Source: Desulfobacterales bacterium (lineage in GTDB: Bacteria; Desulfobacterota; Desulfobacteria; Desulfobacterales; UBA11574). Taken from it: 64,000 bases of DNA. Positions 1 to 64,000 of this stretch are shown here, in pieces (the stretch's first letter is position 1; the number at the start of each line of letters is the position of its first letter). The translations under genes and the position numbers were made by a program. Where the stretch lies: assembly GCA_022340885.1 (NCBI GenBank), contig JAJDND010000066.1, forward strand, positions 1 to 64,000. The letters are read 5' to 3'. The notes beneath the pieces are model-generated. The model did no database searches and was not told the DNA's origin. It saw nothing but the letters and a program-made list of their open reading frames with translations.

Positions 1-896
1 TACATCCACAAGGCTTTCAAATGCGGTACATTGTGAAGAAAAATCCGGCTCGCGGCGTAGATTCGGATGTCGTCATATCCGGTGGTGGATTGCTTGGCCT
101 TGATTTTCGTATTTTCTCCGTGAAACTGCAAAGGAACAAAAGTTTTAAAGCCCCCGGTTTCGTACTGAAGATCACGGAGCCGCGATAGATGATCGACGAC
201 ATCTTCAGGATCCTCGATATGATTATACAGCATGGTTGCATTGGTTTTAAGGCCCATTTTATGGGCCGTCCGCATGACGGACAACCATTTTGTTCCGGAT
301 ATTTTTTTAGGAGCAATCATATCGCGTACGTGGGAAGAAAAAATTTCGGCCCCGCCCCCGGGCAGCGCTTCGACGCCGGCATCAATCAATCGTCTGAATA
401 CTTCTTCCAAGGGCATCCGATTTACTTTCGCGAAGTAATCGTATTCAACGGCGGTAAAGCCGACGATGTGCATATCCGGCTTTATTCTTTTAATCAGCCG
501 CAACATCTTTTCAAAATAGTCCAGGGTCAACTTGGGATTAAGACCGCCCACGATATGCACTTCGTCGATCCCCATGGAAACGGCTTTTCGTATCCGCCTT
601 TCGATCACCTCGAGTGAAAGCACAAATGCGTTTTTGTCCCCCTCGTCGCAGGAATAGGCACAAAGGGGGCACCTCAGCTCGCAGATATTGGTGTAATTCA
701 GATTCATATTGACACCGTAATACGCTATGTCTCCGTGCAAACTTGTTCTTACGTGATGGGCGATGGCCCCCAAATCGAGGATGTCGTTTGTGGTGAGCAT
801 ACAAAACGCGTCTTCTCTGCTCACCGGAACATTACCGGCAACTTTTTCGGCGATGCTGCGAAGATTTTTGTTTTTGATGTTATTCGGAAATGTCAT
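1..896 (-). CDS. mqnE: Radical SAM aminofutalosine synthase MqnE-like, 3' end runs off the window
   Basis: Continuous minus-strand frame from ATG at 896 to the window edge (not in ORF track because it has no stop). Contains NYTNICELRCPLCAY (CxxxCxxC), EALPGGGAEIF, KISGTKWLSVMRTAHKMGLKTNATMLYNH, ETGGFKTFVPLQFHGENT. Confidence 0.85.
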   Translation of the reverse strand, partial: MTFPNNIKNKNLRSIAEKVAGNVPVSREDAFCMLTTNDILDLGAIAHHVRTSLHGDIAYYGVNMNLNYTNICELRCPLCAYSCDEGDKNAFVLSLEVIERRIRKAVSMGIDEVHIVGGLNPKLTLDYFEKMLRLIKRIKPDMHIVGFTAVEYDYFAKVNRMPLEEVFRRLIDAGVEALPGGGAEIFSSHVRDMIAPKKISGTKWLSVMRTAHKMGLKTNATMLYNHIEDPEDVVDHLSRLRDLQYETGGFKTFVPLQFHGENTKIKAKQSTTGYDDIRIYAASRIFLHNVPHLKALWM

Positions 897-907
897 TTTA
901 TAATTGT

Positions 908-1501
908 CTACTCGCCCCAGCTTTCAAACAGACGGTGCTTCCTGCCCAAAAGGTTCAATATTTTACCCACTACAAAGTCGACCACATCGGCAACGGACTC
1001 GGGGCGCGTATAAAATCCCGGCACCGGCGGCACAATCTCTATGCCGACCTGGGCGGCTTTATGTAAATTTTCAGTGTGGACGACGCTAAGCGGCGTTTCC
1101 CTGGGCACAATGATGCATCTTCGCCTTTCTTTAAGCGCCACGTCACAGGCCCGCGTTATCAGAGAATCGGCATAACCGTGCACAATGGCGGAAAGCGTTT
1201 TCATGGAACAGGGGATCACTGCAACCGCTTCAAATTGTGCGGAACCACTGGCAACCGGTGAAAAGAAATTATTATTTTTATATTCGTTCAAAAGATCAAA
1301 GTTTTTTGCAACACCCCGCACTTCAAGGAGATCTCTCAAGGATGAAAAAGGCGCTTTTTCCAACAACATTTCATACTCGATGATACGGCCGGCCGGCTGC
1401 GATACGATGGCCGCCACATGCTCGTTTAAATTGAGGAGTTCTTCAATTAAACGAATCCCCATAATCGGGCCGCTGGCGCCTGAAATGGCAACAACAATCA
1501 T
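908..1501 (-). CDS. ubiX: UbiX-like flavin prenyltransferase
   Basis: MIVVAISGASGPIMGIRLIEEL start, IPCSMKTLSAIVHGYADSLITRACDVALKERR, PRETPLSVVHTENL motifs. Confidence 0.9.
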   Translation of the reverse strand: MIVVAISGASGPIMGIRLIEELLNLNEHVAAIVSQPAGRIIEYEMLLEKAPFSSLRDLLEVRGVAKNFDLLNEYKNNNFFSPVASGSAQFEAVAVIPCSMKTLSAIVHGYADSLITRACDVALKERRRCIIVPRETPLSVVHTENLHKAAQVGIEIVPPVPGFYTRPESVADVVDFVVGKILNLLGRKHRLFESWGE

Positions 1502-1575
1502 CTTGATGAAAATACCCCGCTTTTTATGTTTGAAATAATGAAGTTTCTCCCCAAGACATCGATAAAACGCCTGAT

Positions 1576-2418
1576 CTACGAAAAAAAGACATCCGTGAGT
1601 GTTCCCAGAAAAAGGATCGGGGATATATACATGTTGATCTTTAAAAAAACTTTCACCGCCTCGGCAATATCCTGACGCCTAGCCAGTCGCTGCTGATACA
1701 AAAATATCAGAGAAACCGATATCACCGCGACCCAGTAAAAGCTGTTTTTGTGAGTGATAAATCCAGCATATATCATAGCACCGGCGGATACCGTATAGCA
1801 AGCGGCGGAGATAATAAGCGCCGTTTGCTTTCCCAGACGAACCGGTATGGAATGAAGATTCTCTTGGGTGTCGAATTCCATGTCCTGTATCGCATAAACA
1901 ATATCCAGCCCGGCAATCCAGGTCAATATAACAAGCCCCAGCACAAAGGGAACCTGAGTAAATTTTCCGGTCACGGCAAGGTACCCGCCAATGGGCGCCG
2001 CAGCCTCGACAAGACCCAAATAAAAGTGAGAAGAAGCGCTGAAGCGTTTAAAATAGGAATAGGTGAACAGCAAAAAAACCGCCGGAAAGGACAGGTAAAA
2101 ACAAATTCTGTTCAGCATGAAGGATGCCCCGACGAGCACCAGGGAAGACACCATCGCCGTCAGCCAAACGCTTTTCGGCCGAACATCTCCTTTTGGAATC
2201 AGTCGATCCTGGGTTCGCGGATTTTTGGCATCGATAACGGCATCGATAACGCGATTGAAAGACATCCCGGCGGTTCTGGCCGCCACCATTGCAACGATCA
2301 CGAAAAACCAGGTCTTTAAATTTCCCCCACCGGCAAAAAGAACCCCCAACAATGCAAAAGGCAGGGCGAAAAGGGTCTGCTCGATCATCATCAGTTCGGA
2401 GAATGCTTTAAAATCCAT
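1576..2418 (-). CDS. UbiA-family prenyltransferase (futalosine-pathway MqnP type likely)
   Basis: Multi-TM protein with NRVIDAVIDAKNPRTQDR (N/DxxxD) and DIVYAIQDMEFDTQENLHSIPVRLG. Start set at MDFKAFSE. Confidence 0.85.
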   Translation of the reverse strand: MDFKAFSELMMIEQTLFALPFALLGVLFAGGGNLKTWFFVIVAMVAARTAGMSFNRVIDAVIDAKNPRTQDRLIPKGDVRPKSVWLTAMVSSLVLVGASFMLNRICFYLSFPAVFLLFTYSYFKRFSASSHFYLGLVEAAAPIGGYLAVTGKFTQVPFVLGLVILTWIAGLDIVYAIQDMEFDTQENLHSIPVRLGKQTALIISAACYTVSAGAMIYAGFITHKNSFYWVAVISVSLIFLYQQRLARRQDIAEAVKVFLKINMYISPILFLGTLTDVFFS

Positions 2419-3850
2419 ACTCGTTCCAGCGACTGTCAACTTTTTTGATGATCTCTTCAGACATTTTGATCTCATTGGGCCATTCCCGACCCATGCCTTC
2501 TTCACGGGTCTTTCGGGTGGCGTCTATTCCCATTTTGCCACCGAAATTCGAATAGGGCGCGGAATGATCCAATGCATCCAAGGGGCCCTCAGACACCAAC
2601 AGATCCCTTTTGGGATCGACATTATTTAAAAGTTTCCATACCACTGTGCGCGAATCTTTCAAGTCGATATCTTTATCAAATACGGCGATGTATTTTGTAG
2701 ACGCCATCTGCCCGAGCCCCCATAACGCGTTGATGACTTTTTTGGCATGACCCGGGAATTTTTTGTCGATGGAGATCAAGGCACAATTATGAAACACACC
2801 CTCTATGGGAAGCTCCATGTCCACAATTTCCGGAACAAGCATTTTCAGTGCCGGCAAAAAAATTCTTTCCGTCGCTTTTGCCATATAGCAGTCTTCCATA
2901 GGAGGCTTTCCAACGATGGTTGCCGGATAAATCGCGTCATCTCTGGCGGTAATGCAGGTGACATGGAATACCGGATAACGATCGGCAGGGGAATAGAATC
3001 CGGTATGGTCCCCGAAGGGGCCTTCGGTACGAACCTCGTTCGGATCCACATACCCTTCAATCACAAAGTCGGATTCCGACGGAACAAAGAGATCAACGGT
3101 TTTGGCGCGGGTGATTTCTATGGGCTTTGATCCGATAAAACCGGCCAGCAGCAATTCATCGATATCGGGGGGAAGCGGCGCCGTAGCAGCATAGGTTACC
3201 AGAGGCGATCCGCCGAGGGCCACCGCCACTTCCATTCGCTCTCCCCGGGATTTGTATTTATCAAAGTGGCGGTTGCCGTCTTTATTGTACTGCCAGTGCA
3301 TGCCGGTGGTGGCATGATCGTATTTGTGCATGCGATACATGCCCATATTTTGAATCCCCGTATCCGGATCTTTGGTAATGACTACCGGCAGTGTAATAAA
3401 CGGCCCGCCGTCGTGAGGCCAGCAGGTCAGTATGGGGAGAAGATCTAAAAGAGGCCTGTCCGTACCATAAGTCTGCGCCTGGCACGGCGCATGTTTTACT
3501 TTTTTCGGTGTGACGCCTGATAAGGCTTTAAGATCAAGGAGCATTTTGATCTTTTGGCCAAAACTTCCAGGCGGCTTAAATTTGATGAGGGCTTCGATAC
3601 GTCGGGCGACATCGTCGAACCCACTGCATCCCAACACCAATTCCATGCGTCGATAACTGCCGAAGGCATTGATGAGCAGGGGAAACGGTGAGCCTTTGAC
3701 TTTTTCAAAAAAAAGCGCCGGGCCATAAGTCTTGCTCATCCGGTCAGCGATTTCCGTAATCTCCAGCACCGGATCCACCTCTGCGGAGATCCTTTTCAGT
3801 TCGCCCTCGGATTCCAATATTTTGATGAATTCTTTGGTGTTCTTAATAGG
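2408..3850 (-). CDS. UbiD-family decarboxylase (futalosine-pathway MqnL type likely)
   Basis: YRMHKYDHATTGMHWQ, EGPFGDHTGFYSP, PPMEDCYMAKATERIFLPALK. Start set at MPIKNTKEF. Confidence 0.9.
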   Translation of the reverse strand, partial: PIKNTKEFIKILESEGELKRISAEVDPVLEITEIADRMSKTYGPALFFEKVKGSPFPLLINAFGSYRRMELVLGCSGFDDVARRIEALIKFKPPGSFGQKIKMLLDLKALSGVTPKKVKHAPCQAQTYGTDRPLLDLLPILTCWPHDGGPFITLPVVITKDPDTGIQNMGMYRMHKYDHATTGMHWQYNKDGNRHFDKYKSRGERMEVAVALGGSPLVTYAATAPLPPDIDELLLAGFIGSKPIEITRAKTVDLFVPSESDFVIEGYVDPNEVRTEGPFGDHTGFYSPADRYPVFHVTCITARDDAIYPATIVGKPPMEDCYMAKATERIFLPALKMLVPEIVDMELPIEGVFHNCALISIDKKFPGHAKKVINALWGLGQMASTKYIAVFDKDIDLKDSRTVVWKLLNNVDPKRDLLVSEGPLDALDHSAPYSNFGGKMGIDATRKTREEGMGREWPNEIKMSEEIIKKVDSRWNEYGF

Positions 3851-4002
3851 CATAAGTCGATCATCCTGACCAACACACTGTATTACATTTTGGAAAGAAA
3901 ATATAGAAAAATGAAGAAAGTGTGTCAAGGTGGAAAAATAAGGGGAAAAGTTCGTAGAAATACACGATCCTCCGTTAGACGGTGCATTGTGTATTTCTAC
4001 GT

Positions 4003-4848
4003 TTAGAAAAACCTGAAATGGTTTTGCCGGGATCGAATCCTTTTTACGGTCTCCATATCCGCACGAAACGGTGAATTCATCAAATCAGGATCCGACAAAA
4101 GATCGCTGTAAAATGGGGTGTCTTTGATTTTTATATTATAAGCCGTTACCATCAGGCTTTCAAGGCTTAGCACATCCTGGATATTATAGGCCAGCAACGT
4201 TTCAAGGGCTTTTTCATTCCCGTTGTTTCGATAGTCAAGCCACAGAAGGACTGCGAAGAATCCATCGATATCCGCTAAATCCCCCCGATAAAATCCCAAT
4301 TGGTTTTCGCAGGACTTCAGACCGCCTTTATATCCTAAGCCTGCCAGGATATATCTTAAGTCGATGTGTGCCTGTTTCAATTTGATCCCGAAAGTCTTTT
4401 CGATAAACGGAACATCGAAATGTTTACCGTTGTATGTCACAATGACTTTGTATCGCTGGATATTCTCGGGGAAGTCATCCAAATTTCGGTCGTTGACATA
4501 ATGGAAAATCGCTTTCCCGTCATAAAGTGCAATGGTCGTGATGGTCTCACCATAGATACTCAGCCCTGTCGTTTCAATGTCAAGGTAGACGGTAACATCT
4601 CTAAATTCAGGAAAAAAGCGCCAGTGATGACTCGCGGGCAAACGGTCGGCAAAGTAGTTTGCATTCAAGGAAACCATCTGATGTTTTGATTCTCGGAGGC
4701 ATTCGGCCATTGTCTCCATTTTCTTTGTCGAAAAACCTGAACCGCTGATTGCTTCGCAAAGGTCCCAGCGAATAATGCCGGTTTCCCATAAGCGCTGTTC
4801 TGTTTTAACCCCGATACCCGGAATATGGAGAAATGTATTTTGAAGCAT
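4003..4848 (-). CDS. Ribonuclease H-like / exonuclease domain protein
   Basis: VYLDIETTGLSIYGETITTIALYDG and VTYNGKHFDVPFIEKTFG (DEDD-type ExoI and ExoII motifs), AYNIQDVLSLE. Confidence 0.75.
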   Translation of the reverse strand: MLQNTFLHIPGIGVKTEQRLWETGIIRWDLCEAISGSGFSTKKMETMAECLRESKHQMVSLNANYFADRLPASHHWRFFPEFRDVTVYLDIETTGLSIYGETITTIALYDGKAIFHYVNDRNLDDFPENIQRYKVIVTYNGKHFDVPFIEKTFGIKLKQAHIDLRYILAGLGYKGGLKSCENQLGFYRGDLADIDGFFAVLLWLDYRNNGNEKALETLLAYNIQDVLSLESLMVTAYNIKIKDTPFYSDLLSDPDLMNSPFRADMETVKRIRSRQNHFRFF

Positions 4849-4901
4849 CTGATATCACGAAACGAATGGCGTTTTGCGGATATTCGAATTCCTTGTCAAC
4901 T

Positions 4902-4922
4902 GCCACCCGCAAAGCGGGTGGC
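4902..4922. repeat. Perfect 9-bp hairpin GCCACCCGC-aaa-GCGGGTGGC
   Basis: Seen directly; intergenic, no T-tract. Confidence 0.8.
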
Positions 4923-4987
4923 TTGAACTTGTCCGCCGATTTATGGCGGGCATCAGTCTTCGCTAAAGCTACGCCCGACAAGAAGGC

Positions 4988-5043
4988 AAAAGCACATCAG
5001 TGCATTTGACGTTGAATTTGCATCCGGTCGCTAAGGACCCGGT
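4988..5043 (-). repeat. Repeat family B, copy 1 (56 bp)
   Basis: Reverse complement aligns without gaps to 44344..44399, about 46/56 identical by hand; contains internal GCAC-N4-GTGC hairpin. Confidence 0.8.
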
Positions 5044-5230
5044 ATGTTTTAAAAATTAAAATCACTTTTAACTATTCGGACCGACTCGATTCCAGACGTC
5101 CGTTGTGATTGCGTCTTCTTTCCTCGCCGGATCGTCGTTCCGGAATATGTTTATCGTAGGAGAATTGACGCCGATCGATACCCCGGCGCCTATCGTTATT
5201 TTCTGGCCATGTCGTCGTCTTCATGGCCCG

Positions 5231-5431
5231 CTACTTTTTAAGCTTTTTTCGCCCCAATCCGGCCAAGCCGACCAAACCAACGCCGAGCAAGAGAATGCTG
5301 GCAGGTTCCGGAACGGGGATAAAATTAGAGATTAATTTTCCCGATTCAGTTCCGGCAAATGCCGAAACAACGATAAACCCGAATATAATAATGAATGGGA
5401 GTACGGGTACTCCTATATATTTCTTTTTCAT
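5231..5431 (-). CDS. Small PEP-CTERM sorting-domain protein (66 aa)
   Basis: MKKKYIG start after AGGAGAGAT-type SD; signal-like hydrophobic N-terminus, then VPEPASILLLGVGLVGLAGLGRKKLKK. Confidence 0.85.
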   Translation of the reverse strand: MKKKYIGVPVLPFIIIFGFIVVSAFAGTESGKLISNFIPVPEPASILLLGVGLVGLAGLGRKKLKK

Positions 5432-5863
5432 ATCTCTCCTCAGACGACACCGGCGTTCATGATGCACTCTGCCATGAAAACCGGTGTTCGTTTGCATAAT
5501 CTAAATCGTATGCATTTTGATGCTTCCCTAAAGAATCATCATTTGGAAGCCAAACTTGGATCGTCTCCCGAGGTCCCCGGTGACAATTAAAAGGAAGTCG
5601 CCGAAAATCAATGGTAGAAGAAATATCGAAGTTAAGTTTTTCAAATGGCGAAAATATTACCATTAAATTAATGCAAAAATCATGCAAAACCTGGCTGTTT
5701 TTTGTTTTCTTTTATTTCAGATAGTTAGCGGTGGCAGTTTGAATTCGGAGAATATGTATGGGAAATGAATACCACATTTCCTGTTACACACATTACACAG
5801 TGGGCAATTTAGGTAACAGGGTGAGAAGTGTGATTTGAGAGGGAAAGCCGGCGATCCATTAGA

Positions 5864-6000
5864 AGCCATCTCAAAATAAAGATTTTGGTTCAAAATCTAG
5901 GCGGAGCCGAGTTTTAACCCGCAGGCATCCTAAAGTAGTCGAGGACTTAAAACGAGGTTCCAACGCTGAGTTTGGGCCAAAAGATTATTTTGAGATGGCT
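5864..6000. repeat. Repeat family A, copy 1 (137 bp nested palindrome)
   Basis: Outer arms agccatctcaaaataa / ttattttgagatggct; inner arms gttttaa / ttaaaac around a ccgcaggcat...gagga core. Confidence 0.85.
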
Positions 6001-6005
6001 AATAG

Positions 6006-6404
6006 TTATCTTTCCCACCGGTTGCCGCCGACATTTTTTAGATCAATATATTGGACTGTACCGCGTTCACTGATAAAAGAAGTCAGAAGCCAACTGACCA
6101 AACTGATGAATAGAGATCCAAACACGGCGGACCAGAATCCGTAGACCTTAAAGCCGGAAATCACACCGGAAACCATCATCAGCATCAAAGCGTTGATCAC
6201 AAAGGTAAAAAGTCCCAAACTCAGTATATTGACCGGGAGGGTCAAGATGAACAAGACCGGCCGAAAAAAGGCATTTAGTATTCCCAAAATAGCAGCGGCA
6301 AAAAAGGCGGATACAAAGCCGCTGACCTGAATCCCGTCTATCAAATATGATGTCGCGATGATTGAAAATGTCAGGATCAACCATCTTATAAAAATTCCTT
6401 TCAT
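6006..6404 (-). CDS. Phage holin family 4 / 4-TM membrane protein
   Basis: RWLILTFSIIATSYLIDGIQVSGFVSAFFAAAILGILNAFFRPVLFILTLPVNILSLGLFTFVINALML pattern. Confidence 0.8.
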   Translation of the reverse strand: MKGIFIRWLILTFSIIATSYLIDGIQVSGFVSAFFAAAILGILNAFFRPVLFILTLPVNILSLGLFTFVINALMLMMVSGVISGFKVYGFWSAVFGSLFISLVSWLLTSFISERGTVQYIDLKNVGGNRWER

Positions 6405-6596
6405 AGTATTTACCTAAAAAAATAAAGAACCAAAATTTGCATTTAAAGCCTCCTAACACGTTAAATGAAACCCTGCTTAAACATTTTCGCATTCTTTAGA
6501 GAGCCGATTGAACATATTTATCTCCTTAGATGTTTTCTCCTCGATTAAATCGATTAGGTGATTACATCAACAGTAATACTTCCGAAAGAGAAATGT

Positions 6597-7064
6597 TCAA
6601 TCATCATAAACTTTCCAATAAGGCTTTTCATTTTCCCATTTATCGAGTATCTCCCGGGGCGGGCGAACGACGACGGCCTTGCATTCTGCGGTGAGGGTCC
6701 CGTCGGATAGGCGTATCTCTGAAGCAACCTGAGCCCGGCTTGCGGTCTGCTTGATAACCCAGCCGATAACCGTCAGCGGTGTATTGGTCGGGGTCGGACG
6801 GCGGAAGGTCACTTCGAGTTTCAAAGCCACCATTAACGCATCCTCTCCGTTTTTCAACATCACGGCGCGTCCGGATGTTTCATCGAGTATCGCCGAGACA
6901 ATACCGCCGTGAACCACGCCTGGATATCCGTTGAACTGATCCGGAACCGTCACTGTCGACCGAACTTGATGGGCCTGATGATCTTCGTACCATTTCATCT
7001 TCAGCGACAATTCATTCTCAAGTCCGCACAGAAAACAACCGCGGGAATTTTTTTGTTTCCGCAT
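6597..7064 (-). CDS. PaaI-family thioesterase (hotdog fold)
   Basis: FNGYPGVVHGGIVSAILDETSGRAV, LKLEVTFRRPTPTNTPLTVIGWV. Confidence 0.85.
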   Translation of the reverse strand: MRKQKNSRGCFLCGLENELSLKMKWYEDHQAHQVRSTVTVPDQFNGYPGVVHGGIVSAILDETSGRAVMLKNGEDALMVALKLEVTFRRPTPTNTPLTVIGWVIKQTASRAQVASEIRLSDGTLTAECKAVVVRPPREILDKWENEKPYWKVYDD

Positions 7065-7338
7065 CTTTTTTCCCCCTTAGACGTTAATGCGCCCCTATAA
7101 TATTCACATGTTTGTTAAAGGTCAAGCCCGGACGGATCGTCTTGAGATCCGGTATGGAAAAATATCTTTTGGCAATAAACCATCCTCTTGTTTCTACCGG
7201 AAAGTTTTTAAAGTAGAAAAATCGATAGCGGGGAAGCGCTCCTTTGCTTAAAAAGCAAAAACGTGCACAGAGAACTATGCATCGTGCCTAAGAATTTGCC
7301 ATCATTTTATCTTTATGATAGTGGTTTTTTAAAAACAT

Positions 7339-9090
7339 ATGAACGAACAGCCCACATATAACCAAATTTTTAATGCGACATCAAACGGCATCATTGCAAC
7401 GGATGTATTCGGAACGATTGTCTACATCAATCAGCAGGCTGAAAAAATACTGGGTTGCAGTGCCAAAAGACACAGCGGCGTTTTTATTTCCGAGCTTCTC
7501 CCCATCACCGGTCCTCAAGTCATAGAATGCCTTAAAACCGGTCGGTCCAATTGGGGTCACCATGTTATCGGAGAAAAGCTCGATATGGTGCTCAATATTT
7601 CTCTGATTCGCCGGGGGGAAAAAATATTGGGAGCCGTTTGCAATTTCCATGACATGAAACAGTTTAAAATTTCGCCGGACGAAGTGGTGTCGAGCAGTTA
7701 TCTGAATCAGCAGCTGAAAACCATTTTTAAAGCATCTCACGACGGAATCTGGGTCTGCGACGGACAAGGCAAAGTGATAGATATCAATGAAGCCTCTGAA
7801 AAACTCAATGGGATACGTGCATCGAATATCATCGGCAAAAATGTCGTCGATCTCGTAAAAGGCGGTCTGTTCGATCGCTCGGTAACCCTGGAAGTGCTTG
7901 AAACCAGACGACAGGTCAGCGTCATCCAAAAAATAAAACGGACGGAGAAACTTTTGCTGGCGACCGGCACACCGGCCTTTGATGATAATGGTCGCATCTT
8001 TCTTGTGGTGGTCAATGAGCGGGATATGACCCAATTGAACGCCATCCAGAAGCAGCTTGAGCATTCCCGTATGGTCACGGAAAAATATAAGGACACACTG
8101 GCTGAACTCAGCCTCTTGGAATTAAAAGATCAGGAGATTGTGGCTGAAGACAAAAAGATGCGACAGGTCCTTCACCTTGCTTTAAAAATGGCTCAGCTCG
8201 CTGCGTCGGATATATTGATTCTGGGAGAGTCCGGAACCGGCAAAGGACTTTTGGCCAAATTCATTCATAAAAACAGCCATCGAAAAAAGAAACCTTTCAT
8301 TCAGATTAACTGTGCGACTTTGCCGGAAAACCTATTAGAAGCTGAACTGTTCGGCTATGAAAAGGGTGCGTTTACCGGTGCCCGGCAGGAAGGAAAAGCC
8401 GGCCTTTTTGAACTCGCCCATGAAGGGACCCTTTTTCTTGACGAAATCGGGGATTTGCCGCATTCTCTCCAGGCAAAATTATTGAAATATCTGGACGATC
8501 ACGAGGTGATGCGGTTGGGAGGGCTTAAATCAAAGAAAATCGACTGCACGGTTATTGCCGCTACGAATAGAGATGTAGAGAGTCTGGTTCACGAAAAACG
8601 GTTTCGAAGGGATCTCTTTTTCCGGCTCAACACGTTTACCATACGAATTCCGCCCCTTCGAGAAAGAAGTGATGATATTTTCGAACTGGTGAACTTCTAC
8701 ATGAACAAATACGGAAAAACGTATGGACTGAGCCGGCGAATCTCTCCGGATGCCCTAAAATTATTACAGGCCTATTCGTTTCCTGGAAATGTTCGGGAGT
8801 TGAAAAATGTGATTAAAAAGGCTGTCTTGATGAGTGAAACCCATATTATTGATGATGTTATCTACCAGAGTCTGCCGTCAGATATGTACACCTTTATGAG
8901 TTCTGCGGATGATTCGTCACAAGAAAAAGGACTGGCCGGCCAGATGCTGAGCCTGGAAAAGGATATTTTGAAGCATGCCATGAAATGCTGCCGGACCACC
9001 CGGGAAATGGCGCGGTTCCTGAAAATCAGCCAACCCACCATCGTACGCAAACTAAAAAAACATCGTCTGTATCGAAAAACGATTCATTAA
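7339..9090 (+). CDS. Sigma54-dependent regulator with tandem PAS domains, AAA+ and HTH
   Basis: ILGESGTGKGLLAKFIH, GYEKGAFTGARQEGKAG, LDEIGDLPHSLQAKLLKYLDD, FPGNVRELKNVIKKAV, C-terminal HTH. Confidence 0.92.
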   Translation: MNEQPTYNQIFNATSNGIIATDVFGTIVYINQQAEKILGCSAKRHSGVFISELLPITGPQVIECLKTGRSNWGHHVIGEKLDMVLNISLIRRGEKILGAVCNFHDMKQFKISPDEVVSSSYLNQQLKTIFKASHDGIWVCDGQGKVIDINEASEKLNGIRASNIIGKNVVDLVKGGLFDRSVTLEVLETRRQVSVIQKIKRTEKLLLATGTPAFDDNGRIFLVVVNERDMTQLNAIQKQLEHSRMVTEKYKDTLAELSLLELKDQEIVAEDKKMRQVLHLALKMAQLAASDILILGESGTGKGLLAKFIHKNSHRKKKPFIQINCATLPENLLEAELFGYEKGAFTGARQEGKAGLFELAHEGTLFLDEIGDLPHSLQAKLLKYLDDHEVMRLGGLKSKKIDCTVIAATNRDVESLVHEKRFRRDLFFRLNTFTIRIPPLRERSDDIFELVNFYMNKYGKTYGLSRRISPDALKLLQAYSFPGNVRELKNVIKKAVLMSETHIIDDVIYQSLPSDMYTFMSSADDSSQEKGLAGQMLSLEKDILKHAMKCCRTTREMARFLKISQPTIVRKLKKHRLYRKTIH

Positions 9091-9205
9091 AGAATCAATT
9101 ATATTCGTAACAATCCGTATTAATTATTTTTTAGATACAAATCCCATTGATTCATTATAGTATCACACGACAATGGCTTGCCTGTGGCGTTTTGGATTAA
9201 TTTTT

Positions 9206-9221
9206 GATTCAAATTTGAATC
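9206..9221. promoter_or_regulatory. Perfect 16-bp palindrome GATTCAAATTTGAATC (possible operator)
   Basis: Seen directly between the sigma54 regulator and the aminotransferase. Confidence 0.4.
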
Positions 9222-9377
9222 GACCGGTTCGGGTCATCGCACCTCGGAAAAACACCCAATCCCCTTAAATCCCCCGTATTGTTTATTGCGGCAAATATTG
9301 GAACGGATTTTGCTGTGCCCTGATACTTAAACACATTATTCAAGCGACAATCGTGGTCTCGTTCCATAACCTTCTTC

Positions 9378-9521
9378 GAAGTGGTTTCAAAACCTTCAAT
9401 CGAATTTAAGGTCAAGGCGGACTGAGACGGCCAAGCGCAGGAATATCGCGAATATTTCGAGGATTGGCCGTCTCAGTCCATCACAGAGATTGAGTCCGAG
9501 GGGAGGTTTTGAAACCACTTC
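9378..9521. repeat. Repeat family A, copy 2 (144 bp nested palindrome)
   Basis: Outer arms gaagtggtttcaaaacct / aggttttgaaaccacttc (18 bp perfect); inner arms ggactgagacggccaa / ttggccgtctcagtcc (16 bp perfect); core gcgcaggaatatcgcgaatatttcgagga. Confidence 0.92.
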
Positions 9522-9550
9522 TATGCAACCATCAAGCAAGGAGTATTCCG

Positions 9551-10858
9551 ATGACGCATTTTACCAATGATCATCTCGAAAAAATACGGGCCGAATTTAT
9601 TCCGCCCGGTCACGGGAGTATCACACCCAGCTACGTAGAATACGCCAGAGGTGCTCTAATCCGGGATGTGGAGGGCAACGAATTTATCGACTTTGCCGGC
9701 GGCATTGGCGTGATGAATGTCGGGCATTCCCATCCCAAGGTGGTAAAAGCCATCAAGGATCAGGCGGAAAAATTCACCCATACATGCTTTATGGTGATGC
9801 CCTATCCGCAGACCGTTGAACTGGCCCGAAAGCTATGCAACATCACGCCGGGATCTTTCGCGAAAAGAGCCCTTTTTATTAACAGCGGGGCTGAAGCGGT
9901 TGAAAATGCGGTCAAAATCGCCAGATATCATACCCAAAGACCTGCCATCATCGCCTTTGAAAATGGCTACCATGGCCGAACACTTTTAACCATGACCCTC
10001 ACCAGCAAAGTCAAGCCGTATAAATTCGGATTCGGCCCTTTTGCCCCTGAAATTTACCGGATGCCCTATGCTTATTGTTATCGCTGCCCGTTCGGTCTTG
10101 AGTATCCCGGCTGCGATGTGGTCTGTGCAGATCATCTTAAAGAGTTTTTTATCAGCCATGTCGCTCCTGAAAAAACAGCGGCTGTCATCGCGGAACCGAT
10201 AATGGGAGAAGGCGGCTTTATCACACCGCCACCGGAGTATTTCCCTAAACTGGTCAACATATGCAGCGACCACGGAATTTTGTTTATCGCCGATGAGATT
10301 CAAACCGGTATGGGACGCACCGGCAAGATGTTCGCCATGGAACACTGGAATCTGGCCCCTGACCTGGTAACTGTTGCCAAAAGTCTTGCTGCAGGAATGC
10401 CGCTGAGCGCGGTGGTGGGGAAAAAGGAGATTATGGAAACGGTCCACCCGTTCGGGCTGGGCGGCACTTACGGCGGCAACCCCGTGGCCTGTGCTGCAAG
10501 TCTTGCGGTCATGGAAATCTTTGAACAGGAAAATTTGCTTCAGGCGGCTCAAAATCTGGGTCATAAGGTGAAAAAACATTTTGATGACTTTCAAAGTGAA
10601 TACGAATTTATCGGCGAAGTCCGCGGACTAGGGCCCATGCTTGCCATGGAACTGGTGGAAGACCGTCAAACCAAAGAACCTGCGGCAGACAAAGCCAAGG
10701 CGCTGGTCAAATTCTGCCATGAAAAGGGGTTGATAATATTGGCCTGCGGCAATTTCGGAAACGTCATTCGAACCTTGATGCCGCTGGTTATCACAGACGA
10801 ACAATTGAATAGGGGTCTGGCTATTTTAGAAGAGGGCCTCCGGTTTTTCTCAAAATGA
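9551..10858 (+). CDS. Class III aminotransferase (4-aminobutyrate aminotransferase-like)
   Basis: RALFINSGAEAVENAVKIAR, AFENGYHGRTLLTMTLT, FIADEIQTGMGRTGKMFAMEH, TVAKSLAAGMPLSAVVGKKE. Start at MTHFTND with SD aaggag. Confidence 0.9.
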   Translation: MTHFTNDHLEKIRAEFIPPGHGSITPSYVEYARGALIRDVEGNEFIDFAGGIGVMNVGHSHPKVVKAIKDQAEKFTHTCFMVMPYPQTVELARKLCNITPGSFAKRALFINSGAEAVENAVKIARYHTQRPAIIAFENGYHGRTLLTMTLTSKVKPYKFGFGPFAPEIYRMPYAYCYRCPFGLEYPGCDVVCADHLKEFFISHVAPEKTAAVIAEPIMGEGGFITPPPEYFPKLVNICSDHGILFIADEIQTGMGRTGKMFAMEHWNLAPDLVTVAKSLAAGMPLSAVVGKKEIMETVHPFGLGGTYGGNPVACAASLAVMEIFEQENLLQAAQNLGHKVKKHFDDFQSEYEFIGEVRGLGPMLAMELVEDRQTKEPAADKAKALVKFCHEKGLIILACGNFGNVIRTLMPLVITDEQLNRGLAILEEGLRFFSK

Positions 10859-10963
10859 AACGCCCCGCAGCCCTGCAAACGGGGATCTTCGCCACACGAC
10901 ATAGGCGGACAAGTCCGCTGCGTACCGACAAGCTTGCAGGGTATTCAGGCGAAGGCGAATAAA

Positions 10964-11278
10964 ATGAAAAAAACATCCAACCCCCATTCGCCGGTTTTTG
11001 AAAAGATCAAACGGTCACTCGACCCTGCTTTCAGTTATCTCATCTTTGAAAAGGCATTTTCATCCGTCGATAAGGATGTGTTTCATAGCATCATTCAAGT
11101 CATTGGGCAGTTGAATTTGGGAATTTTTGACGCCAAAATTCATCACGACAAACACCTTGGATTATCTTTGCTGGTGGTTAGGACCGATCCAAACAGAGCG
11201 GATCATATTATGCAGGACCTATTAAATGCCGGAATCCCCGATGATATGACGTTTTTTTCCTATGGCAGCATGATTTAG
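10964..11278 (+). CDS. Hypothetical protein (104 aa)
   Basis: ORF in the same orientation as flanking genes; start at MKKTSNPHSP. Confidence 0.6.
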   Translation: MKKTSNPHSPVFEKIKRSLDPAFSYLIFEKAFSSVDKDVFHSIIQVIGQLNLGIFDAKIHHDKHLGLSLLVVRTDPNRADHIMQDLLNAGIPDDMTFFSYGSMI

Positions 11279-11329
11279 CGGCTATGCTTAATATAAATGA
11301 GCCATAATGAACAAAAGGAGGAGCAATCA

Positions 11330-12586
11330 ATGAAAATCGACATCAGAATTATGGGAAAATTGACCGTGTTTTTTTCTATCGTAGCACTTGTTGCCGCCTT
11401 TTCCGTATTACCCGCTCCGGCAGTGGCGGAAAACGTGGTCAAGGTCGGGAACATTATCCCGCTGTCAGGCCCCTCGGCATCGGTGGGCCAGCAGGGGAAA
11501 CAGGCCCGCGAAATGGCGGTTGAGGAAATTAATGCCGCCGGCGGTATCAAGTCGCTAGGCGGCGCGAAACTGAAGATGATTTACGCCGACTCGGAATCCA
11601 AACCCGAAAAGGGCGTAGCCGAAGCCGAACGTCTGATCAATACCGATAAAGTAAATGTATTGACCGGCTGCTGGAACTCTGCGGTGACCTACCCGACAAC
11701 GGCTGTGGCGGAACGTTACGGCATCCCGTTTATCGTTCCGGTTTCCGTTGCCGATAAAATCACGGAACAGGGTTTCAAGAATGTATTCAGAATTGCAGCA
11801 AAAGACAGTTGGTGGACTCGTGACCAGTTTGCCTTTCTCAAAGATATGGAAAAAGAGTTCCACACACCGGTGAAAACACTGGCTTTTGTTTATGAAAACG
11901 GCGACTGGGGCCAAGGATTTGCGAGCCAATGGAAAATCCTGGCTAAAAAAGGCGGGTATAAGGTTGTCCTGGATGAACCGTATCCTTCCACGGCCACGGA
12001 TCTGAGTCCGGTGGTTCAAAAGATTCGGCGCGCCAGACCCGATGTGTTGATGCTGGTATCCAATGCCGCGGACGCAATCCTTCTAACCAATACGCTGGCG
12101 TCGTATAAGGTGAAACTCAAAGCCGTTATCGCCAGCGGCGGGGGGCATGCGGATCCTTCCTTTTTAAAGGCTACGGGGAAAAATGCCCGGTACCTTTTCG
12201 ATATTGTCGAATGGGAAACCGATGTCAATAAACCGGGCGCCAAAGAAGCCAATGCCAAATTTAAAGCCAAATACGGATACAACCTGGCCGGTGAATCCGT
12301 GGATGCCTATCTGGCCATGTATGTCCTCAAAGATGCCTTGGAACGGGCCGGCTCTCTAGACCCGGCCAAAATTCGAGAAGCACTGGCCACCACCCACTTG
12401 ACCAGTGGGCCCGGCATGATCGTCGGCTATGATTCGGTTGAGTTCGACAAAACCGGCCAGAACAAGAATGCATCTTTGATCATGGTCCAGATTAACGACA
12501 TAGGAAACGGTCTGGAGCGAATTACGGTCTGGCCAAAAAGCGCCCGGCGCGCCGGATATACGCCGGTATTTCCAATGCCTCACTAA
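11330..12586 (+). CDS. livK: Branched-chain amino-acid type ABC transporter substrate-binding protein
   Basis: Signal peptide, VKVGNIIPLSGPSASVGQQGKQAREMAVEEINAAGGI, followed by livHMGF-like genes. Confidence 0.9.
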   Translation: MKIDIRIMGKLTVFFSIVALVAAFSVLPAPAVAENVVKVGNIIPLSGPSASVGQQGKQAREMAVEEINAAGGIKSLGGAKLKMIYADSESKPEKGVAEAERLINTDKVNVLTGCWNSAVTYPTTAVAERYGIPFIVPVSVADKITEQGFKNVFRIAAKDSWWTRDQFAFLKDMEKEFHTPVKTLAFVYENGDWGQGFASQWKILAKKGGYKVVLDEPYPSTATDLSPVVQKIRRARPDVLMLVSNAADAILLTNTLASYKVKLKAVIASGGGHADPSFLKATGKNARYLFDIVEWETDVNKPGAKEANAKFKAKYGYNLAGESVDAYLAMYVLKDALERAGSLDPAKIREALATTHLTSGPGMIVGYDSVEFDKTGQNKNASLIMVQINDIGNGLERITVWPKSARRAGYTPVFPMPH

Positions 12587-12612
12587 TTAATCGACACGGT
12601 GTTTATTCAAAT

Positions 12613-12641
12613 GAGAGCGTCGTCGGCCGAATGGCGCTCTC
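12613..12641 (+). terminator. Hairpin gagagcg-N15-cgctctc between livK and livH (attenuator-like)
   Basis: 7-bp perfect stem followed by ttctcctt. Confidence 0.55.
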
Positions 12642-12670
12642 TTCTCCTTAGCTAGTTAATGAGACGGGAT

Positions 12671-13558
12671 ATGGAATTTTTTCTGGAAAGTATACTCAAC
12701 GGTATTTGTATGGGATCGATTTACGGTTTGACCGCTTTGGGCCTGACCGTGATTTTCGGTGTCCTCAAGGTGATTAATTTTGCACACGGCTCTCTGATCA
12801 TGGTGAGTATGTATGTCGCGTATTGGGCCATCATATATACAGGGGTGCATCCGTATGTTGCACTGATTATCGTTGTTCCGGTCATGTACTTTTTCGGGTA
12901 TTATCTCCAGGACATCGTCATCAAACCCATATTCAAGGCTGAAAAGGATGTTCGTGAGCCGATTACGGTCATTATTGTGACCACCGGTGTCTGGTATATC
13001 CTGGACAACCTGACACTACTGATATTCGGACCGCAATACCGCGGCATTCAGAACAACCCGCTGAGAGGAAAAATGCTGGACATCGGGAATATGCTGATCT
13101 CCGTTCCAAAGCTCTGGGGGTTTGTCACAGCGGTAATCACTGCGGCAGCCGTTTACTGGTTTCTGCAAAAAACGCGGACGGGAAGGGCCATCCGCGCCAC
13201 GAGTCTTGACCGTGAAGCCGCCAGCCTAATGGGCATCAACCAGTTTAAAATCTACAACATCGCTTTTGGTATCGGTACGGCCATTGTCGGGATCTCCGCA
13301 GTAACCCTGGTACCTTTTTATAATATTTTCCCTTCCGTCGGCGTGCTCTTCGATATCAAGGGATTCATCATCGTAGTGCTCGGGGGATTGGGAAGTATCG
13401 GCGGCGCCATTATCGGAGGAATTATCATCGGCCTGATCGAATCGATTGCGCCCATGTTTATGACCGCTACCTGGGCGGAAGCCATCGTATACGGTCTTTT
13501 TCTGGTGGTGCTCTTTGTTAAGCCTTCGGGACTGTTTGGTGTAAAATATGACTGGTAG
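12671..13558 (+). CDS. livH: Branched-chain amino-acid ABC transporter permease LivH
   Basis: NGICMGSIYGLTALGLTVIFGVLKVINFAHGSLIM; GFIIVVLGGLGSIGGAIIGG. Confidence 0.93.
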   Translation: MEFFLESILNGICMGSIYGLTALGLTVIFGVLKVINFAHGSLIMVSMYVAYWAIIYTGVHPYVALIIVVPVMYFFGYYLQDIVIKPIFKAEKDVREPITVIIVTTGVWYILDNLTLLIFGPQYRGIQNNPLRGKMLDIGNMLISVPKLWGFVTAVITAAAVYWFLQKTRTGRAIRATSLDREAASLMGINQFKIYNIAFGIGTAIVGISAVTLVPFYNIFPSVGVLFDIKGFIIVVLGGLGSIGGAIIGGIIIGLIESIAPMFMTATWAEAIVYGLFLVVLFVKPSGLFGVKYDW

Positions 13559-13587
13559 GTTATAAAAACAATTCAACAGGAAAGCGT

Positions 13588-14613
13588 ATGACGCGTAAAA
13601 CGATAAACACATCGGCTCTTATTTTACTGGGGGTCGTTGCCTTTGGAATACCGCTGGTGCTCCGGAGTCCGACGTATCTTCATATTATCTGTTTGCTCTT
13701 TTTCTATGCCTACCTGACAACGAGCTGGAATCTGGTGGGCGGTTTTGCCGGCGTTCTTCCCCTGGGACATTCCGCATTTGTCGGTATCGGTGCTTATACC
13801 TCCACTGTTCTGTCCCTTCAGTACGGAGTCAGTCCCTGGTTAGGGATGATCGTCGGCGGCTTTTTGGCCGGCATTGTCGGAATCCTTATCGGTCTTCCCA
13901 CATTTAAAATGCGTGGGGCCTATTTTGCTCTGGCGACCATTGCTTTCGGTGAAGGAATTCGCGTTATGTTCGAAAACATCGAAACCCTCGGCCCGTTAAA
14001 TATTCGGGGACCGAGGGGGTTGGAAATCCCTCCCACGCATACCGGATTCGTCAATTTCATGTTTAACACAAAGGAACCATACTATTACATTATTCTGGTG
14101 ATGCTCATCGGCGTCATCGCTTTCACCTATTTTATTTCACGCTCCAAACTCGGTTATTTTTTAAATGCAGGGGGTGAAGAGCCCGAGGCCGCCATGTCGC
14201 TGGGGGTCAATGTTGCGCGGGCAAAGCTCATCGCTATGGCCATGAGTTCCTTTTTAACGGCGCTGGCCGGCACCTTTTACGCCCAATTTACACTTTACAT
14301 CTATCCCAAAAGCGTCATGTCATTGGATCTTTCCTTTGAGATCGCCTTTATTGCACTCATCGGGGGAAGAGGCTCCATCGCCGGACCTATTCTGGGGGCC
14401 CTGCTTCTTCGGCCGGTGAGCGATTTTTCACGGATTTACTTCGGTTCTTCTTTGCCAGGCCTTCATCTGATCATTTTCGGCACGGTTCTTATTCTGGTCA
14501 TGATTTTTCAGCCCCGCGGTTTGCAGGAACCGCTGCTGAAAGTTTACAATAAGCTTCTTGACAGAATTTTACAACAAGCTCCCCAAGGAAAAGCCGGACA
14601 TGAATATTCTTGA
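13588..14613 (+). CDS. livM: Branched-chain amino-acid ABC transporter permease LivM
   Basis: SWNLVGGFAGVLPLGHSAFVGIGAYTS; EIAFIALIGGRGSIAGPILGA. Confidence 0.93.
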   Translation: MTRKTINTSALILLGVVAFGIPLVLRSPTYLHIICLLFFYAYLTTSWNLVGGFAGVLPLGHSAFVGIGAYTSTVLSLQYGVSPWLGMIVGGFLAGIVGILIGLPTFKMRGAYFALATIAFGEGIRVMFENIETLGPLNIRGPRGLEIPPTHTGFVNFMFNTKEPYYYIILVMLIGVIAFTYFISRSKLGYFLNAGGEEPEAAMSLGVNVARAKLIAMAMSSFLTALAGTFYAQFTLYIYPKSVMSLDLSFEIAFIALIGGRGSIAGPILGALLLRPVSDFSRIYFGSSLPGLHLIIFGTVLILVMIFQPRGLQEPLLKVYNKLLDRILQQAPQGKAGHEYS

Positions 14614-15325
14614 AATCAACAATCTTGTAAAGGATTTCGGCGGACTGAGAGCGGTGGATACCCTGAGTCTTTCCATAAAAGAAGGAGAGATCCTTGGCAT
14701 GATCGGTCCAAACGGCGCAGGGAAGTCCACGGCTTTCAATTGTATCGCAGGGGTCTACTCCCCGACAAAAGGCGACATTTTTTTCGCCGGCAAAAAAATT
14801 AACGGGGTTAAGCCGTGGAATCTTTGCAAAGGCGGTCTGGCCCGGACCTTTCAGATCGTCAAACCCTTCAGATCCAAAAGTGTGCTGTACAACGTGATGG
14901 TGGCGAGTTTTGCCACCACGGACAAAACAGCTGCGGCTGAAGAAAAAGCCTTGGAAGTTTTAAAAACGCTTTCGTTCGAGCACAAAAAGGATGAAAGAGC
15001 CGGCAACCTGACCATTGCCGAACTCAAACGTCTTGAAGTGGCCCGTGCCCTGGCCACCGAGCCCAAACTGCTCCTGTTCGATGAGGTGATGGCCGGGCTA
15101 AGACCCGCCGAAGTGGATGAAATGGTCCAAATTATCAAAAATCTTCGCGATCGGGGAATCACCATTTTTGTAATTGAACATATCATGCGTGCCATCATGG
15201 CCCTTTCGGACCGGATAGTGGTGATTCATTTTGGGAAAAAAATCGCAGAAGGCACTCCTCAGGAGGTGGCCTCCAATGAAAACGTGATTAAAGCCTATCT
15301 GGGAGATGAATATGTCGTTTCTTGA
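14600..15325 (+). CDS. livG: Branched-chain amino-acid ABC transporter ATP-binding protein LivG
   Basis: MIGPNGAGKSTAFNCIAG, LARTFQIVKPF, LLLFDEVMAGLRPAEVDEM, VIEHIMRAIMALSDRI. Confidence 0.93.
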   Translation: MNILEINNLVKDFGGLRAVDTLSLSIKEGEILGMIGPNGAGKSTAFNCIAGVYSPTKGDIFFAGKKINGVKPWNLCKGGLARTFQIVKPFRSKSVLYNVMVASFATTDKTAAAEEKALEVLKTLSFEHKKDERAGNLTIAELKRLEVARALATEPKLLLFDEVMAGLRPAEVDEMVQIIKNLRDRGITIFVIEHIMRAIMALSDRIVVIHFGKKIAEGTPQEVASNENVIKAYLGDEYVVS

Positions 15326-16022
15326 GGTAAAAAATATCGATGTGTTTTATGGAGATGTTCAGGTCATATTTGATCTTTCTCTTGAAGTTATGGAAGGCGA
15401 AGTGGTCAGCATCATCGGCGGCAACGGCGCCGGTAAATCAACGCTTTTAAAAACCATATCCGGATTGATAAATCCGGCAAAAGGCGAAATTGTATTTGAA
15501 CACGCTCCCATTCAAACCGCTCCTCCCGAAGAAATCGTCGAGCGAGGCATAATACAGGTGCCTGAAGGACGGCGGCTGTTCACCTTGATGTCCGTGAAAG
15601 ACAATTTGATCATCGGCGCCTACAACAGCCGCGCCGAAAAAAATGTAGCGGAAACCATGGAAGACGTTTATTCTCTGCTACCGAAACTCAAAGAAAGAGA
15701 ATCCCAGCTGGCCATGACCCTTTCCGGGGGAGAACAGCAGATGGTCGCCGTAGGCCGGGGGCTTATGGCCCGACCGAAGTTGTTGATGCTCGATGAACCT
15801 TCTTTGGGACTTGCGCCGATCTTAATCAAGGATATTTTCCGGACGGTTCGGGAAATTGCCAACCAAGGGACTACCGTCCTGCTGGTGGAGCAGGATGTCA
15901 AGCATTCCTTGAGTTTGAGCGACCGCGGGTATGTATTGGAACACGGCCGCATTGCCATGGAAGGTCCGGCCGACAAATTACTGGACGATCCTCACATCAA
16001 AACCGCATATCTGGGGCTCTGA
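15312..16022 (+). CDS. livF: Branched-chain amino-acid ABC transporter ATP-binding protein LivF
   Basis: IIGGNGAGKSTLLKTISGL, GIIQVPEGRRLFTLMSVKDNL, LSGGEQQMVAVGRGLMARPKLLMLDEPSLGLAP. Confidence 0.94.
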   Translation: MSFLEVKNIDVFYGDVQVIFDLSLEVMEGEVVSIIGGNGAGKSTLLKTISGLINPAKGEIVFEHAPIQTAPPEEIVERGIIQVPEGRRLFTLMSVKDNLIIGAYNSRAEKNVAETMEDVYSLLPKLKERESQLAMTLSGGEQQMVAVGRGLMARPKLLMLDEPSLGLAPILIKDIFRTVREIANQGTTVLLVEQDVKHSLSLSDRGYVLEHGRIAMEGPADKLLDDPHIKTAYLGL

Positions 16023-16058
16023 GCCCTAATAGGAAAGAGAAAAGAAGGATATATGAAA

Positions 16059-16095
16059 AACCACGAGTGAGCACGAATGAGGCGGATTCGTGGTT
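16059..16095 (+). terminator. Rho-independent-like hairpin aaccacga...tcgtggtt followed by atttctttt
   Basis: 8-bp stem plus T-rich tail downstream of livF. Confidence 0.65.
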
Positions 16096-16120
16096 ATTTC
16101 TTTTCTAAAAGGGGAAAATC

Positions 16121-17902
16121 ATGTACGGATTTCACGGAAAAATTCTAATAATTGATTTGAGTACGGAAACGTATCGCATCTCTCCGATAGATGATGATAT
16201 CCTTAAATCCAATCTGGGGGGAAGAGGGCTTGCCACCGATCTGTTGCTCCGCCACAACCCACCGGGCGTGGATCCGTTGAGTCCTGAAAACCATTTGATA
16301 TTTGCCATCGGCCCGGTAACCGGAAGCGCGGTCTGGGGCTCCTGCCGTCACGGTGTATTCACCAAGTCTCCCCAAACCGGGTTTTTTTCAGAATCTTATT
16401 CGGGAGGAACCGTGGCCGAATATATAAGCGCTTCGGGATTCGATGCCGTCGTGATCGGGGGTGCCGCCCAAAAGCCGGTCTGGATAGAGATTGGACAAGA
16501 AAAAGCATGCTTTCATCCAGCCGATGATCTCTGGGGAAAAGACACATATGAAACCGAAGATCAAGTGAAGGCCTGGATTAAAAAACATCGTCCGGACGCC
16601 AAAAAGTGCGGGGTGGTCTGCATCGGGCCGGCCGGCGAGAACAAGGTCAGTTTTGCGGTTCTCGAAAACGATTACTGGCGCAGTGCCGGCCGAACCGGCG
16701 TGGGTGCCGTAGCAGGGTCAAAACATATCAAAGCCATTGCCTTTTGGGGAAACCGGAAGAAAGAATTTGCCGATACCGAAGGGATGAAAGATTTCGCCAA
16801 ATCCACGGCGCTGCGGTCAAAAGACGATGCCGGCGTAAAAGCTTACAAAACAATGGGTACGCCCATGCTGGTGGATATCATGAATAAGGCCGGCGGATTT
16901 CCCACCCGTTACTGGAAGAAGGGTCAATTCGAACATGCCGATAAAATCAATGCCGGCGCCCTTCACCAAAGATGCGAAGTCCGACCTCATGCCTGTTTGA
17001 AGTGTTTCATGGCCTGCGGCCGGCTCTCCACCATCAAAGAAGGAAGACATAAAGGACTTAAAATTGAAGGTCCTGAATATGAAACCATCTATGCTTTCGG
17101 TGGCCTGTGTGAAATCGACAGTATCGAGGAAATCGCCTATTTAAATGATATCTGCGACCGGCTCGGCATGGACACCATCAGCGGGGGCAACCTGGCGGCA
17201 TTGGCCATCGAAGCCTCTCGTCAGGGAAAAATCGATGAACCGCTTGAATTTGGCCGGGTGGACGCCGTGGCAAGGCTTTTAGAAGATATCGCACGACGCC
17301 GCGGCATCGGCGATATTCTGGCCAGAGGGATCAAATACGCGGCCAAAGCGTGGAACATGGAAGATCAAGCCGTCCATGTCAAAGGCCTTGAGCCGGCAGG
17401 CTATGACCCCCGGGCACTGAAAGGAATGGGTCTGGCCTATGGAACATCGGCCAGAGGAGCCTGCCACCTGCGTGCTACGTTCTATAAACCCGAACTGGCC
17501 GGGCTTATAGAACCCGACCAGATCAACGGAAAAGCCAAAATGTTTACAGAATGGGAAGACCGTCTGACGATTTTCGATGCCCTGATTCTGTGCCGGTTCT
17601 ATCGGGATCTTTATCAGTGGGATCAACTTTCAGCCATGATTCGGGCGACAACCGGCATGGATCTCACCATCCAAAATATGCGAATCATTGCCGGCGCCAT
17701 CCTTAACAACATCAGACGGTTTAATTTAAGAGAAGGGCTTACCCCCGAAGATGATTGCATCCCAGGACGATTTTTTAAAGAAGCGCTGCCTGAAACCGGT
17801 AAAATTATTACCGAAGATCAAATGAAACAACTTCTAACCGACTATTATCAAGAACGCGGATGGGATGAAAAAGGCAACCTCCTGCCAACGAACGGATCTT
17901 AA
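16121..17902 (+). CDS. Aldehyde:ferredoxin oxidoreductase family (tungsten enzyme)
   Basis: GFHGKILIIDLSTETYRISP, LGGRGLATDLLL, GRTGVGAVAGSKHIKAIAFWG, CEVRPHACLKCFMACGR, EGPEYETIYAFGGLCEIDS. Confidence 0.93.
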   Translation: MYGFHGKILIIDLSTETYRISPIDDDILKSNLGGRGLATDLLLRHNPPGVDPLSPENHLIFAIGPVTGSAVWGSCRHGVFTKSPQTGFFSESYSGGTVAEYISASGFDAVVIGGAAQKPVWIEIGQEKACFHPADDLWGKDTYETEDQVKAWIKKHRPDAKKCGVVCIGPAGENKVSFAVLENDYWRSAGRTGVGAVAGSKHIKAIAFWGNRKKEFADTEGMKDFAKSTALRSKDDAGVKAYKTMGTPMLVDIMNKAGGFPTRYWKKGQFEHADKINAGALHQRCEVRPHACLKCFMACGRLSTIKEGRHKGLKIEGPEYETIYAFGGLCEIDSIEEIAYLNDICDRLGMDTISGGNLAALAIEASRQGKIDEPLEFGRVDAVARLLEDIARRRGIGDILARGIKYAAKAWNMEDQAVHVKGLEPAGYDPRALKGMGLAYGTSARGACHLRATFYKPELAGLIEPDQINGKAKMFTEWEDRLTIFDALILCRFYRDLYQWDQLSAMIRATTGMDLTIQNMRIIAGAILNNIRRFNLREGLTPEDDCIPGRFFKEALPETGKIITEDQMKQLLTDYYQERGWDEKGNLLPTNGS

Positions 17903-18076
17903 TCGTTTATGTTTTGCTCAATAAAACAGTCGTTTGGGACCTTTCAGGATGTGACGCGCTAAAAATTTTAAAGAATGCGCCATAAATTGCATTATTTGCT
18001 TGTATAAAAAAAAGAGTTGAATTAATAGAGTTATGTTTGAATCAAAAAGTATTTAAAGGAGGATTTATGGACGTTG

Positions 18077-18487
18077 ATGAAAAATCTGACAGCTGCAAAA
18101 AAGACGGAAGACATAAAGGAGTTTTGTATACGTGACGGAGCGGTGAAGTATGCCGGCCTCCACCTTCTGATAGAACTCTGGCATGCCAGGCACTTGACCG
18201 ATTCGTCACGTATCCGGGAAATCCTTATCAAATCCATTGAAACATGCGGGGCAACCTTGCTCGGCATCGACCTTCATGTCTTCTCACCCAATGGCGGTAT
18301 TTCAGGCGTAGCCATTTTACAAGAATCCCATATGAGCATACACACCTGGCCGGAATATGAATATGCGGCCATCGATATTTTTGTCTGCGGCACCATCGAT
18401 CCATATTTGGCCCTACCCATACTGGAACAAGGATTTCAGCCGAAAAGAACCGAAATTCAAGAAATCAAGCGGGGGATCTTGAAATGA
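18077..18487 (+). CDS. speD: S-adenosylmethionine decarboxylase proenzyme
   Basis: GISGVAILQESHMSIHTWPEYEYAAIDIFVCG contains the pyruvoyl-forming Ser (ESH), His and Cys. Confidence 0.93.
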   Translation: MKNLTAAKKTEDIKEFCIRDGAVKYAGLHLLIELWHARHLTDSSRIREILIKSIETCGATLLGIDLHVFSPNGGISGVAILQESHMSIHTWPEYEYAAIDIFVCGTIDPYLALPILEQGFQPKRTEIQEIKRGILK

Positions 18488-19338
18488 CGGAACACGGTCA
18501 ATGGGTCAGTGAAAAGTGGGAAAATGTTGTAACCCGTTATCGCATAAAAGCGTATCTTTATGAGGAAAAAAGTGAGTTTCAACATATCCAACTGGTGGAC
18601 ACCCATGAGTACGGCAAAATGCTGCTTCTGGACGGAATCGTACAGACGACTGAAAAAGATGAGTTTTTTTATCATGAAATGATGGTCCACGTACCGATGC
18701 TGTCCCACTCGGCGCCCAAACAGGTACTGATCATCGGCGGCGGAGACGGCGGTGTGCTTCGCGAAGTTCTGCACTATCCCCAGGTGGAAAAAGCGGTCAT
18801 GGTTGAAATTGACGCCAACGTGGTCGATTTTTCCAAAAAATACATTCCTTCCATCAATAACGGTGCCTTCGAAGACAAACGGGCGGAACTCGTCTTTGCC
18901 GACGGGGCTGAATATGTCGAAAAAACGAACGGAACCTATGACGTTATTATCGTTGATTCGCCGGATCCCATAGGCCCCGCCCGAGTTCTTTTTTCCAATA
19001 AATTTTATTTTCATCTTCATCGGCGGTTGACCCCCGGCGGCATTATGGTCCGCCAGACCGGTTCACTTCAGATACAGGCCGATGAACAGAAACAGGCTTA
19101 CAATGTTTTGAAGAACATATTTACCCATGTTGCTTTCTATGTCTATTGTGTCCCAACTTACATCGGAGGTCTTTTTTCATCAGTCTTCTGTTCCGATAAC
19201 ATTGACCCGAAAAACATCCGCTCCGATGAAATTCAGACCAAAGTCAACGATATGTCGCTTGAAACGACTTACTACAACCCCGGAATCCATATCGGATCAT
19301 TTCATCTTCCTGAATTTCTTAAAAACCGTCTAAAATAA
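18484..19338 (+). CDS. speE: Spermidine synthase
   Basis: LLLDGIVQTTEKDEFFYHEMMVHVPM, VLIIGGGDGGVLREVLHY, DVIIVDSPDPIGPARVLFS. Confidence 0.95.
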   Translation: MTEHGQWVSEKWENVVTRYRIKAYLYEEKSEFQHIQLVDTHEYGKMLLLDGIVQTTEKDEFFYHEMMVHVPMLSHSAPKQVLIIGGGDGGVLREVLHYPQVEKAVMVEIDANVVDFSKKYIPSINNGAFEDKRAELVFADGAEYVEKTNGTYDVIIVDSPDPIGPARVLFSNKFYFHLHRRLTPGGIMVRQTGSLQIQADEQKQAYNVLKNIFTHVAFYVYCVPTYIGGLFSSVFCSDNIDPKNIRSDEIQTKVNDMSLETTYYNPGIHIGSFHLPEFLKNRLK

Positions 19339-19371
19339 GAGATTTTGGCAGCGTATTGAAGGAATTTTGGC

Positions 19372-19737
19372 ATGTCTTCTGAAACGAAATTTGGATGGGA
19401 GCTGATCCTGGATCTTTATGAATGCGATCCAACAGCAGTTTCAAGCGAAAAAATGATCCGGCGATATGCGATAGAGCTGTGCAAGCTGCTGGGCATGAAG
19501 CCATATGGTGACCCGATAACGCCGTATTTCGGCGAAAATCAATTGCATACCAAAGGCTATTCGCTGGTGCAGTTCATTGAAACCAGTTCCATCATCGGCC
19601 ATTTTTCAGAATACACCAGAGCCGTTTATATCAACATATTTTCCTGTAAAGCCTATGATGCGAAAGAAGCGGAGAGATTTACAAAAGTGTTCTTCGGCGC
19701 CAAGAGCGTCAAATCGAAATTCATCGTTCGAGAGTAG
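19372..19737 (+). CDS. Divergent SpeD/AdoMetDC-fold paralog
   Basis: GYSLVQFIETSSIIGHFSEYTRAVYINIFSC aligns without gaps to SpeD [31 protein letters not shown]; Ser, His and Cys positions preserved. Confidence 0.75.
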   Translation: MSSETKFGWELILDLYECDPTAVSSEKMIRRYAIELCKLLGMKPYGDPITPYFGENQLHTKGYSLVQFIETSSIIGHFSEYTRAVYINIFSCKAYDAKEAERFTKVFFGAKSVKSKFIVRE

Positions 19738-19782
19738 ACCCAAGCAGATGGAGGATTTAAGGAGACACCCCAAATCGAGCAT

Positions 19783-21042
19783 TTAGTTATCGATCCCAAA
19801 GAAATTTATCAGGATAGCGCTTAACCAGCGGCGCAGTAACGCATAAGAATAGTGCCGTTTGGCTGTTTCATAATTATGATTGATCATTTGTTCTTTTGTT
19901 TGAGAAGAATTTAAGATCTCTTTGACCTGTTGAACATTTTTCTTGGTAAGGAATCCGTCCATCACAACCAGATCAAATCCTTTGGGCTCGATATCCCTGA
20001 TGAATGTTGAATATCGGTTGATCAGTATGGGCTTTCTAAAATAAACTGCCTCGAGAAACGCGTTGCCGAAGCCTTCGTAAAGACTGGGGTAGGTAATAAA
20101 ATCGGCATGGGGATAAATATCCCAGAGCGAAGGATTCGAATTGGTGCCCATTTGAGAATTCAACGGATCCGAAACCCGAGTTTTCACCAGCCTCAAATCC
20201 ACACCGCGCGTCCGTGCGGTTTCCATGAGCCATTCGGAATATTCGTATCCCTCGTCTCCGGCTTCATGGGAAATAACCAGCTTGTATTGAGGATCTTTCA
20301 GGCTTTCAATCAATTCAATGGAGTGCTCGATACCTTTGCGCTGGACAATGCGGGTCGGCTGCAAGATGATATGCTCTGTGGGGCCGAGGTCCAAAGAATT
20401 TCTAAAAGCCGCGGTTTGGTCGGCGTCTATCTCCGGCGGATTATCAAAGTCCAGAACATTGGGAATGATTGTAGATGACATCCCCGTACGTAGCGCCAGT
20501 TCTTCCTGGGCTGCCGAATTGATCACCACATGCGCGATATTACTCAAGTTGGGCGGAAATGCCATGCGCAGATAATCCCCAACGGCGTTGACGGAAAACC
20601 GCGTTCGTTCCCAATAGAAATCATGGTGGTGGGCAATGGTAGGAATCTGCGTTTCAGCGATGATTTCGGTTAAGGCAATTCCCAATGGAATATGCAGCGG
20701 TATGGTGAGTACGTTCTGAGCGATAAGAAGATCCAGACCGAATTGCGAAATAAATTCCTGAATCTGTTTTTTAATTAGTGCTTTTAATTCGTAAATGGTT
20801 TCTGTTACGATGGGATTTCGTTCTTTGCGTCCGAATATTTGATCATTGATCCACAGGTTTTTTTCGAACTTAAAATGGGCTTCGGGAACCAGGAAACTTT
20901 TATTCGGGTCCCTGTCCAATTCACCGGCAAACCAAAAACAATTATGCCCTTTTTGTCTGAGAACTGTCGACCATTTACTGGCTTCCATGGTAACACCGTC
21001 GGTGCCGGAAAAGCGCGTGGAAATAAAGCCGATGTTTTTCAT
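19783..21042 (-). CDS. Glycosyltransferase family 4-like
   Basis: MKNIGFISTRFSGTDGVTMEASKWSTVL, ILQPTRIVQRKGIEHSIELI, ADFITYPSLYEGFGNAFLEAVYFRKPILINRYSTF. Confidence 0.85.
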   Translation of the reverse strand: MKNIGFISTRFSGTDGVTMEASKWSTVLRQKGHNCFWFAGELDRDPNKSFLVPEAHFKFEKNLWINDQIFGRKERNPIVTETIYELKALIKKQIQEFISQFGLDLLIAQNVLTIPLHIPLGIALTEIIAETQIPTIAHHHDFYWERTRFSVNAVGDYLRMAFPPNLSNIAHVVINSAAQEELALRTGMSSTIIPNVLDFDNPPEIDADQTAAFRNSLDLGPTEHIILQPTRIVQRKGIEHSIELIESLKDPQYKLVISHEAGDEGYEYSEWLMETARTRGVDLRLVKTRVSDPLNSQMGTNSNPSLWDIYPHADFITYPSLYEGFGNAFLEAVYFRKPILINRYSTFIRDIEPKGFDLVVMDGFLTKKNVQQVKEILNSSQTKEQMINHNYETAKRHYSYALLRRWLSAILINFFGIDN

Positions 21043-21331
21043 AATAAATGGTTTTTCTCCAATCCTGTCATTGGATTTATGGTTGTAGCTGAAGGCTAAT
21101 ATAATATTAACAATACATTTTTCAACCCCTTTGATATTTAAAAAAGTATGAATCATCGAAATATGAAACATCAAATTGTCTGTTTTATCTTCATGATGCT
21201 GAAAAAATACGTTTTTGGATGTTAAAAGGAATATCAACTATTGACATTTTGAAAAAAATAGCGATAAAGGCCCACTAGTTATGAGTGAAGTAATATTTTA
21301 ATGGCGTCATGTTTTTCGAGAGCCGATCTGA

Positions 21332-22726
21332 ATGAAATCGATACTTTTTTTCACCTCAAATCGAGACCAATATCACACCATTCGGAAAATTCTGAACTCC
21401 GGGTACAGGATTGATCATGCACAGGGCTTGGACCAAGCGATGGATCTGCTTCGTGAAAAGCGCTACGATATTGTTTTGGTCACCATAGAAGCGCTGCGTT
21501 CAGAAGCCACCAATGGCTACACGGAAACACTTCATCGTTTCTGGAATATTTGTCCATCCGTTGACGTCATCGTTGTCTCTGCTCAGGAAACCATACGAGA
21601 TGCCGTCATCGCAGTAAAAGCGGGCGCCAGCGACTACCTGGTCTTTCCCTTTAATCCCGAAGAAGTCAAGCATACCATTGAAAATCTGCACGAATCCCTC
21701 ATCGTGCGCTCGGAGCTGGATTATCTCAGGGATAAATTCTGGAAATCCGACACGTTGGAACTTGTTCAAACCAGAAGTCCTCAGATGAAGATGGTTTTTG
21801 ACAAGGTGCGATCGGTTGCCCCCACCAAAAGCACGGTATTGATTATCGGGGAAACCGGAACAGGAAAAGGGGTGCTGGCAAAACTGATTCACAGGCACAG
21901 CCATCGAATGAATGAAAAGTTTATCAGCGTACATTGCGGCGCAATCCCGGACAACCTTATTGAAAGCGAGCTCTTCGGTCATGAAAAAGGGGCTTTCACC
22001 GGTGCAATAAGACGCAAACTCGGCAAATTTGAAATTGCTAAAGGGGGAACCATCTTTCTTGATGAAATCGGCACGATTTCTCCGGCATCGCAGATAAAAA
22101 TTTTACAGGTGCTTCAAGACGGCATTTTCGAACGCGTGGGAGGGGAAGAAATTATCCGGGCCAATGTGAGAATAATTGCTGCAACCAACATGGATCTTAA
22201 AGCAATGTGTGAGCAAGGAACGTTCAGAAAGGATCTTTATTACAGGCTGAATGTTTTTCCCATCGAAATTCCAACACTTACGGAAAGGAAAGAAGACATT
22301 CCCTATCTCGCGGAAATTTTTTTAAAAAAAATGAACAAATTTCACCAAAAAAATATTCACGGCATGCACCCGAGGATAATAGAGGCATTCAATAAATACA
22401 CCTGGCCGGGCAACATCAGAGAACTGGAAAATCTCATGGAACGTGCCTATATATTGGAAACAACGCATATGCTTACCCCGGAAAGTTTCCCCTGCGAATT
22501 ATTTGATGCCGATGAAGCTTCGGGACATTTAAAAGTCAACAGTTCTATTACGTTGGAAGATGTTAGACGAACGGCCATAGAAAATGTCGAAAGACTGTAT
22601 CTTAAGGAGATCCTCTCCCAAAAAAGCGGAAAAATAAAAGATACCGCAGAAGTTGCCGGTATCAGCCCTCGACAATTGAACAAGCTGATGAAAAAACACA
22701 GGCTTCGAAAAGAAGCGTTTAAATAA
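21332..22726 (+). CDS. NtrC-family sigma54 activator with degenerate receiver domain
   Basis: IIGETGTGKGVLAKLIHRHS, GHEKGAFTGAIRRKLGKFE, WPGNIRELENLMERAY, C-terminal HTH. Confidence 0.92.
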   Translation: MKSILFFTSNRDQYHTIRKILNSGYRIDHAQGLDQAMDLLREKRYDIVLVTIEALRSEATNGYTETLHRFWNICPSVDVIVVSAQETIRDAVIAVKAGASDYLVFPFNPEEVKHTIENLHESLIVRSELDYLRDKFWKSDTLELVQTRSPQMKMVFDKVRSVAPTKSTVLIIGETGTGKGVLAKLIHRHSHRMNEKFISVHCGAIPDNLIESELFGHEKGAFTGAIRRKLGKFEIAKGGTIFLDEIGTISPASQIKILQVLQDGIFERVGGEEIIRANVRIIAATNMDLKAMCEQGTFRKDLYYRLNVFPIEIPTLTERKEDIPYLAEIFLKKMNKFHQKNIHGMHPRIIEAFNKYTWPGNIRELENLMERAYILETTHMLTPESFPCELFDADEASGHLKVNSSITLEDVRRTAIENVERLYLKEILSQKSGKIKDTAEVAGISPRQLNKLMKKHRLRKEAFK

Positions 22727-22914
22727 CCGGACTCGGAACATATTATTTAAAAGTCATCTTAAAATGGGCAGATTCCTCAACCTGCTGTTAAAATTCAAAG
22801 TCTTAAAATCAAAGAAGAACTTAAAGTTCCGATAATTTATTTTGCGGAATTTCAGGTTCTTTTTATTATTTAATGCTATTTCAAATATCTTTCTATTTCA
22901 ACATGTTATGTTTT

Positions 22915-22930
22915 TGGCACGAGGATTGCT
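22915..22930 (+). promoter_or_regulatory. Sigma54 (-24/-12) promoter TGGCACGAGGATTGCT
   Basis: Exact match to TGGCAC-N5-TTGC with GG-N10-GC spacing, in the gap between the NtrC-type gene and the zinc-ribbon gene. Confidence 0.85.
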
Positions 22931-23135
22931 TTTGGGTTGCTTTATATTGTCTATGAATACAAAAAAATAGTTGAAGTTGATATTCCAAGCATTATTTTTT
23001 GACCATAACTTCAATACAATAGGCCTGCCCCGGTTATATATTATTTGCCGATTTAGACGGGCCGGAATGATTTGGAGCGAGCACAGGAAGAGGACGATAA
23101 TTTTCATTTTTATCATATAGGAACCACTTAACGTC

Positions 23136-23351
23136 ATGCAAACAAGAACATTAGAATGCATTCAATGCGGTAATTCATTCGAATTGTCGACTTCCGAACA
23201 GGAATATTACAGGCAAAGAGGATTTGACGAACCCAGACGATGTCCGGAGTGCCGAAAAAATAAACGGCGTGAACCCCATAACGATACCCGCAAATTTCGA
23301 AATAAAAAGAAGAAACATTACCGAATGAAATATGATGATGATTCAATGTAA
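23136..23351 (+). CDS. Zinc-ribbon domain protein (71 aa)
   Basis: LECIQCGNSFELSTSEQEYYRQRGFDEPRRCPECRKNKR (two CxxC). Confidence 0.85.
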   Translation: MQTRTLECIQCGNSFELSTSEQEYYRQRGFDEPRRCPECRKNKRREPHNDTRKFRNKKKKHYRMKYDDDSM

Positions 23352-23366
23352 AAGGAGGATCAAGAT

Positions 23367-23534
23367 TTGAATACCAGCGACAGGTTGTATTTTTCAAAAT
23401 ATGAATTAGGTTTTAACTCGAGTGCGCTTTCAAATGAACTCGATATATTCGAATTCGAAGATGACTTCGCTCAGGACCATTTTATTAGTGAAAATAATTT
23501 CGATGCGTTTGATGATGATTTGTGGGAAGATTAA
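23367..23534 (+). CDS. Acidic small protein (55 aa, TTG start), not in ORF track
   Basis: SD aaaggagg 6-7 nt before TTG; MNTSDRLYFSKYELGFNSSALSNELDIFEFEDDFAQDHFISENNFDAFDDDLWED. Confidence 0.55.
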   Translation: MNTSDRLYFSKYELGFNSSALSNELDIFEFEDDFAQDHFISENNFDAFDDDLWED

Positions 23535-23553
23535 TCACCGGAATTTTAATGAA

Positions 23554-23916
23554 ATGAATCAAGAACAACTTACCTATTTTAAAAATATCTTGGAAAATTG
23601 GCTCCACGAACTGTTGCATCATGCCGATGATTCAGTGGGCGGATTATTGGTATCGGAATCTTCCATGCCCGATATGCTCGATCGCGCGACTTTTGAGGCG
23701 GCCCACGACTTTAAACTACGTATTCTTGATCGAGAAAGCATCTTGATTAACAAAATCAGGCAATCATTGACAGATATCGAAAACGGTGAATATGGTATCT
23801 GTCAAATATGTGGCGGAGATATTTCCATCGAACGCCTGAAAGCAAGGCCTGTTGCCCATCAGTGCATTAAATGCAAAACCCGAATGGAAGCCAAAGAGCG
23901 GTTGACCGGCACGTAG
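23554..23916 (+). CDS. dksA: DksA/TraR-family zinc-finger protein
   Basis: ENGEYGICQICGGDISIERLKARPVAHQCIKCKTRMEAKERL. Start set at MNQEQLTYF. Confidence 0.88.
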   Translation: MNQEQLTYFKNILENWLHELLHHADDSVGGLLVSESSMPDMLDRATFEAAHDFKLRILDRESILINKIRQSLTDIENGEYGICQICGGDISIERLKARPVAHQCIKCKTRMEAKERLTGT

Positions 23917-23950
23917 CGAACAACTTAGGAAAATGAACAAAGGAGAGGAT

Positions 23951-24220
23951 ATGAACAAAGGAGATTTGATCAACGAAGTGGCAAAAGTCGTCAGCACCAA
24001 AAAGGAAGCTCAAGCAGCTGTGGATTGTGTGCTGGATTCGGTGACTAAAACCCTCAAAAAAGGCCAAGATGTTACGTTAGTCGGTTTCGGCACATTTAAA
24101 GTCGTAAAAAGAAAAGCCAGAAAAGGCCGAAATCCTGCGACCGGTGAAGAAATAGATATTAAGGCGACCAATGCACCGAAATTCGTTCCGGGAAAAGCTT
24201 TAAAAGAAGCTGTAAAATAA
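23951..24220 (+). CDS. HU-family DNA-binding protein
   Basis: MNKGDLINEVAKVVSTKKEAQAAVDCVLDSVTKTLKKGQDVTLVGFGTFKVVKRKARKGRNPATGEEI. Confidence 0.97.
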   Translation: MNKGDLINEVAKVVSTKKEAQAAVDCVLDSVTKTLKKGQDVTLVGFGTFKVVKRKARKGRNPATGEEIDIKATNAPKFVPGKALKEAVK

Positions 24221-24285
24221 GTATTTGAACGATTGGGTTATATGAAATAATCACCCGCTGCGGCTGATACGCTTTTTTTCATTTT

Positions 24286-24318
24286 ACCGGCGGCGAAGGC
24301 TTAACCACCGCCGCCGGT
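24286..24318 (+). terminator. GC-rich hairpin accggcggcg...cgccgccggt downstream of HU
   Basis: 10-bp perfect stem; no clear T-tract. Confidence 0.45.
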
Positions 24319-24413
24319 GGATTGATTTAAAAAGATTTGAGATGCTGTAACCTGATGTTGCCGACCGTAAAAATTCTTTGATTGATTAAACAATAAAACT
24401 GCGTCCTTTCAGA

Positions 24414-24668
24414 ATGGAGAATATGCAAGGATCTTATAAAAGAATCAAAGGAGTTTTACTTCCTGTCAAATGGGATGATAACGGAAGCGTTCAAGACATC
24501 GCCCTGTATGCGAATGACGAAAATGAATATATTATTGTAAAAAACATAAAAAGCAAGGAAATGGTCAAGATGCTTAGACAGCAAGTAGAATTATACGGGA
24601 TGGTTCAGTTTAAAAATGGAAAAAATATCATTCTTGTTGAAAAATATTCACAAGAACCCGATGAGTAA
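24414..24668 (+). CDS. Hypothetical protein (84 aa)
   Basis: Codon-plausible ORF downstream of HU in the same orientation. Confidence 0.6.
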   Translation: MENMQGSYKRIKGVLLPVKWDDNGSVQDIALYANDENEYIIVKNIKSKEMVKMLRQQVELYGMVQFKNGKNIILVEKYSQEPDE

Positions 24669-24719
24669 AAATCCTTAATCTTCTTTTCCGGATTCAAGAC
24701 TTTGGCCATCAAATACCGG

Positions 24720-25640
24720 TTAAAGCTCTATTTCCATCCCTTCCTTGGCCACCACGATATTTAGATCCCTTTGATTTTTCACAAGCTTCTGACAGTTCTT
24801 TTCGAGCAATATCAACTCCTTGTCGGACCGAAGAGGGTCGTGATGAAAAAGAACGACATTTTTGACATTGGCCGCGAGAGCGGAATCAATGGCATGTTCA
24901 AAAAATGAATGTCCCCAGCCAATTTTTGATGAAAGATATTCTTCCCTTGTATATTGACAATCATGAATGAGAATATCGGCATCTCGATAAAAATCGAGTA
25001 ATTTTTCATTTTCTTTACGCGCTGCTTCATCTTCTTCTGCTCGAACGATGGGATCAGTATCCGCAGCTTTTTCGTCCATGGAAAAGATGTTCCTGAAAGG
25101 CTCCGTGTCGTAGGCGGTGCACAATATTTTACCGTCAAATTCAAAACGGTACCCCAGGCAAAGCAGCGGATGATTCAAGTATTTTGTTTTCAGGGTGATC
25201 CCGTCGCCGAGGTCCATTTTGCTTTCACCGAGCCGAAAGTACTTGATATCCGCTCTGAGCTCGCCATGGAGCACCGGAAAATAACGGTAACGCAAAAGAT
25301 CACCCATAACTTTTTCTAGGGAATCGTCTTCAAAGGTTATCGGCCCGTAAACTTTCAGTTTCATACCCGGAATGTATATGGGTCTGAAAAAAGGAAAACC
25401 GATGATATGATCCCAGTGGGTGTGGGTTATAAATATCTCTGCACTTATGGGACCTTTCTTAATATCTTCTGATACGAGACGATTTCCCAGCGGATGAATA
25501 CCGGTTCCGGCATCGATGATGATCAGTCTGTTTTTTTCACTGAATCGTAATTCCAAGCAAGGGGTGTTGCCCCCGAATTCCACCGTACTCGGTCCGGGGT
25601 ATGCAATAGAACCGCGTACACCCCAGAAACGAAGCATCAT
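24720..25640 (-). CDS. MBL-fold metallo-hydrolase
   Basis: RFWGVRGSIAYPGPSTVEFGGNTPCLELRF, IDAGTGIHPLG, FITHTHWDHIIGFPFFRPIY; SD gaggaggtg. Confidence 0.92.
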   Translation of the reverse strand: MMLRFWGVRGSIAYPGPSTVEFGGNTPCLELRFSEKNRLIIIDAGTGIHPLGNRLVSEDIKKGPISAEIFITHTHWDHIIGFPFFRPIYIPGMKLKVYGPITFEDDSLEKVMGDLLRYRYFPVLHGELRADIKYFRLGESKMDLGDGITLKTKYLNHPLLCLGYRFEFDGKILCTAYDTEPFRNIFSMDEKAADTDPIVRAEEDEAARKENEKLLDFYRDADILIHDCQYTREEYLSSKIGWGHSFFEHAIDSALAANVKNVVLFHHDPLRSDKELILLEKNCQKLVKNQRDLNIVVAKEGMEIEL

Positions 25641-26206
25641 GGTCACCTCCTCAGCCGATAACTATTAGAAATACCTGTGCCTTTTCTATCTTTTATTCAA
25701 CCTCACCGCTAAACCCATCGATATCATACGGCGAGGTATTTGGCTGGGTGCAGATTTCCAAAACTTTGTCGATGGTCGACGGGAAGGGAGGCAATTCCCT
25801 GATATAACGATCGAGTATTGTTAATCGATGAGAATATTCCAACGGTTGACCATTGCCCTCTGAACACATTAAGTCTATAACAGCATTTTCCCAAGAAGAG
25901 ATCCGTAGACGATCTTTTCAATTTATCGACATCCTGATTAAAAACTTGAATCAATTGTATGGTCGCGGATGAGAAAAACCAAGCTTTAGAGGTCCCCTTA
26001 TCACCAACCGTAAAACCAAGTCAACGTGGAGTCGATGCGATTTACTTGCAACGATGTGCGGACTTAAATAACGTGCCTTTTTGCTTAAACCGATTTATGA
26101 GGGCATATTGCTTTGAATGGAGCACAATATATAGTAACTTATTCTAATGAACTACAATATATTCTAATTCAATAGAATTATATATAAATTATATATAATT
26201 TTACTT

Positions 26207-26235
26207 GACAAAAAAGGATGACAAGTTTATGATAT
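26207..26235 (+). promoter_or_regulatory. Sigma70-type promoter TTGACA-N17-TATGAT upstream of the XRE gene
   Basis: Near-consensus hexamers with 17-bp spacing, about 45 nt upstream of the ATG at 26282. Confidence 0.8.
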
Positions 26236-26281
26236 AACTATTAAATATATAAAAAAGCAATTCGGTGAAAAAATTTTCCCC

Positions 26282-26479
26282 ATGAGCAAAAATCACTTAA
26301 AGGAAATTAGAGAATCGTTAATGATGAGCAAGGCGGAGCTCTCCAGAAAAGCCGGCATATCCCCCATTACCATCACCAGGATCGAACAGGGGATGCCTTG
26401 CAGAATGGAAACAAAGCGCAAAATACTTCTCGCATTGGGGTATAAAATTTCCGATAGGAATAAAATTTTTTCGGATTAA
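26282..26479 (+). CDS. XRE-family HTH transcriptional regulator
   Basis: LKEIRESLMMSKAELSRKAGISPITITRIEQGMPCRMETKRKILLALGY. Confidence 0.88.
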   Translation: MSKNHLKEIRESLMMSKAELSRKAGISPITITRIEQGMPCRMETKRKILLALGYKISDRNKIFSD

Positions 26480-26494
26480 GAATCAAAGCAGGTA

Positions 26495-27142
26495 TCAAGG
26501 ACTTATCTTAAGTTTTTGACCGGGGTGGATGACATTTCCGCCACTGAGTTTGTTGATTTTTTGTAATTCTTTCACTGTCACGCCGTAGCGACGGCCGATG
26601 GTATACAGCGTTTCACCGGATTTGACGATATGATAGCGGCTCTTCAGCGGCCGCTTAACTATTTTCGCAGTTTTTGAAGGTTTTGTTTTTCGTGTTCCAG
26701 CCTCCAGCACCTGCCGTTTGAGATTTCCAAATTCTTTTGAGATCTGATCCATCCTTGCCGTCAATGTTTTTTCCGACTGATCCAAGCGGGCCCTAAGCTG
26801 TTCGACCGATTGGGACTGTTCTCCAATTTGCGCCATTTCGTAACGCATGGCATCCAACTTCTGCCCCTTTTCTTCAACGCTCTTAACGCGATCTTCCAAT
26901 GCATTGAGCCTGTTATCAAACCGGGTCATCTTGCTTCTGACAAATAACAACAGCAAAAGAATCAATAAAATGAATAAACCGATGCCCAATTTTGATAATG
27001 GGATTTTTTCAGAAATTTTGGGAGAGTTCGTTCCGAATTTTACCTTCTTTTTCTCTTTGAATAGCGAATATTGTTCGTTATCGTCAAGATCATTCGAAAC
27101 GCCTTTAAACCGGTCCATCCTGTCATCGTCATTGTGTGCCAT
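26495..27142 (-). CDS. LysM-domain membrane protein
   Basis: TM segment, coiled-coil, C-terminal YHIVKSGETLYTIGRRYGVTVKELQKINKLSGGNVIHPGQKLKI. Confidence 0.9.
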   Translation of the reverse strand: MAHNDDDRMDRFKGVSNDLDDNEQYSLFKEKKKVKFGTNSPKISEKIPLSKLGIGLFILLILLLLLFVRSKMTRFDNRLNALEDRVKSVEEKGQKLDAMRYEMAQIGEQSQSVEQLRARLDQSEKTLTARMDQISKEFGNLKRQVLEAGTRKTKPSKTAKIVKRPLKSRYHIVKSGETLYTIGRRYGVTVKELQKINKLSGGNVIHPGQKLKISP

Positions 27143-27468
27143 GGCAGCGCCTTAAAAATTTAGGGTTATTTATACTTTTTTGCTTGAATGAAAAACCTGT
27201 AGCATAATTTGTCTGCAATTGAAAGAACCCGTTTCATAAAAAGAAATATGACTTCAAAAAACGAAATATGGACGAGAACCTTCGATCGTATACCTTCAGC
27301 AATCAGTCTATTATGCGAAACCCGATGCTTAAGGGTATATCACATTGTCTTACCTATAGAATTTTATTGACAAATTTTAGTATTCTTTATAGGAAAGAAA
27401 TTTGATTTTTTTTCAATAACAAGAAAGGGAATTCCCTCAACACCGCTCTTTTTAAGGAGGATCGAACG

Positions 27469-27852
27469 ATGGCCAATGATGTAATCGGATCGGTTCTGGT
27501 TTTAGGCGGCGGAATTGCAGGAATGCAATCCGCACTGGATCTCGCCAATGCGGGATATTACGTCTATCTTGTCGAAAAATCTCCGTCCATCGGCGGCGTA
27601 ATGGCCCAGCTGGACAAAACCTTCCCTACCAATGATTGCGCCATGTGAATTATCTCACCGAAACTGGTCGAGGTCGGCCGGCATCTGAACATTGAAATTA
27701 TCACATATGCAGATCTGGAATCCGTTGAAGGTTCTGCAGGGAAATTCAAAGTAAAGGTTAGAAAACGTGCCCGCAGCATCAATATGGATCTTTGCACAGG
27801 GTGCGGCAATTGTGTTGAAAACTGTCCGGTGATGTATCAGGCTAGCAGTTAA
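27469..27852 (+). CDS. HdrA N-terminal module (127 aa), predicted selenoprotein with UGA at 27646..27648
   Basis: [80 protein letters not shown]...[21 protein letters not shown] aaggagg; SECIS-like hairpin CTGGTC-GAGGTC-GGCCGG at 27664..27681. Confidence 0.82.
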
Positions 27853-27982
27853 TTTTATCGCCGTTACCGTCTGTTATAACTGTAGTTTATTTTAAAATCC
27901 CGTTTTCTTGTCCCAATGAATTAGAATCAAGGCATGATATGTGACATTTAACCTATTTTTCATTGATAAGGGTTGTTTGGTT

Positions 27983-28468
27983 ATGGAAAACAAAATGGAT
28001 ATCGATTGGAAGAAGATAGATGATATTGCCGATGCGTATCATAATGACCGTGAATCGTTGTTAATGATTATGCAGGATATCAGCGATATTTACAACTATG
28101 TCCCACCGGAGGTAATTCCTGTTCTGGTTGAAAAACTTGGCATAAATCCGAGCCTTGTTTACAGTGTTGCCACCTTTTATAAAACGATTAGCCTTGAGCC
28201 TCGTGGGAAATACATCGTCAGCGTCTGTACCGGTACCGCATGTCATGTGCGGGGCGCTGAAAAAATTATGGATGCGCTGGAAGATCGTCTCCATGTCAAA
28301 GAAAGCCAAACCACTGAAGATCGTCTGTTTACCCTGGAGGCTGTTCGATGTGTCGGATGCTGCGCTTCCGGGCCGGTTATCACCGTTAATCAGAATACCC
28401 ACGGAGGCTTAAACCGTTCCAGTGTAGTAAAAGTCATCGATGAATACGAAAAACAACACGTTTCTTAA
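27983..28468 (+). CDS. NuoE-like 2Fe-2S thioredoxin-fold subunit
   Basis: YSVATFYKTISLEPRGKYIVSVCTGTACHVRGAEKIMDALE, LEAVRCVGCCASGPVITVN. Confidence 0.92.
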   Translation: MENKMDIDWKKIDDIADAYHNDRESLLMIMQDISDIYNYVPPEVIPVLVEKLGINPSLVYSVATFYKTISLEPRGKYIVSVCTGTACHVRGAEKIMDALEDRLHVKESQTTEDRLFTLEAVRCVGCCASGPVITVNQNTHGGLNRSSVVKVIDEYEKQHVS

Positions 28469-28499
28469 GCGACATGGGTAACGGAGGTAATATAACACC

Positions 28500-30353
28500 A
28501 TGGCAAAATTAGAAAATAGATCGGCACTGGAATCATATCGAAACGGTCTTTTAGCCGAACAGGAAAGCCGGAAAAAGAAATTAATTTCTCTTTGTGCGGG
28601 TTCGGGATGCGGTGCCTATGGCACTGCAAAAGTGTATGACGCGTTAGTTCAGGAGTTGGCCAAACATGGATTGCAAAAAGAAGTGACGGTAAAGCTTTCG
28701 GGTTGTCACGGTTTTTGTGAAAAAGGACCGATTCTGGTGATTCATCCCCAAGGCATATTTTATCCCCAGATAAAGGAGGATCATATCCCTGATATTGTTG
28801 AAAAAACAATTAAAAACGGAGAACTGGTTCAATCCCTCGTTTATAAGGATCCTGCCACAAAGGAAAAAATTACCCACGAAAAGGATATTTCTTTTTATAA
28901 ACTTCAGCAGAGAGTTATCTTTGGAAATAACGGCGCCATCGACCCAACCAGCATTGAAGACTATATTGCGGTGGGCGGATATCAAGCGCTTGAAAAAGCA
29001 CTTTTCGATATGACGCCCGAAGAAATCATCGATCAGGTTAAAAAATCGGGTTTAAGGGGTCGCGGAGGCGGTGGATTTCCCACTGGTATCAAATGGGAAA
29101 CTTGCCACAAGCATAACGGCGATAAATACGTCATCTGCAATGCCGATGAAGGCGACCCCGGCGCTTATATGGATCGCAGCCTTTTGGAAGGCAACCCCCA
29201 TCTGGTTTTGGAAGGAATGATTATCGGTGCCGTTGCCATCGAATCCAATGAAGGCTATGTATATGTACGACACGAATACCCGCTGGCGGTAAAAAATTTG
29301 TCCATTGCACTGCGGCGTGCTGAAGAGCTCGGGTTTCTGGGAAAGAATATCCTGGGTTCGGGATTCGATTTAAACATTCATATCAGTCGCGGCGGGGGTG
29401 CCTTTGTGTGTGGTGAATCCACCGCCTTAATGGCTTCTCTGGAAGGAATGCCCGGACGCCCCCGGGCCAAATACATCCATACCGTCGAAAAAGGATTCCG
29501 CAACAACCCGTCGAATCTGAACAATGTGGAGACATGGGCCAATGTGCCGGTAATCATCGATAAGGGAGCGGATTGGTATGCTGCCATCGGCACCGAGAGG
29601 AGCAAGGGCACCAAAATCTTTTCACTGGTCGGCAAAGTGACGAATACGGGGCTGGTGGAAGTGCCCATGGGGACAACGCTGCGTACCATTATTTATGACA
29701 TCGGCGGCGGTATTCCAAATAAAAAGAAATTCAAAGCGGTTCAAACCGGAGGGCCGTCAGGAGGATGTATTCCGGAGCAATTTTTAAATTTGGGGGTTGA
29801 TTTTGACGAGCTTACGAAGGTCGGTTCCATCATGGGTTCCGGGGGCATGATCGTGATGGATCAGGACACTTGCATGGTGGACGTGGCCCGATATTTTCTG
29901 GATTTTCTAAAAGAGGAATCCTGCGGTCAATGCAATCCCTGCCGTGAGGGAATTACGGCGATGCTGGATATTCTGACCGATATTTGTCAAGGCAACGGCA
30001 AAGAAGGCGATATCGAGCTTCTGGAAGATCTGGGAATGATGATTCAAAAGTTTTCCCTTTGTGGATTGGGAACTTCGGCACCCAATCCCGTGCTGACGAC
30101 GATACTCTATTTCCGAGACGAATATGAAGCCCACATAAAGGACAAAAAATGTCCGTCGGGTGTTTGTAAACCTTTATTTCACTATGAGATTGATGAAGAA
30201 GCCTGCACCGGCTGCACCCTTTGTGCAAAACGATGTCCCGAGGAAGCCATTACCGGTGAAAAGAAAAAACCGCATCATTTGAATTTGGAAAAGTGCATAA
30301 AGTGCGGCATCTGTTATGATGCCTGTAAGTTCGATGCCGTACGCATCCAATAA
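28500..30353 (+). CDS. NuoF-like NADH/FMN-binding subunit with N-terminal 2Fe-2S and C-terminal 4Fe-4S domains
   Basis: GLRGRGGGGFPTGIKWE, ICNADEGDPGAYMDRSLLEGNPH, ESCGQCNPCREG, C-terminal CTGCTLCAKRCPEEAITG and CIKCGICYDACKFDA. Confidence 0.94.
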   Translation: MAKLENRSALESYRNGLLAEQESRKKKLISLCAGSGCGAYGTAKVYDALVQELAKHGLQKEVTVKLSGCHGFCEKGPILVIHPQGIFYPQIKEDHIPDIVEKTIKNGELVQSLVYKDPATKEKITHEKDISFYKLQQRVIFGNNGAIDPTSIEDYIAVGGYQALEKALFDMTPEEIIDQVKKSGLRGRGGGGFPTGIKWETCHKHNGDKYVICNADEGDPGAYMDRSLLEGNPHLVLEGMIIGAVAIESNEGYVYVRHEYPLAVKNLSIALRRAEELGFLGKNILGSGFDLNIHISRGGGAFVCGESTALMASLEGMPGRPRAKYIHTVEKGFRNNPSNLNNVETWANVPVIIDKGADWYAAIGTERSKGTKIFSLVGKVTNTGLVEVPMGTTLRTIIYDIGGGIPNKKKFKAVQTGGPSGGCIPEQFLNLGVDFDELTKVGSIMGSGGMIVMDQDTCMVDVARYFLDFLKEESCGQCNPCREGITAMLDILTDICQGNGKEGDIELLEDLGMMIQKFSLCGLGTSAPNPVLTTILYFRDEYEAHIKDKKCPSGVCKPLFHYEIDEEACTGCTLCAKRCPEEAITGEKKKPHHLNLEKCIKCGICYDACKFDAVRIQ

Positions 30354-30380
30354 CCTACAGATTCAACAAGGTTAAAACCC

Positions 30381-33300
30381 ATGATCACGTTTAAACTAAA
30401 CGGAAAAAAAGTTCAGGGAGAAGAAGGACAGTTTATCCTTCAAGTGGCTGAAAAATACGGGGTTGAAATTCCGACGCTGTGTCATCATAAAGGACTCGAA
30501 CCCGCCGGAATGTGCCGTCTGTGCACTGTGGAGCTTTTTGACGGTCGCCGAACCCGCTTTGTAACCGCCTGCAATTATCCCATTTGGGAAGGCATGGAAG
30601 TCAAAACCGACACCGAAACGGTACACGAAGGCCGAAAGCTGAATGTTGAGCTGTTGATGGCCCGCTGTCCGGATATCCCTGTCGTAAAGACGCTTGCGGA
30701 CCAATACGGTATTGAAAAACCGCGCTTTAAAATTAAAGATGACACTTGCATCCTTTGCGGCCTTTGCACCCGAATCTGTCAAAGAATGGGCAACAGCGCC
30801 ATCAGCCTCACCGGCCGAGGGGTGGAAATGAAGGTGGATACGCCGTTTCACATCCAGACGGAGGTCTGTATGGCTTGCGGCGCCTGCGCTTTCGTCTGTC
30901 CCACGGGGCACATTTCCCTTGATAAAATCAAAGAAAATATTTCCACGCAAACGGTTATTAAGATCCCTTCGGAATATGATGCCGGTCTCAAAGGCCGTAA
31001 ACCGATCTATGTACCGTATGCCCAGGCCGTTCCCAATATGCCCGCCATCGACCGGACCAAATGCGTCCATTTCAAGACCGACGGATGCAAGATATGCGCT
31101 GATTTTTGTCCGGTCGGCGCCATCGATCATTCGCAGCAGGATGAAATTGTCGAGCTTGACGTAGGGTCCATTGTTCTCGCTCCGGGGTTCGACGTCTTTG
31201 ACCCCAGCCGGTTTGACACCTATGCCTATACTCAGTTGCCCAACGTGGTCACCTCATTGGAATTTGAACGGATTCTTTCCGCCACCGGCCCCTTTTCCGG
31301 TCACCTGGTCAGACCGTCCGACCACAAGGAGCCCCAAAAAATCGGCTGGCTGCAATGTGTAGGCTCCAGAGACCTCAACCGTTGCGATAATGCCTACTGC
31401 TCATCGGTGTGCTGCATGTATGCCATTAAACAGACCGTCATCGCAACGGAACACAGCCAGAATCCCCTCGACTGTGCGGTTTTTTACATGGATATGCGCA
31501 CTCACGGCAAAGACTTTGATAAGTATTATGGCAATGCCGAAAAACAAGGGGTCAGATTCGTCCGGTCCCGCATTCACACCATTTCCCCGGTTCCGGGAAC
31601 CGATGATGTGGCGGTCCGGTATATCGAGGAGGACGGAACCGTCAAAGAAGAAGTTTTCGACATGTTTGTTCTGTCCGTAGGCCTTGAAATCAATCAGGAT
31701 ATTGCGGATCTTTCCAAACGCATCGGCATCGATCTCGATGAATATCGATTTACGAAAACCGACAGTTTCCATCCCGTAGGCACTTCTGTGGAGGGCATCT
31801 ATGCCTGTGGTGTGTTCACCGGTCCCAAGGACATTCCCCAGTCGGTGATGGAAGCCAGCGCCTCGGCCTGTGCAGCAACAGAACATCTGGCATCGGCGCG
31901 CAATACCTGTACCAAGATCCTCGAGCTTCCCCCTGAAAGAGACGTCAGCAGCGAACCCCCAAAAATCGGCGTCTTTGTATGCAATTGCGGGATCAACATC
32001 GGCGGCGTGGTAAAAGTGCCGGAGGTGGTTCAGTACGCCAAAACCTTGCCCAATGTGGTGTATGTCGAAGAAAATCTCTTTAGCTGCAGCCAGGATACCC
32101 AGGATAAAATGTCCGACATCATCAATCAACAGGGGCTCAACCGTGTGGTTGTGGCCGCCTGCACCCCTAAAACTCATGAACCGCTGTTCCAGGAGACCCT
32201 GATCAACGCGGGACTCAACAAGTATCTTTTTGAAATGGCCAATATCCGGAATCATGACTCCTGGGTCCATGCAAACGATCCGGATGCTGCCACCGAAAAA
32301 GCCAAGGATCTCATTCGAATGGCGGTTGCAAAGACCAACCTGTTGGCCCCTTTGAAACAGACCGATCTCCCGGTATCCCATTCGGCCCTGGTGATCGGCG
32401 GGGGAATTGCCGGAATGACAGCCGCGGTTTCGCTGGCTCATCAAGGGTATCCTGTGGACCTCGTTGAAAAATCCGATGCTTTGGGCGGAAATGCTTTAAT
32501 GCTGAGCAAAACAGCCCAGAACGAAGATGTAGGGGCTTTTGTTGAAGAACTTATCCAAACCGTCAATTCCGAAGACCGAATTACCCTTCACACCGAAACT
32601 ACCATCGGCAACGTTGAGGGCTTTGTCGGCAATTTCAAAACAGAGCTTCGCAATAAGGAGGCAACACAAACTATCGAACACGGTGTGGCGGTGATCGCCA
32701 CCGGCGCCAAGGAATACAAACCCGTCGAATACCTTTATGGAAAACATGATGCCGTGATGACCCATCTGGAACTCGACGAACTTTTCAAAAAAAGCGACCC
32801 CAGACTTGACCAAACCGAAAATGTAGTGTTTATACAGTGCGTGGGATCCAGGGACAAAGAGCGGCCTTACTGTTCGAAAGTCTGCTGTACACATAGCGTC
32901 AAAAGTGCTATTGACTTTAAGAAAAAAAATCCGAATGTGAATGTTGCGATTCTTTACAGGGATATTCGGACATACGGTAAAAAAGAAGATCTGTATCGCC
33001 AGGCAAGAGAGGCCGGAGTGCTCTTTTTTTCGTATTCCGTGGATCAAAAGCCTGAAGTGACGGCCGACGGCGATCATGTCGTGGTGGAATTTACGGACCG
33101 GATCCTCAACCGAAAATTGGCCGTAAAAGCGGATATTTTGTGTTTGGCATCGGCCATTGAATCCCATTGGGATCACTCGATGGCCCAGATTTTTAAAGTC
33201 CCGCTGGATTCGGATGGATGGCTTTTGGAAGCCCATCAAAAATTGCGGCCGGTGGATTTTGCCAACGACGGTATTTTTCTGTGCGGTATGGCCCATTACC

Positions 33301-33623
33301 CCAAGCCCATTGAAGAAAGTATCGCCCAGGCTCAGGCCGCGGCGGCAAGAGCGGCAACGGTTTTGGCCTTGGAAAGCATTAAGGTCGGCGGTATCGTCAC
33401 GGATATTCGAGCTGATTTGTGTTCGGGCTGCCTGGGATGCATCAATGTCTGCCCCTATGGCGCCATCACGTTTGATGCCCAAAAATATGTGGCCGAAGTC
33501 AATGCGGCCCTGTGTAAAGGGTGCGGAGCCTGTGCGGCGGTATGCCCGTCGGAGGCGCCCGCACTCATGGGCTTTAACAACAATCAACTTTACGCCCAGA
33601 TCAAGAGCGCATTGAACGCTTGA
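30381..33623 (+). CDS. NuoG-N-terminus / HdrA fusion iron-sulfur flavoprotein (1080 aa)
   Basis: N-terminal 2Fe-2S (CHHKGLEPAGMCRLCTVEL) and 4Fe-4S sites, EYDAGLKGRKPIYVPYAQAVPNM and HdrA-type segments, second FAD site ALVIGGGIAGMTAAVSLAHQGYPVDLVEKSDALGGNA, C-terminal two 4Fe-4S. Confidence 0.9.
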   Translation: MITFKLNGKKVQGEEGQFILQVAEKYGVEIPTLCHHKGLEPAGMCRLCTVELFDGRRTRFVTACNYPIWEGMEVKTDTETVHEGRKLNVELLMARCPDIPVVKTLADQYGIEKPRFKIKDDTCILCGLCTRICQRMGNSAISLTGRGVEMKVDTPFHIQTEVCMACGACAFVCPTGHISLDKIKENISTQTVIKIPSEYDAGLKGRKPIYVPYAQAVPNMPAIDRTKCVHFKTDGCKICADFCPVGAIDHSQQDEIVELDVGSIVLAPGFDVFDPSRFDTYAYTQLPNVVTSLEFERILSATGPFSGHLVRPSDHKEPQKIGWLQCVGSRDLNRCDNAYCSSVCCMYAIKQTVIATEHSQNPLDCAVFYMDMRTHGKDFDKYYGNAEKQGVRFVRSRIHTISPVPGTDDVAVRYIEEDGTVKEEVFDMFVLSVGLEINQDIADLSKRIGIDLDEYRFTKTDSFHPVGTSVEGIYACGVFTGPKDIPQSVMEASASACAATEHLASARNTCTKILELPPERDVSSEPPKIGVFVCNCGINIGGVVKVPEVVQYAKTLPNVVYVEENLFSCSQDTQDKMSDIINQQGLNRVVVAACTPKTHEPLFQETLINAGLNKYLFEMANIRNHDSWVHANDPDAATEKAKDLIRMAVAKTNLLAPLKQTDLPVSHSALVIGGGIAGMTAAVSLAHQGYPVDLVEKSDALGGNALMLSKTAQNEDVGAFVEELIQTVNSEDRITLHTETTIGNVEGFVGNFKTELRNKEATQTIEHGVAVIATGAKEYKPVEYLYGKHDAVMTHLELDELFKKSDPRLDQTENVVFIQCVGSRDKERPYCSKVCCTHSVKSAIDFKKKNPNVNVAILYRDIRTYGKKEDLYRQAREAGVLFFSYSVDQKPEVTADGDHVVVEFTDRILNRKLAVKADILCLASAIESHWDHSMAQIFKVPLDSDGWLLEAHQKLRPVDFANDGIFLCGMAHYPKPIEESIAQAQAAAARAATVLALESIKVGGIVTDIRADLCSGCLGCINVCPYGAITFDAQKYVAEVNAALCKGCGACAAVCPSEAPALMGFNNNQLYAQIKSALNA

Positions 33624-33644
33624 TCCATTGGAAAGGAGAAAAAT

Positions 33645-34136
33645 GTGAACGAGGATAGATTTGAGCCGAAAATCATCGCTTTCATGTGTAACTGGTGTGC
33701 TTACGGAGCAGCCGATCTGGCAGGGGTAAGTCGACTATCATATCCTCCCAATATTCGCCCCATCCGGGTTATGTGTTCCGCCACGGTGTCGCCGCATCAC
33801 ATTTTGAGAGCGTTTCAAAGCGGCGCCGACGGCGTCCTGGTCGGGGGCTGACACGTCGGCGACTGCCATTACCTGTATGGTAATTATATGACGATCAAAC
33901 GGATGACCTTTCTGCAAGAACTTTTAGGCTTTATGGGACTGGAAGGACGGTTGCATTTGGACTGGATATCTTCGGCGGAAGCCCAAAAATTTGTGCAGGT
34001 CGTCACCCATTTCACGAATAAAATAAAATCATTGGGCCCCAGCCCTTTGTCCGGCGACTTTGACATGTCCGCCGTTATGAATGCGTGCGAGGCATGCGAA
34101 GCAGTGCAGGATACCGAGAGCGTGGGGGGAGGATGA
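33645..34136 (+). CDS. mvhD: MvhD-type hydrogenase iron-sulfur subunit, predicted selenoprotein with UGA at 33849..33851
   Basis: [80 protein letters not shown] start. Hairpin ATTACC-TGTAT-GGTAAT at 33868..33884. Confidence 0.92.
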
Positions 34137-34137
34137 T

Positions 34138-34935
34138 ATGCAGGAACAAATCAAACAGTGGCTTGAACAAGGAGACATCGATATTTTTTTAGGGTATAAG
34201 ATGATTCAGGGTCACCCGCTTCCCTATTGCTTCACCAAGGAGAATCCGGATGATCTCAAGGACTTGATTGTCGGAAATGCGAGGTATTCCCTTGAAAAAA
34301 TGGCCACAAAAATCGCCGCGGAGCATAAAGAGCTGAAGATAGGACTCCTGACACGGGATTGCAATCAACGGGCCTTGAATGTGCTTTATATCTGGAACCA
34401 GTTGAATCCTGAAAACATAAAAACCATCGGGGTCAATTGCTGCCCGTCCAATCTCAAGGAACACGGCGATTGTTCCTATTTGGAGCCGGAACTTATTCCG
34501 CCAATCAAGAAAATGATCGGTATCGACAACAACATGCAAGTGAAAGCCGCCGAACAATTCAACCAGAAGGAAAGATTCAACCGGTGGATGTATGAATTTC
34601 AGAAATGCATCAAATGTTACGGCTGTCGAGATATCTGCCCGGTTTGCTTTTGCAAGGAATGCAGTCTTGAACACACCGATCTGATCGCCACAGGCGGTAT
34701 CCCGCCGGAGGTCCCGATTTTTCATCTGGTTCGGGCAGTTCATATGGGGGGCCGGTGTATTGACTGCGGTCTGTGCGAGGATGCCTGTCCGGTTGATATC
34801 CCGTTACGGTTGCTCTATCGAAAAGTCAATGAAATCGTGACCGACATATTCGATTACACTACCGGAACCCGTGCGGACCAATCACCGTTTAATATGCTGG
34901 GGGAAGAGGTCACACTGAAACCCAAACCCATTTAA
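34138..34935 (+). CDS. 4Fe-4S dicluster subunit, formate dehydrogenase beta/FdhB-like
   Basis: CIKCYGCRDICPVCFCKECSLE, CIDCGLCEDACPVDIPLRLLYRKVN; located between mvhD and fdhA. Confidence 0.75.
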   Translation: MQEQIKQWLEQGDIDIFLGYKMIQGHPLPYCFTKENPDDLKDLIVGNARYSLEKMATKIAAEHKELKIGLLTRDCNQRALNVLYIWNQLNPENIKTIGVNCCPSNLKEHGDCSYLEPELIPPIKKMIGIDNNMQVKAAEQFNQKERFNRWMYEFQKCIKCYGCRDICPVCFCKECSLEHTDLIATGGIPPEVPIFHLVRAVHMGGRCIDCGLCEDACPVDIPLRLLYRKVNEIVTDIFDYTTGTRADQSPFNMLGEEVTLKPKPI

Positions 34936-35032
34936 AGACAAAACGATGGAAGGTGTGATGCCTTTGCGGCCGTAACTGCGGAAAAGCGTCACTTTTCAGG
35001 GAAAATATTCCATACCATAAGGAGCGATACGA

Positions 35033-37069
35033 ATGGATTTTAAGATCATTCCTTCAACATGTTCATATTGCGGCACCGGCTGCGGTGTCCTTTTTCAGGT
35101 AATGGACGGCCGTCTTGTCGATACCCTGCCGATGAAAACCCATCCGGTGAATCAGGGGAGACTCTGTATCAAGGGATGGAATCTCCATGAACATGTTATC
35201 AGCGAAAAGCGCCTCAAATCGCCATTGATAAAGAAGGACGGCGAGCTGCAGGAAACCACATGGGACGAGGCCATAAAAACGGCGGCCGACGGGCTCAAAG
35301 CCGTTATTAAAGATCATGGGCCGGACAGCGTCGCCGTGCTGGCTTCTGCAAAAATTACCAACGAGGAGAATTATCTGGTCCAAAAATTTGCAAGGGCGGT
35401 GGTCGGAACCAATAATGTGGATCACTGCGCCCGGCTCTGACATTCTTCGACCGTGGCAGGTCTTGCCGCAGCCTTCGGAAGTGGAGCCATGACCAATTCC
35501 ATCGCCGAGTTTGAAGATTCGGGTTGTATTTTTATCATCGGTTCGAATACGTCCGCCTGCCATCCGCTCATTGCCCGGCGTGTCTTCAGGGCCAAGGAAA
35601 AAGGCGCCAAACTTATCGTGGCCGATCCCAGAAATATTCAGATGGCCCGTTTCGCGGACGTTGCCGTCCAGCAGAGACTCGGCAGCGATGTCGCCCTCCT
35701 AAACGGCATGATGCATATTATTCTAAAAAACGGCTGGCACGATAAGACCTACATCGAAAACAGAACCGAAGGGTTCGAAGATTTCGAGGCAGTGGTCGAA
35801 TCCTATACGCCGGATAAGGTTGAAACCATCACGGGGGTGGCCCAAAGCGATCTTGAAAAAATGGCCGAACTGTATGCCGTCAACTCACCGGCAGCGCTCC
35901 TCTATGCCATGGGAATTACTCAGCATACCACCGGTGTGGACAATGTCAAGTCATGCTGCAACCTGGCCATGCTCTGCGGGAATGTGGGCGTGAGAAGTGG
36001 TGGTGTGAATCCCTTGAGAGGCCAGAACAATGTTCAGGGTGCCTGCGATATGGGCGGTCTGCCCAATGTATATCCGGCCTATCAGCCGGTAACGGCTGAA
36101 GCCAACAATGAAAAATTTTCCAAAGCATGGGGGAAACCGCTCTCTGACAAAATCGGTTATACCATTACCGATATGATCCAGGCCATCAATGACGGAAAAT
36201 TAAAAGCGCTCTATATCGTCGGAGAAAATCCCAAACTCAGCGATCCCAACCAGAACCACATAGACGATGCCCTGGGGAAACTCGATCTTTTGATTTGCCA
36301 GGATATCTTTCTGTCCGAAACCGCCGAAAAAGCCGATTTGGTTTTTGCTGCGGTTTCGGTGGCGGAAAAGGAAGGGACCTTTACCAATACCGAGCGACGC
36401 TGCATGAAAGTGAACAAGGCTATCGATCCTTTGGGAAACACGCTCAACGACTGGGATATCATTTCCAGATTGTCCACGGAAATGGGCTACGAGATGCACT
36501 ATGAGAATCCCGAAGAGATATTCAATGAAATGGCCGCGCTGACGCCGAGCTACGGCGGCATGACCTATGAAAGACTCGGCCTCGATGGCCTTCAATGGCC
36601 CTGTCCCAACGCAGAGCATCCCGGAACACCGTTTTTACACAAGGATCAGTTTACCCGGGGAAAAGGTCTCTTCCATGCCATCGAATATCTCGATCCCGCG
36701 GAGATGCCGGATGAGGAATACCCTTACTGGCTCACCACGGGCAGGATGTTCGCCCATTATCATACCGGTACCATGACGCGTGCATCGAAACATCTGGATA
36801 CCGAGCAGAAAACCGGATATGTGGAAATCAACCCCAAAGACGCCAAAGCGCTGGGGGTTAACGACGGCGATATTGTACACCTTGCCACGCGAAGGGGCGA
36901 GACCAAGGTGCCGGCCAAAGTCAGCAAAATGGTCGAACCCGGCGTATTCTTCGTGCCGTTTCATTTTGCCGAAAGCCCGGCCAATATACTCACGAACTCC
37001 GCCTTTGATCCTATCGCCAAAATTCCTGAGTTTAAGGTCTGCGCGGTAAAAATCGAGAAAGCCGCCTGA
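35033..37069 (+). CDS. fdhA: Formate dehydrogenase catalytic subunit, predicted selenoprotein with UGA at 35438..35440
   Basis: [93 protein letters not shown]. SECIS-like GTGGCA-GGTCT-TGCCGC at 35453..35469. Confidence 0.96.
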
Positions 37070-37099
37070 TTTCAAGAAGCAGTCCATAAAAAAAAGCCG

Positions 37100-37134
37100 A
37101 GGCCTTTGAAAAATCCATCGTTTTTCAAAGGCCT
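37100..37134 (+). terminator. Rho-independent terminator aggcctttgaaaaa-N7-tttttcaaaggcct followed by ttt
   Basis: 14-bp perfect stem in the gap between convergent fdhA and formyltransferase genes. Confidence 0.85.
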
Positions 37135-37233
37135 TTTCATTGGGTCGGGCACCGCCACAGAAGTGTAAACCTTTTTCCTGTTTTCTCTTTCCTGTTTCCG
37201 GCCTTAAAGTTTTGGCCAGTTTAAATAGAGATT

Positions 37234-38154
37234 CTACCCGTTGAACCTGACTCCGGCTTTGAGTCCCCTTTCGGCAGCAAATTCGGCCGCCGCCGCTTTT
37301 GGACCCTTTTCGGGTCTTACCTTTCCCACAATCAGCCGCCCGCCAGACAACGCCAAGTGAATTCCTTTATCATCGATGTCCAGAATGGTTCCCGGCATGT
37401 CATCTGCAGCGTTTTCAATGCGTTTGGCACCGTAAAAACGAATTTTTTCGCCGTTTAACACGGCAAAAGCACCGGGCTGAGGATCACACCCGCGAATCAG
37501 GTTGTAAAGCTCATCGGCCGGTTTTTTCCAATCGATACCCGCCACCCGGTCATCGCAAGGCGGCTCATAGGTGGCCCCGGCTTCATCCTGAACGATTTTG
37601 GGTGCATCCCCTGCCTTGATTAGGTCGATGGATTCTAAAATCGCGTCAACGCCCATGGGAAAAAGGTGGTTGAAATAGAGTGAGCCGGTGGTGTCTTCCG
37701 GTCCGATGTCGATCTCTTTTTGAAGAAGAATGGGTCCGGTATCGATGCCCTCGTCCGGCCAGAAGATGCTCAGTCCGGTTTTCTTGTCCCCCATAATAAC
37801 GGCCCAGTTAATGCCGCTGGCGCCGCGATGACGCGGCAAGAGAGACGGATGATAACAGATGGTGCCGTTTGAGGGGACATCAAAAAAACGTGCCGGAGTA
37901 ATCGTCGTAACAAACGCCATAATGGTCAGATCGGGATTCAAGTTCCGGTATTCGGCAAATATCGCATCATCTTTGTACGTCTGGGGCTGAAATACGTCGA
38001 TGTTTTTGGTGACCGCCGCTTCCTTGAGTGGATCGGGACGTCCACCCGGCCGGTCCGACGGCGCATAAACCGCCGCGATATTTTCGTTCCGATCCAGCAG
38101 CTTTTCCAAGACCGTAGCACCGAACGCCGCCTGGCCGATCAGTATGATACGCAT
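37234..38154 (-). CDS. Formyltransferase-family protein (10-formyl-THF hydrolase/Fmt-like)
   Basis: CYHPSLLPRHRGASGINWAVIMGDKKTGLSIFWPDEGIDTGPILLQKEIDI. Confidence 0.85.
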   Translation of the reverse strand: MRIILIGQAAFGATVLEKLLDRNENIAAVYAPSDRPGGRPDPLKEAAVTKNIDVFQPQTYKDDAIFAEYRNLNPDLTIMAFVTTITPARFFDVPSNGTICYHPSLLPRHRGASGINWAVIMGDKKTGLSIFWPDEGIDTGPILLQKEIDIGPEDTTGSLYFNHLFPMGVDAILESIDLIKAGDAPKIVQDEAGATYEPPCDDRVAGIDWKKPADELYNLIRGCDPQPGAFAVLNGEKIRFYGAKRIENAADDMPGTILDIDDKGIHLALSGGRLIVGKVRPEKGPKAAAAEFAAERGLKAGVRFNG

Positions 38155-38208
38155 ACTTCACCTCCTTTTGTTCAGGGTCACAGGTACAATGGATTTTATT
38201 ACAATTTT

Positions 38209-38943
38209 TTAGACATACAAACGAATAATGTCAACCTCGAGTTGTCGTGATCGATTCTGACGGTCATCTTTACGGCATGATCTGCAGTGCAGATATTTTT
38301 CGAAAATACGGTCCGTCTCGGGTGAGATCCGATCCAAAATCGCGTTTGTTTGCAGATGTTCAAGGCGTGTATTGCATCGAATACATCTTGAAAATGGGTT
38401 GACTCGATCTTCGATGTCCAGATCGTCCATCAAATGGCAGACCTGTTTCGTAGCGGGTCCGGAACATACTTGTACGGCATGGGTGACGGAATCGGATTTG
38501 AGCAAATCTTTTTGCTTCGTGAGGATGATCCGGTTTTCCTTTCCGGAGGTCTCGACGATATCCGGTACGCGGTAATTCACATTAAATGTCGTATCAAATC
38601 CCAGCATCCGCATCAATTGAACCATCTCATGCAAATCAACATCTGCGATAAACCGGACCCGCCGAAGGGGAAGTTTTCTGAGCAGTGATACATTCCGGAT
38701 ATTCAGTTTCTCGAAAACAGGGTATACGCTAACGCGATCGCCGTGCTTGAAAATATAATCAAAATCCACCGGCTGTCCATTAACCAGCACCAAATCGACG
38801 GTTGAAGGCGGAACGCCAAAACCTTTGATGGTTTCTTTGATCGATCTTTTTCCAATGGTTTCGGTTTCGATATCCACCTTTTTCAGATGCCGCGGCAGGA
38901 AATCATTTAATTCTTCATAAAAACGGAATGTTCCTTTTGCCAT
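38209..38943 (-). CDS. Mut7-C RNase domain protein with N-terminal ubiquitin-like domain
   Basis: KGTFRFYEELNDFLPRHLKK; VRFIADVDLHEMVQLMRMLGFDTTFNV; CxxCN...CRSCRK zinc-ribbon. Confidence 0.8.
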   Translation of the reverse strand: MAKGTFRFYEELNDFLPRHLKKVDIETETIGKRSIKETIKGFGVPPSTVDLVLVNGQPVDFDYIFKHGDRVSVYPVFEKLNIRNVSLLRKLPLRRVRFIADVDLHEMVQLMRMLGFDTTFNVNYRVPDIVETSGKENRIILTKQKDLLKSDSVTHAVQVCSGPATKQVCHLMDDLDIEDRVNPFSRCIRCNTRLEHLQTNAILDRISPETDRIFEKYLHCRSCRKDDRQNRSRQLEVDIIRLYV

Positions 38944-38947
38944 TTTC

Positions 38948-39466
38948 TTACTTAAGCGCAGCAATAACCGCCTTCATAAAATTCGGAAGGTCGTCGGGTT
39001 TCCGGCTGGTAATGAGATTGCCGTCCACGACAACGGATTCGTCCATCCACAGGGCACCGGCATGAATCATATCGTCTTTTATGGAAAAAAATGAGGTGGC
39101 CTTCCGTCCTTCGAGTATATTGGCTGAAGCCAGCATCCACCCCGCATGACAAATGGCGGCGACGACTTTCCCGGCATCGAACAGATCTTTAACGAGTTGA
39201 ACCATGGCCGGATAGCGGCGCATCATATCCGGGGCATATCCCCCGGGAATAATGATTCCGTCATAATCCTCGGCGGACACCTGGTCCGCGTTGATGTCCG
39301 GCCGAACCTGTGTAGCAGGTTTCCCTGTAAATTCCTCGGCTCTCCCGGAACCGACCACCGTCACTTCGGCACCGGCTTCTTTCAACCGATAGTAAGGATA
39401 CCAGAATTCAAACACATTAAACATCTCTTCAACCAGTATAAGCATTTTTTTACTGTTAAGTTCCAT
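38948..39466 (-). CDS. DJ-1/PfpI family protein
   Basis: MLILVEEMFNVFEFWYPYYRLKEAGAEVTVVG, YDGIIIPGGYAPDMMRRYP, VAAICHAGWMLASANI. Confidence 0.93.
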   Translation of the reverse strand: MELNSKKMLILVEEMFNVFEFWYPYYRLKEAGAEVTVVGSGRAEEFTGKPATQVRPDINADQVSAEDYDGIIIPGGYAPDMMRRYPAMVQLVKDLFDAGKVVAAICHAGWMLASANILEGRKATSFFSIKDDMIHAGALWMDESVVVDGNLITSRKPDDLPNFMKAVIAALK

Positions 39467-39480
39467 ATTATCCTCCTTAT

Positions 39481-40932
39481 TCAAGGGATTCTCTCTACTT
39501 TTAGCGTATTGGTGCGACCGCTTCGTCCGAGCGGCGGCGTACCGGCAACAATAACAACGATATCTCCGGTACCGGCAAATCCCAGATGCTGCACCTTGCT
39601 CAAGGCAACATCCACCATATTGTCTGTTGCCTTTATGGGCTCGATTAAAGCGCTTTCCACCCCCCAGGCAAGCGCGAGCCGCCGTTGAACCCGAGGCGTT
39701 ACAGATAATGACAACACAGGACGATGCGGCCGGTGGCACGCCACCCGGCAGGCGGTCATCCCCGAAGAGGTGTAAGCCACGATGGCTTTTGCCGTTAAAG
39801 ATTCGGCCACCAAATTGCCGGCGTATGCAACCATCGGTTCAATATCATCGGGCGGCTCAAACGGCATGGGGCCGGATAACTTTTTTTGAAACCAGGCCGT
39901 TTCAACGGCAACGGCAATCTCTGACATCATTGTCACGGTTTCAATGGGATGCCGGCCGATGGCGGTTTCTGCGGACAGCATTAATACGTCCGTGCCGTCC
40001 AAAATGGCATTGGCCACATCCGTGGCCTCAGCCCGGGTCGGCTTGTATTTTTCGATCATGGATTCCAGCATCTGGGTTGCAGTGATCACCGGAATCGCCG
40101 CCCGTCGGCAAACATCAATAATACGCTTTTGTGCAATGGGAACCTCCTGCAAGCTCATTTCCAGAGCCAAATCACCACGCGCCGCCATAACGCCCCAGGT
40201 TTCGGACGCAATGGCTTCGATATCATCCAGAGCGTTCTGTCTTTCGATCTTGGCGATAATTGAAATGTCTGATCCCTTCTGCTTCAGATAATTCTTTAAA
40301 ATACGAACATCCTCGACAGACTGTACAAAAGACAGCGCCAGAAAGTCCAAATCCTGTGCAACGGCAAAATCGATATCTGCATAATCTTTCGCTGTGATGG
40401 ATGGGAGGTCGACCCGCAACCCCGGCAGGTTGATGCCTTTCCGGGCCGAAAGCACGCCGCCCCTGAGGATGCGGCAGCGGACATCCCCGTTGCGATCAAT
40501 ATCGGCCACCTCAAGCTCGATGTCGCCGTCATCGATCAGGATCAGGCTGCCGGTATGGACATCATTGGCCATGTTGAGATGACTGACCGAAACAACATCC
40601 TTGTTTCCCGTTATTTGTCGGGGCGTCAGGCATACTTCCTGGCCTGTTTTCAATGTCGCTTTACCTTCTGTTATTTCTCCGACACGTATTCTCGGCCCCT
40701 GCAAGTCGCCGATAACGGCAACAGGGATACCCAATCGATCTTCTAATTTTCGAATCCGTTGGATCAGCGGTATAAGATATTCATGGCTACTGTGGGAAAA
40801 ATTAAAACGAACCGCGTCCATCCCGGCAAGAATCATTCGTCGGAGCGAGTCCTCATTATCGCTGGCCGGACCCAGAGTAGCAATAATCTTCGTTCTTTTT
40901 GAAGGGCGTTTGTTGCGAATTTTATTTTCCAT
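39481..40932 (-). CDS. pyk: Pyruvate kinase
   Basis: KRTKIIATLGPASDNEDSLRRMILAGMDAVRFNFSHSSHE, GDLQGPRIRVGEI, MAARGDLALEMSLQEVPIAQKRIID, TQMLESMIEKYKPTRAEATDVANAILDGTDVLMLSAETA. Confidence 0.97.
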   Translation of the reverse strand: MENKIRNKRPSKRTKIIATLGPASDNEDSLRRMILAGMDAVRFNFSHSSHEYLIPLIQRIRKLEDRLGIPVAVIGDLQGPRIRVGEITEGKATLKTGQEVCLTPRQITGNKDVVSVSHLNMANDVHTGSLILIDDGDIELEVADIDRNGDVRCRILRGGVLSARKGINLPGLRVDLPSITAKDYADIDFAVAQDLDFLALSFVQSVEDVRILKNYLKQKGSDISIIAKIERQNALDDIEAIASETWGVMAARGDLALEMSLQEVPIAQKRIIDVCRRAAIPVITATQMLESMIEKYKPTRAEATDVANAILDGTDVLMLSAETAIGRHPIETVTMMSEIAVAVETAWFQKKLSGPMPFEPPDDIEPMVAYAGNLVAESLTAKAIVAYTSSGMTACRVACHRPHRPVLSLSVTPRVQRRLALAWGVESALIEPIKATDNMVDVALSKVQHLGFAGTGDIVVIVAGTPPLGRSGRTNTLKVERIP

Positions 40933-40974
40933 TTTTTCACCATTTTATGTTTCGGCACAAATAGCCAACGATCA

Positions 40975-41937
40975 TTAATGCGCTGAGCATTCCATACGCG
41001 GATCGGTTTCGATGTGCGTGAATCTTTCAAATTCGCGCCAGACGACGGATCTGACAGCATCCGTTTCTTTAAAAATTTCGTGACGGGATTCCGGAATCTC
41101 AACGAATCGACAGTTCGGCAGCCATGAGGAAATTTTCTTCTGCGCCTTGATGGATACGATTCTATCCTCGCCCGCACTGATCATTAAAATCGGCGTGGTA
41201 ATCTTTGCCGCATATTCGGGACGATTGAGAATATCGATGGATGCCATAGTGGCGGACAACCAGCCATAGGTCACGCCCCCCAGCGCCAGATCAGGATTTT
41301 TTTCAATGGCTTTGATGGCATCCATAAATCGCACAGGATCCGAAGTCAGTTTATTTCCATTAAATTTTCCATCCGTATAATCGCCGGACCCAATGGTATA
41401 CGCATGACGGAACCCGCTTTTGACGGCAATTCGGGTCAAGAGACTGATGAGCCGTCGGGATAGATTGGAATTGAAAATGTCGATCATCGGTGACGTCAGG
41501 ACCGCCATATCTGCCGTTTCCGGATAATCGTGCAAAAAACGAAGTGCAATGTGCCCCCCCATGGAATGCGCAATGATGATCAACGGACGAAGGCATTCAG
41601 GCATTACGATCCTATTGAAAAACAGATTCAGATCATTCAGATAAACCTGGTAATTGTCGATAAATCCCTTATGCCGGTTTGAAAGCATCCGGTTTGAAAG
41701 CCCCTGGCCGCGCCAGTCAAAACTATACACATCAAACCCTTTTTGGTTCAGATCGTCGATGATTTCCGAATATTTCTCCAAAAATTCGCATCTACCGGCA
41801 AGCAAAAGGATCGATCCTTTCCGTTTTTCTTTTGGAATACGCCATATGCCATAGCGAAGGGACCGTTGATCGTCCGTGGTCATGAAGTCAACGGTTGAAG
41901 ACTTGCTTTCTTTGGCGATGCCATTCGTCTGGGCCAT
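40975..41937 (-). CDS. Alpha/beta hydrolase (lysophospholipase-like)
   Basis: GRCEFLEKYSEIIDDLNQKGFDVYSFDWRGQGLSNR, IIAHSMGGHIALRFL, ISAGEDRIVS. Confidence 0.9.
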   Translation of the reverse strand: MAQTNGIAKESKSSTVDFMTTDDQRSLRYGIWRIPKEKRKGSILLLAGRCEFLEKYSEIIDDLNQKGFDVYSFDWRGQGLSNRMLSNRHKGFIDNYQVYLNDLNLFFNRIVMPECLRPLIIIAHSMGGHIALRFLHDYPETADMAVLTSPMIDIFNSNLSRRLISLLTRIAVKSGFRHAYTIGSGDYTDGKFNGNKLTSDPVRFMDAIKAIEKNPDLALGGVTYGWLSATMASIDILNRPEYAAKITTPILMISAGEDRIVSIKAQKKISSWLPNCRFVEIPESRHEIFKETDAVRSVVWREFERFTHIETDPRMECSAH

Positions 41938-42123
41938 ATATAATCATAATGTCGATCATGGAATCTTTCAAGATTTAATGCCCCAATCGAGCAATTACGC
42001 CCGACTGAAAGTTATCTCAAAGACATATTGACCTCCTTAAGCGTTGTGGTATATTTTAGATGATACTCGAATAATTTGGGACAATGACAATACTGCGGTT
42101 TGCTTCAAGTCTAAAGAGCCGTT

Positions 42124-43281
42124 ATGAGCGACTATCTTGAAAAATTGCCTGGATTTGTCGATACCATCAAATCCATCCAAGAAACCGTCATTACGAACAT
42201 CGTGCTGATCGGTCAAACCCCCGCTCCCACATTCAAGGAAAAACAACGCACCAGCATTTTCATGGAGCGGCTGGCTGAATTTCAGGTTGATGAATGCACC
42301 ACCGACGGCTATCGAAATCCCATCGGTATCATTAAGGGAACTTCCGAATCAAAACCGCCTATTTTTGTGGTCGCCCATTTGGATACCATCTTCGACAAAG
42401 ACGTCGACCACTATTATTCTATTCAGGAAAACACGATTATGGGGGCAGGCATCATAGACAATTCCGTGGGGGTCGGCGTTCTGGCTTCGTTGCCGGAGAT
42501 CTTTCGAAGGTTGGGGCTGCGTTTTGAATCGGATATTGTTTTGGCGGGTGTTATACAGTCTTTGGGCAAGGGCAACCTCAGGGGCATCCGGCATCTTTTG
42601 AAGACTTGGACAACCCCCATCAGAGGGGCGGTCTGCATCGAGGGCGCCGAACTCGGCAGGCTGAATTATTATGCCGACGGTATGATTCGGTGCGAAATCG
42701 ACTGCAACATTTCACCGGTCGGCGGATTCAAGCATAAGTTCAAACCCAATGCCATCCTGATAATCAATGAAGTCATCAATCAGATCATGCAACTGCGTTT
42801 GCCCCAAAAACCCCGTTCGAGGGTGATTATCGGCAAAACATCGGGAGGGTTCAAGCACGGCATGATCGCGTACGATGCCTCTTTGGGACTTGAAATTCAA
42901 AGCAATTCCGATAAAATGGTCAAGTCGATTTTTAACAGCATCAAGGATATTGTCGAAGGCACGAGCCACGAGTATGAGGTTGATTTAAAATTGAACACCT
43001 TGAGCAACATTCACGCGGCAAAATTACAGTTCAACCATCCCCTGGTAAAAAGCGCCGTGAATGTGATGAAAAAGCTCGATTTGACCCCGGTCAGCGGTCC
43101 CAGCGAATCCGAACTTTCCATTTTTCTTTCACGTAATATTCCGTCTATCACCCTCGGCATTACCCGGGGAGAAAACCATCATCAACAAAACGCCCGTGTG
43201 GAAATCGAGCCCATATTTACGGGGATTACACAAATCATCGGGGTTATTATGGCCATCGACAACGGGGCATGTGATGAATAA
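42124..43281 (+). CDS. M20-family-like peptidase
   Basis: VVAHLDTIFD, IMGAGIIDNSVGVGVL, SGPSESELSIFLSRNIPSITLGITRGENHHQQNARVEI. Confidence 0.75.
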   Translation: MSDYLEKLPGFVDTIKSIQETVITNIVLIGQTPAPTFKEKQRTSIFMERLAEFQVDECTTDGYRNPIGIIKGTSESKPPIFVVAHLDTIFDKDVDHYYSIQENTIMGAGIIDNSVGVGVLASLPEIFRRLGLRFESDIVLAGVIQSLGKGNLRGIRHLLKTWTTPIRGAVCIEGAELGRLNYYADGMIRCEIDCNISPVGGFKHKFKPNAILIINEVINQIMQLRLPQKPRSRVIIGKTSGGFKHGMIAYDASLGLEIQSNSDKMVKSIFNSIKDIVEGTSHEYEVDLKLNTLSNIHAAKLQFNHPLVKSAVNVMKKLDLTPVSGPSESELSIFLSRNIPSITLGITRGENHHQQNARVEIEPIFTGITQIIGVIMAIDNGACDE

Positions 43282-44296
43282 GAGTTGGATAGACAACAAT
43301 ACCTTTCATTATTCGAAATTCAGCGATCTTCATCGGTTGGTCAATGAAAAACAGCGGAAAAATCTGACAATTTCGCTGTGTCTGCCGACATTGAACGAAG
43401 AAAAAACCATCGCTAAAGAAATTTTGATCATGAAGTCAGAGTTGATGACGCGCTATCCCCTCATAGATGAGATCGTTGTCGTAGACTCAGGTTCAACAGA
43501 TAAAACCAGAGAAATTGCAAGGGGATATGGCGCAGATGTATATGAAGCATCGGAAATTTTTCCCCATCTCGATAAATTTGTCGGCAAAGGCGAGAATCTC
43601 TGGAAGGCCTTATACATCACCAAAGGGGACATCATTGTTTATCTGGATGCGGATATAAAAAATATTCACCACCGGTTTGCCTATGCGCTTTTGGGGCCGC
43701 TGATTCTTTACGATCGTATTAAATATGTTAAGGCGTTTTACGACCGCCCCATTGCCATTGGAAAAAGTAAAATCAGACCCACCGGCGGCGGCAGGGTGAC
43801 CGAACTTGTTGTTCGGCCGTTGTTCTCCCTATTTTTCCCGGATCTCACCCAGATATTACAGCCGCTGTCCGGCGAATATGCCGGCTATAGAGAAATATTC
43901 GAACACATCCCTTTTCCCATCGGATACGGCGTCGAAACCAGCATGATCCTCGATATTTATGAAAAATGGGGACTCGATGTCATCGCGCAAGTGGATCTGG
44001 ACAGGCGGATTCACCGAAACCGCGATACCAAAGCCCTCGGAAGGATGGCCTTTGCGATTCTACAAACATTTATCGAACGCAAAATAAAACTGGGCTTGGT
44101 GGATTATAAAGAAAAACTGTACGATGAAATGATACAATTTAACCTAGTTAAGGGTGAATACAAGCCGGATATATATAAAATCGTGGGTCTCGAAAGACCC
44201 CCTATCATCGAAATTCCGGAGTATCGCAAGAAATTTAAAAGGGCTTTGCAGAAAAGACCTCACGCAATCGCCGGGGAAACGGATGTCCTGGGCTGA
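43274..44296 (+). CDS. Glucosyl-3-phosphoglycerate synthase-like glycosyltransferase
   Basis: ISLCLPTLNEEKTIAKEI, EIVVVDSGSTDKTREIARGYGADVYEA, GKGENLWKALYITKGDIIVYLDADIKNI, QPLSGEYAGYREIFEHIPFPIGYGVE. Confidence 0.85.
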   Translation: MNKSWIDNNTFHYSKFSDLHRLVNEKQRKNLTISLCLPTLNEEKTIAKEILIMKSELMTRYPLIDEIVVVDSGSTDKTREIARGYGADVYEASEIFPHLDKFVGKGENLWKALYITKGDIIVYLDADIKNIHHRFAYALLGPLILYDRIKYVKAFYDRPIAIGKSKIRPTGGGRVTELVVRPLFSLFFPDLTQILQPLSGEYAGYREIFEHIPFPIGYGVETSMILDIYEKWGLDVIAQVDLDRRIHRNRDTKALGRMAFAILQTFIERKIKLGLVDYKEKLYDEMIQFNLVKGEYKPDIYKIVGLERPPIIEIPEYRKKFKRALQKRPHAIAGETDVLG

Positions 44297-44343
44297 AGGG
44301 GCAGTGACGTTCCGGCCCGCCACATTGAATTCTTGCAAAACAA

Positions 44344-44399
44344 ACCGGATGCTTTGCACCCGGATGCAAGTTCAACGTCCAAAGCACTGACGTGCTGTT
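44344..44399 (+). repeat. Repeat family B, copy 2 (56 bp)
   Basis: accgg-N11-ccggatgcaagttcaacgtccaaagcactgacgtgctgtt; gapless match to the complement of 4988..5043. Confidence 0.8.
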
Positions 44400-44451
44400 G
44401 AATTGACTCTTTCCACAAATAGACTTCATTTCAAGGGAGGCTCAAAAGAAA

Positions 44452-44514
44452 GCCTGGGCCGTATCAGTGGGAGGCTACATTTTCTCGCACAAATCATCGG
44501 TTTACGGCCCAGGC
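44452..44514 (-). terminator. Long hairpin with 12-bp perfect stem gcctgggccgta/tacggcccaggc, T-rich tail on minus strand
   Basis: Seen directly; on the minus strand followed by tttctttt, downstream of dctM. Confidence 0.55.
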
Positions 44515-44649
44515 AAAGAGAAGGCGTTGGTAGCTATCGTGTATTGCAGTCTCTGCTAACAGAATTAAAAACACGAATCAAGTTTTTTTTTCATGCTGAA
44601 TAATTTTTTTATTAAATGCAACGATCGGTGGTTTTTAATGTTTTAATTT

Positions 44650-45954
44650 TCAATGCATCAGGTTGGGAAGATAAGTGACTAGTCCCGGCAAAGCCATTAA
44701 CACAATAACGCAAATAATATATGCCGGCAAAAAAAACGTTACCCCTTTAAACACATCTTCCAACTTAACATCTTTAGCCATACCGGCGACCACGTAAGTC
44801 GTAGCGCCAACAGGAGGTGTAACGGCGCCCAGCGTTGTAATCACGGTAATTGTTACGCCAAACCAGATCGGATCGTATCCGAGCTGTTTTGCTACAGGGA
44901 AAAATATGGGAATGGTGATCAAGAGCAACGCCAAGGCATCCATAACAGCCCCACCAACAATATAAATCGCAAATATTATTAACATAATTGTGGTATTGGA
45001 AACAGGCAGCCCCACTACCCAAGAAGCAATATCAAAAGGTATTCTTGTTACAGCCAGAAAACGACCGAATATAACAGCACCCGCTATGATCATGATAACC
45101 ATGCAGGATATCCGAAGCGTATCGATAATCGAGGCCACGAATCCTTTCCAGGTCAGCCGGCCTTGAACAAAACAGAGAATCACTGCAAAAAAAGAGCCTG
45201 CAGCACCAGCCTCCGTAGGCGTAAAAAATCCAAAATAAAGACCAAGCATCACCAGCAAAAACAAGGTGGTTATTTCAAAAATACCAGACAGCGCCTTGAT
45301 CTTTTTTTTGAAATCGGTCTTTGGCCCCACCGGTCCCCATTCAGGATAAAGTCGGCACAAAATGTAAACCGTTACCATCAAGAGAAACGCCAATACGATA
45401 CCTGCTCCGATTCCTCCATAAAAAAGTTTCGCAATAGACTGCTCGGTAGAAAGGCCAATCACGATCAGAACAACGCTTGGCGGAATAACAACACCTAGTG
45501 TAGATCCGCAGGCAACGACACTTGTGCTGAGAATGGGTTTGTACTTGTATTTGTTCATCTGAGGAAGAGCGACAGTGGTCATCGTAGCTGCCGTCGCTGC
45601 ATTGGAGCCACAGATAGCTGCGAATGCGGAACAAGCAATGACAGTTGCCATGGCAATCCCTCCCCGAATCTGTCCCACCCAATTGTAAGCGGCATTGTAT
45701 AATTTTTCGTTTATTCCAGAGTAGAATGCTATCTGCCCCATAAAAATAAAAAGGGGAATAACTGTTAGACCATATTTTGAAAATGTTTCCCACAAAACAG
45801 AGCCAATCATATTAAGCCCGGCTTTTAAGGAAATCACGTAACAAAATCCGCAAAATCCAACGATACCCATTGCAAATCCAACAGGAGTACCCAAAAAAAA
45901 TAAAATTAGAAGGAGGATAATAATTCCTGTAATTCCAATGGCTGCCAGATTCAA
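44650..45954 (-). CDS. dctM: TRAP transporter large permease (DctM)
   Basis: FFLGTPVGFAMGIVGFCGF, PLFIFMGQIAFYSGI, multi-TM. Confidence 0.95.
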   Translation of the reverse strand: MNLAAIGITGIIILLLILFFLGTPVGFAMGIVGFCGFCYVISLKAGLNMIGSVLWETFSKYGLTVIPLFIFMGQIAFYSGINEKLYNAAYNWVGQIRGGIAMATVIACSAFAAICGSNAATAATMTTVALPQMNKYKYKPILSTSVVACGSTLGVVIPPSVVLIVIGLSTEQSIAKLFYGGIGAGIVLAFLLMVTVYILCRLYPEWGPVGPKTDFKKKIKALSGIFEITTLFLLVMLGLYFGFFTPTEAGAAGSFFAVILCFVQGRLTWKGFVASIIDTLRISCMVIMIIAGAVIFGRFLAVTRIPFDIASWVVGLPVSNTTIMLIIFAIYIVGGAVMDALALLLITIPIFFPVAKQLGYDPIWFGVTITVITTLGAVTPPVGATTYVVAGMAKDVKLEDVFKGVTFFLPAYIICVIVLMALPGLVTYLPNLMH

Positions 45955-46442
45955 TCGGTGTCCTCCTTTTCCGCGGAAAAAAGCCTGACAAGTTCAGTAA
46001 ACAGGACCAATGAGAGAACGGCACAGCCAAAAGCAACGCCATACGTAAAAGGATAATAGATGATTCTAAGTGTCTCCGTAATTTCTCCCGTATTCATCAG
46101 CGTTGTTGCTTTCACGGCAATTTGCCAGGCAGCTACACTAAAAAAAAGAAAGCAAACCATATAGTTAATCGCATGAATAATATTTCTTGCTTTATCGGAA
46201 AAACGATTAACCAAAACATCCACTGAAATATGGCCGCGTTTAATTTGGGTATATCCAAGCGCAAAGGCTGTTACAATGGCGCCGCAATATCCCATCAATT
46301 CAAAGGTGCCCTTGATCGGCACCCAGGCAAGACGAAATATTATATTTGAGCAGGTCAGAATAATCATTCCAACCAAAAAAATGCCTCCGACCCATAAAAG
46401 CAAACGATTTAAAAATGTACTTATTCTGTCCAGCATTTCCAT
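45951..46442 (-). CDS. dctQ: TRAP transporter small permease (DctQ)
   Basis: Four TMs; ELMGYCGAIVTAFALGYTQIKRGHISVDVLVNRFS; between dctM and dctP. Confidence 0.92.
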   Translation of the reverse strand: MEMLDRISTFLNRLLLWVGGIFLVGMIILTCSNIIFRLAWVPIKGTFELMGYCGAIVTAFALGYTQIKRGHISVDVLVNRFSDKARNIIHAINYMVCFLFFSVAAWQIAVKATTLMNTGEITETLRIIYYPFTYGVAFGCAVLSLVLFTELVRLFSAEKEDTD

Positions 46443-46444
46443 AA

Positions 46445-46470
46445 CAACCTCTTTCTAAATTCAGAGGTTG
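46445..46470 (-). terminator. Hairpin caacctct-N10-agaggttg between dctP and dctQ
   Basis: 8-bp perfect inverted repeat in the intergenic gap. Confidence 0.5.
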
Positions 46471-46515
46471 AGGAAGTTGCATATCTGAAAATTTTGCCTT
46501 CCTCAAAGTATTTGA

Positions 46516-47538
46516 TTATTCAGAATATTTCTTCGTCAGCGTATAAATATCCTTCACGATAGCCCCAGCAGGAAGACCTTTTTCTTTAGCATTCTTAACC
46601 CAATTATCGGTTATGAATTGCAATTTTTTGTTCCACTTGGCCTTTTCCATTTTATTAAGATGAATAAATTCAACATGGTAATTCTTTTTAGACCATTCTA
46701 TCGATTCTTTCACATGGTTATCCATATAGTTTCCGGTCCATTCAGCCTGTTCCGTGCCAAGATCGTTAAAAATCTTTTGAACATCGGCTGGCAGCGCCTT
46801 CCATGAGTCCATATTCATCACGACCGCAAATGGATAAATCACGGTGTCCGTCATGGTTACGTATCGGCAAAGTTCTGCAAACTTAAAATCCTTCATGGTT
46901 TCAAGAGAAGAGAACAGACCTTTAACCACGCCTTTCTGCAATGCCTCGACCGTTGCCGGCATCGGCATTCCCACCGGATTGGCTCCCCATGCACTCAGTA
47001 TTTGAGCCGCCCCACCCGATGCCCTGAGGTCCAAACCTTTTAAATCAGATAAGCTTCTAACGGGCACCTTTGACATGATGTTTGTCGGCGCCGTTGTAAA
47101 CATGGTAAGAACTTTCACTTTTGCAAAGGCCTCGGGTTTGTATTTTTTATAAAGATCCCATAAAACAAGACTGCCCACTTCAGCGCTGGGCAGATCCACC
47201 GGGAGGCTAGTTGCATTGGTCAAGACGAATCGTCCAGGCTGGTATGCCATGCACAAACATCCTATATCTGCCTGTCCGGCGATAACCCCATCCATCATGT
47301 TTTTTGCCCCGAGCAGGGTTCCGCCGGGATATGTGTTGACGGCAACCTTTCCATGGGTCCGTTTTTCAACCTCTTTTTTCCACCTTTCCATTTGAACACA
47401 AGGAAAAGTTGGTGCAGGTGGAAAATTTGCATAGCTCAATTTGATTGTCCCCGCCGTTGTCGTTTTAGGCATCACCATGAAACCCAGAAACACGGCTACA
47501 AAAATTCCCTTCCAGACATGTACTAATTGTTGTCTCAT
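46516..47538 (-). CDS. dctP: TRAP transporter solute-binding protein (DctP)
   Basis: Signal peptide, IKLSYANFPPAPTFPCVQMERWKKEVEKRTHGKVAVNTYPGGTLLGAKNMMDGVIAGQADIG. Confidence 0.93.
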   Translation of the reverse strand: MRQQLVHVWKGIFVAVFLGFMVMPKTTTAGTIKLSYANFPPAPTFPCVQMERWKKEVEKRTHGKVAVNTYPGGTLLGAKNMMDGVIAGQADIGCLCMAYQPGRFVLTNATSLPVDLPSAEVGSLVLWDLYKKYKPEAFAKVKVLTMFTTAPTNIMSKVPVRSLSDLKGLDLRASGGAAQILSAWGANPVGMPMPATVEALQKGVVKGLFSSLETMKDFKFAELCRYVTMTDTVIYPFAVVMNMDSWKALPADVQKIFNDLGTEQAEWTGNYMDNHVKESIEWSKKNYHVEFIHLNKMEKAKWNKKLQFITDNWVKNAKEKGLPAGAIVKDIYTLTKKYSE

Positions 47539-47652
47539 TTTCGCCTCCTTTAAATGTGAACAATAGTGATTACCTCTATTTTTTAACAGGCTCCGCGTAT
47601 GAATTCGTCCTAAAGCGTAATGGTCATTTCTGACAACAACAGGTGTCAATTC

Positions 47653-48951
47653 CTAAATTGGAAGATTATTGTTTCTATGGTCAAAAACCCGTCTGATTTT
47701 TCTTTCGGTGCGCGGCAGGGATCCGTAATCCACAATTTCCACCTGACACCTCACCAGTATTTTATGTCGAATCTCCGCTATCACCTTTTCGGCCAGATGC
47801 ACATCATTGTCCTGGCTTTCACCCGCTTCCCGTTCCACCTTGATGACCATCATGTCACGGCCGCTTTCACGCTGCTTGAGATGAATCTGAAATTCACTGC
47901 CGATGCCGTTGACGCGGCTTAGCACATGATCGATCTGGCTCGGGTAGATATTGACCGCCCGGTAGATAAACATATCGTCCGTGCGGCCGAGAATCCGGTC
48001 ATGCAGGGGAAACGGCGCGCCGCAGGGACATGCTTGATCAATGATCCGGGTTACATCATGGGTTCGATAGCGGACAAGGGGGCTGCCCTCCTTGCACAAG
48101 GTCGTCACCACGAGTTCGCCCGACTCACCCTGAGTAACCGGTGTTAAGGAGATTGGATCGAGGATTTCAAAAATAAAATGATCGGCCCAATAATGGATGC
48201 CGTTATGCAGGATGCAATCCAGACCGGTTCCCGGACCATAAAGTTCAGTCAGTCCGTAAATATCAAAAATATGCTCAACGCCCATCAGTTCTTTTATTCG
48301 ACCTCTCATGGCATCGCTGTGGCGTTCCGCACCCAGGATGATCTTTTTAACCTTTATCTTGGGCAAAAGGTTTCGTTTATGTATTTCTTCGGCCATAAGA
48401 AGGGCCATGGAGGCCGTGGAACAAAAAACAGTGGTCTCCATGTCCACCAGCATTTCACAATGCATCTCGGCATTGGCCGGGCCAAGGGGAATTGCCATGG
48501 CGCCGAATCTTTCACAACCGGCCTGAAATCCAACGCCTGCCGTCCACAGGCCGTATCCGACGGCGATCTGTACGCGATCATGGCGCGTCAGGCCGGCCAT
48601 TTGATAGCATCGGGCAAAAAGGCTCGCCCAAACATCGATATCTTTTTGTGTGTAGCAAAGCACCTTGCGCTTTCCCGTCGTTCCGGAGGATGCGTGGATC
48701 CGAACGATATCCTTGTAAGCCACGGACCGCAAAGGAAACGGGTACTCCTGCAGCAGATCGTCTTTATCGACAAGGGGGAGATGCTGCAAATCGTTCAAAG
48801 ATCGAACATCTTCAGGCCGGATGCCGGCTTCGTCGAATTTATTTCGGTAAAATAACGAATGATCATAAACATGGCGGACCGTCCACTGAAGGCCCTTGAG
48901 TTGAATCTCTTTCAACTGTTCCTCATCCAGATCATAAGGAATAAACGGCAT
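47653..48951 (-). CDS. Phenylacetate-CoA ligase family protein
   Basis: IRIHASSGTTGKRKVLCYTQKDIDVWASLFARC, FDIYGLTELYGPGTGLDC, YRTHDVTRII, LGRTDDMFIYRAVNIYPSQID. Confidence 0.93.
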   Translation of the reverse strand: MPFIPYDLDEEQLKEIQLKGLQWTVRHVYDHSLFYRNKFDEAGIRPEDVRSLNDLQHLPLVDKDDLLQEYPFPLRSVAYKDIVRIHASSGTTGKRKVLCYTQKDIDVWASLFARCYQMAGLTRHDRVQIAVGYGLWTAGVGFQAGCERFGAMAIPLGPANAEMHCEMLVDMETTVFCSTASMALLMAEEIHKRNLLPKIKVKKIILGAERHSDAMRGRIKELMGVEHIFDIYGLTELYGPGTGLDCILHNGIHYWADHFIFEILDPISLTPVTQGESGELVVTTLCKEGSPLVRYRTHDVTRIIDQACPCGAPFPLHDRILGRTDDMFIYRAVNIYPSQIDHVLSRVNGIGSEFQIHLKQRESGRDMMVIKVEREAGESQDNDVHLAEKVIAEIRHKILVRCQVEIVDYGSLPRTERKIRRVFDHRNNNLPI

Positions 48952-49003
48952 AGCACACTCCTAACTCGGATAAACCAAAATAAGTGAACAAAGTTATATT
49001 AAA

Positions 49004-49570
49004 TCATTTGAAACTCTTAAATCCGGCTTCAAGGGCCTTTACGGCATCATCCAGCATGGTCTTATTTTTTGCCATCCGGAGTTCCAAAACCGTTTCGACA
49101 TCTTCCATCTGACAAAAAATGTGATTCTCCGTCTTAGCGGATGCGGCTGCAAGGGCAAAACCGAGAAGAATCAGGTTGACCGATTTGGGATTTTGGATCT
49201 GCTTTGCCAGTCTCTCGGCATCGACAATATATGCCGAAACATCGGCGTCTATCGTTACATCTTGGCTGCGGTTCACCACAGCCCATGCGCCAGGTTTCAA
49301 ATAATACCCATGCTGGGCCAAACTGTTTGCTTTTAATGCCAGTAGTCCATCAGCATTTCCGGCCCGTATCAGCGGACTCGAAAAAGCGCCGACTTTAAGG
49401 TGCGACAAAACCGTTCCTCCCCGCTGGGCCATTCCGTGGGTTTCCGAAGTAAAGACGCGAAGTCCTTTCAAAATTGCCGCTTCAGCCAAAAGGCGCGTAA
49501 CAAAAAGAACACCTTGGCCTCCCACGCCGCTGATGACGATCTGCTGACTAATGGAACGTTTACCCGGCAT
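49004..49570 (-). CDS. iorB: Indolepyruvate:ferredoxin oxidoreductase beta subunit
   Basis: IVISGVGGQGVLFVTRLLAEAAILKGLRVFTSETHGMAQRGGTVLSHLKVG. Confidence 0.93.
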   Translation of the reverse strand: MPGKRSISQQIVISGVGGQGVLFVTRLLAEAAILKGLRVFTSETHGMAQRGGTVLSHLKVGAFSSPLIRAGNADGLLALKANSLAQHGYYLKPGAWAVVNRSQDVTIDADVSAYIVDAERLAKQIQNPKSVNLILLGFALAAASAKTENHIFCQMEDVETVLELRMAKNKTMLDDAVKALEAGFKSFK

Positions 49571-51383
49571 CTTTGACTTCCTTTATCGATTTCTTGGGAC
49601 AGACACTGATACATACCCCGCAACCACTGCACAGGACGGTATCGATACAAACCTGTTTTTCATTTTGGTTCAAATTCAGGGCCGGGCATTCGAAATGGTC
49701 GATGCAATATCCGCAGCCATCGCAGGTATCGGCGACTTCGACATTCATGGGTTCCCATCCCGGTTTTTCTTCTCTCAGCCGGTCGATGAGGCAGGGGCGC
49801 CGGGAGATCACCACCGCCGGTCCGTTTTCCCGGCTGTGTTGGATGGCATCTTTCAACAATGCCACAAATTCATTTAAATAATAGGGATCTCCAACTCGAC
49901 AAAATCGAACCCCGCACCCTTTAACCAGCCCTTCGATATCCACGGGATTCAGCATTTCTCCGCATGCGCCAATTCCCATGGCCGGTGTGGGTTGATTCCC
50001 GGTCATGGCGGTGGTGCGGTTATCCAGAATCACAAGGACAAACCTCACGTTTTGAACCACCGCATCGATGAGTGCAGGAACACCGGCATGAAAAAACGTT
50101 GAGTCGCCGATGGTGGCGACAATATCCGGCCGTTTTGTCTCATGTTTATAGGCATGATAAAATCCCGCTGCCTGACTGACGGCAGCCCCCATGCAGAGCA
50201 CCGTATCCACCGCGCCCAGATTCAAGCCTAGGGTGTAGCATCCGATATCGCTGGGATATATCCCCTTGGGTGCCGCCTTTTTAATGGCAAAGAAAGCAGC
50301 CCGATGGGGGCAACCCGCGCAAAGCGTCGGCCGAACACCGGGTTCTGCCGGCACAGCGATGGCTTGCGTGTCGATTCCCGCAAATTCACCGATGATTTTT
50401 TGGATGGATTCCGGCAGAAGTTCTCCCACGCCAGGCACCGAACCGGTGAGCTTCCCTTTGACGCGATGCCGATCTGCTAGCTGCATCTCGATGATGCCGG
50501 TGGTTTCTTCGATGACCAGAATATCCGAATAGGTGTCGATCATGTGAAGGATAAAATCCCGGTGCAGCGGGAACGGTTGGAGCACCTGGTACATGGGGAG
50601 GATATCCCACAAGTTCAAACCCTTCAGAATTTCTTCGGCGTGAGACGCTGCCACGCCGGATACGACCAGGGCTTTTGAAGACCGAGCCGCATCATTGAGT
50701 CGGACCGGCGCTGTCTCTTGATGCCTTGAAACAGCATCGAGTTTTTTCTCCAGTTCCCGGTGCAATTGAAAGCGGAACTTGGGCGTTGCAGCCCATCGTG
50801 CCGGATCCTTCTGAAATCCGGCGTCCCACTTGCCCGGCAAAACATCTCCCGGTTCGATATCCTGCCTGGCATGGCACACCCGGGTCGTGGGGCGCAGCAT
50901 CACGGGGATTTCAAAGGCCTCGGAAAGCTCGAAAGCGGTTTTCACCATGTCTTTGGCCTGCCGGGGAGAATCCGGATCCAGAACCGGAATCCTTGCCATC
51001 ATGGCCATGAGTCGGCTGTCCTGCTCGGTCTGTGAAGAATGGGGACCGGGGTCATCGGCGCTGATAACGACAAACCCGCCTTTCACTCCCAGATACGCGG
51101 CGCTCATCAACGGATCCGACGCCACATTCAATCCCACCTGTTTCATGCTCACTGCCGTTCGAAGTCCGGCTGTGCTTGCCGTATAAGCGATTTCAAATGC
51201 AATCTTCTCGTTCACCGCCCACTGGATATGTCTTTGACCGGGTCCTTTTTTATCGAGCGCGGCAAATGCCCCGAGAATCTCCGACGCCGGTGTTCCCGGG
51301 TAGGAAGTCGCCACGGTGCATCCGTTTTCCATCAGCCCGTTGGCGATGGCCTCATTTCCCAGCATTAACTTTCGTTTGTACAA
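49560..51383 (-). CDS. iorA: Indolepyruvate:ferredoxin oxidoreductase alpha subunit
   Basis: MLGNEAIANGLMENGCTVATSYPGTPASEI, TLCAGCPHRAAFFAIKKA, SDIGCYTLGLN, TAMTGNQPTPAMG, C-terminal 4Fe-4S. Confidence 0.95.
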   Translation of the reverse strand: MYKRKLMLGNEAIANGLMENGCTVATSYPGTPASEILGAFAALDKKGPGQRHIQWAVNEKIAFEIAYTASTAGLRTAVSMKQVGLNVASDPLMSAAYLGVKGGFVVISADDPGPHSSQTEQDSRLMAMMARIPVLDPDSPRQAKDMVKTAFELSEAFEIPVMLRPTTRVCHARQDIEPGDVLPGKWDAGFQKDPARWAATPKFRFQLHRELEKKLDAVSRHQETAPVRLNDAARSSKALVVSGVAASHAEEILKGLNLWDILPMYQVLQPFPLHRDFILHMIDTYSDILVIEETTGIIEMQLADRHRVKGKLTGSVPGVGELLPESIQKIIGEFAGIDTQAIAVPAEPGVRPTLCAGCPHRAAFFAIKKAAPKGIYPSDIGCYTLGLNLGAVDTVLCMGAAVSQAAGFYHAYKHETKRPDIVATIGDSTFFHAGVPALIDAVVQNVRFVLVILDNRTTAMTGNQPTPAMGIGACGEMLNPVDIEGLVKGCGVRFCRVGDPYYLNEFVALLKDAIQHSRENGPAVVISRRPCLIDRLREEKPGWEPMNVEVADTCDGCGYCIDHFECPALNLNQNEKQVCIDTVLCSGCGVCISVCPKKSIKEVKDAG

Positions 51384-51909
51384 TGACTTTCTCCAGAATA
51401 AAATTCTAAGTTGAACGTCTTATATATTTGGAACGATCAACTTAGGAAAAACAGAAAAGCCAGCACCTTTGAAGAAGCGCCGGCTTATATTAAAAAAGCC
51501 ATGAGCCTCTCCAACACTTACGCTGAAGCTTCTCACGGCCCTGAAATCAATGCGTTCTTTATCTCAAAGATGGTGAGCACGCTTCACGATTTTTGCCCCC
51601 ACCAGCACCAAAGCTTTATTTTCATGATTGTTTCTATCTCAAAAGATTTTATGCAAATCCCAACAGTAAAGATATTTCCAATTATCCAAGGAATTTCAAT
51701 TTGTCAAGCGCTTTCGCTATTTACATTCTTCAATCCGATCTGTATATCCACGTTTCCCACGATAAAACAAAATCCGAATTTCAAATGACAAAAATGATCC
51801 AAACCAGTACTTTGAAAATTAGATGTTTTTATCCTTTGAATTTTTGATCCAAAATCGAGGGTTCTAGAAAGTACTAATTAGCTAAAAAGATTGACAATTA
51901 GGCAGCGAT

Positions 51910-52479
51910 ATGAAAGTGTTAAATACAAAGATGCCCCCCCTTCCCCGCGACTTTTATAGCAGAAGCACGAAAACGGTGGCCCTTGAGCTGCTCGGTCAAC
52001 ATCTCGTACACCGGTTTGCGAATCGTGTGCGGATCGGCCGGATTGTCGAGGTGGAGGCATATCTTGGCCCCCATGATCCGGCCTCCCATTCCGCTAGAGG
52101 GAAAACCCCGCGAACCCGCCTGATGTTTGGCTCGCCCGGATACGCCTATGTGTACCTGGTTTACGGCATGCACCACTGCATGAACGTGGTGACCGAACCA
52201 AAAGGGCATGGCGCCGCGGTACTGCTCCGGGCGCTCGAGCCGGTCTACGGCATAGAAGGCCGTACTTGCGGGCCGGGGCTTCTTTGTCGGGCCATGGGGA
52301 TCGATCGCCGGCTGAACGGCTGCGATCTCTGCGGAGAGAAGCTTTTTATTGCGGAAGCGGACAAGGAAACCTTCGACGTCATTCGGCGCCCCAGGGTCGG
52401 CGTCGATTATGCAGGAGAATGGGCCAAGCGGCCGCTTCGCTTTTACATCCGGGGCAATCCGCATATCTCCCGTCCGTAG
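51910..52479 (+). CDS. DNA-3-methyladenine glycosylase (AAG/MPG family)
   Basis: LPRDFYSRSTKTVALELLGQHLVHR, GRIVEVEAYLGPHDPASHSARGKTPRTRLMFGSPGYAYVYLVYGMHHCMNVVTE. Confidence 0.95.
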   Translation: MKVLNTKMPPLPRDFYSRSTKTVALELLGQHLVHRFANRVRIGRIVEVEAYLGPHDPASHSARGKTPRTRLMFGSPGYAYVYLVYGMHHCMNVVTEPKGHGAAVLLRALEPVYGIEGRTCGPGLLCRAMGIDRRLNGCDLCGEKLFIAEADKETFDVIRRPRVGVDYAGEWAKRPLRFYIRGNPHISRP

Positions 52480-52624
52480 ATTCAGTCGCCGCTTTCTATG
52501 CCGGATAAATGCTTCTTTTAACATGATTGTATAGGACGGACGATTACAAATGTGAATTAAACGTTTATTTTCTTTGGATAAAAGTATAAAGACAAGTCTA
52601 TGACCAACATCAACCACTTACAAA

Positions 52625-52909
52625 ATGGTAACCTATCGTTATCTTCCAAAGCAAGGAAATGTCGATGATTTTAATCGGCAACGGGTGGGAACCATCCAGC
52701 AAGACGGACGCATTTTTATCAGTTCGACGCGCATCGACGGCAAACTGGTGCTTCGGACCGCCGTCCTGTGCTTTCGCACCCATTTGGATGACGTGAGTGA
52801 AGCGCTGGATGTTTTAAAACACACCGCCGAAAAGTTGGAAGCAGCCTGGCAACAGAACGGCCCTGAACGGATCAAAAGCCATTTTATAATTGTTCCGCAT
52901 ATGGGATGA
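52625..52909 (+). pseudogene. C-terminal fragment resembling a group II PLP-dependent decarboxylase
   Basis: GTIQQDGRIFISSTRIDGKLVLRTAVLCFRTHLDDVSEALDVLK matches the C-terminal end of aromatic-amino-acid decarboxylase family; catalytic part absent. Confidence 0.5.
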
Positions 52910-52919
52910 TTTTTAATTT

Positions 52920-54095
52920 ATGACTGAATTGCCGTCCAAAGCACAGATCGTCATTATCGGCGGCGGCATAATCGGTGCCGCATGCGCCTATTATCTGACC
53001 CGCAAAGGGATCCGTGACGTCTTTGTTCTGGAGCAGGGGGAAATCGGAGCCCAGGGCGCCACATCCGTCTGCCTGGGAGGCCTGAGAACGCAATTTTCCA
53101 CCCGGGTCAACATCCGTTTTTCTTTGATTTCCCGGGAAGTTTACAGACGGTTTAAAGATGAATTCGGCATTGATCCGGGATTCGACCCTTCGGGGTATTT
53201 GTTTCTGGCAACCACTCCCGGGCAGTGGAATGCTTTTATACATACGAAGCGGCTGATGGAAGAACTGGCGCTTCCAATTGATTTGCTCTCACCCCGTGAG
53301 ACGGCGCATCACTGGCCGTTTATCCGGGTGGACGATCTAATGGGGGGATCCTATACCGAAGACGACGGATTTTACAATCCCATGGATATCCTCGGGGCTT
53401 TTGTCAAAAAGGCCCGTCAGGGCGGCGCCGTTTTTATGGAAAAAGTTAGGGTCTCCGGCATCTTGACTTCAAAGCAGCAGATCGTCAAAGTCCAAACCGA
53501 CACCGGAGAATCTATCCAACCCGGCATGGCAATCAACGCCGCCGGTCCCTGGGCCGGTCAGGTGGCAGCCATGGCCGGGCTCAAACTCCCCGTTGAACCG
53601 CTAAAGCGCCATCTCTTTTTTACGGATATCTTCGATGAAATTCCTAACGCCTTTCCCATGGTCATCGACATTGACTCCGGATGGTACCTTAAGCGTGAAG
53701 GCCGGGGCCTGATTCTGGGGGGACCCACCGGAGAAAAAACCTTCAGCCGCAACGTGGATTTTGATGCCAATGAATGGACAGCCGCAAAATCTATACACAG
53801 GGTGCCGGCGCTGGAACGTGCACGGATGATCCGGGGATGGGTGGGGCATTATGAAATGACCCCGGACCACCACGCCGTCATCGGCGCATTCCCGGAACTT
53901 CGAAATTTTATTTGCGCTGCCGGTTTTTCCGGCCATGGGTTCCAGCACGCACCGGCTGCCGGTATGGCCGTTGCCGAGCTTATTTCAGAAGGTAAGGTTC
54001 ACATAGAAGATATTTCCCTTTTAAGGCCAACCCGCTTCAGGGAAAACGATCTGATCCATGAACCGATTACGGCGTTTCGGAATCGCAGCACTTAG
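52920..54095 (+). CDS. FAD-dependent amino-acid oxidoreductase (DadA/sarcosine oxidase beta-like)
   Basis: QIVIIGGGIIGAACAYYLTRKGIRDVFVLEQG, GLRTQFSTRVNIRFSLISREVYRRF, CAAGFSGHGFQHAPAAGMAVAELI. Confidence 0.92.
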   Translation: MTELPSKAQIVIIGGGIIGAACAYYLTRKGIRDVFVLEQGEIGAQGATSVCLGGLRTQFSTRVNIRFSLISREVYRRFKDEFGIDPGFDPSGYLFLATTPGQWNAFIHTKRLMEELALPIDLLSPRETAHHWPFIRVDDLMGGSYTEDDGFYNPMDILGAFVKKARQGGAVFMEKVRVSGILTSKQQIVKVQTDTGESIQPGMAINAAGPWAGQVAAMAGLKLPVEPLKRHLFFTDIFDEIPNAFPMVIDIDSGWYLKREGRGLILGGPTGEKTFSRNVDFDANEWTAAKSIHRVPALERARMIRGWVGHYEMTPDHHAVIGAFPELRNFICAAGFSGHGFQHAPAAGMAVAELISEGKVHIEDISLLRPTRFRENDLIHEPITAFRNRST

Positions 54096-54104
54096 AAATT
54101 AGTA

Positions 54105-54200
54105 GAAGTGGTTTCAAAACTTTCAATCGGGTTTAAGGTCAAGGCGGACTGAGACGGTTAACCGCAGGAATATCGGGAATATTTCGAGGATTGACCTTTA
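54105..54200. repeat. Repeat family A, copy 3, right part missing
   Basis: gaagtggtttcaaaactttcaatcgggtttaaggtcaaggcggactgagacggttaaccgcaggaatatcgggaatatttcgaggattgacc; near-identical to the left part of copy 2. Confidence 0.85.
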
Positions 54201-54226
54201 ATAACGTTTCAATTAATATCGGCTCA

Positions 54227-55207
54227 ATGAATTGTTTTGGTATTTCGTTTTTTGTCTTCCTATTTTTTTCTATCCTATGTTCCGGCGGTATCGGCATGGC
54301 GGATATATCGATCATCGACATCCAAAAAATTGAAAAACGATTGAAAGACCATGTCGGAACCCTGACCCAGACCATCGGCGAGCGGAGCGTATTTCTACCC
54401 CATAACCTTGAAAAGACAAGAGCGTATATCGAAAATTTTTACCGGAATATCGATCTTCCGGTGCGATGCGAATCTTATGCCTACGGAAATCTGACGGTTT
54501 CGAATATCGTGGCGCAAGTCTCTCTTTGCGACCGGCCTAAAAAACACTATATCGTGGGCGCTCACTATGACTCCGTCGCCGGAACCGTCGGCGCCGACGA
54601 CAATGCCAGCGCCGTGGCCGTCCAGCTTGAGACCGCACGCCTTCTCACGATGCTGAAAGATCGCCATAAACTGGATCTTGCCGTGAAATTTGTCTCCTTT
54701 CCCCTCGAAGAGCCCCCTACTTTCGGCACCCGTTACATGGGCAGCAGCGTTTATGCGTATAATGCCTGGAAATCAAACGAACAGATCGACGGCATGATCT
54801 GCCTGGAGATGGTGGGTTATACCTGCCATGATCCGGGATGCCAGGAATACCCGTTTCCGTTGATGTTTTTCGATTATCCCAAACAGGGAGATTACATCGG
54901 TATCGTGGGAAATTTTAAATCCAGGAATTTTGCGAGGGGTTTATCCAAAGCGTTTTCTATGAATCCGGATCTTCCTGTGATTAAACTGACGGTGCCTGCG
55001 GGAGGGTATCTGCTGCCTTCCATTGGGCTCAGCGACCATTCGTCATTCTGGCACAGAGGATACAAAGCGGTCATGGTCACGGACACGGCCTTTTACCGGA
55101 ATCCCCATTATCACCGGGCCTCGGACACCATGGAAAAGCTGGATTTCGGCTTTATGGCCCAACTGGTAAAAAGCCTGCTGCTTTTTTTCCTCTCCCACCA
55201 TCCGTAA
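54227..55207 (+). CDS. M28-family secreted peptidase
   Basis: Signal-like N-terminus; YIVGAHYDSVAGTVGADDNASAVAVQLETARLL, FVSFPLEEPPTFGTRYMGS, SIGLSDHSSFWHRGYKAVMVTDTAFYRNPHYHRASDT. Confidence 0.9.
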   Translation: MNCFGISFFVFLFFSILCSGGIGMADISIIDIQKIEKRLKDHVGTLTQTIGERSVFLPHNLEKTRAYIENFYRNIDLPVRCESYAYGNLTVSNIVAQVSLCDRPKKHYIVGAHYDSVAGTVGADDNASAVAVQLETARLLTMLKDRHKLDLAVKFVSFPLEEPPTFGTRYMGSSVYAYNAWKSNEQIDGMICLEMVGYTCHDPGCQEYPFPLMFFDYPKQGDYIGIVGNFKSRNFARGLSKAFSMNPDLPVIKLTVPAGGYLLPSIGLSDHSSFWHRGYKAVMVTDTAFYRNPHYHRASDTMEKLDFGFMAQLVKSLLLFFLSHHP

Positions 55208-55436
55208 AAGACACAACCCCCGCAACATCTGCAGATGTCATGGCATGCCACGCGTTTGCTTTTTCCCGAGGCTCCGTTAGGGTCACCGATTTTTCACAAT
55301 CAACGGTGTTTCTCACATGGAAAGGATGATTTCTGAAGCCGTTTCTCTTAACACCCTTATTTTTACGGGCTTTGATAAGTATTTAAAAATGATCAATTTG
55401 TAAAATTTACATCTGACATAAAAAATTCACACGGGT

Positions 55437-57755
55437 CTACACCCTTTTCGCAGAACGCTTTTCAACATCCGTTAAAACAACCCTGAAGATACTGCCCTTG
55501 CCGGGTTCGCTCTCCACCTCGATCCGCCCGCCAAGGCCTTTGACGAGATCCTGACAGAGATATAGTCCCAAACCGGTTCCTTCATCGGGTGCTTTGGTGG
55601 TAAAAAACGGGTTGAATATCTTGGACATGGTTTCCGGGTCCATGCCGCATCCATTGTCACTGAGTTCGATAATTAAATGATCTTTCCATGTATCCCCCTG
55701 CGTCACACCGAGCTTTATTAAAGAACCTTTTTTGTCGGCGGCATGCGCTGCATTCGTTAACAGATTCGTCAGGATCTGTTCGACGACATCGGGGTCGGTG
55801 TGGATTTGGGGCAGATCTTCGGGAATGTTGACCTCCAAAGATTTCACATATTGGCCGATCTCCATCCCCGCCGCGCCAACTACCCTATCGATTGGCTGTT
55901 TTAGATCAATCCAGCGTTTTTTGAGTTCCTTTTTATCGCTGTACAATTTTCTCAAATCGGATACGGTGGCGCTCATCCTGTTGGAAGCGTGAAGGATGTT
56001 CGATATAATATTGAAGACATCCTCTCTGAATTGAAGATACGGCATTCGGAAGAGCTTAAAATCATGACGGTCTTCGGCATAATCGTCCACGATTGAAATC
56101 ATGGCCTCGATGTATTCCTCCAAAATGGGTGCGTTGAAAATGATGGCGCTGATGGGATTGGTTATCTCATGGGTAATACAGGAAATCGCAAGACCCATTG
56201 ATGCAAGCTTTTCGTTATGGATCATTTTGCGTTCCATCAACCGTGATTCGGTGATGTCGCGAATGTACATCAGAGCGCCGTCGAAATTGTGTTCTTTTTC
56301 ATGAAAACGGTATATGGTGACCTGCTCTAGACTGTTCGGATTCATAACGCCTTTTCGTTCAAAGGAACTGCTTTTTAGACTTGCAACCGCCGTCGGAACC
56401 ATGCATCCGTCACACGGCGCTGATTTTCCCAGGAGTGCCTCGAAACAGCATATGCCGCTGATATTCTCGGTTCCCTCAATTTGGTAATAACGGATCGCGG
56501 CTTGGTTGATGACTCTCACTTTAAGATCTTCATCCAGCAGGACAAGGGGGTCGGGAACTCCGTCAAACACCGTCTGGAGAAGCTTTCTGGTTTTTTGGTG
56601 TTCAGCCTCCTGTCTTTTTTGGTCGGTGATATCGAAAAAAACCCCGCTGGTGTATTCTGCGTTTCCAAGAGCGTTACAAACGATATGCCCTCTATCCTTT
56701 ATCCATCTTATTGCACCGGAAATATCTCTAATACGATATTCCCGTGTGTATACTTTTTCTGTCTTCAATGCCTTGATAAAACTTTCTCTGACGGCCGCTA
56801 AATCCTCTTCGACAATGATATCGGACCATTTGGATCTGCCGGAATTGAATGTGTCAGAATTATGGCCAGTTATCGCTTGAAAATTTGCATTACCAACAAA
56901 TTCGACCCGCCAATCCGGATAACCTTTGTAAACAACACCCGGAAGTGTCTCTATTAACAACCTGTATTTTTCCTCACTCCTTCGTAGTGATTTCTCTGCA
57001 CGATCGCGTTCATTCATTTCTGCCTTTAGCTGCTCATTTACTGATTTAATTTCAGCCGTTCGATCGATTACGCGCTGCTCTATCTCATCGTTCAATTTCT
57101 CTAACTCAACGGTTCTTTCTTCCAGCTGTCTGATCATGGGATTGGTCAATCGGAGAAACAAACCAGCGCCGATCGACACCACCAGGACCGTGAACACCGC
57201 GACAAACAAACCGGCTTTCACGAACGGCTCGCGGATCGCAGTCATGTCAACCTTGGCAACCAAACCCAGATTCAGATCTTTCAACGGCTCAAACGCGGCC
57301 AGAACCGTTTGCCCATGATAATCCGGACCAATGAGGCTCCCTGACTGGCCGGATAACGCTCGACGCATCGGTTCCGCCAGATTTGATTTAAAAGGAACCG
57401 GATTCGGCCTGCTGTGTTCACCATGCCGGTGCCTGAGCAGAAAAACGATATTTTCCCCCTCTTTTCTGGAGAGCACAAACTCTGTTTTACCAACATCGGT
57501 GTCATAATTATGCGCATCGATGATCTGCCGCAAAGTTAACGCATTGGGACCCTTGGGAAAATTTTTGAGGTAAATGGAATTAAACCGGGCGGTAGATTCA
57601 ATGAGACGCGCTTGACTCTTAGCGGTTTCAATCAGTCGTTCACGCTCTGCTTTAACGGCTGTTTTATATAAGATGATGATGGTAACGCCCGCAATAACCA
57701 GACAACTGGTTATCATGGTTGCAATCAACAAGGACATCCTTTTGCGCTCGCTCAT
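55437..57755 (-). CDS. Sensor histidine kinase with PAS domains
   Basis: ISCITHEITNPISAIIFNAPILEEY, DPDVVEQILTNLLTNAAHAA, IELSDNGCGMDPETMSKIFNPFFTTKAPDEGTGLGLYLCQDLVKGLGG. Confidence 0.94.
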   Translation of the reverse strand: MSERKRMSLLIATMITSCLVIAGVTIIILYKTAVKAERERLIETAKSQARLIESTARFNSIYLKNFPKGPNALTLRQIIDAHNYDTDVGKTEFVLSRKEGENIVFLLRHRHGEHSRPNPVPFKSNLAEPMRRALSGQSGSLIGPDYHGQTVLAAFEPLKDLNLGLVAKVDMTAIREPFVKAGLFVAVFTVLVVSIGAGLFLRLTNPMIRQLEERTVELEKLNDEIEQRVIDRTAEIKSVNEQLKAEMNERDRAEKSLRRSEEKYRLLIETLPGVVYKGYPDWRVEFVGNANFQAITGHNSDTFNSGRSKWSDIIVEEDLAAVRESFIKALKTEKVYTREYRIRDISGAIRWIKDRGHIVCNALGNAEYTSGVFFDITDQKRQEAEHQKTRKLLQTVFDGVPDPLVLLDEDLKVRVINQAAIRYYQIEGTENISGICCFEALLGKSAPCDGCMVPTAVASLKSSSFERKGVMNPNSLEQVTIYRFHEKEHNFDGALMYIRDITESRLMERKMIHNEKLASMGLAISCITHEITNPISAIIFNAPILEEYIEAMISIVDDYAEDRHDFKLFRMPYLQFREDVFNIISNILHASNRMSATVSDLRKLYSDKKELKKRWIDLKQPIDRVVGAAGMEIGQYVKSLEVNIPEDLPQIHTDPDVVEQILTNLLTNAAHAADKKGSLIKLGVTQGDTWKDHLIIELSDNGCGMDPETMSKIFNPFFTTKAPDEGTGLGLYLCQDLVKGLGGRIEVESEPGKGSIFRVVLTDVEKRSAKRV

Positions 57756-58118
57756 CGTTTGTCTCCTTGGACTTTTCAAACAAGTCTGTCTTGGATGCAG
57801 GCTGTTTGAGTTCCTGCAATTTTTTTCAACTCGGTTATGGACTGTATCTCATATCGAAGGGATATCCTCTAACCCGCTAAAAAAATAATATTTCAATCGG
57901 CAATAATTTTTTGGGGTAAATGTGACTCACGTATCTTTTGGTCTCTTACGTATGCAATAGTTTAAAAATTCATATTATCATTAAAGAAATTGTGAAGTCA
58001 AAGATCGGATTGAAATTTACAGGTATGATTAACGGGTGGGGAGGTTGGTCATATGCTTTAGGCTGATTTATCGATTTGGATCAAAGTTGAAGGGAGAAGA
58101 TTTACTGAAATGAAGGGA

Positions 58119-59111
58119 CTATATTTTCATTCTATAAACCGTAATCGGGTGGCTGACGCCCTTGACGGTCACCGGCGGAAGAATTTCGGCGTCGATCCTT
58201 CCCGACAGCCGTTTAAAGGTCCTGTCGCTGATGATAATTTCACCGCCCTTTGCCATGCCCTGGAGCCGCGACGCGATGTTGACCGGCATTCCCACCGAAG
58301 TGAACGATTTGATTCTCCGTGAGCCTAAAATGCCGGAAAACACTTTTCCCGTTGATATGCCGATGCCGATGTTCAGCCGTAACCCATTTTTTTCGGATAG
58401 GTTCTGTTCGATTCTTTTTGCTTTTTCCTGCATGCGGACGGCTGCTGTGACGGCATGGACCGCATGATCGTCGTCTTCAATGGGCGTGCCGAAAACCACC
58501 ATGATACTGTCTCCGATATGCTTGTCCACGACGCCGTTGTGCTCATAGGCAATTTCACCCAGCGGCGTGAAATAATCATTGTTTAAAAAAGATGCGATTC
58601 TGTCGGGCGGGATATGCTGGGACATGTGCGTAAAACCGCGAATATCGGAAAAAAGAACCGATACTTCATGAAAAGAGGGCTTCAGAATCCCTTGGGATTT
58701 TTCAATTTTATGATAAACCTGCTCCGACACAAATTGTTTTAAGCGTTTTCGCACGTTGATGGTGCGAATCTTGGCCCTGAGTTCAACATTGTCAAAGGGT
58801 TTGGTCAAAAAACCGTCGATCCCTTCGTTTGTCGCCTGAATCGCCGCTTCCATGGTCGCATATCCGGTGAGGATGATGCGGGTAATTTCAGGGTTGATGC
58901 CGCCGATCACCAACAGCGTTTGAAGCCCGTCTAATCCGGGCATCTTATAATCTGAAATGACCGTTGAAATATCTGAAATGTGCTCTTTGACAAAACCAAT
59001 ACCGATTTCACCGTTCTCTGCGGTGAAGATTTCATAGGGTTCGTGCTTTAAGGCGCGAACGACGGAGCGTCGAATGCCCTCTTCATCGTCAATAAAAAGT
59101 AATTTGTCCAT
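58119..59111 (-). CDS. Response regulator with class III adenylate/guanylate cyclase output domain
   Basis: MDKLLFIDDEEGIRRSV, ISTVISDYKMPGLDGLQ, VSVLFSDIRGFTHMSQHI, GVVDKHIGDSIMVVFGTPIEDDDHAVHAV, VGMPVNIASRLQGMAKGGEIIISDRT. Confidence 0.95.
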   Translation of the reverse strand: MDKLLFIDDEEGIRRSVVRALKHEPYEIFTAENGEIGIGFVKEHISDISTVISDYKMPGLDGLQTLLVIGGINPEITRIILTGYATMEAAIQATNEGIDGFLTKPFDNVELRAKIRTINVRKRLKQFVSEQVYHKIEKSQGILKPSFHEVSVLFSDIRGFTHMSQHIPPDRIASFLNNDYFTPLGEIAYEHNGVVDKHIGDSIMVVFGTPIEDDDHAVHAVTAAVRMQEKAKRIEQNLSEKNGLRLNIGIGISTGKVFSGILGSRRIKSFTSVGMPVNIASRLQGMAKGGEIIISDRTFKRLSGRIDAEILPPVTVKGVSHPITVYRMKI

Positions 59112-59735
59112 ATGTGCTCTCCTATAACAATTAGTTGAACACTTTTTATATTTTTGCCAATCAAATTTCGTGCCAAATACGGACTTGTTCTTAAAGCCCA
59201 AGGTGCAGTAGATGAAGATTGAGATATGACATGCTTGAAATTCCCTGTTTTAAAGATAGTCGAAGAGTTTATCAATAAATTATTCAATAATTTTTATTGG
59301 AAGATCCAGGCAATAAAATGTGGGACTGAAAAGGGGGAATGCACAGAGAACAGGGCATGCATGCACATATTTCTGTGCACCTTAAAAAGAAAATTTTGTA
59401 TATTGCCCATGAAAGAATGTTGAGGTTTTTAATTCTTTATGGTATTTTTATTTATAATGTCGAAGGCATCCAAGGATGTACATCCATAAATGGTTATGAA
59501 CAAGTTCCGATTTTTCACCGGGAATTTATTGACCATATCATGCACGAACCCATATCCGATCCAGTCATCCAGCATCATTCTCTTTCAGTTCAAGGAAATA
59601 AAAATGCCCGGCCATATCTTGAGATCCATCGAACGATTGGCATGCATTGCCGATAATGTGTATCTGAAAAAATCCTGTTTGATCCTTTAACGATTTGAAC
59701 ACTTGAAAACTTCAGATACAGAAAGGAGAAATGTT

Positions 59736-60098
59736 ATGGCGCCACAGATTTCCTTTACCAAGTACGAAAATGAAGCTCTTCCCGACTTCAGGAAAAAAAT
59801 CAACCTCGCTGAATCCACTGAAGATGTCATCAATTGTTTTGTTCAGACCATCACGGAATTATGTAATACTGTTTTTGATAAAAAAATTGATTTTGATTTT
59901 GAGGATGTCACCCTGATCCTGGACCGCGAGCCCCATTTCAAAATGAACCAGCGCTTCTTCGGATCGGATGAGTTCGAAACCGTTTGGAATGGTTCTGATC
60001 TTTCAAGGGTTATCGGCCGCTTTGCAAAATCCGCAATGAATCGCTACAAGCGTCTTGAAAAATATTCGGAAAAAACCGACAAAAAAATGAGAAAATAG
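59736..60098 (+). CDS. Hypothetical protein (120 aa)
   Basis: SD aaaggagaa before ATG; no family recognised. Confidence 0.65.
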   Translation: MAPQISFTKYENEALPDFRKKINLAESTEDVINCFVQTITELCNTVFDKKIDFDFEDVTLILDREPHFKMNQRFFGSDEFETVWNGSDLSRVIGRFAKSAMNRYKRLEKYSEKTDKKMRK

Positions 60099-60124
60099 GT
60101 TGTTAAAATTCTGAATGAATGCCA

Positions 60125-61081
60125 TCAGGGCCCCGGCAACTCCACCGCATACGTGTCAAGCTGCGGAACTTTCTTGATCAAACCCTGCTTTTTCAGAAAT
60201 TCGGCAAAACGCCGGTACCGGTGGCGATCCAGGGCGCCCGGCCGAAGGGCAAAGCGGGAAAGTGTGTCGCGCCATGCCAGACGATTCAACCGATTATCCA
60301 GATCTTTCCTTCCCCGAATAAAAAGTTCCCAACTGCGCTTGGGGTGGTTGACCAGATATTGAACGCCCTCTTCCAGCGCGTCAACGAACTTTCTGAGCTT
60401 TACATTGTGAATGGCATCGCGATGGGCAACCAGTATGAGTTCATCATAGGAGGGAATGCCGTATTCTTCCACAAAAAAGGCACGCCCCGGCCGTTTGTCG
60501 ATATCCATCTGATTCAACTCAAAATTTCGAAAGGCGCCGATAACCGCATCCGTATTCCCGGAATAAAGAGATGGCAGCAGTGAAAAATTGACATTGACCA
60601 GCTTTACGTCATCCAAAGATAGGCCCTGGTTTTCAAGCATGACCTTGAGAATAACCGTCTCAAATCCGCCGATTGAATACCCGATGGTTTTGCCCTTGAG
60701 TTGTGCAAGATTGTCGATGCCGCTGTCTGCCATAACGACCAGTGTATTCAAGGGTGTTGCGATCAGTGTCGCAATTCGAACCAATGGCAATCCTTGATCC
60801 ACGTGAAGATAATGCTGGGGTTGATAGGAAACCCCAATATCGGCATTTTTTGCGGCGACAAGTTTCGGGGGGTCGTTCGGGTTCGAAGGAACCTGGAAGC
60901 TGACATCCAGCCCGCGCTCTTTGAAAAATCCTTTCTCAGAAGCAATAATGAGCGGCCCATGGTCCGGGTTGATGAACCAGTCGAGTACCACCGTTATTTT
61001 TTCTGATGCAACCGCGGTATCCGAAACGCCGACCAAGAGAGCCGCCGCGATGAAATAAACCATAAGAAGTTTCAGTTTCAT
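60125..61081 (-). CDS. thiY: Thiamine-precursor ABC transporter substrate-binding protein (ThiY/NMT1-like)
   Basis: ITVVLDWFINPDHGPLIIASEKGFFKERGLDVSFQVPSNPNDPPKLVAAKNADIGVSYQPQ; downstream of a TPP riboswitch. Confidence 0.9.
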   Translation of the reverse strand: MKLKLLMVYFIAAALLVGVSDTAVASEKITVVLDWFINPDHGPLIIASEKGFFKERGLDVSFQVPSNPNDPPKLVAAKNADIGVSYQPQHYLHVDQGLPLVRIATLIATPLNTLVVMADSGIDNLAQLKGKTIGYSIGGFETVILKVMLENQGLSLDDVKLVNVNFSLLPSLYSGNTDAVIGAFRNFELNQMDIDKRPGRAFFVEEYGIPSYDELILVAHRDAIHNVKLRKFVDALEEGVQYLVNHPKRSWELFIRGRKDLDNRLNRLAWRDTLSRFALRPGALDRHRYRRFAEFLKKQGLIKKVPQLDTYAVELPGP

Positions 61082-61854
61082 CGGTTGTTTTTCTCCTTTT
61101 TATTTTCTTCTTTATTTTCTTCTTTTTGCCAAAAAACAAGCTTGGTCATCATCCTGTCCACTATAAAATAAAGTGTCAGGGCAACGATACACAAAACCGC
61201 AAGGGCTGCAAACATGACATCGATCTGCATGCGGGCATTGGTATAAAGCATATAAAACCCAAGGCCTTTACTCGACCCCACCCATTCTCCCACAACAGCA
61301 CCGATGGGAGCCACGGCCGTCGCAACTCGAAGCCCCGAGGCAAAGGCCGGTAGGGCCGCGGGAATACGGATCTGCCGAATGACCGCCATCGGCTTGGCAT
61401 TCATCACCTGTGCAAGTTCCAGCCACTCCGGTTCGGTACTTCGCAGCCCATCGTAAAACGCCGCCGTCACCGGAAAAAAGATAATCAGGACCGCCATGGC
61501 AATCTTTGAACTCATGCCGTATCCAAGCCAAAGAACGAGAAGGGGCGCCAATGCAAATACCGGAATCGCCTGACTGATGACAAGAACCGGCAGCAGCCAT
61601 CGTTTTAAAGTGCGAAATGCAATCATGCTAAGCGCATTGAAAGCGCCCCAGAGTGTTCCGATGAGCAATCCGGCAATAATTTCCAATACCGTTATCTCGG
61701 CATTGTCCAATAACGGGCCGGCATGTGATAATGCAGCTTCGGCGACTTTTACGGGACCGGGCAATATGTAAGCAGGAACGCCGGATACCATCACAATGGT
61801 TTGCCACACGGCAATCAATCCGAACAAAATGACCATCGGACGGATAAAGTTCAT
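61078..61854 (-). CDS. ABC transporter permease (ThiX-like)
   Basis: SsuC/TauC-type permease; IAMAVLIIFFPVTAAFYDGLRSTEPEWLELAQVMNAKPMAVIRQIRIPAALPAFASGLRVATAVAPIGAVVGEW. Confidence 0.92.
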   Translation of the reverse strand: MNFIRPMVILFGLIAVWQTIVMVSGVPAYILPGPVKVAEAALSHAGPLLDNAEITVLEIIAGLLIGTLWGAFNALSMIAFRTLKRWLLPVLVISQAIPVFALAPLLVLWLGYGMSSKIAMAVLIIFFPVTAAFYDGLRSTEPEWLELAQVMNAKPMAVIRQIRIPAALPAFASGLRVATAVAPIGAVVGEWVGSSKGLGFYMLYTNARMQIDVMFAALAVLCIVALTLYFIVDRMMTKLVFWQKEENKEENKKEKNNR

Positions 61855-62633
61855 GGTACCTCCCGGCTCTCCAGTCGTTCGATCAATTCCGCCTGCATGG
61901 AAATAACGGCGGGTTCTCCGGGTTTGCGCGGCGGAGTGCCGGGCGGAATCAAAGGATCGCTGAATCTTGCGGGTCTGCCGGTCATCACATATACGCTGTG
62001 TCCGAGACGCAGCGCTTCAAGCGGATCATGGGTCACCATCAACACGGTTGCCCCCCCGACCAGCTTTGCTGCCAAATCCTGAAGTTTGAGTCTTGTAAGC
62101 GCATCGAGCGCCGAAAACGGTTCATCCATTAAAATGATCGAACGCTCCTCCATAAGCGTTCGCAACAGCGCCACGCGCTGGCGCATTCCGCCGGACAATG
62201 CCGAAGGAAGCGCATGGGCATAGTCGCCCAAGCCCGCATCTTCAATCAGCGAAATCGCTCTTTTTTTCTTCTGATCGGACATCTCATGGCGCAACCGCGC
62301 CCCGAGGCAGACATTGTCTACGACATTCAACCAGGGCAGCAACAAATCTTTCTGCGCCATCCAGGCGGTTCGTTCCTGACGGTCATAGCCGTCGTCAAAA
62401 CGAATGACACCGGAGAGTCCGTCATGAAGGGTTCCTGAAATCAATCGGAGCAATGTCGACTTTCCGCAACCGCTGGGACCGATGAGACACGTCCACTTTC
62501 CGCTGGTTACGGTAAAATTCAGAGATTTAAAAATCAGTGCGCCGGGATAGGCAAACGTCACCTGTTCCAACGTAATACTCGGTGCAGTTGAAGGTGAGCC
62601 GGGTTGATCATCGGTTTTGAAGTCGTTGTGCAT
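61851..62633 (-). CDS. ABC transporter ATP-binding protein (ThiZ-like)
   Basis: CLIGPSGCGKSTLLRLISG, ALSGGMRQRVALLRTLMEERSIILMDEPFSALDALTR, VTHDPLEALRLG. Confidence 0.93.
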   Translation of the reverse strand: MHNDFKTDDQPGSPSTAPSITLEQVTFAYPGALIFKSLNFTVTSGKWTCLIGPSGCGKSTLLRLISGTLHDGLSGVIRFDDGYDRQERTAWMAQKDLLLPWLNVVDNVCLGARLRHEMSDQKKKRAISLIEDAGLGDYAHALPSALSGGMRQRVALLRTLMEERSIILMDEPFSALDALTRLKLQDLAAKLVGGATVLMVTHDPLEALRLGHSVYVMTGRPARFSDPLIPPGTPPRKPGEPAVISMQAELIERLESREVP

Positions 62634-62730
62634 TGAATTCCGTAAAAAATTGCGAGTACGTATGTGAAACTTTGATTTGGATTAACCGAAATGCCGGATA
62701 ACAGGAAGGAAAATCGACAACAACATAACA

Positions 62731-62970
62731 TCAGCTTCCCTACGCCGGCATGAACCGGATCAGGTTCCAGGGGTCGAAGCTTCAAGCCTCCTCTCAGCCG
62801 ATTTGTGTCGAGACCTTTGAAAAATGTTCATTTTTGTTCAAGTTCAAGGAAGACGAAAATTTTAACCGCAGGAATACATAGAGTATTTTGAGGATTAAAA
62901 TTTGAGCCTAACGTAGAAATTGGGCAAAAAGGGGGGTTTTGCAAAGGTCTCGAATCGGCTCCCCCAGTGA
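62731..62970 (-). ncRNA. TPP riboswitch (minus strand) interrupted in P3 by repeat family A copy 4
   Basis: Minus: tcactgggggagccgatt-[insert]-acacaaatcggctgagaggaggcttgaagcttcgacccctggaacctgatccggttcatgccggcgtagggaa, i.e. THI-box CTGAGA...ACCTGATC...GCGTAGGGAA. Confidence 0.9.
62809..62952. repeat. Repeat family A, copy 4 (144 bp), inside the TPP riboswitch
   Basis: Outer arms cgagacctttgaaaa / ttttgcaaaggtctcg; inner arms aaattttaa / ttaaaattt; core ccgcaggaatacatagagtattttgagga. Confidence 0.9.
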
Positions 62971-63120
62971 CAATAATTTGCTTGCTATCACGGGAGGCTG
63001 TATTTGTCAAACTATCGCTCAACATTTGACTTGGTGTCTTGCGGTCATAGGACACAGATGGATACGAAGGAATATTTGCTTGCAATTTTTTACACCCGCT
63101 GATAAATACATCCCATTAAA

Positions 63121-63208
63121 TCCGGATAGGGGTGTTCTGATTTTATTGCAGAACTGAGAACAAACCCTTTGAACCTGATACAGTTAGCACTGTCGTAGGG
63201 AAATCGGA
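63121..63208 (+). ncRNA. TPP riboswitch upstream of thiD
   Basis: ataggggtgttctgattttattgcagaactgagaacaaaccctttgaacctgatacagttagcactgtcgtagggaaatcgg. Confidence 0.95.
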
Positions 63209-63322
63209 AAACCATGCGTTACGTTTAGATGCCGCCATTCTTTTCAGCGTTTTTCACCCCCCTATGGATATCGTGCTCCCAAGTTAAATTCTAAACCAAC
63301 GGTTTGCATCAGGAGGTTTTTC

Positions 63323-64000
63323 ATGCGAGTCGCCCTTACGATTGCAGGCTCGGATTCATCGGGCGGTGCTGGTATTCAAGCGGATCTGAAAACGTTTCAG
63401 GCCCTTGGCGTATTCGGCATGAGCGCCGTCACCGCGGTCACCGTCCAAAATACTCAAAAAGTATACGATATCCAGGAGATTCGACCCAAAATCGTTCACG
63501 ATCAGATTGCCTGTCTCTTTGACGACATTGAAATCCATGCCGTAAAGATCGGCATGGTTTCCGGTATCGAACTGATTCAAGCCATTGCAAAAGCCCTGAA
63601 ATCTGTGAATCCGCCGGCGGTTGTTCTCGATCCGGTAATGATTTCCAAAAGCGGATACCACCTGTTGAAACAGGACGCCAAGGATGCGTTGATCCGGTAT
63701 CTGTTCCCATTGGCCGAAGTCGTAACGCCCAACATTTATGAAGCACAGGCGATCACCGGTCATGACATTCATAATACCGACGACATGAAAACCGCGGCTG
63801 TCGACATTTTGAACCTTGGCGCCAAAAAAGTGGTTGTCAAGGGAGGACATCTTGGAAAAGACCAGGCTACAGACATACTCTATGACGGCCGGGAATTCAA
63901 TAAGCTTCAAAGCCGCCGGGTGGACACAAAAAACACCCATGGTACCGGTTGTACGTTTTCTTCGGCCATTGCAGCCAATATCGCCCTGGGAAAACCTTTT
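63323..64000 (+). CDS. thiD: Hydroxymethylpyrimidine/phosphomethylpyrimidine kinase, 3' end off the window
   Basis: MRVALTIAGSDSSGGAGIQADLKTFQALGVFGMSAVTAVTVQNT, LDPVMISKSGYHLL, KNTHGTGCTFSSAIAANIALGK. Confidence 0.96.
   Translation, partial: MRVALTIAGSDSSGGAGIQADLKTFQALGVFGMSAVTAVTVQNTQKVYDIQEIRPKIVHDQIACLFDDIEIHAVKIGMVSGIELIQAIAKALKSVNPPAVVLDPVMISKSGYHLLKQDAKDALIRYLFPLAEVVTPNIYEAQAITGHDIHNTDDMKTAAVDILNLGAKKVVVKGGHLGKDQATDILYDGREFNKLQSRRVDTKNTHGTGCTFSSAIAANIALGKPF

Follow-up and report, generated by a model that had tools for sequence, protein, structure and literature searches.

What are the ~140-bp palindromic repeats that recur in this DNA, how do they move, and why do they keep their ability to fold? 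The window, that is, the whole stretch under analysis, covers positions 1-64,000 of contig JAJDND010000066.1 from Desulfobacterales bacterium GCA_022340885.1, whose genome (G000) amounts to 3.55 Mb. The probable answer is that the repeats belong to a superfamily of MITEs whose ends are interchangeable and whose conserved interior acts as a folded RNA.

Four copies in the window and their relatives

The window holds three intact copies and one truncated on the right, all on the + strand. Copy 1 (5862..6002) is a T2 element of 141 bp with TA on either side (5860-5861 and 6003-6004). Copy 2 (9378..9521) is an intact T1 element of 144 bp, with TA at 9522-9523 on its right and TC, not TA, on its left. 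Copy 3 (54105..~54196) is a T1 element that has lost its right half, the break falling inside the helix P3 described below, and copy 4 (62810..62951) is a T3 element of 142 bp. These are the four copies listed in the initial annotation, which was also correct in finding no transposase inside them and in describing a near-constant core: the core pattern matches three times in the window against 0.01 expected, and 108 times in the genome against none for the reversed control. Its statement that two intact copies are exactly 144 bp long holds for copy 2, whereas copy 4 reaches that length only if a further C-G pair from its flanks is included; the modal lengths are 144 bp for T1 and 142 bp for both T2 and T3, and the elements span 140-146 bp. 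The folding z-scores of the + strands of the window copies are -13.5, -8.3 and -7.3.

From the genome, in which element contexts were sampled region by region, 98 distinct copies were extracted, of which 58 are T1 (a count that takes in one odd copy, L033, bearing other ends), 30 are T2 and 10 are T3. The outer arms had been thought unique to each copy, but they are common to many copies of one subfamily and instead serve to define the subfamilies.

Copy 4 sits exactly in the P3 loop of a minus-strand TPP riboswitch aptamer (62720..62969), splitting it into a 5' part at 62952-62969 and the rest at 62720-62809. Despite the split, the aptamer is recognized by the Rfam model RF00059 with 49.2 bits (E 9.4e-9), and AGCCGATT before and AATCGGCT after the insertion are still able to pair; the insertion seems to leave the aptamer foldable. 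Downstream are genes for an ABC ATPase, a permease and an NMT1/THI5-like protein; the split riboswitch precedes an ABC transporter operon of the thiamin-precursor type. Another TPP riboswitch, this one intact, was found by an Rfam model scan at 63118-63219 of the + strand.

The elements are widespread among relatives of the host. Search model R1 has matches in 35 of 41 related genomes, where hits per genome were capped, in 77 of the 298 genomes taken from the phylum as a whole and at 113 places in the complete genome G008. By title, the relatives with elements are almost all MAGs of Desulfobacterales or other Desulfobacterota/Deltaproteobacteria, and they combine the same interior with additional types of end. 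In a second phylum, a model of the core (R2) finds 24 copies in one Selenomonas ruminantium MAG and has matches in 16 of 81 genomes belonging to the class of Selenomonas. In the Selenomonas copies, the loops and the strand asymmetry are the same, P3 is shorter, the flanks are TA..TA, and two additional end types appear. Plasmids, phages and viral contigs gave essentially no useful match, and spread on such carriers is thus unsupported. None of the 4,227 Rfam 15 models reached its gathering score on the elements, the sub-threshold matches being of the kind expected by chance, and a literature search by topic and by core letters, with most subscription papers outside its coverage, returned no description of the family. 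The repeat superfamily of these sulfate-reducer relatives is large and apparently undescribed.

A related family of ~125 bp was also observed (L163:1680-1804, L174:3309-3433, L128:3306-3430 and L116:3531-3653). It has GACGGTTTTGTAAAAAGT ends and a different apical hairpin (GTAC...GTAC), and keeps loop 1 (CAAGG/AACGCAG).

Ends, target duplications and transposases

The elements are short, multi-copy and non-coding and are bounded by terminal inverted repeats. In copy 2, these are the left arm at 9378..9397 (GAAGTGGTTTCAAAACC) and the right arm at 9502..9521, which pair with each other as helix P1 in the predicted fold; the same end is found on insertion sequences (ISs) of the IS5 family. DDE_Tnp_1 has no match in the G000 assembly, and the mobilizing enzymes are therefore deduced from relatives. 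When the first loci were searched blindly for these ends paired at IS-sized distances, nothing convincing emerged, and an apparent 1,500-bp T3 “IS” in L309 turned out to be neighbouring MITE copies. Autonomous ISs were found by searching the relatives for DDE_Tnp_1 first and then for the ends.

The TA-flanked ends of T1 and T2 match IS5-family elements: an IS of ~940 bp in L250 (TAGAAGCTGTTTCAAAACC ... GGTTTTGAAATGGCTTCTA) and one of 837 bp in L273 (GAAGCCATCTCAAAA) with the same ends. The best model for both is the IS5-family NF033580, which scores just below its cut-off because the N-terminal piece alone was scanned. The ends of another subfamily, S5, match ISNCY elements. Elements of ~1,670 bp with GTGTCC ends are present in L255, L265 and L266, and the two of these that were tested, L255 and L265, are ISNCY by NF033593, above cut-off. 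L265 and L266 are flanked by 6-bp duplications, TAGATA and TAACTA, of the same form as the TAGTTA found at a few S5 copies. These sequence matches establish the outer arms as terminal inverted repeats of ISs that reside in relatives and belong to two groups, IS5-type and ISNCY. For T3, a third transposase group, another IS5-type, is supported by one end, which adjoins three related IS5-type transposase genes (L274, L275 and L279); no second T3 end was found around them.

Target duplications, which the initial annotation had proposed to look for, occur in fixed lengths: 5 bp in T3, TA in T1 and T2, and 6 bp in S5. Exact 5-bp duplications flank 10 of 23 T3 copies against 0.54 expected from shuffling, and an independent repeat in G008 gave seven against 0.22. 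For T1 and T2, the case is statistical: 53 of 73 copies have the same 2 bp on both sides, almost invariably TA, against 44 expected and a maximum of 49 among 500 shuffles. Copy 2 is missing from the orthologous place in the congener G002, where the flanks are too diverged for a TA duplication to be read. The ends can evidently recombine, since L069 is a chimera of a T2 left end and a T1 right end.

IS-type ends with duplications of fixed length point to DDE transposases. As a mobility class, MITE is well supported for these elements, and we infer that DDE transposases from more than one group move them in trans. The earlier proposal of a non-autonomous mobile element with a maintained fold is upheld, and the covariation, described below, is real.

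The folded interior and its strand

The + strand is predicted to fold into a rod. Its outermost helix, P1, is 15-20 bp long and consists of the transposon ends; inward from it come P2 (~10 bp), internal loop 1, P3, internal loop 2 and the P4 hairpin. In copy 2, P2 pairs 9400..9409 with 9490-9499, as predicted from the fold and from covariation. Internal loop 1 has its 5' strand at 9410..9418 (GGTCAAGGC, motif C-AA-G) and its 3' strand at 9480..9489 (ATCACAGAGA, family motif C-GCA-G), P3 pairs 9419..9434 with 9464-9479, and the core at 9435..9463 consists of loop 2 (GCGCAGG/TCGAGGA) flanking the P4 hairpin. In loop 1, C-AA-G faces C-GCA-G, and in loop 2, C-GCA-G faces C-GA-G. Each strand therefore reads CRAG ... 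CGCAG, and the alignments suggest that the two loops are the same C-GCA-G/C-RA-G motif, placed in dyad about P3. The distance from loop to loop is 18-19 positions in 101 of 107 scorable copies (246 were examined, of which 139 were left unassigned by the script). A P3 length that varies in steps of one helical turn (18 vs 8 bp) was considered but given up, because matches of intermediate length also occur.

The interior from P2 to P4 is common to subfamilies with unrelated ends. In an alignment of 45 copies, the covariation score is 0.407, compared with 0.205 for shuffles and at most 0.103 for slid partners, although the tested structure came from the same alignment of related sequences, which biases the comparison with the slid controls in its favour. 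Both sides have changed in 22 of 40 pairs, and one G.U pair in P4 is kept in all 45 copies. The size of the score gap and the unrelated arms make it unlikely that the covariation is an artefact. Some of the compensatory changes may stem from templated conversion of one arm, the other possibility raised in the initial annotation.

Of 77 copies, 76 (41/42, 27/27 and 8/8 by set) have a + strand that folds better than the - strand, a count in which copies that share ancestry are not independent tests, and the same is true of 22 of 23 divergent representatives drawn from two phyla. Nothing in a plain double-stranded foldback element would account for such an asymmetry. Within subfamilies, paired and unpaired columns diverge nearly alike (7.1% vs 6.9% in T1; 10.5% vs 8.2% in T2), which indicates that individual insertions decay almost neutrally; the constraint would then act on the lineages that go on amplifying rather than on single insertions. 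Covariation of the arms, put forward in the initial annotation, is strong between subfamilies.

Some copies carry secondary inserts of 10-49 nt, most of them hairpin-like when judged by eye. Of 27 such inserts, 21 lie in the internal loops and none in P1 or P2; eight of these come from one duplicated subfamily. The 3' strand of loop 1 is a hot spot. Small hairpin-like inserts (e.g., CTTGTCCCGTCGTAGCTATCGCGAAGATGGA) are seen at loop 1 in L002, L003, L005, L006, L053, L070, L089, L090 and others. They are copied along with the host element and prefer the internal loops.

All 76 scored elements of G008 are intergenic. Between two neighbouring genes of like orientation, the element shares that orientation more often than it opposes it, in a ratio of 33:17 in G008 and 35:23 elsewhere (68:40 pooled, p = 0.009; 46:23 in an earlier, less strict count). 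The bias is modest and varies with the boundaries chosen, and like the junction counts it depends on a home-made gene caller of simple design. In 29 of 62 cases, the right end directly adjoins the stop codon of a neighbour in antisense, compared with 17 of 79 for the left end and a sense neighbour (p = 0.002). Right-end junctions in G008 and G000 often read TA|G, the junction itself providing the stop codon of the antisense neighbour, so that insertion regenerates the stop. GC skew, on which a comparison of replichores depends, is weak in G008.

Could the + strand instead be used as single-stranded DNA? The rod would then extrude during replication and be recognized or protected as a DNA hairpin, in end synapsis or in targeting, and the fold would be a feature of transposition. 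Strand asymmetry and covariation would fit this as well, and the secondary inserts in the loops could reflect insertion into single-stranded DNA loops. However, DDE ends with fixed target duplications need no folded single strand, and the gene co-orientation and the invariant G.U pair fit RNA somewhat better, which leaves the single-stranded DNA reading rather unlikely.

The elements might also be ordinary foldback MITEs with a functionless interior, the loops kept by common descent alone and the pairing by quasi-palindrome repair, a correction of one arm from the other that acts on imperfect palindromes. The similar divergence of paired and unpaired columns and the many compensated changes are in line with such a process. 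Yet under correction the invariant G.U pair and the mismatches inside the element would be expected to disappear and neither strand to be favoured, whereas the loops are conserved across phyla, the + strand is the more stable in nearly all the divergent representatives, and the loop spacing is near-fixed in the scored copies; we consider this origin improbable. A REP/Y1-type or retro-element, driven by the REP-associated Y1 transposase, reverse transcriptase or integrase suggested in the initial annotation, is scarcely credible, as the repeats, though palindromic, intergenic, non-coding and multi-copy, are ~140 bp long and, judged on length and ends, fall outside REP/RAYT, described as a 20-40 bp palindrome with a one-end tag of the GTAG/CGTC type (PMC3733652), and their ends are IS5-type or ISNCY terminal inverted repeats with target duplications of fixed length.

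A proposed role for the interior, and known elements compared

One core is worn with the ends of several transposase families, and it therefore seems to be important in its own right, whichever enzyme mobilizes it. In the favoured reading of a MITE superfamily with a folded-RNA interior, transposases of autonomous copies in the population would act on the ends and move the elements in trans, while the interior would be kept because the + strand is functional when folded as a single strand. We infer a role as RNA: the folded form would most likely exist within host transcripts, in leaders, 3' ends and intercistronic gaps, where a self-folding rod would make the insertion tolerable and the dyad of loops might be bound by a host double-strand RNA-binding protein. 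Lineages would keep the rod and swap ends when the active transposase changes. More tentatively, the rod could be a portable module whose loop dyad is recognized by a dedicated host or element factor, which lends persistence to any hairpin element bearing it, and which has crossed between unrelated transposase systems and between phyla by end exchange. The identity of such a non-autonomous element would lie in its RNA-like interior rather than in its transposase.

MITEs are normally defined by ends that one transposase recognizes. Here, one conserved, strand-specific interior is found with the ends of several transposase groups and in two phyla, with copy numbers that reach about a hundred in a genome. 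The purpose of MITE interiors thereby becomes directly testable.

Geobacter bemidjiensis is a distant relative of the host bacterium. It has multicopy palindromic sequences that, as described in the main text of that report, are likewise palindrome-based families located between genes, a description that gives neither ends nor mechanism (PMC2996986). A close match in mobility is RUP of Streptococcus pneumoniae, a 107-bp MITE with IS630-Spn1 ends, of which about a hundred intergenic copies are known, with ends that match a resident IS and insertion at TA; in contrast to the present elements, RUP has one set of ends, one transposase and no reported structured interior (PMC2229807). ERIC (127 bp) and Correia/NEMIS (107/155 bp) are also MITE-like and form hairpins in transcripts, ERIC with an orientation-dependent effect on mRNA stability and NEMIS RNA as a proposed substrate of RNase III, but their sequences and hosts are different (PMC2229807). 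The Rickettsia palindromic elements (RPE) are of the same size (105-146 bp), form a long hairpin and have inserted within structured RNAs (tmRNA and M1 RNA), as copy 4 has in the TPP aptamer; unlike the uniformly intergenic elements scored in G008, they often lie in frame within protein genes (PMC2229807). For none of RUP, ERIC, NEMIS and RPE is an interior shared across several transposase groups reported (PMC2229807). RUP is thus the parallel for IS-matched ends and TA insertion, ERIC and NEMIS for effects at the RNA level, and RPE for insertion into structured RNAs.

Follow-up and report, generated by a model that had tools for sequence, protein, structure and literature searches.

A palindromic MITE is inserted in the P3 loop of a TPP riboswitch upstream of a putative thiamine-precursor ABC transporter operon, in a draft genome (G000; 3.55 Mb, 228 contigs) whose named close relatives are Desulfobacteraceae/Desulfobacterales metagenome genomes. 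Our window, the whole stretch of 64,000 nucleotides analysed here, lies in contig C104 of this genome. We consider it probable that the riboswitch is a working one that has tolerated the insertion, and that the element arrived by undirected insertion into intergenic DNA followed by selection. The features concerned, by position in the window, are as follows.

62729..62971, minus strand: whole TPP aptamer, interrupted (P1, P2, P3 with the element, P3a, P4, P5), from Rfam match, fold and alignment
62953..62960, minus strand: P3 5' strand AGCCGATT (agccgatt), from reading and empty-site alignment
62796..62803, minus strand: P3 3' strand AATCGGCT (aatcggct), continuing into conserved CTGAGAGG, from reading and empty-site alignment
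62810..62951, minus strand: palindromic MITE in the P3 loop, 142 bp, GAGACC...GGTCTC, TIR GAGACCTTTG/CAAAGGTCTC; many copies have the same ends
62952..62956, minus strand: left target-site copy GATTC, from the 5-bp TSD rule of the element family
62805..62809, minus strand: right target-site copy GACAC, 3/5 identical to the left copy, from the same rule
62691..62697, minus strand: CCGGCAT, complementary to the P5 3' strand ATGCCGG (62751-62745), from direct reading
62983..63010, minus strand: putative promoter TTGACA-16-ATAGCA, immediately upstream of the aptamer, read by eye
61851..62633, minus strand: ATPase of the ABC transporter, leading gene of the putatively regulated operon (PF00005)
61078..61854, minus strand: ABC transporter permease (PF00528)
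60125..61081, minus strand: NMT1/THI5-like substrate-binding protein, ThiY-like (PF09084, E=2.4e-67)
63118..63219, plus strand: second TPP riboswitch, uninterrupted, divergent, upstream of thiD (RF00059, 68.4 bits)
63323..64000, plus strand: thiD (HMP/HMP-P kinase), continuing beyond the window end (TIGR00097, 302 bits)

The two TPP riboswitches of the window point in opposite directions, one towards thiD (plus strand) and the other towards the ABC transporter (minus strand). The interrupted aptamer thus has the thiamine-gene context of an RF00059 member, with ATPase, permease and NMT1/THI5-like protein downstream and thiD divergent. From these three genes we infer that the operon encodes a thiamine-precursor transporter, no NCBIfam equivalog giving it a name. 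The putative promoter was not called in a consensus promoter/terminator scan, which returned nothing; relatives carry a similar sequence, TTGACA-16-TTAGCA. Given its position upstream of the aptamer, the element would fall inside the transcript. CCGGCAT, retained in most relatives, is a possible candidate for the switching sequence.

The preliminary description had placed a repeat-family element between the P3 arms agccgatt and aatcggct on the minus strand, as a palindromic repeat inserted in the P3 loop. The sequence bears out both arms, and the insertion is confirmed by the empty site seen in relatives. The limits of the element needed correction, from 144 bp (62809..62952) to 142 bp (62810-62951): in a search of its own genome 40 copies were scored, and in most of them the match ran exactly between GAGACC and GGTCTC, covering 62951-62810 only. 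Since the family makes a 5-bp TSD, deleting the 142 bp together with one TSD leaves an empty site AGCCGATTC-AAATCGGCT (joined, AGCCGATTCAAATCGGCT) with a P3 of 18 nt. This replaces the 21-nt agccgatt-acaca-aatcggct proposed earlier and agrees with the 17-19 nt of intact relatives. The TSD pair of this copy, GATTC/GACAC, has 3/5 identity, by itself not significant, and by comparison of its two halves it is eroded at two of the five positions.

The element has the properties of a MITE: a TIR (GAGACCTTTG/CAAAGGTCTC), a fixed 5-bp TSD and many short copies without an ORF. Allowing at most one mismatch, the 15-base TIR was found at 93 ends in G000, compared to 0 for the reversed control pattern, and all 24 of the 24 family genomes searched contained copies, with at least 10 matches each. 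The 5-bp flanks were identical at 0.77 of positions in G000 versus 0.32 in shuffled pairings (36 copies, z=12.9) and at 0.78 versus 0.31 in the bacterial family (77 copies, z=20.7), while 4- and 6-bp flank repeats were near background. No autonomous element with the TIR of the MITE was found in G000 itself. Transposases with PF01609 and DUF772, IS5-family-like, were detected in G002 (L360, C262) and G016 (L379, C84), their best NCBIfam match being IS5_4 with 134.5 bits against a cut-off of 140. About 180 bp upstream of the transposase starts lie GAGACCTTTGCATAACC and GAGACCTTTGCACAACC (pattern GAGACCTTTGCA(T/C)AACC) in G002 and G016; the second TIR of these loci was not found, as the contigs end there. 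These genes are candidate autonomous parents, and an IS5-like origin of the MITE is likely, if unproven.

Further palindromes of this kind were seen. At 9378-9521 and 54105-54199 of the window are elements with another TIR (GAAGTGGTTTCAAAACC), which have the hairpin-tip core GCAGGAATA...TATTTCGAGGATT in common with the riboswitch element, where chance would give 0; judged by this core, MITE subfamilies with different ends have one common core. The thi leader of G014 contains a MITE-like palindrome with a similar core, GGGTTCGCGAAAAAAC...TTATTTTTTCGCGAGCCC (L098); it lies in the 5' UTR, about 50-250 bases before the ATPase start, with an intact TPP aptamer on one side and the transporter gene on the other. 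In G000, fragments of the TIR are found at, or overlap, the ends of genes for enolase, an EF-Tu-like and a phosphatase-like protein (L049, L060, L038), and such solo TIR ends may supply stop codons or starts.

Orthologous leaders with an uninterrupted P3 of 17-19 nt were present in the same genus (G001, G002, G004) and in the same family (G007, G008, G010, G014, G016, G017, G019). They share with G000 the aptamer, the promoter-like TTGACA-16-TTAGCA and, where checked, the downstream genes; six of them (G001, G002, G004, G007, G010, G014) score about 77-81 bits with RF00059, and the P3 of G007, GAGTCGATTCAATTCGGCTGAG, is nearly the empty site of G000. At the level of sequence, the empty sites in sister species prove that the P3 insertion is a real MITE insertion. 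We observed the insertion in one genome only, G000: searching 395 genomes of the order for an element end beside GCTGAGAG (pattern TIR-spacer-GCTGAGAG) returned, apart from G000, just 2 chance-looking matches. That the long P3 is an ancient native variant or an assembly artefact is hardly credible. A draft metagenome assembly with repeats does invite the latter suspicion; however, the short P3 of same-genus relatives refutes nativeness, the element has dozens of other copies with TSDs, and a chimera would not join the halves of a single aptamer with thiD, riboswitch and transporter in their conserved order.

The state of the aptamer was assessed on an alignment of 14 leaders with the joined G000 flanks, in which 28 pairs were tested. 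These aptamer pairs were formed in 95.7% of cells; six had changed on both sides compared with 1.8 in shuffles, and sliding the pair partners, as a control, lowered pairing to 29-53%. Helices P1-P5 follow in the right order in the fold, with pair counts taken on the joined-flank alignment, and the core motifs CUGAGA (J3/2), ACCUGAU and CGUAGGGA are all present and identical to those of relatives at invariant columns. Among the changes in G000, C to T in P3a gives a G-U pair and A to T in L5 gives the Rfam consensus letter. Folding was thermodynamic only. In the MFE structure of the full 266-nt leader, P1, P2, P3, P3a, P4 and P5 form as in the joined version, and the element stem stacks on P3 across a bulge of CACAA. 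Whether the element was present or removed, P1, P3, P3a, P4 and P5 had pair probabilities that agreed to two decimals; P2 was seen in the MFE structure. The proposal that the element would lengthen P3 and leave the aptamer unbroken fits this predicted fold, which keeps all aptamer helices. P1 (GTCACT/AGCTGAT, one bulge) had been thought weak and a possible sign of decay, a reading not supported by G002, whose uninterrupted leader has the same P1 with one bulge and scores 78 bits.

The Rfam TPP model RF00059 found the 3' two thirds of the split aptamer, but at 49.2 bits against a gathering cut-off of 54.3 and without scoring the halves as one aptamer: the alignment takes the 3' end of the element as a stand-in for the true 5' half, and the model's failure to reach across the insert explains the score below the cut-off. 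We therefore classed the locus as an interrupted TPP riboswitch on its empty-site orthologs and fold, not on the Rfam score. Standard annotation would overlook or misplace it, and covariance-model annotation under-calls interrupted riboswitches, the TPP case falling under the Rfam cut-off. Rfam miRNA matches on the element (MIR7807, MIR2670) were dismissed, being far under cut-off and reflecting only the palindrome.

On the reading that we prefer, a non-autonomous MITE with a 5-bp TSD, probably moved by an IS5-family-like transposase, inserted into the apical loop of P3 in a working riboswitch that would control the transporter. The element being palindromic, its transcript is predicted to fold back and to stack on P3 as a long extra arm, while P1, P2, P3a, P4, P5 and the conserved binding nucleotides stay unchanged; with these unchanged, the riboswitch most likely still senses TPP. 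As far as alignment and predicted fold can tell, the insertion is structurally tolerated. Against tolerance, the aptamer is completed later in transcription when a 142-nt hairpin must be made first, which could impair kinetic control. It is unlikely, though worth weighing, that the insertion broke the riboswitch, that the operon is unregulated or silenced and that the aptamer looks intact only because the insertion is young. The restriction of the P3 insertion to one genome would fit such a loss, as would the intact second riboswitch at thiD, which makes thiamine sensing independent of the interrupted copy. On the other side, the fold is unchanged with the element, P1 is the same as in intact G002, and the TSD is eroded at 2/5 positions while all core columns are unchanged, a statistically weak point with about 1-2 changes expected if young.

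The same family was found in cobalamin riboswitches of sister genomes. In G000 itself our searches detected two riboswitches each of the SAM, TPP and cobalamin classes; one cobalamin aptamer adjoins an element copy (L031) and the other lies 103 bp from a copy (L015). An RF00174 scan of 24 genomes gave about 88 matches, two of which (G017, G019) were about 150 nt too long. In both, an element (82% identical) occupies the cobalamin hairpin loop GCCACUG-[]-GGGAAGGC as a 153-154-nt insert, and the model matches full-length across it with 109.5 bits (G017) and 106.2 bits (G019; cut-off 31.5). The orthologs with an empty hairpin, G010 and G014, score 117.2 and 125.3 bits and have the same downstream gene; this GCCACUG-GGGAAGGC loop insertion is one insertion common to two species, and in the predicted fold of the G017 leader the cobalamin aptamer forms with one arm made longer. 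In G012, with a perfect TSD (GATAA/GATAA), the element lies in an internal loop 5' of the B12 box, and the model aligns across it at 85.9 bits (cut-off 31.5). G002 carries it in an optional cobalamin hairpin (CCTTTTTCC/GGGAAAAAGG), again with a perfect TSD (GGGAA/GGGAA); this aptamer scores 40.7 bits with RF00174 (cut-off 31.5), its 5' end being lost at the contig end, and the empty form of the hairpin is seen in G000, G001 and G003. In G003 another cobalamin riboswitch, cut by the contig end, carries in its GCCACUG loop a sister element with TIR TAGTGTC...GACACTA, which belongs to a common second subfamily in the genus, and in G020 the element directly follows the cobalamin aptamer, with TSD AACCT/AACCT.

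Elements or fragments begin a few bases from the 3' end of a cobalamin aptamer in G000, G003, G001, G020 and G002 (L224/L269/L272/L275/L282); these are perhaps partly one inherited insertion and partly independent, as for G020 with its AACCT/AACCT duplication. A further copy (L007, G000:C168:36401-36542) separates a SAM-I aptamer (59 bits) from the intrinsic terminator CCTCTCcttgtGAGAGGTTTTTTTTT, which puts it inside the expression platform upstream of a methionine-synthase-like gene.

Two candidate signs of selection were rejected. The riboswitch copy of G017 has three paired changes in its TIR (GAGGCTTGTG/CACAAGCCTC), absent from other copies in four genomes. However, a copy between two tRNA genes (L294, G019:C300:4868-4993), whose ends are strongly changed yet complementary, shows even more, with six paired double changes, so DNA-level palindrome correction explains the G017 changes equally well. 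The ends of L294 suggest either such correction or selection acting on the hairpin as a transcript. Nor did the comparison of G017 with G019 support an insert that drifts while the aptamer is frozen: the element is 7% different and the aptamer halves 13.7% and 5.9%.

Two explanations had been offered for the position of the element in P3, selection for tolerated insertions or a preference for hairpin loops. The first is the better half, gaining support from the independent cobalamin-aptamer insertions; the second did not hold, as pairing of the flanks across the insertion differed little from shuffled flanks (z=0.9 for 36 copies, z=1.6 for 77 copies), and copies in strong stems made up 2.6%, compared with 2.1%. 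Specific targeting of hairpin loops or riboswitches by the element strikes us as quite improbable. It would account for the 3/6 TPP, SAM and cobalamin riboswitches of G000 that touch a copy, with a fourth 103 bp away (a post hoc count), and for the several cobalamin insertions that sit in loops. Besides the negative flank-pairing test, Rfam scans round 39 further copies (the best 19 from other genomes, plus 20 from genus g7) revealed no riboswitch at a copy, and the tests run so far point to no riboswitch excess over intergenic length. By our own rough estimate (about 100 subfamily copies, about 0.5 Mb of intergenic DNA and about 0.9 kb of TPP plus cobalamin aptamer per genome), undirected insertion predicts about 4 copies in aptamers over 24 genomes; we saw six copies from five events, numbers close enough that undirected insertion plus selection suffices. 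The concentration of insertions in loops is suggestive only, since insertions in the core of an aptamer may escape the Rfam search.

Dense bombardment of intergenic DNA by MITEs, with tolerated insertions becoming peripheral riboswitch arms, would thus explain the TPP and cobalamin cases together: the same family would supply "variable insertions" of riboswitches by undirected entry and a subsequent selection filter. We give about an even chance to the broader proposition that MITEs are a recurring source of peripheral aptamer arms (TPP P3, several cobalamin sites), some inherited across species, with the aptamers working and perhaps retuned. Long non-conserved insertions at peripheral riboswitch sites are known, and their origin is rarely visible. 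Here one can see the donor MITE, the duplicated target and, in sister species, the empty sites, for two riboswitch classes. Odd-sized extra riboswitch arms seem to have mobile DNA as one of their natural sources, and the idea that transposons build arms of RNA sensors without breaking them becomes testable on naturally occurring pairs of leaders, one carrying the insert and one lacking it.

In the literature searched, with subscription journals outside its scope, we found neither a published description of a 142-bp Desulfobacterales family with a 5-bp TSD nor a report of a MITE inside an aptamer. A review of MITEs only speculates on riboswitch-like structures arising from them (PMC10969869); the element described here resembles the IS-derived bacterial MITEs treated there in being small, AT-rich, palindromic, intergenic and multi-copy, with TIR and TSD and no ORF. 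P3 of the TPP riboswitch varies in length, and the E. coli thiC riboswitch given the extended P3 of K. pneumoniae thiC stayed responsive (PMC12632268). The aptamer core and helices are the same as here; the origin of such extended stems is unstated, whereas in the present case P3 is extended by a recognisable 142-bp transposable element that has TIRs and whose site is empty in sister species. Riboswitches are described as tolerant of long non-conserved stem-loop insertions (PMC2258182), which likewise occupy tolerated peripheral sites and leave the core intact; in contrast to those, the origin can be seen here, in two riboswitch classes, to be transposition that duplicated its target. The BOX element of pneumococci (PMC3049150) is similarly a palindromic, MITE-like repeat that has become part of a composite riboswitch leader, apparently one that still functions, but BOX lies between two T-box riboswitches, whereas the element described here lies within an aptamer helix.
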